Origin: a bacterium
GTDB lineage: Bacteria > UBP6 > JAFGXH01
Length of the DNA stretch: 34,158 nucleotides
Reading direction: 5' to 3'
NCBI GenBank assembly: GCA_027064085.1
Contig: JAMOQH010000144.1
Coordinates: 1 to 34,158 of the forward strand
Part shown: positions 1 through 34,158 of the stretch, piece by piece
How positions within the stretch are numbered: position 1 is the stretch's first letter
Layout: each line of letters opens with the position of its first letter
Translations under genes and position numbers: made by a program
The notes under the pieces: model-generated
The model's input: the letters and a program-made list of their open reading frames with translations, nothing else
What the model was told of the DNA's origin: nothing
The model's database searches: none

Positions 1-192
1 TCAGGAAGAGGAAGAAATAAAAAGTATGGTGATAAAATAAATCTTAATACTCCAGAACTTGAAAAGTTTAACAAAGATTATCAAACAGATGAATTAAAAC
101 TTTTTGGGATGATTATACAGAAAAAAGATAGAAAAAGAACTATAAACTGTAAGCTTTATGAGAAAAAAGGGAATAAATTAAGAATTAACTAG
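1..192 (+). CDS. Transposase-like protein, C-terminal fragment (cut by window edge)
   Basis: An open frame enters from the left edge and stops at TAG 190-192, giving 63 residues. The visible part begins SGRGRNKKYGDKINL and continues with a Lys/Arg-rich stretch (KKDRKRTINCKLY). This resembles the segment of DDE-type transposases in which a G-R-x-K-K-Y-G-D-K motif precedes the catalytic core, but that is pattern memory and not a search result. No start codon or upstream sequence is available, so whether the gene is intact cannot be judged. It marks the left edge as accessory DNA. No clear terminal inverted repeat was found just downstream. Confidence 0.45.
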   Translation, partial: SGRGRNKKYGDKINLNTPELEKFNKDYQTDELKLFGMIIQKKDRKRTINCKLYEKKGNKLRIN

Positions 193-460
193 AGATTTAT
201 TACCGAACCATTGTTAATGTAGAAAAATAATATATCTTAAGATCATCAAAGATTAATGTATTAAGTGCTATAACCACTTGAATTAAAAATATTTTCATAA
301 ATTATCCTTACTTATTAGAAGTATTTTAAATAGATAATTTTTATATTAAATGAAGTGGATTATAATTTCAGAGCTATTATCAAGGCAAAGTGGAAATAAC
401 TAGGATTTGACAAAAAAGATTACTAATGGTATCATTTTTATTTTTTAAGAGGGAGATTTT
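193..460. other. Intergenic region left of the first lipoprotein gene
   Basis: This AT-rich stretch holds no convincing ORF. A perfect 10-bp palindrome ATCTTAAGAT lies at 234-243. The only strong signal is the promoter at 407-435 for the following lipoprotein gene. No recognisable insertion-sequence end was found. Confidence 0.5.
407..435 (+). promoter_or_regulatory. Sigma-70-type promoter for the lipoprotein gene at 461
   Basis: TTGACA at 407-412 and TATCAT at 430-435 are separated by exactly 17 bases. The -35 box is a perfect consensus. Transcription would start around 442, leaving a very short leader before the ribosome site (GAGGGAG) and the ATG at 461. Confidence 0.7.
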
Positions 461-1075
461 ATGAATACTTTAATGTTGTCTATTATGGTATTTGCTACAT
501 TAATGTTAGCGAGTTGTGGAGGAGCTAAAAAAGTAGAAACTTTAAAGCCTAATAACGCGAAATATGATTCAGAGGAATCAAAGCTTTGTTTTACACAAGC
601 TACAACAGTAGTATTAGATAGTAATCATTTTTTTATAATAACTAAAGGTCAAGGACCTGATTTAGGTGATGATAAAATGAGTGCAAATGCTAGTAAAGAT
701 GATGCGAGAACTACTCTTAGTTTTTTTAATGGTGATTTTTTAAAGAAATTTTCTGATTTTATACTAAAGAATAAGAAAAAAAATATATCTAAAAAGATGG
801 ATGAGATATCAAAAAATGAAGTTAAAAAAGATAATTTAGAAAATATAGAATTTATTGAAAAATTAACAAAGTCTAAAATTTATGAAAAGGATATAAATTT
901 TTTTGATATTAAAGTAATAAATTCAAATTTTATTAGTTGTATGAAATATGATATAGAATCTTCTATATTTAATAAGCTCAAAGATACTAAATATAAAATG
1001 TCAAAAGAAGAAATTCATAATAATCTTGTAGAGTTCTTAAAAAAAAGTGAGTACAAAAGTATTAAAATTAAATAA
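461..1075 (+). CDS. Predicted lipoprotein of unknown function
   Basis: 204 residues. The N terminus is a lipoprotein signal peptide: a hydrophobic stretch at residues 4-17, then the lipobox L-A-S-C with the acylated Cys at 19. The ATG has a good GAGGGAG ribosome site and a strong promoter just upstream. The mature part is hydrophilic and Lys-rich, with a very basic segment around residues 105-130 (NKKKNISKKMDEISKN), and looks mainly helical. A single Cys pairs of motif-free positions (about residues 43 and 158) are the only other Cys. I do not recognise a family. It is expected in the outer or inner membrane facing the periplasm. It is flanked by a transposase fragment and a DUF6884-like gene, so it may be recently acquired. 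Confidence 0.8.
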   Translation: MNTLMLSIMVFATLMLASCGGAKKVETLKPNNAKYDSEESKLCFTQATTVVLDSNHFFIITKGQGPDLGDDKMSANASKDDARTTLSFFNGDFLKKFSDFILKNKKKNISKKMDEISKNEVKKDNLENIEFIEKLTKSKIYEKDINFFDIKVINSNFISCMKYDIESSIFNKLKDTKYKMSKEEIHNNLVEFLKKSEYKSIKIK

Positions 1076-1187
1076 AATATTTTGAGTTTCTTTTTGTAAC
1101 TCTCGTTTTCCATTAGAGCAAATACTCGCACTAGCTCAATGTAGGTTTTCTCCATATATTGCTTTATATTTTATTGTAGGAGTTGAA

Positions 1188-1592
1188 ATGACGATATTTA
1201 TAACTTATTGTTCAAGAGAAAAGGATAAAAGCAAAAAAGAATTAGAAGCAATAAAAAGATATAAGAGTAATAGAATACAAAAAGTTTACAAAGCTAGTAA
1301 ACTGCTTACAGTTGATTTTATGATTTTAAGTGGTGAATTTGGATTACTAAAGCCTAATAAAAAGATACCATATTACGATCATTTACTTGTAGAAAGTGAA
1401 GTTTCTAAATATATTGATAAAATAACAGAACAATTAAGGGAGATTAATTATAAAAAAATTATTTTCTTTACCGAATACTTGAAAAATGATGCTAATTTAA
1501 AGCCTTATCAAGTATCTATAAAAACTGCTTGTGAAAATTTAAATATAGAATTTATGATGGTAGAAATAGAAAAAGAAGTGAATGATTTGTGA
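1188..1592 (+). CDS. DUF6884-like protein
   Basis: 134 residues, cytoplasmic, with ribosome site TAGGAG seven bases before ATG. It opens with MTIFITYCSREK and carries FMILSGEFGLLKP around residues 46-58, followed by IPYYDHLL. That is the layout of DUF6884 and related proteins, which share an S-x-x-(Y/F/H)-G-L-L-x-P motif followed by a Y-D and are loosely related to the YaaA fold. In this family the substrate is not established. Such genes are common in phage, plasmid and defence-rich regions, which suits its position beside a transposase fragment. Family assignment is by motif recognition only. Confidence 0.6.
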   Translation: MTIFITYCSREKDKSKKELEAIKRYKSNRIQKVYKASKLLTVDFMILSGEFGLLKPNKKIPYYDHLLVESEVSKYIDKITEQLREINYKKIIFFTEYLKNDANLKPYQVSIKTACENLNIEFMMVEIEKEVNDL

Positions 1593-1674
1593 AATATTAT
1601 TACTCTCCAAAATATTAGATTTATTAATTTGATTTAAAATCATAAAAGAGCTATTTTATACCATTAAGGAATGT

Positions 1675-1770
1675 GTTTTCACTTAGGAGGTACTTTTGAG
1701 CTATAACTCATTTGAAGTCGGCCAGTACCTCTACATAAAAAGCGTGGTTTTCACTTAGGAGGTACTTTTG
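1675..1770 (+). repeat. 24-bp direct repeat pair carrying a Shine-Dalgarno and TTG start
   Basis: A 24-bp sequence occurs identically at 1675-1698 and 1747-1770. Each copy contains ACTTAGGAGGTACTTTTG, meaning a strong ribosome site plus a TTG start. The second copy starts the dehydrogenase-like gene; the first starts a 20-codon ORF. The 8-mer GAGGTACT (1687-1694 and 1759-1766) is complementary to AGTACCTC at 1724-1731, so the middle strand can pair with either copy. Confidence 0.85.
1696..1758 (+). CDS. Possible leader peptide ORF (20 codons)
   Basis: TTG at 1696 has a perfect AGGAGG five bases upstream and opens a 20-residue frame (MSYNSFEVGQYLYIKSVVFT). It stops at TAG 1756-1758, inside the AGGAGG of the next gene. 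Codons such as GTC, GGC, CAG, TAC, CTC and GTG are richer in G and C than in neighbouring genes. The overlap of its stop with the downstream ribosome site suggests translational coupling or attenuation. It could also be a by-product of the sequence duplication. Confidence 0.35.
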   Translation: MSYNSFEVGQYLYIKSVVFT

Positions 1771-2832
1771 GATATTTTTGACACAATGAAAAAAACTAAA
1801 TCTAAAGAAGTTTTATTCTTTGATGAACCTAAAGTTGGATTAAAGGCTATTTTAGCAATTAATAATACTACTCTTGGGCCGGCATTATGTAGTTGTAAAT
1901 TATATTGTTACAAGTCTAATGATGAAGCTATTGATGATGCTCTTAAAATTGCAAAATATAATACTTATAGGTCGGCATTGAGCAGAAGAGATATCGGGGG
2001 GGGAAGCATTATACTGCTCGGTGACCCTGAAAAAGTAAAATCAGAGCAATATTTTAGAGCTTTAGGGGTTTTTATTGATAAATTAAAAGGGAAAGTTTTT
2101 GTTGTTTCTGAATCGGGAGTAACAGATGAAGATTTACTAGATTTACAAAGAGAAACAGAGTTCGTTTTAGGATTACCTGAAATTTATGAGGGTAGTGGTG
2201 ATAGAGCAACTAAAACAGCTAAAGGTGTTTTGTGGGGAATGAAGGCTGCCGCAAAAGAAAAATTTGGTGATATGAGCTTAAAAGATTTAAGAATATCGGT
2301 AAGAGGTGTTGGCTATGTTGGTAAACAGTTAGTTAAAGAATTACTTAATGAAGGAGCAAGTGTTACCATAACGGATAAAGTTTATGATAAAATAAAGGAA
2401 GTTCAAGATTTGTATCCAAGCATTAAAGTTGTTAAACCAAACGAATTATACAAAGAGAAATGTGATATTTTTGCTCCTTGTGCTTTTGATAATTCAATTA
2501 CATCTGAAGAAGCTAAAGAAATGCAATGTTCTATTATTGCAGGAAGTACCAATTGTGCTATTTCAGATAAAAAAGCTCTTAAAATATTAACAGATAAGGG
2601 GATATTAGTATTACCTGGATATTTGATTAATAGTGGTGATGTTATTCAAGTTTCTAATGAATTGGATGGCTATAGCATAGAAAAAACAAATTCTGAATTA
2701 AAATCAATTTATTATAGAACTTTAAATATTTTACAAAAGGCAAAGGAAGAAAAAAGATTTATTTCTGATATAGCAATAGAAGAAGCTGAAAATTACATTA
2801 AAGAGATTTCTTATATTAAAAGTTTAAGGTAG
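1768..2832 (+). CDS. Leucine dehydrogenase-like protein lacking catalytic residues
   Basis: 354 residues, TTG start with AGGAGG five bases upstream; ATG at 1786 is an alternative. The whole length aligns with the Glu/Leu/Phe/Val dehydrogenase family. It has a GPAL motif at 37-40, GGG at 77-79 followed by LLGDP, a Rossmann G-V-G-Y-V-G near 180-185, an APCAFDN stretch, AGSTN, and LPGYLINSGDVI. In leucine dehydrogenases the MTYK Lys68 and GGGK Lys80 bind and act on the substrate, with Asp115 as partner. Here those aligned positions are Arg68, Ser80 and, by the A-E-D versus S-E-S alignment, Ser116. The nucleotide domain looks intact, so oxidative deamination is doubtful and a binding or other reaction is possible. 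A G8 run encodes the GGG motif. It lies 8 bases before a butyrate kinase gene, as bcd precedes buk in the Bacillus bkd operon. Confidence 0.85.
   Translation: MDIFDTMKKTKSKEVLFFDEPKVGLKAILAINNTTLGPALCSCKLYCYKSNDEAIDDALKIAKYNTYRSALSRRDIGGGSIILLGDPEKVKSEQYFRALGVFIDKLKGKVFVVSESGVTDEDLLDLQRETEFVLGLPEIYEGSGDRATKTAKGVLWGMKAAAKEKFGDMSLKDLRISVRGVGYVGKQLVKELLNEGASVTITDKVYDKIKEVQDLYPSIKVVKPNELYKEKCDIFAPCAFDNSITSEEAKEMQCSIIAGSTNCAISDKKALKILTDKGILVLPGYLINSGDVIQVSNELDGYSIEKTNSELKSIYYRTLNILQKAKEEKRFISDIAIEEAENYIKEISYIKSLR
1996..2003 (+). repeat. G8 homopolymer inside the dehydrogenase-like gene
   Basis: Eight consecutive G encode Gly77-Gly78 and the start of Gly79 of the dehydrogenase-like protein. Long G runs are prone to slippage and are striking in this AT-rich DNA. 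Confidence 0.9.
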
Positions 2833-2840
2833 GTAATGAT

Positions 2841-3923
2841 ATGAATAAGAAAAAGAAAAAAGATTACTTAATTTTAACTATAAATCCAGGCTCAACATCT
2901 ACTAAAATAGGTGTTTTTAAAAATGAAAAGAGTATTTTTGAAACAACAGTAATGCATTCAGTTAAACTTCTTGAAGAATATGATAAAATATGGAATCAAT
3001 ATTCATTTAGAAAGCATGAAATTATTGAGGAATTAGAAAAAAATAATATTTCAATAAAAGAACTAGATGTTGTTGTTGGGCGAGGTGGATTATTTAAGCC
3101 TATAGAGTCTGGTGTTTATATAGTAGATGAAAACATGATAGAAGATGCAAGAATTGGAGTTCAAGGTGAGCATGCATCAAATTTGGGGTGTGTCATTGCT
3201 TACGGAATCGGTTGGGATTATGATATTCCTGCTTATATTACTAATCCTCCTTCTGTCGATGAACTTGAGGATATTGCTAGAATTTCTGGTAATAAAGAAA
3301 TAACTAGAAATAGTATATTTCATGCTCTCAATGTTTTTGCAACTGCTAGGATTTATGCAAGGGATAATAAAACTAATATAAAGGATATTAACTTAATTGT
3401 TGCTCATTTAGGTGGAGGAATAACTGTTACTGCATTACAAAAGGGTAGGGCAATAAATGTTAATAATGGTCTTGATGAAGGGCCGTTTTCCCCTCAAAGG
3501 TCAGGAAAGTTACCATTGTTTAAATTAATAGATTTAGCATATTCAAATAAATTAACTAAAAAACAGCTCAAAAAAATGATAGTGGGTAATGGTGGATTCG
3601 CTTCTTATTTTGATACTAATGATGCTAGAAAAATTGAAAAATTTGCTAATGAAGGGAAGTCTGAATATAAAAAAATATTTGAGGCTATGGCATATCAAAT
3701 TGCAGAAGAAATTGGATCTCGTGCAACAAATTTAAAAGGGCGGGTTGATGCTATTGTTTTAACCGGTGGCCTTGCGTATAGTAAATTACTCATTGAATTA
3801 ATTAAAACTAGAGTTAGTTTTATTAGTGAAATTGCAGTTTATCCTGGAGAAAATGAGTTAAAAGCTCTTGCCATGGGTGGTTTAAGAGTATTAAAAGGTG
3901 AAACTATTCCTAAAAAGTATTGA
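2841..3923 (+). CDS. buk: Butyrate (branched-chain fatty acid) kinase
   Basis: 360 residues, close to the usual ~355. It belongs to the acetokinase family (ASKHA fold) and would interconvert butyryl- or isobutyryl-phosphate and ADP with the acid and ATP in the cytoplasm. Diagnostic motifs are NPGSTSTKIG (about 15-24), GRGG, the butyrate-kinase GEHASNLG, HLGGGITV, EGPFSPQRSG and TGGLAYS. No phosphotransbutyrylase gene is seen beside it. The gene follows the dehydrogenase-like gene by 8 bases with ribosome site GGTAGG, so the two are probably cotranscribed. In bkd operons this kinase makes ATP from branched-chain acyl-CoA, which fits the neighbour's ancestry even though that neighbour looks catalytically altered. 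Confidence 0.95.
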   Translation: MNKKKKKDYLILTINPGSTSTKIGVFKNEKSIFETTVMHSVKLLEEYDKIWNQYSFRKHEIIEELEKNNISIKELDVVVGRGGLFKPIESGVYIVDENMIEDARIGVQGEHASNLGCVIAYGIGWDYDIPAYITNPPSVDELEDIARISGNKEITRNSIFHALNVFATARIYARDNKTNIKDINLIVAHLGGGITVTALQKGRAINVNNGLDEGPFSPQRSGKLPLFKLIDLAYSNKLTKKQLKKMIVGNGGFASYFDTNDARKIEKFANEGKSEYKKIFEAMAYQIAEEIGSRATNLKGRVDAIVLTGGLAYSKLLIELIKTRVSFISEIAVYPGENELKALAMGGLRVLKGETIPKKY

Positions 3924-3930
3924 TTTTTAG

Positions 3931-3966
3931 CCACTTCAACCCGAATTAAAATTTGGTTTTCCGTGG
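3931..3966. terminator. Hairpin between convergent buk and cheR
   Basis: CCAC at 3931 pairs with GTGG ending at 3966, and inside it AACC-GAATT pairs imperfectly with AATTT-GGTT. It sits between the stops of two converging genes, so it probably ends transcription from both sides. A similar hairpin (TTCAACCC ... AAAAT ... GGTTTTC) occurs at 30306-30330. Confidence 0.55.
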
Positions 3967-3983
3967 AAAATTAAGTCTAAGTC

Positions 3984-4808
3984 TTAATTTTTTGTATATA
4001 CGAAAGTTTTTTCAACAGCTTGTTTTTTAAAAGTAGTTGAATAATTAATTAATGATTCAGATGAGCCTATAAAAAGATATCCATCATCATTTAAAACAGA
4101 TGCTATTTTTTTATAAACAAGTTTTTTATTTAAATCATCAAAATATATTAATACATTTCTACAAAAAACTACATCAAATTTTTGAAAATTGTATAAACCT
4201 GTGATTAAATTAAACTTTTTGAATGTAATATGTCTTTTTAATTCATTTTTAATTTTATAATTTGTTCCCTCTCTATCAAAATATTTTGATAAATATTCTT
4301 TAGGTAATCCTCTTGAAACTTCATAACTTCTGTAGGCTCCCTTTTTAGCATATTCTAATACATCTTCAGAAATATCAGTTCCTAATATTTCATAATTAAT
4401 TTTATTAGAATTTCTTTTATTTATATCTTCAATTATCATTGCAATAGAATAAGCTTCTTGTCCTGTTGAAGCAGCTGCAGACCAAATTCTGAGCTTTCTC
4501 TTTTTGCCCAAATCTCCCATAAGAAGCTTTTTAAGAGCATCAAAAGGGGTTCTATCTCTAAAAAATAGTGTTTCATGGGTTGTAATCGCATCTATAAATT
4601 TTTCAATTAGTTTTTTATCTCTTCCCATTTTAATGGAGTTAATTAAATTAGAAAATCCACTAATGTTAAATTCTTTCATTACAGGATTAAATCTACTTTC
4701 AACTAAATATTGCTTATTGTTGCCAAGTTCAACACCAGCTAATTTTTTCACAATTACTTTTAATTGCTCGTATTCTCTAGTATTTACTTTTTGTGTTAAT
4801 GCTACCAT
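3984..4808 (-). CDS. cheR: Chemoreceptor methyltransferase CheR
   Basis: 274 residues. CheR methylates glutamates of chemoreceptors using S-adenosylmethionine. It has the N-terminal helical region (about 1-75), then the SAM-binding core: RIWSAAASTGQEAYSIAM near 100-120 (usual form S-A-x-S-T-G-E-E-P-Y-S), GTDIS near 145, and FDVVFCRNVLIYFD near 210-225. Its ATG overlaps the end of cheB by seven bases, which indicates translational coupling. It is the last gene of the cheAWBR block. No receptor (MCP) gene is present in this window, so its substrate lies elsewhere. Confidence 0.97.
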   Translation of the reverse strand: MVALTQKVNTREYEQLKVIVKKLAGVELGNNKQYLVESRFNPVMKEFNISGFSNLINSIKMGRDKKLIEKFIDAITTHETLFFRDRTPFDALKKLLMGDLGKKRKLRIWSAAASTGQEAYSIAMIIEDINKRNSNKINYEILGTDISEDVLEYAKKGAYRSYEVSRGLPKEYLSKYFDREGTNYKIKNELKRHITFKKFNLITGLYNFQKFDVVFCRNVLIYFDDLNKKLVYKKIASVLNDDGYLFIGSSESLINYSTTFKKQAVEKTFVYTKN

Positions 4809-5941
4809 AGGCTATTCAAAAAATTAATTATTTCATCAATTGACATTTTCGCATCATGCAAATTAGCATCAACAATTGCTCTTGGCATTCCATAAATGAT
4901 AGAAGAGCTTTCATCTTGAGCTATAACTGTAGTATTATTATTTTTTACTCCAATAACTCCATCCTTTCCATCTTTTCCCATTCCGGTAAGAACCATTAGT
5001 AAAACCTTTTTCTTTTGAACAATATCTTTAGCAGACTTAAACAGTATATCAACTGATGGTTTGCAACTATTTACAGGAGGCTTATCTGTTATTTTTAATT
5101 TATAATGCATGCCTCTCAATACAACTTCTAAATGTTTACCTCCAGGTGCAATGTATGCAACTCCTGATTTGGCGATATCATCATTTGAAGCTTCTACAAC
5201 AGTCATTTCTGATTTTCTATTTAAGTTATCTGCTAATGATTTAGTAAACATTGGAGGCATATGTTGAACAATTAAAAGAGGAACCGGAAGAGGTTTTTTT
5301 ATTTCTGAAAAGATTTTTATAAGTGTTTTAGGGCCACCTGTAGAAATACCTAATAATATTAAGTCATAATGATTAGATATACTTGTTTTTGTTTTGTTAT
5401 GAGCTATTGTTTTAAGCGGTGTTGTTCTAGTTGTATGAACTATTTTTTTATTTAAATTTTTATTATTAGGATCAATCTTTCTTTCAACTTTTTTTCTAGC
5501 ATTTCTATGATTTTCTTTACATAATGGTTTATTTTTATTTACTGATTTATACAATAAGATTTTTTGATAAATTTCTTTACCAATAAAGTCAAAATTGTTG
5601 CTACTATTGCCCGTTGTTGGTTTTTCAATAAAATCAAAAGCTCCTAGATTTAATGATTCAATAGTGATATTCGCATTATGTTTAGATGCTCCACTTAGCA
5701 TAATTACGCCAATGCAGATATTTTCTCTTTTAATATTTTTTAGTAATTCAAGCCCATTCATAACTGGCATTTCAACATCAGATATTAAAAAATCTGGTTT
5801 TAGTTTTTTTATTTGTTCTAAAGCATCTTTACCGTCTTTTGCTTCATAAACAACTTCAATATTAGAAAATGGAGTCAAGGCCCTTTTTACTAAAAGTCTA
5901 TATAGTGCTGAATCATCTACAATTATTACTTTATATTTCAT
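4802..5941 (-). CDS. cheB: Chemotaxis response regulator / methylesterase CheB
   Basis: 379 residues. An N-terminal receiver domain (1-120) carries the acidic pocket D9-D10 and the phospho-acceptor Asp55 in ISDVEMP. A long basic linker (about 125-185, rich in K and N) joins it to the CheB methylesterase domain. The catalytic triad is visible as Ser200 in GISTGGP, His in IVQHMPP near 226, and Asp in the GMGKDGKDG region. It removes methyl groups from receptors when phosphorylated by CheA. It overlaps cheW by four bases and cheR by seven. The linker is longer than in enteric CheB. Confidence 0.97.
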   Translation of the reverse strand: MKYKVIIVDDSALYRLLVKRALTPFSNIEVVYEAKDGKDALEQIKKLKPDFLISDVEMPVMNGLELLKNIKRENICIGVIMLSGASKHNANITIESLNLGAFDFIEKPTTGNSSNNFDFIGKEIYQKILLYKSVNKNKPLCKENHRNARKKVERKIDPNNKNLNKKIVHTTRTTPLKTIAHNKTKTSISNHYDLILLGISTGGPKTLIKIFSEIKKPLPVPLLIVQHMPPMFTKSLADNLNRKSEMTVVEASNDDIAKSGVAYIAPGGKHLEVVLRGMHYKLKITDKPPVNSCKPSVDILFKSAKDIVQKKKVLLMVLTGMGKDGKDGVIGVKNNNTTVIAQDESSSIIYGMPRAIVDANLHDAKMSIDEIINFLNSLW

Positions 5942-6423
5942 TCAAGATATCCTTTAAATAATTGTTTTAAGTTTAATATCATCATTATATCATTGTCAAG
6001 TTTTAGAATTTTTTTTACATATTCTATATCTAAACCAGAGTTTTTTGCATTTAAATTAGAAGGAACATCTTCTATTTTACTTGGATCTGTTTCAATAACA
6101 TCTCCTATTTTATCAACTAGCAATCCATAAATATCTCCATCGGTATTTATATTTTCATCAAGTATTTTCATTTCAGTTTTTAAAATTATATATCTTGAAT
6201 CTTTATTTACATCAGAGGAATTAAGTTGTAGTAATAAAGAAGTGTCTATCATTGTTAAAATTTGTCCTCTTAGGTTAACCAAACCAAGAACTTCTTCTGT
6301 AGCCAGAGGGACTTTAGTGTACTCTAATTGTTTATGTATCTCTCTTACAGAGAAGATGTCTAATCCAAACAAAAAACCTTTAATATAAAAGGTTACGAAT
6401 CTTAAGCTTTCATTAACAGCCAT
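5938..6423 (-). CDS. cheW: Chemotaxis coupling protein CheW
   Basis: 161 residues, a single CheW domain that links CheA to receptors. The N terminus (VTFYIKGFLFGLDIFSVREI) and the GLVNLRGQILTMIDTSLLL stretch are typical. Its ribosome site AGGAGG lies at the end of cheA, with the ATG one base after the cheA stop, so the two are tightly coupled. It ends with a four-base overlap into cheB. Confidence 0.96.
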   Translation of the reverse strand: MAVNESLRFVTFYIKGFLFGLDIFSVREIHKQLEYTKVPLATEEVLGLVNLRGQILTMIDTSLLLQLNSSDVNKDSRYIILKTEMKILDENINTDGDIYGLLVDKIGDVIETDPSKIEDVPSNLNAKNSGLDIEYVKKILKLDNDIMMILNLKQLFKGYLE

Positions 6424-6424
6424 T

Positions 6425-9400
6425 TTACCTCCTTGAAATCATTTTATCTATTGAATCAAGTAATTTCTCTTTATCTACTTTAATTTGATAACTATCAAAT
6501 CCAACATCTAGACCTTTTTGTATATTTTCAGGACTATCAAGAGAAGTTAAAGCTAAAACTTTAAAATGAGATAATAAAGGATCTGCTTTTATCTTTGCAA
6601 CCAATTCAAAACCATCCATTCTAGGCATCTGTATGTCAGATACAACTAAATCAACATCGTTATGATTAGACATTAAGTATTCATATGCTTCCTGACCATC
6701 ATTTTTCGTAACACATTCATAACCTGCAGATTTAATATAACCTGAAACCAAATTTCTAAAAAATGGAGTATCTTCAACTAGTAATATACTTTTAGTTTGA
6801 TTTTCATCTTCTGATTCTGGAATAGATTCATTGATATCTTTGAATAATTCTGGTTCAGCAATTTCAACGATTTCAAAAATATCTAAGAATAAGGTGATTT
6901 TATCCTTAATCATTGCAGTTCCCATAATTCCATTTCCTTGTATTGTTTTTTCATCTATTTTGGCATTCATACTTGTGACATCAACGATAGTTTCAAAAAC
7001 AATACCAACTTTTACTTTTGATATTTGGGGAATAATTAAATGTTTAGTTGTTTTCACTCCATCAGGATAAGAAATATCTAAATATTCTTCTATTTTTATT
7101 AATCTTAAACTTTCTCCCAAGTAGTTAATATACTCTTTGCTACCAATTACCTGAACATCATTAGTATCAAATTTTTCAATTCTTTCAATTAAAGATAGCG
7201 GTATAGAAAACTGTTCATTACCTCCGATATTAAAAACGAAGAAATCTTGTTTTTCCATCATTTCTTCGGCATTTTTTTTATCTTGTTCTAATTTATTCAA
7301 TTTTTTAGTTTCTTTAAATGCAAGATTTGCTTCTCTTGCAATATTAGTAACATCAAGAATTAAAATAACCTTTCCATCTCCCATAATTGTTGCACCTGAA
7401 AATAAATTGATTTGTTTTAATTTCTTATTTAAAGGTTTTACAACAATTTCTTCAGTATCTAAAATTTCATCAATAATAATTCCAAATTCATTTGTTCCCA
7501 TACTTACAACAATAATATTCCTAGAGTTAAATTGAGACAATCTTCTTGTTGTCGGCCCTTTTCTATCAATTAAACTGCCTACAACGCCCTTATCTTCACG
7601 CTCACCAACTTTTTTTAATCTTCTATCTAGAACATGGCCTCTTCTATCTTCCTTCAATTCATTTGTTTCTGGATCTTTGTAATATGATTTTAAATTTAGA
7701 ATGTTTTTTAAATCTACCAAAGGAAGTAATTTCTCTCTTAATCTTAATACTTGAGATTCACCTAAAATTTCAATGCGTTCATTTATTTCTTCAGCTTTTA
7801 ATCTAACTAATTCAATTATATTAATTTGAGGAATCGCAAATCTATAATTTGAAACTTTTGCAATTAGTGTAGGGATAATAGCTAAGGTTAAGGGTATAGT
7901 AATTAAAAATTCTGATCCATAACCAACTTTAGTTGTGATGTCAATTGTACCACCAATTTTATCTAAATTAGTTTTAACAACATCCATTCCAACACCTCTT
8001 CCTGATATAGATGTCACTTTTTCTGCTGTGGAAAATCCAGGTTTAAGAATCAATTTAATTATATCTTTCTCATTCATTCTAGTAAGTTCTTCTTCTGTTA
8101 CTATTCCTTTTGAAACAGCTTTAGCACCAACTTTTTTATAATCAATACCATTACCATCATCTTTTACTGTTATAATAACATGACCACCCTTATGTTCTGC
8201 CCGCAAGTTAACTATTCCTGTTTCTGATTTACTTAATTCTAGTCTTTTCATAGGCATTTCAATACCATGATCTACAGAATTACGAATAAGGTGTGTTAGA
8301 GGGTCTCCCATTGCCTCTATTATTGTATTATCAACTTCAACCCCTTTTGAATCTATTACAAGTTTAATTTTTTTACCTATATTTTTAGATAAATCCCTAA
8401 CGATTCTTTTAAACTTACTAAATAAATTATCTATAGGTTGCATTCTTGTTGCCATTATGTTTTCTTGCATTTCTGTTATTCTTTGAGATAATACACTTAG
8501 TACGGGGATATCTTTACCACCCTGTATTTGTATTAATTGATTTCTACTTAAAACTAATTCACCTGCTAAATCCATTAATTTGTTTAAGTGTGATAAACTC
8601 ACTCTTATCGTATCTTCTTTACTTATTTTTAGATTCTTTGTTTTTTTAGGAGATTTTTTTATTTTTTTCTCTCCAACTGTTTTTTTAGTAGGATAAGCCT
8701 CCGCCTTATCCTTATTTGTTACATCAGAAAGCTTATTCACTTCTTTAGTAGGATAAGTCACCGCCTTATCCTTATTTGTTACATCAGAAGGAGTTCTTTT
8801 AATTTTATTTATTATGTCTTCATCAAAAACATAAACACTAGTATCATCAACATCAAGGGCAATAGAAACTAAATTGTCTTCCATAATTGTATCATATACA
8901 ATTTCTATTTCTTCTAGCTTCTCTGATTTTAGTATCTTTTCATAATTTTTTGAAATATCTAAAATATTACCTAAAGCCTTTAAGTTATCAAAATAAGAAA
9001 CTAAATTAGTGAATTCTTTTACTACTATTGGAAGATTTAATTTTATAAAAAATACATTGTTTTCTGCTTTAGATAAAATTTCTTTTATCCATGATTCAGT
9101 TATATTTAATTCTGATAAATTATTTGAATTTATTGTAGATTCTTCTTTTATTTCTTCAACTTTCTTTTTATCTGTTTCTTTAGAAGTAGTATCTAAATTT
9201 TCTCCTTTAGCTAATTTATCAAAAATATCCATTAAATATTCTAAATCAAGCTCTTCTGAGTGTTCTATATCATCTAGCATTTGTTTTAAATAATCTACTC
9301 CTTCAAAAAGATGTTCAAACATATATGGTTCAAATTTTAAAACTTTTTCTCTTATCTTCTGAAGTAATGTTTCCATTTTATGGGAAAGTGTACCTAAGTT

Positions 9401-9586
9401 TTTAAACCCAAAAAAACCTGCTGCTCCTTTAGTTGAGTGCACTGCTCTAAAAACTTGGTTAATTAGCTCAAAGTCAGGATCATCATAACTGTCCTCAAGC
9501 TTTAATAATGCACTCTCTGTTACCGAGATATGTTCTTTGCTTTCAGATATAAATTCCTTTATCAAACTTTCATCAAAATCAGCCAT
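6425..9586 (-). CDS. cheA: Hybrid chemotaxis histidine kinase CheA with receiver domain
   Basis: 1053 residues, much longer than the ~650 of E. coli CheA. Order of domains: HPt (1-105) with His50 in AVHSTKGAAGFFG; a variable region (140-300) ending in two copies of a 20-residue repeat (about 266-301); dimerisation helix pair from ~325 (VSLSHLNKLMDLAGELVLS); HATPase with the N box LIRNSVDHG (~425) and GRGVGMDVV (~529); a first CheW-like domain from ~570, interrupted by a basic insert (~640-685, many R/K); a second CheW-like domain (~780-915); and a receiver domain (~930-1053) with Asp near 983 in SDIQMPRMDG. The added domains suggest phosphorelay feedback and contact with more than one array partner. 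The ribosome site is AGAGGTAAG. No separate cheY is in the window. Confidence 0.96.
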   Translation of the reverse strand: MADFDESLIKEFISESKEHISVTESALLKLEDSYDDPDFELINQVFRAVHSTKGAAGFFGFKNLGTLSHKMETLLQKIREKVLKFEPYMFEHLFEGVDYLKQMLDDIEHSEELDLEYLMDIFDKLAKGENLDTTSKETDKKKVEEIKEESTINSNNLSELNITESWIKEILSKAENNVFFIKLNLPIVVKEFTNLVSYFDNLKALGNILDISKNYEKILKSEKLEEIEIVYDTIMEDNLVSIALDVDDTSVYVFDEDIINKIKRTPSDVTNKDKAVTYPTKEVNKLSDVTNKDKAEAYPTKKTVGEKKIKKSPKKTKNLKISKEDTIRVSLSHLNKLMDLAGELVLSRNQLIQIQGGKDIPVLSVLSQRITEMQENIMATRMQPIDNLFSKFKRIVRDLSKNIGKKIKLVIDSKGVEVDNTIIEAMGDPLTHLIRNSVDHGIEMPMKRLELSKSETGIVNLRAEHKGGHVIITVKDDGNGIDYKKVGAKAVSKGIVTEEELTRMNEKDIIKLILKPGFSTAEKVTSISGRGVGMDVVKTNLDKIGGTIDITTKVGYGSEFLITIPLTLAIIPTLIAKVSNYRFAIPQINIIELVRLKAEEINERIEILGESQVLRLREKLLPLVDLKNILNLKSYYKDPETNELKEDRRGHVLDRRLKKVGEREDKGVVGSLIDRKGPTTRRLSQFNSRNIIVVSMGTNEFGIIIDEILDTEEIVVKPLNKKLKQINLFSGATIMGDGKVILILDVTNIAREANLAFKETKKLNKLEQDKKNAEEMMEKQDFFVFNIGGNEQFSIPLSLIERIEKFDTNDVQVIGSKEYINYLGESLRLIKIEEYLDISYPDGVKTTKHLIIPQISKVKVGIVFETIVDVTSMNAKIDEKTIQGNGIMGTAMIKDKITLFLDIFEIVEIAEPELFKDINESIPESEDENQTKSILLVEDTPFFRNLVSGYIKSAGYECVTKNDGQEAYEYLMSNHNDVDLVVSDIQMPRMDGFELVAKIKADPLLSHFKVLALTSLDSPENIQKGLDVGFDSYQIKVDKEKLLDSIDKMISRR
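8684..8789. repeat. 60-bp tandem palindromic repeat within cheA
   Basis: 46 bases at 8684-8729 recur at 8744-8789, a 60-bp period. Each copy holds a palindrome GGATAAG-7 bases-CTTATCC (8691-8711 and 8751-8771). In the coding direction the second copy reads ggataaGGCGGTGactta..., sharing length and centre with the palindromes between sufB and sufC. The period is 20 codons, so the cheA frame is kept (protein motif DVTNKDKA..YPTK twice). Confidence 0.85.
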
Positions 9587-9682
9587 TCTTACCTCTTTAA
9601 AATACGACTAATTACTCATCGGAAGAAAAATAATTTTTATTAAGTTTTATTATAAATAATTTTTTATTTTAGGATAATATAG

Positions 9683-10159
9683 TTATAATCCTTTGATTAT
9701 TTTAAAACTTTCATCTTCTTTTTTGAAAACTATTTGATTGATATCTGACTTTTTATGCCATTCATCATTATTGCCAATATTCATCAGAAATTTAGCGTCG
9801 TACTGATAGGTTACATAGTATTTATCTGTTGATTTATTGTAATTAATCTTTCTTACTTTTATAGTTTGGAAAATTTCCTTTATTTGAGAAAATCTTTTAG
9901 TAAGAATATCTCTTAATTGAGAATATCCAAAATCATCTGTATTATCAATTGTTCCAGAATTATCATAATACCTTTTTGAAACAATAGCCATTATTTCATC
10001 TATATTTTTTTCTTCTAAAGATTTATTATATTTTTGCATTATATTATATAATTCTCTATTCTCATCAGAATCTTTAATACTTGTCCCCTCAATCATTTTT
10101 TGAGAGCTACAAGAAACGAATAAAATACTTAAACTTAAAATCATCATAATTATTTTCAT
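9683..10159 (-). CDS. Small lipoprotein, possibly NTF2-like
   Basis: 158 residues. Signal peptide with hydrophobic core and lipobox F-V-S-C, acylated Cys17. The mature protein begins with a helical segment (NRELYNIMQKYNKSLEEKNIDEIMAIVSKRYYDNSG), followed by a domain of alternating strands (VRKINYNKSTDKYYVTYQYDAKF ... INQIVFKKEDESFKIIKGL). Helix then 'E-x-x-x-I-x-x-I-x-S-x-x-Y' and beta strands ending in a K-x-x-x-x-F-K-I pattern are typical of NTF2/SnoaL-like folds. The fold is inferred, function unknown. Ribosome site TAGGAG. It lies between the rel-linked gene and cheA on the same strand with short gaps on both sides. Confidence 0.8.
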   Translation of the reverse strand: MKIIMMILSLSILFVSCSSQKMIEGTSIKDSDENRELYNIMQKYNKSLEEKNIDEIMAIVSKRYYDNSGTIDNTDDFGYSQLRDILTKRFSQIKEIFQTIKVRKINYNKSTDKYYVTYQYDAKFLMNIGNNDEWHKKSDINQIVFKKEDESFKIIKGL

Positions 10160-10216
10160 TTTATCTCCTATTAAAAATCACATATATAACATAAATTAAA
10201 AAGAAATATTTCATAA

Positions 10217-10846
10217 TTATAACTCAATAGTATAAATTTCTAATGAATCTTTTTTAGAATATCTCTTGGAATTTACAAATTTTCTAAATAATTTTGCTAA
10301 AAAATCATTAATATAACTATAATTTTTATTTTTTATAATTTCTTTAGCTTCTTTTAATATAAATTTATCAACTCCTTTTGGATGAATGAAACCATAAATA
10401 GATAAATATGATTCTTCTGAGTTGTATAAGCAACTTTGTATTAAATCACCTTTGTTTATACCAAACCATTCTTCTGTAAGAGCTAAGTTAATAGCTTCTT
10501 TTTTGTTAAATATATCAATAATTGTGAACTGGTCTTTTTTAATTTTTTTAACTTGAAAAACTGAAAGAGTTTTATTTTTTAGAAAATTATAAGTTTTAAA
10601 ATTTAACTTATTTTCATCGTAAAGTAAATCAAGTAAAGTTTTATTGTTATATTTTTCAATTGGAGTTATTAAAGTTTTCTCAAAATAATATCCCCAAAGA
10701 ATTTCTTTATCTTTGTCAATTTCTGCTATTGAAATATGTGTTTTAATGAATAGTTTTTCTAAATTTAAAAGTATGTTTTCATATTTAGAGTTACTTAAAA
10801 GTTTTTCAACTAGTTCTATGGAAGAATCATAAAGTTTTTTACTCAT
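10217..10846 (-). CDS. Uncharacterised protein translationally coupled to rel
   Basis: 209 residues from ATG at 10846; a GTG two codons upstream is possible, but the AAGGAG ribosome site fits the ATG at a five-base spacing. The ATG overlaps the last eight bases of rel (ATGAGTAA), a classic coupling arrangement. There is no signal peptide or membrane segment. The protein is Lys/Leu/Ile-rich with helical N- and C-terminal parts and a central strand-rich part (HISIAEIDKDKEILWGYYF, FTIIDIFN). The middle pattern is vaguely PAS/GAF-like, but I cannot assign a family. The location suggests a role linked to Rel or expressed with it. Confidence 0.75.
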   Translation of the reverse strand: MSKKLYDSSIELVEKLLSNSKYENILLNLEKLFIKTHISIAEIDKDKEILWGYYFEKTLITPIEKYNNKTLLDLLYDENKLNFKTYNFLKNKTLSVFQVKKIKKDQFTIIDIFNKKEAINLALTEEWFGINKGDLIQSCLYNSEESYLSIYGFIHPKGVDKFILKEAKEIIKNKNYSYINDFLAKLFRKFVNSKRYSKKDSLEIYTIEL

Positions 10847-13076
10847 TAACACTCCTTTTAAAGTCTAAAGAAGTAACTCCATCTATCCTTGTCAATTTAT
10901 GTTTTATTTTTTTTAATACATCAACATCTCTTATAGAGAGAGTCATTAATATTTCAGTTGCTCCATTAACATCTTTATTTGTAGTGATGTTTTCAATGTT
11001 TATGTCCATTTTAGATAATAGTTTGGTGATATTAGATAAAATACCTATTTTATTTGTAACTCTAATAACAGCTATTATTGGCCGTGTGTAGCCTGCTTTT
11101 GCCCAATATGTATCTAGAAATCTATCTTTATCTAAATTTTTAATATTATTACAACTTTTTTTGTGTATTGTAACTCCAACACCCATAGATATATATCCAA
11201 TGATGGCTTCATTTGGTATTGGATTACAGCATTTAGCAAATTTTATTTGAATATTATCAATACCATCAATAATTACACCCGACTTTGTATGAACATTTGC
11301 TGATTTGCTGAACTTTTTGATAAATTTGGCAAACTTATGTTCTTCTTCTTTTCTTAATTCTTCTTTATTTAAAGCTTCTTTTTTTTCTTCTGGTAGTATT
11401 CTTAAAACGGCTTCTTTGACATCTAGTTTACCGTATCCAATTAAAATTAAGAATTGTGACAAACTAGAAAATTTAGAGTTTCTTAGTTTATTTTCTACTT
11501 TATTATCTTTATTTAGTTTATTGAAATTAAATCCCAATTTACTACACTCTTTTTCTAATAATTCTCTTCCCTTTTCTTTAGCAATATCTCTTTCTTCTTT
11601 ATTAATAAAATAAGATATTTTAGAACGAGCTCTATAACTTACAACAAAATCTAACCATTCTATCTTAGGTTTTTGGTTGCTATTTTTCTTAATAGATACA
11701 ATTTGTCCTGATTTCAAAACTTGTTTTAATGATGCAATCTGTCCATTAACGGTACCTCCAGTACAGGAATTACCTAAATCTGTGTGGATATGATATGCAA
11801 AATCTAGTAAAGTTGCTCCTTTAGGCAAAATCATAACATCTCCGCCAGGAGTAAAAACATAGATCTCCTCTATTTCAATTAAATCATCAGTTAAATTCTC
11901 TGTTGCTTCTTGTGGATTTTCAAATTCATCTTCAAGCCAATACTTTACTATTTTTTTTAATCTATTTATTTTTTCTTGCTCTTTTACAATAGATGATTTT
12001 TGGGGACCTTCTTTATAAGCCCAATGAGCGGCTAAACCATTTTCTGCAATTGTATTCATTTCTTCTGTTCTTATCTGAATTTCAATTGTTTTTCCTTCAG
12101 GTGAAATTACTGCTGTATGCAAAGATTGGTACCCATTAGGTTTTGGTAAAGATATATAATCTTTAAACCTACCTGGTAAGGCTTTGTAGCTTGAATGTAT
12201 CACTCCCATAACTAAATAGCATTCTTCAACTTTGTTAACAATAATTCTAAAAGCAGTTAAGTCAAATAATTGGTCAAATTTTTTGTTTGATTTTTTCATT
12301 TTTTCAAAAATTGAAAAAATATGTTTAGCTCTTCCTATAACTTTTCCATTTACATTTATTTTTGTTAATAATTTATTTAAACTTTCTAGAGTTATTTCAA
12401 TAAATTCATCTCTTTCCGTTTTTTTCTCTCCTAATAATTTAGCTATTTTTAAATAGTTTTCATTGTCAAGATATTTAAAAGATAAATCTTCCAATTCTGA
12501 TTTTATATTATATAAGCCCAATTTATGAGCTATAGGGGCATAAAGCTCTTTTGTCTCTTTTGCTTTATCATATTGTTTTTTGGGAGGCATATACTTTAGA
12601 GTTCTCATATTATGTAATCTATCTGCAAGTTTTACAAATATTACCCTAATGTCTTTTAGGGTTGAGATTTGAATCATTTTTCTAAAAGAAGCAGCTCTTT
12701 GCTCATTTTTAGATTTATATTTTGTTTTTGTTAAATTTAAAACGCCTTCAATTATAGTTGCAATTTCATCATTAAATTCATTCTTTATGATATCAATTGT
12801 AATTTTGCTATCTCCTTCTACTGTATCATGAAGATAAGCGGCAATTATACTTATGGGATCTGATTTCATTTCAAAGGCAATTATTTGTGCAACGGAAATA
12901 GAGTGAAAAGAATATCCAGCTCCACTAAGCCTTTTTTTGTTTTCATTTGCTTTTAGCATAAAGTCAACAGCTTTATCTAATAGTGATAAATCAAAATCTT
13001 TTTGAATTGATTTTACATACTCTTTTATTTTACTAACTATTTTATTTTCTTCTTCTGTTATTTTTTTCATATCCAA
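10839..13076 (-). CDS. rel: Bifunctional-type (p)ppGpp synthetase/hydrolase (Rel/SpoT)
   Basis: 745 residues, normal for RelA/SpoT homologues. Order: HD hydrolase domain (~40-190), synthetase (~240-350), TGS (~400-460), zinc-finger-like segment (AKCCNPIPNEAIIGYIS, ~615), ACT (~670-742). The synthetase has GRAKHIFSIFEKM and RFKDYISLPKPNGYQSLHT; the basic R-F-K-D form is that of bifunctional Rel/SpoT enzymes. In the HD domain, His58, His83-Asp84 and KLADRLHNMRTL are present, but the usual H-D-x-x-E-D reads HDTVEG (Gly88) and the usual G-E-P-Y-x-x-H-P reads GAGYSFHS. Hydrolase activity may therefore be weakened. Start is TTG (or ATG two codons later) with a poor ribosome site, 34 bases after the peptidase gene. 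Confidence 0.95.
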   Translation of the reverse strand: MDMKKITEEENKIVSKIKEYVKSIQKDFDLSLLDKAVDFMLKANENKKRLSGAGYSFHSISVAQIIAFEMKSDPISIIAAYLHDTVEGDSKITIDIIKNEFNDEIATIIEGVLNLTKTKYKSKNEQRAASFRKMIQISTLKDIRVIFVKLADRLHNMRTLKYMPPKKQYDKAKETKELYAPIAHKLGLYNIKSELEDLSFKYLDNENYLKIAKLLGEKKTERDEFIEITLESLNKLLTKINVNGKVIGRAKHIFSIFEKMKKSNKKFDQLFDLTAFRIIVNKVEECYLVMGVIHSSYKALPGRFKDYISLPKPNGYQSLHTAVISPEGKTIEIQIRTEEMNTIAENGLAAHWAYKEGPQKSSIVKEQEKINRLKKIVKYWLEDEFENPQEATENLTDDLIEIEEIYVFTPGGDVMILPKGATLLDFAYHIHTDLGNSCTGGTVNGQIASLKQVLKSGQIVSIKKNSNQKPKIEWLDFVVSYRARSKISYFINKEERDIAKEKGRELLEKECSKLGFNFNKLNKDNKVENKLRNSKFSSLSQFLILIGYGKLDVKEAVLRILPEEKKEALNKEELRKEEEHKFAKFIKKFSKSANVHTKSGVIIDGIDNIQIKFAKCCNPIPNEAIIGYISMGVGVTIHKKSCNNIKNLDKDRFLDTYWAKAGYTRPIIAVIRVTNKIGILSNITKLLSKMDINIENITTNKDVNGATEILMTLSIRDVDVLKKIKHKLTRIDGVTSLDFKRSVNE

Positions 13077-13110
13077 TACTTAAAAGGGGGTTATAGCATA
13101 TTTTAAATTT

Positions 13111-14097
13111 TCATTCAATAATATATAACTTAGGATTAACTGGAATACCATTTTTTCTGATTTCATAATGTAAGTGGGGGCCACTGCTACGCCCTGTGTT
13201 GCCTAAGTAACCTATTATTTGTCCTTTTTTAATATGCTGACCAAGTTTAACGATAAATCTTTGTAAATGAGCGTAACGAGTTTGAATATCGTTTAAGTGA
13301 TTTATCATAACAACATTGCCATAGCCACCATTTACTCCAGCAAAAGTAACAACGCCATTTGCGGTTGCTTTAATTGGTAATCCTGGATTATTTGCTATAT
13401 CAAGACCCTCATGGAATTTCTTTGTTTTATTGAAAGGATCATTTCTAACTCCAAAAGTAGATGATAACCAACCTCTAACTGGCCATATTGAAGGAGTTGA
13501 TAGAAGCATTTGAGATTTACCAATTACTTTACCATACAAACTAACCACCGAAGTATTTAATTTTAATAAATTTCGGGTAATATAGTTTTCGTAATCATTT
13601 AATAATAAATTACTTAATTCTGATTTTATAGATAAATCTATTGTCAACTCATAATCATTAAAAAAAGCATAGGATTCTAAATCAAATATATACTTTTCAC
13701 CATCATTTTTTAAAAATCCACCTTCTGGAATACTGTTTTCATCGGAGACAGAGAAAAATGACTTGATTTTAGATTCATATTCTTTTATTTCATTAATGTT
13801 TTTAAAGTTTTTTAGCATTTGTTTTCTTAAAAATGTAATTTCTGCATTAAGTCGTTCATTGTTTTTTTGTAACTTATATTGACTGATAATATTTTTATTA
13901 TTTTTACTAGAATTAGCTTTAACATTGTTATAAGAATTGTATAGAAATGCAGAGACTGAAATTAAGGCTAAAACTAAAATTAAATTTAATACAAAGAAAA
14001 ACTTAAGCAGAGAATATGAAAACTTTATTTTCTTTACTCTACCAGCACTATTATGAGGAACAAGTAGTATATCAAATTTCTGTTTTTTATTAGGCAT
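13111..14097 (-). CDS. Membrane-anchored M23 (LytM) peptidase
   Basis: 328 residues. A short basic cytoplasmic N terminus is followed by one transmembrane helix (~28-50, KFFFVLNLILVLALISVSAFLY), a periplasmic coiled coil (~60-110, NNERLNAEITFLRKQ), and a C-terminal LytM domain (~205-320). The metal and catalytic residues are visible: H-E-G-L-D in KFHEGLDIANN, and the H-x-H of GPHLHYEIR near 308. Further typical motifs are TANGVVTFAG and TRYAHL. It is expected to cut peptidoglycan cross-links or act in envelope growth. It starts 9 bases after rpmB with only a weak ribosome site, suggesting an operon. Confidence 0.93.
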   Translation of the reverse strand: MPNKKQKFDILLVPHNSAGRVKKIKFSYSLLKFFFVLNLILVLALISVSAFLYNSYNNVKANSSKNNKNIISQYKLQKNNERLNAEITFLRKQMLKNFKNINEIKEYESKIKSFFSVSDENSIPEGGFLKNDGEKYIFDLESYAFFNDYELTIDLSIKSELSNLLLNDYENYITRNLLKLNTSVVSLYGKVIGKSQMLLSTPSIWPVRGWLSSTFGVRNDPFNKTKKFHEGLDIANNPGLPIKATANGVVTFAGVNGGYGNVVMINHLNDIQTRYAHLQRFIVKLGQHIKKGQIIGYLGNTGRSSGPHLHYEIRKNGIPVNPKLYIIE

Positions 14098-14105
14098 TAT
14101 CTAAA

Positions 14106-14312
14106 TTAAACAAGAACCTTTTTTGCAGGCTTTACAACTTTACCCGATTTAATACATGTTGTACAAACAGTAATTCTTTTTGTTTTTCCATCAACGACTG
14201 CGTTAACTTTTTGTAAATTAGGATATATCTTTCTTTTAGATAAATTATGTGAATGAGACACATTATTTCCTACTGTTGTTTTCTTTCCACAAATATCACA
14301 AACTCTAGCCAT
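14106..14312 (-). CDS. rpmB: 50S ribosomal protein L28
   Basis: 68 residues starting MARVCDICGKK. The ATG at 14312 is preferred over an upstream in-frame start because it has GAGAGG at good spacing and because L28 proteins begin M-A-x-x-C. It has the zinc-binding form with CDIC (CxxC) and CTTC (second CxxC). NVSHSHNLSKRKIYPNLQ is the typical L28 core. A TTGATT-17-TATTAT promoter sits just upstream, so this is probably the first gene of the minus-strand run toward the peptidase and rel. Confidence 0.97.
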   Translation of the reverse strand: MARVCDICGKKTTVGNNVSHSHNLSKRKIYPNLQKVNAVVDGKTKRITVCTTCIKSGKVVKPAKKVLV

Positions 14313-14346
14313 ATTAAAACCTCTCAAAATCCATCATAGGGGCAGG

Positions 14347-14375
14347 ATAATACTATAAAAGTACATAAAAATCAA
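14347..14375 (-). promoter_or_regulatory. Promoter for rpmB
   Basis: On the minus strand TTGATT (14375-14370) and TATTAT (14352-14347) are separated by 17 bases, about 35 bases before the rpmB start. This would drive rpmB and probably the peptidase and rel genes behind it. Confidence 0.6.
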
Positions 14376-14503
14376 TAGTTTTTTTTATTCTAATATTAAA
14401 AAGGTACTAAACTGACTGATTATTCTACTGTTTATTAGTAAAAATGGAATAAAATATTGAAAAATTCGTTACATAGATATTACTCTTTTTATATAGGATT
14501 TAT

Positions 14504-15436
14504 ATGATTAAATATTTGACAATTTTTATTGCTATTATTACAATAGCTTTAATTGCTAAGGAGAAAAAGGTGAAACAAAATAAAAATTTAACTGATTTTG
14601 AAAAAAAAGTGGTTTTTGAAAAAGCCACGGAAAGACCATTTAGTGGAAAGTATAATAGCTTTTATGATGATGGTGTTTATAAATGTAAAGTTTGTGGCAA
14701 TCCCCTTTATAAATCAACTAATAAGTTTAACTCACATTCAGGTTGGCCATCTTTTGATGATGCAATTAAGGGGGCTGTCAAAGAAATTCCTGATAAAGAT
14801 GGTCATAGAGTGGAAATAGTTTGTGCAAAATGTGGAGCTCACCTAGGACACATTTTTAAAGGTGAAAAATTTACCGAAAAAAATACTAGGCATTGTGTAA
14901 ATTCGGTATCTTTAGATTTTACTCCAGAAAAAAAAGCCATAATTCCTAAAAAAGAGGCGACTGCATATTTTGCAGGAGGATGTTTTTGGGGAGTTGAATA
15001 TCATTTTGAAAAGTTAAAAGGTGTGATTTCTGCAACTAATGGTTATATGGGAGGTAATACTGATGAGCCAAGTTATAAACAAGTTTGTTATGAGAATACA
15101 GGACATTTAGAGGTAGTTGAAATTAAATATAATCCCCGTGTAGTGAGTTATGAAACTTTGGTAAAATTGTTTTTTGAAATACATGACCCTACACAGGCAA
15201 ATGGTCAAGGTCCTGATATCGGAGAACAATATAAATCAGCTATTTTTTATAATACAGAGGAAGAAAAGGAAATTGTTTCAAAACTAATTAAAATTCTTAA
15301 AGATAAAAACTATGATATTGTTACTAAAGTAATAAAGGCAGATACTCCTTTTTGGGAAGCAGAAGATTATCATCAAAATTACTATGAGAAACATAATAAA
15401 AAACCGTATTGTCATGCTTATGTTAAAAGATTTTAG
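14504..15436 (+). CDS. msrBA: Exported methionine sulfoxide reductase fusion MsrB-MsrA
   Basis: 310 residues. An N-terminal hydrophobic segment (2-18) looks like a membrane anchor or signal sequence, placing the enzyme in the envelope. MsrB comes first (~28-140): zinc Cys pairs C61/C64 and C107/C110, NSHSGWPSF, and catalytic Cys131 in RHCVNSVSLDF. MsrA follows (~152-305): catalytic Cys160 in GGCFWG, then GYMGG and HDPTQANGQGPDIGEQYKS. Together they reduce both R- and S-forms of methionine sulfoxide. The B-then-A order is the reverse of Neisseria PilB. No thioredoxin domain is attached, so a separate reductant is needed. It stands alone, diverging from rpmB. Confidence 0.95.
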   Translation: MIKYLTIFIAIITIALIAKEKKVKQNKNLTDFEKKVVFEKATERPFSGKYNSFYDDGVYKCKVCGNPLYKSTNKFNSHSGWPSFDDAIKGAVKEIPDKDGHRVEIVCAKCGAHLGHIFKGEKFTEKNTRHCVNSVSLDFTPEKKAIIPKKEATAYFAGGCFWGVEYHFEKLKGVISATNGYMGGNTDEPSYKQVCYENTGHLEVVEIKYNPRVVSYETLVKLFFEIHDPTQANGQGPDIGEQYKSAIFYNTEEEKEIVSKLIKILKDKNYDIVTKVIKADTPFWEAEDYHQNYYEKHNKKPYCHAYVKRF

Positions 15437-15488
15437 ATATGTTTTGCTATACTACATAAAAAGAAACAGCTTGCTGGTTACTTTTTAA

Positions 15489-15528
15489 TAATTTAAATCC
15501 ACTTTGTAAAACAAAGTTAGTTAAATTA
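15489..15528. terminator. Bidirectional terminator between msrBA and the tonB-like gene
   Basis: A perfect ACTTTGT / ACAAAGT stem (15501-15507 and 15511-15517, 3-base loop) is flanked by an outer TAATTTA / TAAATTA pair (15489-15495 and 15522-15528). It lies between two converging stops. Confidence 0.7.
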
Positions 15529-15542
15529 TCATAAAAAACCTA

Positions 15543-16517
15543 CTATTTTAAATAAAAAACTCTTGGGGAAGATGGATTGTCAACATAAAATCCAAATTGA
15601 ATTGTAAAGTATTCTTTTCCTTTTAATAATCCTTTAGGGACTATGTTATAAGGTTGTCCTTTTTCAAATGCAGATATTGCTTCTTTATCTAGAAATGCTA
15701 ATCCACATGATTTTTGAATTTTTATTTTTTTTAAATATCCCTTTTTATCTATAGTAATCAATAATACTGTATATCTATCTTTTATTCCGTATAGCTTTCT
15801 GTATGGATCGTATTTTTGATATGCTGCTGCTGGATTCCAATTTTGAGATACTCTATTCTTTATTTTCATAAAATATCCTGTGTATTCGTAAGCAAGAGTG
15901 TTTAGAGAGGTGTAATCTCCCTCTTTTGTATCTTTTAGATAATCATTAGATGCTGAATTTAACATTTCAGAGAATTGTAAGTCAGAAAACTTAAGTTTTA
16001 CCTCTTTTTGAGGCTTTTTTACGATATTTTCTTTTAAATTAGCTTTAGACTTTTTATCTATCTTTGGTTTATGCTTGGCAATTTCTTTTTTTTGTGGTTC
16101 TTTTTGCTTTTGTAAATTTTTTATTTTTTTTATTTTTATTTTTTCTAGAATAATAGAGTCTTTTTTGTCTACTGTTTTCTTTATTATTTTGTTTTTCTTT
16201 TTGGCTTTTGTTTCTTTTTTAGTTTTATTGTTGTATTTTGCTAAAAATTTAGCCTTATTAGGTTCTTTTTCTATATCAGGTTTTGCAATGTCTACTATTT
16301 GTTTATTTTTTAAGTCTATTTCTTTTTTCTTTATCTTTTTAACTATCTTTTTTTTTCTTTTTAACTTTATTGAGAGTTTTCTATGTGGTTTTAGTTTTTT
16401 TTTAATGGTTTTTTGACTAGGTAAAAAGAAAAACAACAAAAAAGAGTGTAATAGAAGGCTGACAACTCCATATACAAGAAAGTTACTTTTAAATAATTTA
16501 TTTTTTCTTTTGGCCAT
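15543..16517 (-). CDS. TonB-family energy transducer
   Basis: 324 residues. Short basic N terminus, one membrane helix (~12-32, FLVYGVVSLLLHSFLLFFFL), a very long Lys-rich periplasmic spacer (~38-175), then a C-terminal TonB-type domain (~215-318: YFMKIKNRVSQNWNP ... DRYTVLLITIDKKGYLKKIKIQKSCGLAFLDKEAISAF). In TonB the spacer is Pro/Lys-rich; here it is nearly all Lys/Ile. The segment KFLAKYNNKTKKETKA resembles deltaproteobacterial TonB-like proteins. It would pass energy from an ExbB/ExbD pair, not present here, to an outer-membrane partner. The ATG overlaps the TPR lipoprotein gene by 20 bases, so they are coupled. Confidence 0.85.
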   Translation of the reverse strand: MAKRKNKLFKSNFLVYGVVSLLLHSFLLFFFLPSQKTIKKKLKPHRKLSIKLKRKKKIVKKIKKKEIDLKNKQIVDIAKPDIEKEPNKAKFLAKYNNKTKKETKAKKKNKIIKKTVDKKDSIILEKIKIKKIKNLQKQKEPQKKEIAKHKPKIDKKSKANLKENIVKKPQKEVKLKFSDLQFSEMLNSASNDYLKDTKEGDYTSLNTLAYEYTGYFMKIKNRVSQNWNPAAAYQKYDPYRKLYGIKDRYTVLLITIDKKGYLKKIKIQKSCGLAFLDKEAISAFEKGQPYNIVPKGLLKGKEYFTIQFGFYVDNPSSPRVFYLK

Positions 16518-17859
16518 TACTCTCTATTTCTGCTCTTACAAGTTTCCTTTTTGATTCTTCTTCATCTTTTTGTTTATAAAGTTCTTCATACGCTAATTGT
16601 TTTTTTCTCAATAAAAGCTTAATATCAGGGTTGCTTTCTTCGTCTATTAAGGTATCATAAAGATGAACCATTTCTTTATATGAATCTTTCTTATTTGGAT
16701 ATTTTTTAATAATTGTCTCAAGTAACTTTTTGGTATCAGCAGGCTTTTTACCTAATTGATAAAGGGTTACTAGCTCCATTTCTGTATCAAAGTTTGTTCC
16801 AAATTTTCTTTGTAGTTCTTTGTATTTTATTGAGCTTCTAATATTTTGAGATTGTTTGGCGAGTTTTGACAAATAAGCATATACGATTGGTGAGTATTTA
16901 TTTATTGTTATTGCTTTAAGAAAATAATCTTCAGCTTTAAAATATTGTTTTAAATTCCAATAGATAATTCCCATTTGTACATAGTTAAATGGCCTTTTTT
17001 TATCCATTTCCATTGCTCTAGTGAAGTAGGTAACTGCTTCGGATTTGTTATCTAGTAAATATGATGCGAGGCCTGCAAGAGTATACATCTCTGAATATTC
17101 AGGATATTCATTCATTCCTTCTTTTGCTACTTTTAATACTGTTTGTAAATGTTTACCTGTTTGGACTACTGCAAGCCATCTAGCATAAGCTGCTTTTAAT
17201 TCTTTGGGCATTGGCCTTAGTGAATCAAAAGTAAAACTCATAATATTAAGAGCTTTAATTAAGTTTTTTTCTTTATTAATTTTTTCAAATGAATTATTTA
17301 ATAATTTTTGTACTATTTTATATTTGCCTTGTTTCATTAGAATATATGCTTTCAACACTAAGTACTTTTCATTAAAATCTTTTTTTAGAGCTTTTTCTAT
17401 ATAATTTATTGATGTTTTATAGTTTTCTTTTTTTATTTCAATTACTGCAATATTATAGAAAAGTTCAGATATAGATTGATTGTATAATTCTTGATATTTT
17501 TCCGCTTCATAGAATTTTTTTAAAGCATCATCAAAGTAATAAATTCCTTTTGCTGTGAAGATTAAACCACTTAAGTAAGATTTTACAAATTTATTTTTTT
17601 CTTTTTTATTTAACTCCGTTAGTTCTTTTAAATTATTAGTGAGGTAGTAATATTTAACTAAATATTTATAATAATCCAATGTTTTAGCGTTTGGTTCTTG
17701 TTTAAGAATATATTTTGTTTCTTTAAATTTTTTATTATCTATACTTTCTTTTAGTTGTTTATTGTATAGTTTAGAGTTTTTATATACATGAATTTTATTT
17801 GAATTACACGAAAATGCTAGAAATATCAATGCTAGAATAATTAAAGTTTTTTTATACAT
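16498..17859 (-). CDS. TPR-repeat lipoprotein
   Basis: 453 residues. Signal peptide with lipobox A-F-S-C, acylated Cys18. The mature protein is built of helical repeats with TPR spacing. The clearest are SEMYTLAGLASYLLDNKSEAVTYFTRAMEMD and FNYVQMGIIYWNLKQYFKAEDYFLKAITIN (~255-325), with G/A-x-x-x-x-x-x-Y/F-x-A-x-x-x-F-x-x-A patterns. The C terminus is charged and probably coiled. It likely acts as a scaffold in the periplasm with the TonB-like protein whose gene overlaps its 3' end. Confidence 0.88.
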   Translation of the reverse strand: MYKKTLIILALIFLAFSCNSNKIHVYKNSKLYNKQLKESIDNKKFKETKYILKQEPNAKTLDYYKYLVKYYYLTNNLKELTELNKKEKNKFVKSYLSGLIFTAKGIYYFDDALKKFYEAEKYQELYNQSISELFYNIAVIEIKKENYKTSINYIEKALKKDFNEKYLVLKAYILMKQGKYKIVQKLLNNSFEKINKEKNLIKALNIMSFTFDSLRPMPKELKAAYARWLAVVQTGKHLQTVLKVAKEGMNEYPEYSEMYTLAGLASYLLDNKSEAVTYFTRAMEMDKKRPFNYVQMGIIYWNLKQYFKAEDYFLKAITINKYSPIVYAYLSKLAKQSQNIRSSIKYKELQRKFGTNFDTEMELVTLYQLGKKPADTKKLLETIIKKYPNKKDSYKEMVHLYDTLIDEESNPDIKLLLRKKQLAYEELYKQKDEEESKRKLVRAEIESNGQKKK

Positions 17860-17905
17860 ACTTACACCTATAAATAAAGAGTCGATTATATCAGTATTTC
17901 TTTAT

Positions 17906-18688
17906 TTAGTCCAATAATTTAAAAATAAGCTCTTTTAATTTTCGAGGAGCTTCAATTGGTATAGTATGTGAAACATTTTTAAACTGATAATATTCCCCAT
18001 TTAAAAATCTTGCAAGTTTTATCATACTTTCTCTCGATGTTAATTTATCATATTCTCCTCTTGCTATTATTACGGATTTAACATTTAAGGGTTTATCTAA
18101 AATAAAACAATTTTCTATTAATTCTCTAAATAATTTTGCCATATATTGTGGATTTGCACTTTCAATTGCTTGATATAGGTTTTCATGTATCTTTGATAAA
18201 TCCTTAACTGTAATTTTACTTCCCCATTTAGAAGCCCATCGACTTAGTTTAGGAGATAAATACTTTCTATTTGCTAGTGCATTACCAACTAATTTATCCA
18301 TTTTGCCAATAACTGAAATCCATTTAGGAAGTCCACAATAAGGAGTTCCGATTATCATTAACTTTTCTAGTTCTAAGTTGTATTCTTTTAAAAGTTTTAA
18401 TGTGATTAGGCCACCCATAGAGTGAGAAATAATACCATAAATATTCCATTTTTGTTCTTTTATTAATTCAAATAAGGTTTTGGTTAGTAAATCTAAAAGT
18501 TTTTGCTTTGTTTTAGGTGCATCACTTTTCCCATGGCCAAGTAAGTCAATTACAATAATTTGATACTTTTTAGATAAATCCTTAACTATTTTATCCCAAA
18601 CACAGGAAGAATGACTCCAACCATGAATTAGTAAAACAGTTTTTTCATTATTCGTTCCTAGAACCTTAAAATACATTTTGCTTTTCAT
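17906..18688 (-). CDS. Alpha/beta-hydrolase fold protein
   Basis: 260 residues from ATG at 18688, chosen because TAGGAG lies just upstream; a longer frame to 18766 has no ribosome site and would run through palindromic promoter DNA. Features of the family: HGWSHSSCVWD (oxyanion region H-G, ~27-37), LLGHGKSDAP, nucleophile Ser90 in SHSMGG, acid near GEYDKLTS, and His in VSHTIPIEAP. The substrate cannot be told; esterase, lipase-like or C-C hydrolase are all possible. It is cytoplasmic, with no signal peptide, and sits alone with its own promoter region. Confidence 0.9.
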   Translation of the reverse strand: MKSKMYFKVLGTNNEKTVLLIHGWSHSSCVWDKIVKDLSKKYQIIVIDLLGHGKSDAPKTKQKLLDLLTKTLFELIKEQKWNIYGIISHSMGGLITLKLLKEYNLELEKLMIIGTPYCGLPKWISVIGKMDKLVGNALANRKYLSPKLSRWASKWGSKITVKDLSKIHENLYQAIESANPQYMAKLFRELIENCFILDKPLNVKSVIIARGEYDKLTSRESMIKLARFLNGEYYQFKNVSHTIPIEAPRKLKELIFKLLD

Positions 18689-18708
18689 AAATTCTCCTAC
18701 CAATAATT

Positions 18709-18744
18709 GTGTATAATTATACACTGTATCTTTGAATAAGATAC
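18709..18744. promoter_or_regulatory. Two adjacent palindromes upstream of the hydrolase gene
   Basis: A perfect 16-bp palindrome GTGTATAATTATACAC (18709-18724) contains a TATAAT in both directions. One base later GTATCTT-5-AAGATAC forms a second inverted repeat (18726-18744). Both lie 20-56 bases upstream of the hydrolase ATG, where a repressor operator overlapping a promoter would be expected. Confidence 0.6.
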
Positions 18745-18931
18745 AAAAAATATGAAAATAATTCAAATTTTGTCATAGATATTTTATCTAAACAAGGATA
18801 ATTTTGTCATTGTTATTGTATTATTTATCTTAATTGCTTGATAATACTGTTCTTATTGTTATGATTGATTTTGGGAAAACTTATTGCAATAGAATAAATT
18901 GTATTATTTTAATTTATTTCTTGGAGGAAAT

Positions 18932-19561
18932 ATGAAAAAGTTCTTATTTTTGTTGTTAGTGTCTATGGTTGCAGTTTTTATTAGTTGTGGTGGAGATGAT
19001 GGTGATGTAAATCCTAGTTGTAATAACAAGTGTGATACAATTGGTGCAACACAATGTAGTGCAGATGGTAAAGGGTTTGATAAGTGTACTAAAGAAACTG
19101 ATACATGTAATATTTGGAAAACAACAGTGTGTACAGGAGGTGAAGCTTGTGTAAAAGTAGGCGATATTGCTGGATGTGGTACTGATGGTGGTGGAGATAA
19201 TAATGTGACTAATTGTACAAGTAGTTCAGATTGTGCAAGTAATACAAATGGTAAAACAGAATGTAGTACAGGTGTTTGCTCTGAGCCTGCTTCTACAGGT
19301 TGTACAAGCAATGATGATTGTTCAGGAGATACTCCTATTTGTGAAGCAGGAGCTTGTGTTGCGGATAGCAATACTGGATGCCTTAATCCTTGTGATGAAA
19401 ATGAAAGTGGAACAACACAATGTGATGGTGATACACTTCAAACATGTACTTTGAAATCTGATTTAAATTGTTACAATTGGGATAATACAACTGATTGTAC
19501 TTCAGAAGGTAAAGTATGTGATGATATGGGTGTACCTATGTGTATAACAGAAATAAAATAG
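18932..19561 (+). CDS. Cys-rich lipoprotein
   Basis: 209 residues from ATG 18932, with GGAGG at ideal spacing; the frame extends 33 bases upstream but without a ribosome site. Lipobox F-I-S-C, acylated Cys19, then an acidic Gly/Asp spacer. The mature protein has many Cys in repeats such as C-x5-C-x9-C...GVC (CTSSSDCASNTNGKTECSTGVC and CTSNDDCSGDTPICEAGACV) and two outer segments sharing C-x3-C...T-x-C...C-x-W/NW. This is a secreted Cys-rich pattern common in Myxococcota-like surface lipoproteins. The S-x-x-C-A-N-T-N-G-K pattern recurs in the giant lipoprotein at 26044, so the two probably share ancestry. Ligand unknown. Confidence 0.85.
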   Translation: MKKFLFLLLVSMVAVFISCGGDDGDVNPSCNNKCDTIGATQCSADGKGFDKCTKETDTCNIWKTTVCTGGEACVKVGDIAGCGTDGGGDNNVTNCTSSSDCASNTNGKTECSTGVCSEPASTGCTSNDDCSGDTPICEAGACVADSNTGCLNPCDENESGTTQCDGDTLQTCTLKSDLNCYNWDNTTDCTSEGKVCDDMGVPMCITEIK

Positions 19562-19643
19562 TAATCATACTCAAATATTATCAAATAAAAAATAATCCTT
19601 ATTAAAATATTCTAATGAAACAAGTAAATTCTTAACTTATATG

Positions 19644-19671
19644 TTGACTTATGGAAAAAGATATGTATATT
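19644..19671 (+). promoter_or_regulatory. Promoter of the suf operon
   Basis: TTGACT at 19644-19649 and TATATT at 19666-19671 are separated by 16 bases. The predicted start of transcription (~19678) falls on the palindrome that follows. Confidence 0.6.
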
Positions 19672-19677
19672 AAAGTT

Positions 19678-19702
19678 AAATAAGGAATTTTTTACCTTAT
19701 TT
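19678..19702. promoter_or_regulatory. Candidate Rrf2 operator (palindrome) before the suf operon
   Basis: AAATAAGG (19678-19685) and CCTTATTT (19695-19702) form a perfect 8-bp inverted repeat with a 9-base A/T spacer. It overlaps the predicted +1 and ends 11 bases before the regulator's ATG. That is where an Rrf2 protein would repress its own operon. It could also fold as an mRNA hairpin near the ribosome site. Confidence 0.6.
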
Positions 19703-19713
19703 GTAGAGGGTTT

Positions 19714-20121
19714 ATGATTAGAATTGATAAAAAACTTGAACACGCATTGATTGTATTAAGTCATTTAGCTTTATCTAATCAGAAGAAATTATATACAGCA
19801 AAGGAATTATCTGCTATTTACAACATTGCATTTGACTCTGTTTCTAGAGTTATGCAAAGAATGGCTAGCAAAGGTTTTTTGGTGTCTATTCAAGGTCCAA
19901 GTGGGGGTTATAAACTTTCTAGTGATATAGGAAATAAAACATTATTAGAATTATTAAATGCAATTACCAAGAAAACTATAAATATTGCGAAGTGCATTAA
20001 TGGAGATTGTGATAAAAGAGATATTTGTAATATTTTAGATCCTGTGGAGTACTTAAATAATAAATTAACAGAGTTTTATAATTCAATAAAATTAAGCGAA
20101 TTGCTATATTTAAAGGTATGA
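19714..20121 (+). CDS. Rrf2-family Fe-S-sensing regulator of the suf operon
   Basis: 135 residues. Winged helix-turn-helix of the Rrf2 family: [30 protein letters not shown] (~29-58) and GPSGGYKLS. Three Cys at 94, 99 and 105 (C-x4-C-x5-C) match the cluster-binding spacing of IscR (C-x5-C-x5-C) apart from one missing residue. It is therefore likely to sense Fe-S status and control the genes behind it. SufB starts two bases after its stop. IscR, SufR-like and NsrR relatives share this layout, so the exact type is open. Confidence 0.93.
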
Positions 20122-20122
20122 T

Positions 20123-21568
20123 ATGACAGAAAATAAACAAGGTAAAGAGTTTTTAGCAGAAGAATATAAATATGGTTTCGTAACAGATATCGATACTGAT
20201 GAGTTGCCAAAGGGGCTTAATGAAGACATAATCAGGATTATTTCTAAAAAGAAAAATGAACCAGATTGGATGCTTGAATTTAGGTTAAAGTCTTATAGAC
20301 AATGGATAAAGATGAAGGAGCCCCATTGGGCTGATTTTGATTATCCTAAAATAAATTATCAGGATATTATCTATTATTCTGCTCCCAAACAACAGACTAA
20401 CAATAAAGAATCACTTGATGAAGTTGACCCAGAATTACTTGCAACATTTGAGAAGCTTGGTATCCCTCTTGAAGAGCAGAAAAGGCTTACAAATGTGGCT
20501 GTAGATGCTGTTTTTGATTCTGTTTCTGTAAAGACAACACATCAGGATATTTTGTCTGAAAAAGGAATAATCTTTTGTTCTATTTCTGAAGCAATACAAG
20601 AATATCCTGAATTAGTAAAGAAATATTTATCTTCTGTTGTTCCTAGTAGCGATAATTTTTTTACTGCATTAAATGGAGCTGTTTTTACTGATGGATCATT
20701 TGTTTACATCCCTAAAGGGGTAAAATCACCTATGGATTTATCAACTTACTTTAGGATTAATGCTGCAAATACTGGGCAATTTGAAAGAACATTGATAATT
20801 GCTGATGAAGGAGCTTATGTAAGTTATTTAGAAGGATGTACAGCACCTCAAAGAGATGAAAACCAACTTCATGCTGCAATCGTTGAAATTATTGCAGAAA
20901 AGGATGCTGAAGTTAAGTATTCAACTGTACAAAATTGGTATGCAGGTGATGAAAATGGTGTAGGTGGAATATATAATTTTGTTACTAAGAGAGGGCTTTG
21001 TAAGGGAGATAATTCAAAAATATCATGGACACAAGTAGAAGCTGGAAGTGCATTAACTTGGAAATATCCTTCTGTGATTTTAAAAGGAGATTATTCTGTT
21101 GGTGAATTTTATTCAGTAGCTTTGACAAATAATCACATGAAAGCAGATACTGGCACAAAAATGATTCATGTTGGTAAAAATACAAAAAGTAAAATAATTT
21201 CAAAAGGTATTTCAGCAGAGCAGTCAACAAATACTTACAGAGGGCTTGTTAAGGTTATGAAAAGTGCTGAAAATGCAAGAAATTATTCACAATGTGATTC
21301 AATGCTTGTTGGTGATGAGTGTTACGCAAATACATTTCCCACCGTTGAAGTAAAAAATAAAACTGCAACTATAGAACATGAAGCAACTACTTCAAAAATT
21401 AATGCAGAACAGATTTTTTATCTTCAATCAAGAGGGATAGGAATGGAAGAGGCTATTTCATTGATAATAAATGGTTTTGCAAAAGAGGTTTTTAATGAAT
21501 TACCATTGGAGTTTTCAGAAGAAGCCGTTAGGTTGTTAGAGATGAAATTAGAGAATAGTGTGGGATAA
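20123..21568 (+). CDS. sufB: Fe-S cluster assembly scaffold SufB
   Basis: 481 residues, the usual SufB length. SufB is the scaffold subunit of the cytoplasmic SufBC2D complex. Characteristic stretches are [42 protein letters not shown], the conserved [23 protein letters not shown], and the C-terminal [20 protein letters not shown]. It is preceded by the regulator with a two-base gap and followed by a repeat array before sufC, so the operon is interrupted only by non-coding repeats. Confidence 0.98.
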
Positions 21569-21572
21569 TAAT

Positions 21573-21836
21573 GTAGAGACGAGGCATGTAGAGACAAGGC
21601 AATGCCTTGTCTGTTGATGCAGTGAAAAGATATGGAATTTATCTTTTGATATGATGTTGGAATTGAGACGAGGCATTGCCTCGTCTGTTGATATAATGAA
21701 AGATGGGTGTTTTTCATCTTTTGATATAATGTTGGAACCGAGACGAGGCGGTGCCTCGTCTGTTGATATAATGAAAGATGGGTGTTTTTCATCTTTTGAT
21801 ATAATGTTGGAACCGAGACGAGGCATTGCCTCGTCT
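21573..21836. repeat. 75-bp tandem palindromic array between sufB and sufC
   Basis: A 21-bp palindrome of the form AGACRAGGC-NN-TGCCTYGTCT occurs at 21592-21612, 21666-21686, 21741-21761 and 21816-21836, at 74, 75 and 75-base spacing; a partial copy is at 21573-21587. The central bases vary (AA, AT, GG, AT) while the arms stay paired. Each intervening stretch has a second hairpin, AAAGATG...CATCTTT, flanked by TGATATAATG. The 75-base unit equals 25 codons, so a frame stays open through it into sufC. Confidence 0.92.
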
Positions 21837-21851
21837 GTACGAGGAGAGGGA

Positions 21852-22613
21852 ATGTTAGAAATAAAAGATTTATATGTTGATGTTGAAGGCCATGAAATAT
21901 TAAAAGGGATTAATTTAAATATAAAAAGAGGTGAAGTTCATGCAATAATGGGGCCTAATGGGGCTGGAAAGTCGACTTTGTCAAAAGTTATTGCCGGAGA
22001 TCCTTCTTATGATATTAAAAGTGGTGAAATATTATATAATATTAATTTTAAAAATAAAAATTTATTAGAAATGGAACCTGATATTAGGGCTAAAGAAGGT
22101 ATTTTTTTAGGATTTCAGTATCCTGTTGAAATACCAGGGGTTAATAATGCTGAATTTTTAAGGCTTGCTTTTAATGAAGTATGTAAATATCAAAATGTTG
22201 AAGAATTATCAAAAGAAGATTTTTTAGAATTATTAAAATCTAAAATGAATTTACTAGGCATAAAGGGGAAATTTATTGATAGAGAGTTAAATGTTGATTT
22301 TTCTGGTGGAGAAAAAAAGAGAAATGAAATACTTCAAATGGCTGTATTAAATCCTAAGATAGCTCTTTTAGATGAAACAGACAGTGGACTTGATGTTGAT
22401 GCTTTAAGAATTGTAGGAGAAGGAATAACAAAGTTGAAAAATAGGGAAATGTCTATTTTATTAGTTACTCATTATCAAAGATTACTCGATTATATAGTTC
22501 CTGATTTTGTTCATGTTTTATATAATGGAAAGATAGTTAAAAGTGGTACAAGAGAGCTTGCAAAAGAGATTGAAGCCAAAGGTTTTGATTGGATAATTGA
22601 AGAGGTTAAATAA
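21852..22613 (+). CDS. sufC: Fe-S assembly ATPase SufC
   Basis: 253 residues from ATG 21852, with GGAGAGGG just upstream. An in-frame extension back to 21651 is only the repeat array (25-residue units), and SufC proteins begin M-L-x-I-x-D-L. ABC-type ATPase: Walker A GPNGAGKST, Q-loop in LGFQYPVEIPG, signature FSGGEKKRNEI, Walker B IALLDETDSGLD, and the H-loop in LLVTHYQR. It powers the SufBC2D complex. The stop overlaps the sufD ATG by one base. Confidence 0.97.
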   Translation: MLEIKDLYVDVEGHEILKGINLNIKRGEVHAIMGPNGAGKSTLSKVIAGDPSYDIKSGEILYNINFKNKNLLEMEPDIRAKEGIFLGFQYPVEIPGVNNAEFLRLAFNEVCKYQNVEELSKEDFLELLKSKMNLLGIKGKFIDRELNVDFSGGEKKRNEILQMAVLNPKIALLDETDSGLDVDALRIVGEGITKLKNREMSILLVTHYQRLLDYIVPDFVHVLYNGKIVKSGTRELAKEIEAKGFDWIIEEVK

Positions 22614-23890
22614 TGAGACCAGAATTTTTCTTTTCTAATTATTTTAGAAATATAAAATCAGATGAATTTCAAGCTTATAGAAATAAAGCATTAAAGGAAA
22701 TTACAGGATATGAGTGGCCAAAATTTAAAAAAAGTGAATTTTGGAAATATACAGATCCAAGTGTTTTTTTTGAGGGGATTGATTCTGCACCCCTTCCAAT
22801 AGGGGAATCATCCTTTTTGAATACTATTGATATAGATAAATATTTAGTTGAAGATGCTGTTAACATTTTAGATACAGAAGATGGCCTTTTAATTAGAGAT
22901 GTGTTGCCACAAGGTATTACAATTGAAAACATAAATGCATTAGATGCCAGTAGTCTTACTACTACGAATATAGAATTAAAGCATCATATTGGTGGAAATG
23001 GAAAACAAGAAAAAAGAAATTTCTTATTATTGAATAAATCATATTTAAATAGTGGATTTAATTTAAAAATTGAAGACAATAAAAATATAGATATTCCTAT
23101 TCAGATTATTTATACTAAGGGAAATAGCCATGTTTTTAGGAAAAATATTATTGAAATAGGTAAGTTTTCTAAAGCAACAGTAATAGAAACATATATTTCT
23201 GAAAATAAAAATAATTTGTTTTTTAATATTGATACCCAAATCAATGTAGCAGAAAGTGCTAATTTAAGTCATTACAAATTGGAGTTATCTAATTCTCATG
23301 ATAGAATATTTAATAATGTAAATGTAAATATAAATAAAGATGCGTTTTACAACAACTTTTATTTTACAAATGGAGGAAATACAATAAAAAATAATATAGA
23401 GTCAAATTTACTAGAAGAAGGGGCAGAAACTTCGCTAAATGGTTTATATCTCTTGAAAAATAAAAACCAAGTTGATAATACTACTATAATAAATCATATC
23501 AAACCTAATACGAAAAGTAGGCAATTATATAAAGGTTTATTAAATGATGAAAGTAAAGCTGTTTTTGATGGATTAGTTGAAATTTTTAAAAATGCAAAAT
23601 TGAGTGATAGTAATCAGTTAAATCAAAATATGCTTTTAAGTAAAACTGCTACTATTAACTCTATGCCTCAACTTGTTATAGGTAATGATGATGTAAAATG
23701 TTCTCATGGCTCAACTAGCGGACAAATGGATAAAAATCAGCTTTTTTATCTGCAATCAAGAGGAATGTCTAAAGAAGAGGGTAGTAAGCTATTAAGTAGG
23801 GCATTTATTAATGAAATTTTACTCAAACTAGAAGATGAGAATACAAGAAGTTTTTTAATAAATTTTATAAATGAATCTTTTTGGAGTTAA
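22613..23890 (+). CDS. sufD: Fe-S cluster assembly protein SufD
   Basis: 425 residues, normal for SufD, the SufB paralogue that completes SufBC2D. Conserved C-terminal features: KPNTKSRQLYKGLLNDESKAVFDG, and CSHGSTSGQMDKNQLFYLQSRGMSKEEG, whose His and Cys are typical of SufD. The N-terminal region (ALKEITGYEWPKFKKSEFWKYTD) is the usual SufD helical part. The start overlaps the sufC stop. Confidence 0.96.
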   Translation: MRPEFFFSNYFRNIKSDEFQAYRNKALKEITGYEWPKFKKSEFWKYTDPSVFFEGIDSAPLPIGESSFLNTIDIDKYLVEDAVNILDTEDGLLIRDVLPQGITIENINALDASSLTTTNIELKHHIGGNGKQEKRNFLLLNKSYLNSGFNLKIEDNKNIDIPIQIIYTKGNSHVFRKNIIEIGKFSKATVIETYISENKNNLFFNIDTQINVAESANLSHYKLELSNSHDRIFNNVNVNINKDAFYNNFYFTNGGNTIKNNIESNLLEEGAETSLNGLYLLKNKNQVDNTTIINHIKPNTKSRQLYKGLLNDESKAVFDGLVEIFKNAKLSDSNQLNQNMLLSKTATINSMPQLVIGNDDVKCSHGSTSGQMDKNQLFYLQSRGMSKEEGSKLLSRAFINEILLKLEDENTRSFLINFINESFWS

Positions 23891-23891
23891 T

Positions 23892-25094
23892 ATGTTTAAT
23901 GTAGCAAAAATAAGAAAGGATTTTCCTTTTTTACAAAACAACAGTATTGCTTATTTTGATAATGGGGCAACTTCACTAAAACCTAAAAGTGTTATTGATG
24001 AAGTTTTATATCATTATAATTATGAGTCGGTAAATGTTAATAGAGGGGTTTATAAATTAAGCCAAATTGCTACTCAAAAATTTGATGAAACAAGAAATAC
24101 AGTAAAAGATTTTATTAATGCAAAGCGTAAAGAAGAAGTTATTTTTACTAAAGGTACAACGGATAGTATTAATTTATTGGCTTTATCTTATGGAGAATTA
24201 TTAAATGAAGGAGATGAAATAATTATTTCTCAAATGGAGCATCATGCAAATTTTGTACCATGGCAAATGCTTAGAGATAAAAAAGGGATAGTGTTAAAAA
24301 TGATTCCTATTGATGAAAATGGGGAATTAATTTATGATGAGTTTTTAAAATTATTAACTCCTAAAACTAGGCTGTTGTCCATAACATGGGTTAGTAATTT
24401 GTTAGGTACTATTAATAACATAGAGCAAATAGTTAAAGATGCTCATAGGTTAGGCGTAATTGTAAGTGTAGATGGAGCACAAGCTGTCCCTCATTTAAAA
24501 ATAGATGTTCAAAAACTTGATATAGATTTTTTATCATTTTCTGCACATAAAATGTATGGACCAACTGGAGTAGGTGTTTTATACGGTAAAAAAGAATTAT
24601 TAGAAAAAATGCCTCCTGTTTTTGGTGGTGGAGATATGATAGATAAAGTCACATTAGAAAAAACCACTTATAACACTTTACCTCATAAGTTTGAAGCAGG
24701 AACTCCTAATGTTGCAGATGTAATTGCTTTTAAAAAATCTATTGAGTACCTAAACAACATAGGAATTGAAAATATTGCTAATTATGAACAACAATTACTT
24801 AATTATGCTATGGAAAAGTTAAGTAGATTTGATGATTTAAGTATAATTGGAATTAGTAGTCACAAAAGTGCTACTATTTCATTTACAATTAAGGATGTTC
24901 ATCCTCAAGATATCGGTATGTTGCTCGATGAAAAAGGGATTGCAGTAAGGACTGGTCACCATTGTGCACAACCAGCACTAGCTAAATTTAATTTAAAGGC
25001 AACGGCAAGAGCTAGTTTTGCTTTTTATAATACAAAAGAAGAAATAGATAAGTTTATAGATGGAATTAATTATATATATGATATTTTTAAATAG
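23892..25094 (+). CDS. sufS: Cysteine desulfurase SufS
   Basis: 400 residues from ATG 23892, with TTGGAG upstream; the frame begins 21 bases earlier inside sufD. PLP-dependent class V aminotransferase fold. Lys220 in SAHKMYGPTG holds PLP, and Cys358 in RTGHHCAQP is the persulfide-forming residue. The loop around the Cys is the group II type, normally stimulated by SufE or SufU, but neither gene is visible here. It supplies sulfur to SufBCD. Confidence 0.97.
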   Translation: MFNVAKIRKDFPFLQNNSIAYFDNGATSLKPKSVIDEVLYHYNYESVNVNRGVYKLSQIATQKFDETRNTVKDFINAKRKEEVIFTKGTTDSINLLALSYGELLNEGDEIIISQMEHHANFVPWQMLRDKKGIVLKMIPIDENGELIYDEFLKLLTPKTRLLSITWVSNLLGTINNIEQIVKDAHRLGVIVSVDGAQAVPHLKIDVQKLDIDFLSFSAHKMYGPTGVGVLYGKKELLEKMPPVFGGGDMIDKVTLEKTTYNTLPHKFEAGTPNVADVIAFKKSIEYLNNIGIENIANYEQQLLNYAMEKLSRFDDLSIIGISSHKSATISFTIKDVHPQDIGMLLDEKGIAVRTGHHCAQPALAKFNLKATARASFAFYNTKEEIDKFIDGINYIYDIFK

Positions 25095-25103
25095 GAGATT
25101 ATT

Positions 25104-25697
25104 ATGAGTAATATACAAATCATAGTACAAATGACGCCAAACCCAAATGCTTTAAAGTTTGTTGTAAATAAAGATGTAATAAGTGAAGGAAAAATAACTT
25201 ATAACTCACTTGAAGAAGCAACAACACCACTAGCTGCTTTACTGTTTGCATTAAATGGAATAAAGCAGGTTCATTTTTATGAAAACATAATTACGATTAC
25301 AAAATGGCCACATGAAGATTGGGCAGAACTAGAAGATAAAATAAAATCAGTTATTGAAAATCAAATGCCTGAACATGATAGTAATATTCAAACCATTGTA
25401 GCAAAGCCTTCATCTCATAATTCAGAGGGGAAAACAGATTTAAGTGAGATGAATAGTGAATTTCTTGCTCTTAATGCTGTTTTTGACTCTATGATAAGAC
25501 CAGCTTTACAAAGAGATGGTGGAGATATTGATATAGTTGATATTCAAGATAATGTTGTAACTGTAAACTATCAAGGAGCATGTCATGGTTGTCCAAGTGC
25601 ATCTATAGGAACTTTACAATATATAAAAGCAATAGTAAATGAATATGACCCTGATTTAGATGTAAAACTAGAGGAAGAAGACGATAATTATTGGTAG
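25104..25697 (+). CDS. Nfu-type Fe-S carrier (Nfu N domain + NifU-like C domain)
   Basis: 197 residues. The N-terminal domain (1-90) starts with QMTPNPNALKFVV, the hallmark of Nfu_N domains as in mitochondrial Nfu1. The C-terminal NifU-like domain (~120-195) has LQRDGGDIDIVDI and the cluster ligands Cys160 and Cys163 in CHGCPSAS. The enzyme class passes [4Fe-4S] clusters from the scaffold to target proteins. It follows sufS by nine bases with ribosome site AGGAGA and is probably the last gene of the operon. Confidence 0.95.
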   Translation: MSNIQIIVQMTPNPNALKFVVNKDVISEGKITYNSLEEATTPLAALLFALNGIKQVHFYENIITITKWPHEDWAELEDKIKSVIENQMPEHDSNIQTIVAKPSSHNSEGKTDLSEMNSEFLALNAVFDSMIRPALQRDGGDIDIVDIQDNVVTVNYQGACHGCPSASIGTLQYIKAIVNEYDPDLDVKLEEEDDNYW

Positions 25698-26043
25698 GAT
25701 AAGTAATAATTTCCTATCTATTTCGCAAGAGATAATCACATACTAGGCTCACATAACCCATTTCATATTAATTTTTTAGGAATAAAGCTAAAAAAATAAT
25801 TCGCGACATTTTTGTCCCTATGTTATTTAATTGTGTAATATATTACACAATTAAATAACATAATTATAATATGAAAATAAAGTTATTTGTGATGTTTTTA
25901 CTTTGTTTTTACTTTGTTCACTTAGATTTCACAAATAAGCTATAAAATTTTAACATTTAAGGAAATTAAGTTGCTGTTGTTAAATATGTGAAGATTTTAT
26001 GGTTATCTAATAATTGATAATTAACTATTTTTTAGGAGGTTTT
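25698..26043. other. 346-bp intergenic region with several palindromes
   Basis: No ORF of note. It contains a T-rich/A-rich hairpin (TTTTTTAG at 25772-25779 with CTAAAAAA at 25788-25795), which may end suf transcription. It also contains the 44-bp palindrome at 25819-25862, an inverted repeat TTATTTGTGA / TCACAAATAA (25883-25892 and 25929-25938), and two direct copies of GTTTTTACTTTG between the arms of the latter. The ribosome site TAGGAGG of the next gene closes the region. Confidence 0.7.
25819..25862. repeat. Perfect 44-bp palindrome
   Basis: Positions 25819-25840 are exactly complementary to 25841-25862 with no spacer. The sequence is almost all A/T (half-site TATGTTATTTAATTGTGTAA...). 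No T-tract follows, so it is not a standard terminator. It may be a cruciform, a regulator site or a remnant of a mobile element. Confidence 0.95.
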
Positions 26044-29000
26044 ATGAAATATTTATTTCTTTTTATCACAGCGTTGTTTATATTGCAAGGTTGTTCTGAT
26101 GAAGGTACAAGTACTGCAAAAAAGGAATGCCGAAGCGATTCTGAATGTAAAGAGTGGCAGGTATGTAATGACAGTAGTAAGTGTGAATTAAAAGAGGGTA
26201 TGTGTGAGAAAGATGTTGATTGTACTGATGAAATCAAGGTAAAGTGCTCTTTTGAGCATACTTGTGTAGAGCCAGTTGAAGTGGAGGGTTGTACTGCAGA
26301 AGGTAATGAATGTGTAAATAATACTAATGGTAAAACTGTATGTATTGATGATAAATGTGCAGAGCCTGTTGAAGTAGAAGATTGTACAGAAGAAGGTAAT
26401 GAGTGTGCAAATAATACTAATGGTAAAACTGTATGTGGAAGTGACAAAAAATGTCAATTGCCACCTAATGTTGAAAATTGTACAGAAGAAGGCAATGAGT
26501 GTGCAAATAATACTAATGGTAAAACTGTATGTGTTGATGATAAATGTGCAGAGCCTGTTGAAGTAGAAAATTGCACAGCAGAAGGTAATGAATGTGCAAA
26601 TAATACTAATGGTAAAACTGTATGTGTTGATGATAAATGTGCAGAGCCTGTTGAAGTAGAAGATTGTACAGCAGAAGGCAATGAGTGTGCAAATAATACT
26701 AATGGTAAAACTGTATGTGTTGATGATAAATGTGCAGAGCCTGTTGAAGTAAAAGATTGTACAGAAGATGGTAACGAATGTGCAAATAATACTAATGGTG
26801 CAACAGAATGCAAGGATAATAAATGTCTTGTTCCTGGTTGTGAAGCTAGTGAAGAAATTTGTGATGGTATTGATAATGATTGTGATGGAAGTACTGATGA
26901 AGATTTGACTGCCCCAAAAGCTGATAAACAATTTGGAGTTTGTGAAAACTCTTTGAAAGTTTGTGATGGAGTTAATGGTTGGGTTGAACCTGATTATAGT
27001 CAAATTGCTAATTATGAAGAAACAGAAACCTCATGTGATGAAATTGATAATGATTGTGATAATGCTGTTGATGAAGGATGTGGTGGTTGTACTGACGGTG
27101 CTAAAAAAGATTGCGGTGTTGATGTTGGAAGCTGTGAAAAAGGGCAACAAACTTGTGAAAATGGTGTTTGGGGAGATTGTATTGGTGGCGTAACCCCAAC
27201 TGAAGAAGTTTGTGATGGTAAAGATAATGATTGTAATGGTGATATAGATGACAATTTAGTTGCTCCTAATGCAGAAAATCAAGATGGCGTTTGTGCTAAT
27301 AGTAAAAAAGTATGTGCTTTGGATACAGAAGATAACACTGTCAAATGGTTGGAACCTGATTATACACAAATTGCTAATTATGAAGAAACTGAAACATTAT
27401 GTGATGGCTTGGACAATGATTGTAATGGTGAAACAGATGAGGGATTAACAACTATTTATTATAGAGATGAAGATGGAGATACTTTTGGTAAGCCAAGTGA
27501 TTCTGTAGAAGCATGTAGTGCTCCTGATGGATATGTAGAAAGAGGAAGTGATTGTAAAGATGATGATGCTGATATAAATCCAGGAGCTGTTGAATTATGT
27601 GATGGTATTGATAATAATTGTGATGGACATGCAGATGAAGGCTTTGTAAATACTGATGGAGATGCTTTACCTGATTGTATGGATACTGATGATGATGATG
27701 ATGGTGACCCTGATACTACAGACTGTGCTCCACTTGATGCAACAATTAATCATAGTGCAGCAGAAGCATGTGATACAGTAGATAACAATTGTGATGGAAG
27801 TGTTGATGAAGGATGTCCATGTGTTGCTGGTGAGACACAAGAATGTGGCTCTTCTAATGTTGGAGAATGTAAAAAAGGAACTCAAACATGTGATAATACT
27901 GGCACATGGGGAGATTGTGTTGGAGTGGTTGAATCGGTAGATGAAATTTGTGATGGTAAGGATAACAATTGTGATGGCTCTATAGATGAAAATTTTACCG
28001 ATACTGACAACGACAAGCAGGCAGATTGTATCGACCCAGATGATGATAATGATGGAATCAGTGATTTAAATGATAACTGTCAGTTTACTCCAAATGCTGA
28101 TCAGATTAATTCTGATGATGATGCTGAAGGTGATGCTTGTGATTCTGATGATGATAATGATGGAGATCCTGATAATACCGACTGTGCACCACTTGATGCA
28201 TCAATTAATCATAGTGCCGCAGAAGCATGTGATACAGTTGACAATAACTGTGATGGTACTACTGATGAGTATTGTAATTGTGTTGATGGAAATACACAAG
28301 AATGTGGTACTGATGCTGGAGAGTGTGTAAAAGGAACTCAAACATGTGAAAATGGTGCATGGGGTGAATGTGTTGGTGAAGTAAAACCTTCTCCTGAAGT
28401 TTGTGATGGTAAAGATAATGATTGTGATGGAAAAACTGATACTGATGATAATACACTTGAAGTAGCTCCTTTAGCAGATAATCAAAATGGTATTTGTAAT
28501 GGAAGTAAAAAAGTTTGTGCAGGTCCAAATGGATGGGTAGACCCTGTTTATTCTGATTTACCTGATTATGAAGCAGATGATACATCATGTAATGGTATTG
28601 ATAATAACTGTAGTGGTGAAAATGATGAGGGGTATGTTGTTACTGATACTTCATGTGGAGTAGGTGAATGCCTTGCCTCAGGAAATCTTGAATGTCAAGA
28701 TGGAGAGGAAGTAGATACATGTATTGCAGGTGAACCATCTGATGAAGTATGTGATGGTAAAGACAATAACTGTGATGGTGATGTTGATGATAATGGTTTA
28801 CTTGATATTGCACCTGATGCTGATATGCAAGACGGTGTTTGTGCCGGAAGTAAAAAGGTTTGTAATGGTGCAGATGGTTGGGGAGAACCTGATTATACTT
28901 TGATAGATGCCTATGAATCAGAAGAAGTAACATGTGATGATTTGGATAATGATTGTGATGCAAGTACAGATGAAAACCCAATTGAATTATGTACAAGTAG

Positions 29001-30264
29001 TTCAATAGACAATCCTACCATAAAGGCTTGTATTAAAGATATTAATACTCAACAATCTTCTTGTAAGCAAGTTTTAGCTCATGTTTCCTATTTAGCATTA
29101 GGATATCAACATTCATGTGCATTTAATTCTGATAGATTAGCTAATGGAGAGGCTTATTGTTGGGGAGATAATGAAAGAGGTGAGTTAGGTAACGCAAATA
29201 ATACAAATTACTATACCCCTAGAAAAGTAGATAGTAGTTTAGAAGCTGATTTAGTTATGGAGAGTGATTCATCTGTGTTATCAAATTGTTCATTAATGGC
29301 AGATGGTTCTATAAAATGTTGGGGAAGTAATGTTTTTGGGCAACTTGGAAGTGGAGATAATGATGATTCAAATATTCCTGTAGCTGTTCAAGTTTCATCA
29401 GGTTTCGGAACTGATGATTTAAGTGACATTATTAATATATCTGTAGGAACAGGGCATGTTTGTTCTGTATATGATGATGGAGATGATAACTTTGTTTATT
29501 GTTGGGGTCATAATGATAAAGGACAATTAGGAGATAATTCAACTAACAACAGAAATTATGCTGTTAAAGTAAGAACTAAAAATCCTAATGGTTATGGAAA
29601 TACAGACCTTGTTGATGTTGAAAAAGTTGTTGCAGGATTTGCTCATTCTTGTGCATTAATGGAAAATAATAAAGTGTACTGTTGGGGTGATAATTCAAAA
29701 GGTCAATTAGGAGATGATAGTAATGAAGATTATTCAGAATTAGCTATTGAGGTACCTAATTTAGATAATGTTGTTGATATTGTAGCGGGAGCTAACTTTA
29801 CTTGTGTTAACTACATAAATGATGCTGGAACTGCATTTGATATTAAATGTTGGGGTGATAATTCAGATAAACAGATTAAAGATAGTCTTTTAGCTACATA
29901 TGATGAACCTGTTTCTCTTGGCATGAGCAATGTTGATGATTTTGTTGCTAACGGAGCTGATATTTGTTATCTACTTGACACAGATGTAATTCAATGTCAT
30001 GGGGATAATAGTAAAAATCAATTAGGTGCTTCAAGCCCTAATGTTCTTTCAGGAACAAAAGGTTATAATATTGTTAGTGGTGATTTAGGTGTTAAGCATA
30101 TTTGTGTTATTGTTAATGGAGATTCTAATCATAACTATAGAGCCGTTATGTGTAGAGGCTTAAATGATGAAGGTCAAGATGGAGTTGGATATTTGAGTAG
30201 TAATCCAGACTATTTAAAGGATTTTCACTTTGTTCTTGCTGGTCAACAACCAGAAAATAACTAA
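26044..30264 (+). CDS. Giant Cys-rich lipoprotein with MopE-type and RCC1-like repeats
   Basis: 1406 residues from ATG 26044, with TAGGAGG upstream. Lipobox L-Q-G-C, Cys17 acylated. Residues ~78-264 hold six 31-32-residue Cys repeats (C-T-x-E-G-N-E-C-A-N-N-T-N-G-K-T-V-C). Residues ~270-1000 hold about ten MopE-type units (C-D-G-x-D-N-D-C-D-G-x-x-D-E), often preceded by Cys-rich spacers, with thrombospondin-3-like Asp runs (DTDDDDDGDPD, DPDDDNDG). These are likely Ca2+-binding. Residues ~1008-1406 form RCC1-like blades with H-S-C-A...V-Y-C-W-G-D-N...G-Q-L-G. MopE-type repeats are known from Methylococcus and from myxobacterial surface proteins. It is probably a cell-surface adhesin or binding protein. 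Confidence 0.93.
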   Translation: MKYLFLFITALFILQGCSDEGTSTAKKECRSDSECKEWQVCNDSSKCELKEGMCEKDVDCTDEIKVKCSFEHTCVEPVEVEGCTAEGNECVNNTNGKTVCIDDKCAEPVEVEDCTEEGNECANNTNGKTVCGSDKKCQLPPNVENCTEEGNECANNTNGKTVCVDDKCAEPVEVENCTAEGNECANNTNGKTVCVDDKCAEPVEVEDCTAEGNECANNTNGKTVCVDDKCAEPVEVKDCTEDGNECANNTNGATECKDNKCLVPGCEASEEICDGIDNDCDGSTDEDLTAPKADKQFGVCENSLKVCDGVNGWVEPDYSQIANYEETETSCDEIDNDCDNAVDEGCGGCTDGAKKDCGVDVGSCEKGQQTCENGVWGDCIGGVTPTEEVCDGKDNDCNGDIDDNLVAPNAENQDGVCANSKKVCALDTEDNTVKWLEPDYTQIANYEETETLCDGLDNDCNGETDEGLTTIYYRDEDGDTFGKPSDSVEACSAPDGYVERGSDCKDDDADINPGAVELCDGIDNNCDGHADEGFVNTDGDALPDCMDTDDDDDGDPDTTDCAPLDATINHSAAEACDTVDNNCDGSVDEGCPCVAGETQECGSSNVGECKKGTQTCDNTGTWGDCVGVVESVDEICDGKDNNCDGSIDENFTDTDNDKQADCIDPDDDNDGISDLNDNCQFTPNADQINSDDDAEGDACDSDDDNDGDPDNTDCAPLDASINHSAAEACDTVDNNCDGTTDEYCNCVDGNTQECGTDAGECVKGTQTCENGAWGECVGEVKPSPEVCDGKDNDCDGKTDTDDNTLEVAPLADNQNGICNGSKKVCAGPNGWVDPVYSDLPDYEADDTSCNGIDNNCSGENDEGYVVTDTSCGVGECLASGNLECQDGEEVDTCIAGEPSDEVCDGKDNNCDGDVDDNGLLDIAPDADMQDGVCAGSKKVCNGADGWGEPDYTLIDAYESEEVTCDDLDNDCDASTDENPIELCTSSSIDNPTIKACIKDINTQQSSCKQVLAHVSYLALGYQHSCAFNSDRLANGEAYCWGDNERGELGNANNTNYYTPRKVDSSLEADLVMESDSSVLSNCSLMADGSIKCWGSNVFGQLGSGDNDDSNIPVAVQVSSGFGTDDLSDIINISVGTGHVCSVYDDGDDNFVYCWGHNDKGQLGDNSTNNRNYAVKVRTKNPNGYGNTDLVDVEKVVAGFAHSCALMENNKVYCWGDNSKGQLGDDSNEDYSELAIEVPNLDNVVDIVAGANFTCVNYINDAGTAFDIKCWGDNSDKQIKDSLLATYDEPVSLGMSNVDDFVANGADICYLLDTDVIQCHGDNSKNQLGASSPNVLSGTKGYNIVSGDLGVKHICVIVNGDSNHNYRAVMCRGLNDEGQDGVGYLSSNPDYLKDFHFVLAGQQPENN
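26275..26835 (+). repeat. 93-bp tandem repeats coding for Cys modules
   Basis: Six in-frame units (five of 93 bases, one of 96) encode the 31/32-residue Cys modules of the giant lipoprotein. Units 4 and 5 are nearly identical at the DNA level, suggesting recent duplication or conversion. Confidence 0.9.
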
Positions 30265-30278
30265 TAATTTTTTTATTG

Positions 30279-30330
30279 GGGCAGAATAAATTATTCTGCC
30301 CTTCGTTCAACCCCATAAAATGGGTTTTCA
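30279..30330 (+). terminator. Hairpins after the giant lipoprotein gene
   Basis: GGGCAGAATAA (30279-30289) and TTATTCTGCCC (30291-30301) form a perfect 11-bp arm pair around one base. A second hairpin, CCCAT-AAA-ATGGG inside TTCAACCC...GGGTTTTC, follows at 30306-30330. The downstream tail is only moderately T-rich. Confidence 0.6.
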
Positions 30331-30398
30331 CTTGAAAATTTAACTAAAACACTGTAAATATAGAATTTAAGTATTTTATTTAAATTTTAGGATATTTT

Positions 30399-30851
30399 AT
30401 GAAAATATTAATAGATGCAGATGCTTGTCCGGGAGTAGTCAAAGAAATATTATATAAGGTTTCACATAGATTGAATTTAAAATTAATTTTTGTGGCTAAT
30501 CAATACATGAAATTTCCATCAACTTCGTTGATTAGTTCTGTAATTGTTAAGGCAGGTCCTGATGAAGCGGATAATCATATAGTTGAAATAATGGAAAGTG
30601 GTGATTTAATTATTACAGAAGATATTCCTTTAGCAGATAGAGTTGTTAAAAAAGGTGGTACAATTATTACTCCAAGAGGAAAGTTATTAACTGAAAATAA
30701 TATTTCACAAAAGTTGGCTGTTAGAAATTTAATGAATGATTTAAGAAACGAAGGAATAATGACAGGTGGTCCAAAATCATTTGGCAATAAGGAAAAGCAG
30801 TTGTTTGCAAATGCGCTTGATAAGTTTTTAACAAAAGCTTTAAGAAAATAA
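30399..30851 (+). CDS. YaiI/YqxD (DUF188) family protein
   Basis: 150 residues, the normal length. It opens with MKILIDADACPG, the D-A-D-A-C-P signature of the family, and has ITEDIPLADRVVKKG and TPRGKLL, both conserved. The family has a PIN-like nuclease fold with several conserved Asp, but its biological role is not established. No signal peptide. It stands alone on the plus strand between the lipoprotein and nuclease genes. Confidence 0.92.
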   Translation: MKILIDADACPGVVKEILYKVSHRLNLKLIFVANQYMKFPSTSLISSVIVKAGPDEADNHIVEIMESGDLIITEDIPLADRVVKKGGTIITPRGKLLTENNISQKLAVRNLMNDLRNEGIMTGGPKSFGNKEKQLFANALDKFLTKALRK

Positions 30852-31010
30852 GAAACTTGTAAGAATACAATTTCTAATCTCTTTGCTAAGTCGTAACTGC
30901 TTGACTTTAACAAATAAATGTATTTCATTGAAAATTGCAGAGGTTTTTCTTGCGAATTTGGAAATATGAGTTATAATAGAGAGTGGCTAGATTTTAGAAT
31001 AAGGAGGGGA

Positions 31011-32189
31011 ATGTACCTAGCACCATTAAATTATGATAGATTCTTTAAAAAGGTATTCGGGCAAAAGAAATTTGCTAGGGCCTTTTTACAGGATTTTCTT
31101 GATATAAAAATAGAAGATATAGAAATTCTTGAAAGAAAGAACTTTATAACAGATAAAGCCTTACCTGTTGAATTTGATTACAGGTGTAAACTTGATAATG
31201 GTGAAATTGTTATAGTTGAAATGCAACAATGGTATAAAACCGATGTTATTAAAAGATTTTATTTATACCATGCTTTATCAACTTCTTTACAACTTGAAAC
31301 TCTCGAAGAGCAAATAGTTTCCATTGATTCACAAACGGGTAATATAATCAAAGATAAACTTTATAATGATTTAAAACCTGCTATTACTTTAATTTGGATG
31401 GTAGATGACACTTTAAACTTTAAAGAAGACTTTGTAAGCTTTAAAATGGGAGTTGAAGAATTACATGATTTTGTAAAAGATAATGAGTTATGGACTAAAC
31501 CTTTTGAGCAAATCCTTAAAGAGAGAGAAAGAGTTTTAAATATACAAAATAATGATACCAAAGGATTAAATTTTTTATCAGAAAGTAGACTAACTTTTAT
31601 TTTTCAGAAGAATATAGTTAAAAACTTAAAAAATAATAAAAATAAAAACGGTAAATATGGTAAATGGTTTGATTTTGCCAAAAAAACCAACAATAAAAAG
31701 AATAAAAGAGCTGATTTTAAAAACTACAAAGATGATAAATTATTTATGGAAATAATGAATATTCTTTTAAAGGATAGATTAACAGAAGAAGAAATTAAAT
31801 ACATTACTAAAGAAGACGAATTAAAGGAAGCATATTTAAAATATACCTCTGTTATCATAGAAAAGGAAAAAAAGGTTATAGAAACTTCAAAAAAACTTAA
31901 AAAGCTTTCAGGAGAGGTTGAGAATCTTTCAGGAGAGGTTGAGAATCTTTCAGGAGAGGTTGAGAATCTTTCAGGAGAAGTGGAAAGTCTTTCTAAAAAA
32001 GCAAAAGAAGCAGAGAAAAGAGAAGAAGAAGCAAAAAAAGAAAAAGAAGAGGCTCTAAGAGAAAAAGAAAAAGCCCGAATAGAAAAAAAATTAATGATAG
32101 AGAATATGTTGAATTCAGGTTTATCTGTTAAGGATATTGCTAAGTTTACAGGTTTAACTCCTTCTGAAATTAAGAATATAACTAATTAA
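31011..32189 (+). CDS. Rpn-family PD-(D/E)XK nuclease / putative transposase
   Basis: 392 residues from ATG 31011, chosen for the strong AAGGAGGG just upstream over a longer frame to 30918. The N-terminal domain has LNYDRFFKKVFG and the PD-(D/E)XK core VEFDYRC...IVIVEMQQW, with Asp56, Glu70 and Gln72 as likely metal ligands. This family includes the E. coli Rpn (YhgA-like) recombination-promoting nucleases. Residues ~290-360 are a charged coiled coil containing LSGEVEN repeated three times plus LSGEVES (299-326). The C-terminal 30 residues (MLNSGLSVKDIAKFTGLTPSEIKNI) look like a small helix-turn-helix. It may act in DNA exchange; mobility is not shown. Confidence 0.9.
   Translation: MYLAPLNYDRFFKKVFGQKKFARAFLQDFLDIKIEDIEILERKNFITDKALPVEFDYRCKLDNGEIVIVEMQQWYKTDVIKRFYLYHALSTSLQLETLEEQIVSIDSQTGNIIKDKLYNDLKPAITLIWMVDDTLNFKEDFVSFKMGVEELHDFVKDNELWTKPFEQILKERERVLNIQNNDTKGLNFLSESRLTFIFQKNIVKNLKNNKNKNGKYGKWFDFAKKTNNKKNKRADFKNYKDDKLFMEIMNILLKDRLTEEEIKYITKEDELKEAYLKYTSVIIEKEKKVIETSKKLKKLSGEVENLSGEVENLSGEVENLSGEVESLSKKAKEAEKREEEAKKEKEEALREKEKARIEKKLMIENMLNSGLSVKDIAKFTGLTPSEIKNITN
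31905..31988 (+). repeat. 21-bp tandem repeat in the Rpn gene
   Basis: Four 21-base units (CTTTCAGGAGAGGTTGAGAA + T), three identical and the fourth diverged, code for one coiled-coil heptad each. Confidence 0.92.
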
Positions 32190-32311
32190 TTATATTTCAA
32201 TTAGAAATTAAAAATGAGTATTTCTGGCTAGATTTAAGTAGAAATAGTTTGACAAAGAAATAAATTAGTGCTAAAAAGCACGGGTAAATACTTAAAAGGG
32301 TAATGAAAGTG

Positions 32312-32441
32312 CTACAAACTACAAACTACAAACTACAAACTACAAACTACAAACTACAAACTACAAACTACAAACTACAAACTACAAACTACAAACTACA
32401 AACTACAAACTACAAACTACAAACTACAAACTACAAACTAC
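32312..32441 (+). repeat. (CTACAAA)18 heptanucleotide tandem tract
   Basis: CTACAAA is repeated 18 times without error from 32312 to 32437, then continues as CTAC. Forward translation in any frame gives the same seven codons (L-Q-T-T-N-Y-K) with no stop. An ATG at 32303 opens a frame that runs through all copies into the exported protein behind it. Confidence 0.97.
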
Positions 32442-32578
32442 CTATTTTACCATATTCTATTATTTTTTACAAAAAACTTGTATTCATTTCTTTAAGAAAA
32501 AGGTCTCCTTCTTTGGATAATATGTTGAAAGAATTAACTGTAAATTTAAACATTGATTATTATAGAAAGGGAGAAAAA

Positions 32579-34158
32579 TTGAAAAAGTTTTTAATATTAA
32601 TATTTTTAATATTTTCATTAGTTATTACTGCAACAAGTGATGCTGAATATAGAATTTTAGGTGAAAAATTAAATAAAATTATAACATTAAGGGGGATGAA
32701 TGTTGTTTCTGATAAAATCTGGAAAGATTTAGGTGTTGAAAAAGAATATGGTTTTTATAATGAAAATAAAAATCTTTATGAATGCCAAAATAGTGAAATA
32801 AATAATGATAATTGTATTGCAGTAACTATTGATAGATCTTTTAGTGAGCGTATTCAAGAAAATGCTAGAATTAAAGGATATGCTTATATATATAATGACA
32901 ATGAGAATATTATAAAAGAGAATAGTATTATTTTAGGTAAAAACTATATTATTGATGAGGATTATACATATAATGAAAATACTGGTAAATATTATGATAA
33001 TGATTGCGTAAAACCTGAATTATGTATTGTTGAAGTAAATAATATTATTGAAAATTTAATGCCAATTTATGATGATTGGGAAAATAAGGAAGATAATAAA
33101 GAAAACTTTAATTCTAATTATGGTAAAATTAAAAGTAATTTAAATGCTGTACTGAATACTAAAATTAAAGATTATTCTGGAGTAGGTGGTTCACAGTATG
33201 TTCCTGTTTTTGTTTATGATATTTCAAGAATAGGTTTTACATTAAAAATTTTAAATAATTTAAATATTAGACTTGCTAGAGATGATGACGAAATTATAAG
33301 CAATAATAACATTAGTAATGATTCTGTATTTTATAATAAAAATACTCAAATGCTTACTAATTTATCATGTGAATTATTTAAACTAACAGGTAATATTCCT
33401 TATAGTGAGGATTTTAATGAAGGTTTATGTAATTTAGAAAACACATTTCCTAGTGATAATATTTTAAGAGTTGAAAAAAGAGTTTTGTATCAAAAAAGTA
33501 AAGCTAGAGTAAATACTAATTTATATTTCAATGAAGTTAGTCAAACAGTTGAAGAAAAGGAAAGTGATATTAATTTATATGTGGAGCCTAGAAACAATTT
33601 AGAAACAGCATTAACAAATAATTGGAATGATGATATTATTGTTGATTTATTTAGTTTAACGAAGGCAGTAAATTCAAATGGCGTTAATAGTGACTTTAAA
33701 TTTAGATGGGCCCAAGGTAAAGTTTATCAAAATCTTTGGGCTTTGACTTCTGTTATTGTTAATAAAACATTTCAGTTTTATGAAAAAAAAGTTAAAGCTA
33801 AAGCAAAAATTAAGCAACTAATGGAGCTTAAAAGTATTGGTTTACTAAAAGATGAAGAATGGATGGCTTTAGGGTTTGATTCAGGTAAAAATGATATTAA
33901 ATCAGAAATTACTGTTGAACAATTTTTTGATTTTTGGGAGTCATTTACCAGAAATATTGAAAATTCTTTAATTGAAAATTCGGGAAAAACTTATAAGGTT
34001 ACTGAGCTAAACTCAATTTTTTTAGCCTACTTTTTAGATAAATTAAATTTAATTATGATAGATGGTAAAATTTTCCATGACTATGATGCTGAATATATCA
34101 AAAGCTTATCTCAAATGGAGAATAGTAGTCAATATGAGAATTATAAAGATCAATTATT
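32579..34158 (+). CDS. Exported protein of unknown function (cut by window edge)
   Basis: The open frame runs to the right edge without a stop, at least 526 codons. TTG at 32579 has AAGGGAG five bases upstream and is followed directly by a signal peptide (MKKFLILIFLIFSLVITATSDA), so this is the preferred start. The same frame is open upstream without a stop back to 32288, with in-frame ATGs at 32522 and 32303. A 32303 start would place the LQTTNYK repeats ahead of the signal peptide. The mature protein is Asn/Ile/Lys-rich with a few scattered Cys, no recognised domain, and helical stretches such as KVKAKAKIKQLMELKSIG. It is probably periplasmic or secreted. Family unknown. Confidence 0.8.
   Translation, partial: MKKFLILIFLIFSLVITATSDAEYRILGEKLNKIITLRGMNVVSDKIWKDLGVEKEYGFYNENKNLYECQNSEINNDNCIAVTIDRSFSERIQENARIKGYAYIYNDNENIIKENSIILGKNYIIDEDYTYNENTGKYYDNDCVKPELCIVEVNNIIENLMPIYDDWENKEDNKENFNSNYGKIKSNLNAVLNTKIKDYSGVGGSQYVPVFVYDISRIGFTLKILNNLNIRLARDDDEIISNNNISNDSVFYNKNTQMLTNLSCELFKLTGNIPYSEDFNEGLCNLENTFPSDNILRVEKRVLYQKSKARVNTNLYFNEVSQTVEEKESDINLYVEPRNNLETALTNNWNDDIIVDLFSLTKAVNSNGVNSDFKFRWAQGKVYQNLWALTSVIVNKTFQFYEKKVKAKAKIKQLMELKSIGLLKDEEWMALGFDSGKNDIKSEITVEQFFDFWESFTRNIENSLIENSGKTYKVTELNSIFLAYFLDKLNLIMIDGKIFHDYDAEYIKSLSQMENSSQYENYKDQL

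Follow-up and report, generated by a model that had tools for sequence, protein, structure and literature searches.

A leucine dehydrogenase-like protein family with an altered active site, mostly encoded beside Ptb and/or Buk

Introduction

Can a protein that has the fold of a leucine dehydrogenase (LeuDH), and other residues in place of the catalytic ones, still be an amino-acid dehydrogenase, and if not, what might it do beside a butyrate kinase (Buk)? This question was raised by a gene in a stretch of bacterial DNA of 34,158 nucleotides, here called the window. An initial annotation, made from the sequence alone, had proposed that the fold was kept and the chemistry lost, with three possible roles (pseudo-enzyme, regulator or catalyst of a new reaction), and this proposal is supported by the alignment and by the selected clade of relatives described below. 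The protein and its relatives are referred to as LDHx. They probably represent an undescribed LeuDH-derived family with a rebuilt active site (N65/R68/S80/D-E290, and YD[KR]IK at the nucleotide end), which either senses a ligand and controls the step of phosphate butyryltransferase (Ptb) and Buk, or runs a new reaction in branched- or short-chain acid fermentation.

The gene and its fold

Features of the window are listed in Table 1. The gene, annotated as a LeuDH homologue free of frameshifts and stops, was indeed an intact open reading frame, starting with TTG with AGGAGG close upstream. Its top relatives in the PDB were leucine dehydrogenases (36–37% identity to 6acf and 1leh, E ~1e-67 to 1e-70), and it matched the ELFV (Glu/Leu/Phe/Val) dehydrogenase superfamily with PF00208 (71.2 bits, cut-off 23.4) and PF02812 (34.7 bits, cut-off 25.3). 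The highest-scoring NCBIfam profile was NF035922 (tryptophan dehydrogenase ScyB) with 255.6 bits, below the curated cut-off of 600, and neither Pfam nor NCBIfam has a named entry for the family. An AlphaFold2 model, for which the input was an alignment of the window and locus sequences, reached a pLDDT of 93.3 and a pTM of 0.91, and was aligned by Foldseek over the whole chain to LeuDH 8gxd with a TM-score of 0.91.

Table 1. Positions and strands of features in the window
Feature	Positions	Strand	Remarks
24-bp perfect direct repeat, copy 1	1675..1698	+	GTTTTCACTTAGGAGGTACTTTTG; includes ribosome-binding site
Possible leader ORF, 20 codons	1696..1758	+	TTG ... TAG, LSYNSFEVGQYLYIKSVVFT; stop overlaps LDHx ribosome-binding site
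24-bp perfect direct repeat, copy 2	1747..1770	+	contains LDHx ribosome-binding site and TTG start
LDHx, LeuDH-like protein without Lys80	1768..2832	+	354 aa; R68, S80, E115, N65, D291 (= LeuDH G290), YDKIK motif 206-210
Butyrate kinase (Buk)	2841..3923	+	360 aa; 8 nt downstream of LDHx; second Buk of the genome; without ABC_sub_bind
75-bp tandem repeat, 3.3 copies	21591-21838		between sufB-like and sufC-like genes
Cys-rich lipoprotein-like protein, 1416 aa	26014-30264		93-bp coding repeats; MopE-like CDGxDNDCDG repeats; RCC1-like repeats at end
CTACAAA heptamer, 18.6 copies	32312-32441		error-free

Upstream of the gene, both repeat copies carry AGGAGG and TTG, and the repeat was found nowhere else in the genome. 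Between the copies lies GTACCTC, which is able to pair with the LDHx ribosome-binding site. The region is possibly a leader peptide or a duplicated start region; its RNA fold was no better than that of shuffled sequences (z -1.0), and an Rfam scan of the window gave no match.

Active-site residues

Residue numbers follow 1leh and were checked against the PDB sequence. In LeuDH, the catalytic sites are K80 and D115; the carboxylate is recognised by K68 and N262, and the pocket lining includes G42 and M65 (PMC8766677). The N-terminal domain of the window protein aligned to that of 1leh without gaps, which bore out two of the replacements read in the initial annotation, Lys68 to Arg68 and Lys80 to Ser80. 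The third, Asp115 to Ser116, was off by one: G108-R-Y-I-T-A-E-D115-V-G117 of LeuDH pairs gaplessly with G108-K-V-F-V-V-S-E115-S-G117 of the window protein, so that Asp115 stands opposite Glu115, a conservative change. Further pocket changes were G41G42 to CS, M65 to N, N262 to C, D283 to G and G290 to D, and no alignment restored a lysine at the catalytic position.

Across the 35 members of the clade, position 80 was always Ser, Ala or Gly and never Lys. Position 115 was Asp in none, and Ser, Gly or Asn in 32; position 68 was Arg in 31 and Lys in four. N262 was variable, and G41G42, near-invariant in ordinary LeuDHs, occurred in no member. Among 41 ordinary LeuDH-type sequences, chosen without requiring the GGGK pattern, K68 and D115 were present in all and K80 in 39. 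The two that have lost K80 are Bacteroidota LeuDHs outside the clade, L072 (genome G364) with GGGN and L079 (genome G714) with GGGY; both keep K68 and D115, and their losses are separate from that of the LDHx clade. New invariants were found in the LDHx cleft, namely N65 (35/35) and Asp or Glu at position 290 (35/35), together with Y206-D207-[K/R]208 (35/35), the beginning of the YD[KR]IK motif common to the clade.

The NAD half had been annotated as conserved. This holds for D203, G180 and G185, present in 35/35 members, so that NAD may still bind in most of them, but not for the whole of the Rossmann site, where four members carry Asp in place of G182, the second GxGxxG glycine, and N262 is not constant. 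With substrate and NAD site lists drawn partly from general knowledge, the NAD-site columns of the clade were no more constrained than random columns (p 0.22) and the substrate columns gave a p of 0.06, whereas in ordinary LeuDHs both sets were far above random conservation (p<0.0001). Many of the clade invariants lie outside the active site: Y206-D207-[KR]208-I209-K210-Q213-D214 just past Asp203, and Y342 and K350 near the C-terminus. Such a pattern of constraint would suit a role in binding or interaction better than catalysis at the old site, and new chemistry is also possible.

Distribution and selection

Searches of ~800 genomes and one exact-word scan of named genomes yielded 35 LDHx proteins from 34 genomes, belonging to the window's family and several uncultured Bacteroidales families. 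Profile matches were obtained in the other two genomes from the window's family and in 13 genomes out of 295 sampled from a Bacteroidales-type order; when coverage was taken family by family, LDHx was present in every sampled genome (21/21, 4/4, 3/3 and 2/2). When 395 genomes were drawn evenly from that phylum, 153 ordinary LeuDH-like matches were obtained, and the clade appeared only in one genome already known to carry it (G062). The exact 8-mer scan, with the window protein as query, is insensitive and returned two relatives, in MAGs labelled Bacteroidales and Draconibacterium; the other relatives came from profile searches.

In the tree, the 33 full-length LDHx proteins formed one branch with support 100/100 on a long stem (1.34 changes per site), the window's family branching first and the Bacteroidales members after. 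In close pairs, dN/dS was 0.03–0.14, indicating strong purifying selection. Of seven comparisons with the adjacent ptb, six gave the lower value to LDHx, and in both comparisons with buk the values were close. The initial annotation had held that absence of the substitutions in close relatives would speak for random decay, and had looked to genomes for a clade sharing R68/S80 next to buk. That clade exists, with R68 in 31/35, Ser, Ala or Gly at position 80 in 35/35 and an adjacent Ptb and/or Buk in 31/35. Random decay is not the explanation, because the substitutions are common to one monophyletic clade under purifying selection, mostly beside ptb/buk.

Gene neighbourhood

Ptb converts acyl-CoA to acyl-phosphate, and Buk converts acyl-phosphate to a short or branched fatty acid with formation of ATP. 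In the bkd operon of Bacillus the gene order is ptb-bcd-buk. The butyrate kinase of the window retains its motifs, as had been annotated, scoring 479 bits with TIGR02707 and aligning along its length to Buk2 (1x9j/1saz). Ptb lies directly upstream of LDHx in 19 members and Buk directly downstream in 16; four members have neither as a neighbour, two of them at contig ends. Around ordinary LeuDH genes, ptb or buk was found within 1.5 kb at 0/39 loci. The order ptb-LDHx-buk is that of ptb-bcd-buk in Bacillus, suggesting in-place conversion of an active bcd to LDHx; the sister LeuDH, expected among Firmicutes if the clade came straight from the ptb-bcd-buk operon, was not resolved by the tree.

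The Buk of most relatives carries a fused C-terminal ABC_sub_bind domain (PF04392), giving a protein of ~655 aa; the window Buk is unfused. These fusions of a kinase to a ligand-binding domain were seen at loci L056, L057, L031, L032, L062-L068, L128, L130 and L144, and no description of a Buk fused to a periplasmic-binding domain was found in open-licence literature. In a large Bacteroidales subgroup, a Porin_10 gene comes after ptb-LDHx. At one locus (L131, 2045-4401), a PLP aminotransferase-like gene precedes LDHx in place of ptb. The window genome has no ptb adjacent to the LDHx/Buk pair; a separate ptb-buk pair lies beside hutI on another contig, and the genome also has a pta-ackA pair and a single true GDH, and lacks a lysine-bearing LeuDH.

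Interpretation

Loss of conserved catalytic residues, a kept fold and purifying selection, the marks of a pseudoenzyme, are found together in LDHx, and its residues make amino-acid dehydrogenase activity very unlikely. We give about even chances to the reading that LDHx is a pseudoenzyme derived from LeuDH that senses a ligand and acts at the Ptb/Buk step. It would then derive from an ordinary bcd gene; its modified cleft would bind a pathway metabolite (a branched-chain amino, keto or acyl compound, and/or a dinucleotide), and the protein would contact Ptb or Buk and tune the formation of acyl-phosphate or ATP. A branch point controlled by a ligand would be in keeping with the frequent fusion of Buk to the ABC_sub_bind ligand-binding domain. 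What counts against a regulator of Ptb/Buk is that the window Buk has neither a fused domain nor an adjacent ptb, and that four members have neither gene adjacent. The pseudoenzyme reading is also opposed by the fixation of N65, D/E290 and, in 31/35, R68 in the cleft, since an enzyme with new chemistry would show the same, and by the retention of D203 and G180/G185 in 35/35, with which most members may still bind NAD.

The chief rival is such an enzyme, catalysing a new NAD-dependent reaction; we rate it as less likely than the pseudoenzyme. Its rebuilt cleft (N65, R68, S80, D/E290 and Q293) would provide new acid/base groups, and its substrate might be, for example, a branched-chain keto acid, aldehyde or acyl compound feeding Ptb/Buk. 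The invariant or nearly invariant cleft residues, the retention of D203, G180 and G185 throughout and the strong purifying selection would all suit it, but constraint on the substrate and NAD columns has fallen to near background, four members have Asp for G182, N262 varies, and position 115 is variously E, S, G or N.

It is unlikely that LDHx acts as the regulatory subunit of mixed oligomers with an active LeuDH or GDH of the same cell, in the manner of GdhA/GdhB of Thermus (PMC9570180). Beyond that precedent, a true GDH was found in 19/19 clade genomes examined, and a lysine-bearing LeuDH-like paralogue is kept in several, some of them Bacteroidales; however, a lysine-bearing LeuDH is missing from the window genome (G000) and from two others (G001 and G002), where there is only a distant GDH, and the gene neighbourhood indicates Ptb/Buk and not a dehydrogenase as the partner. 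Still more doubtful is a slow but active amino-acid or amine dehydrogenase that tolerates the loss of K80. LeuDH mutated at K80 retains 1.5% of its activity (PMC12018205), and the engineered LeuDH K68S/N261L is an amine dehydrogenase (PMC8766677), hence loss of K68 alone is not fatal, but the engineered enzymes keep the K80 and D115 that 35/35 LDHx proteins lack. LDHx as a natural amine dehydrogenase was rejected on the loss of these two residues. A decaying pseudogene or assembly artefact, as loss of catalytic residues taken alone would suggest, is scarcely credible against 35 homologues, dN/dS of 0.03–0.14 and presence in all sampled genomes of the families covered.

Pfam-based annotation would label LDHx proteins as Glu/Leu/Phe/Val dehydrogenases and so credit their hosts with a deamination step that is probably absent. 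If LDHx is a regulator, it would point to ligand control of butyrate and branched-acid fermentation at the step of acyl-phosphate and ATP; if it is an enzyme, it would mean new chemistry on the leucine-dehydrogenase scaffold.

Comparison with known systems

With leucine dehydrogenase (bcd; 1leh, 6acf, 8gxd and 8hr6), LDHx shares the fold (TM 0.85–0.91), a full-length alignment at 36–37% identity, the Rossmann Asp203 and the GxGxxG. As with bcd of Bacillus, it sits between ptb and buk. Unlike LeuDH, it has lost K80, D115 and G41G42, has mostly Arg for K68 and a variable N262, carries the changes M65N, D283G and G290D/E, ends ~10 residues earlier at the C-terminus and forms a separate clade.

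ScyB (NF035922) and LDHx both belong to the LeuDH-type family, but LDHx proteins score 208–256 bits against the cut-off of 600, and an ordinary Bacteroidota LeuDH scores 414. The engineered amine dehydrogenases (PMC8766677) resemble LDHx in the replacement of K68, and only they keep the catalytic K80 and D115. No description of a LeuDH pseudoenzyme, or of a LeuDH relative with ptb/buk in Bacteroidetes, was found in open-licence literature.

The closest functional parallel to the proposed role comes from Thermus thermophilus, where GdhA is an inactive regulatory subunit of GDH (PMC9570180). Like LDHx as proposed here, GdhA belongs to the Glu/Leu/Phe/Val dehydrogenase superfamily but is inactive as a catalyst and serves in regulation, so that a change of this kind has an earlier precedent in the superfamily. 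The two differ in their partners: GdhA works with its active paralogue GdhB, whereas LDHx is encoded beside Ptb/Buk, in the window genome without an active LeuDH paralogue.
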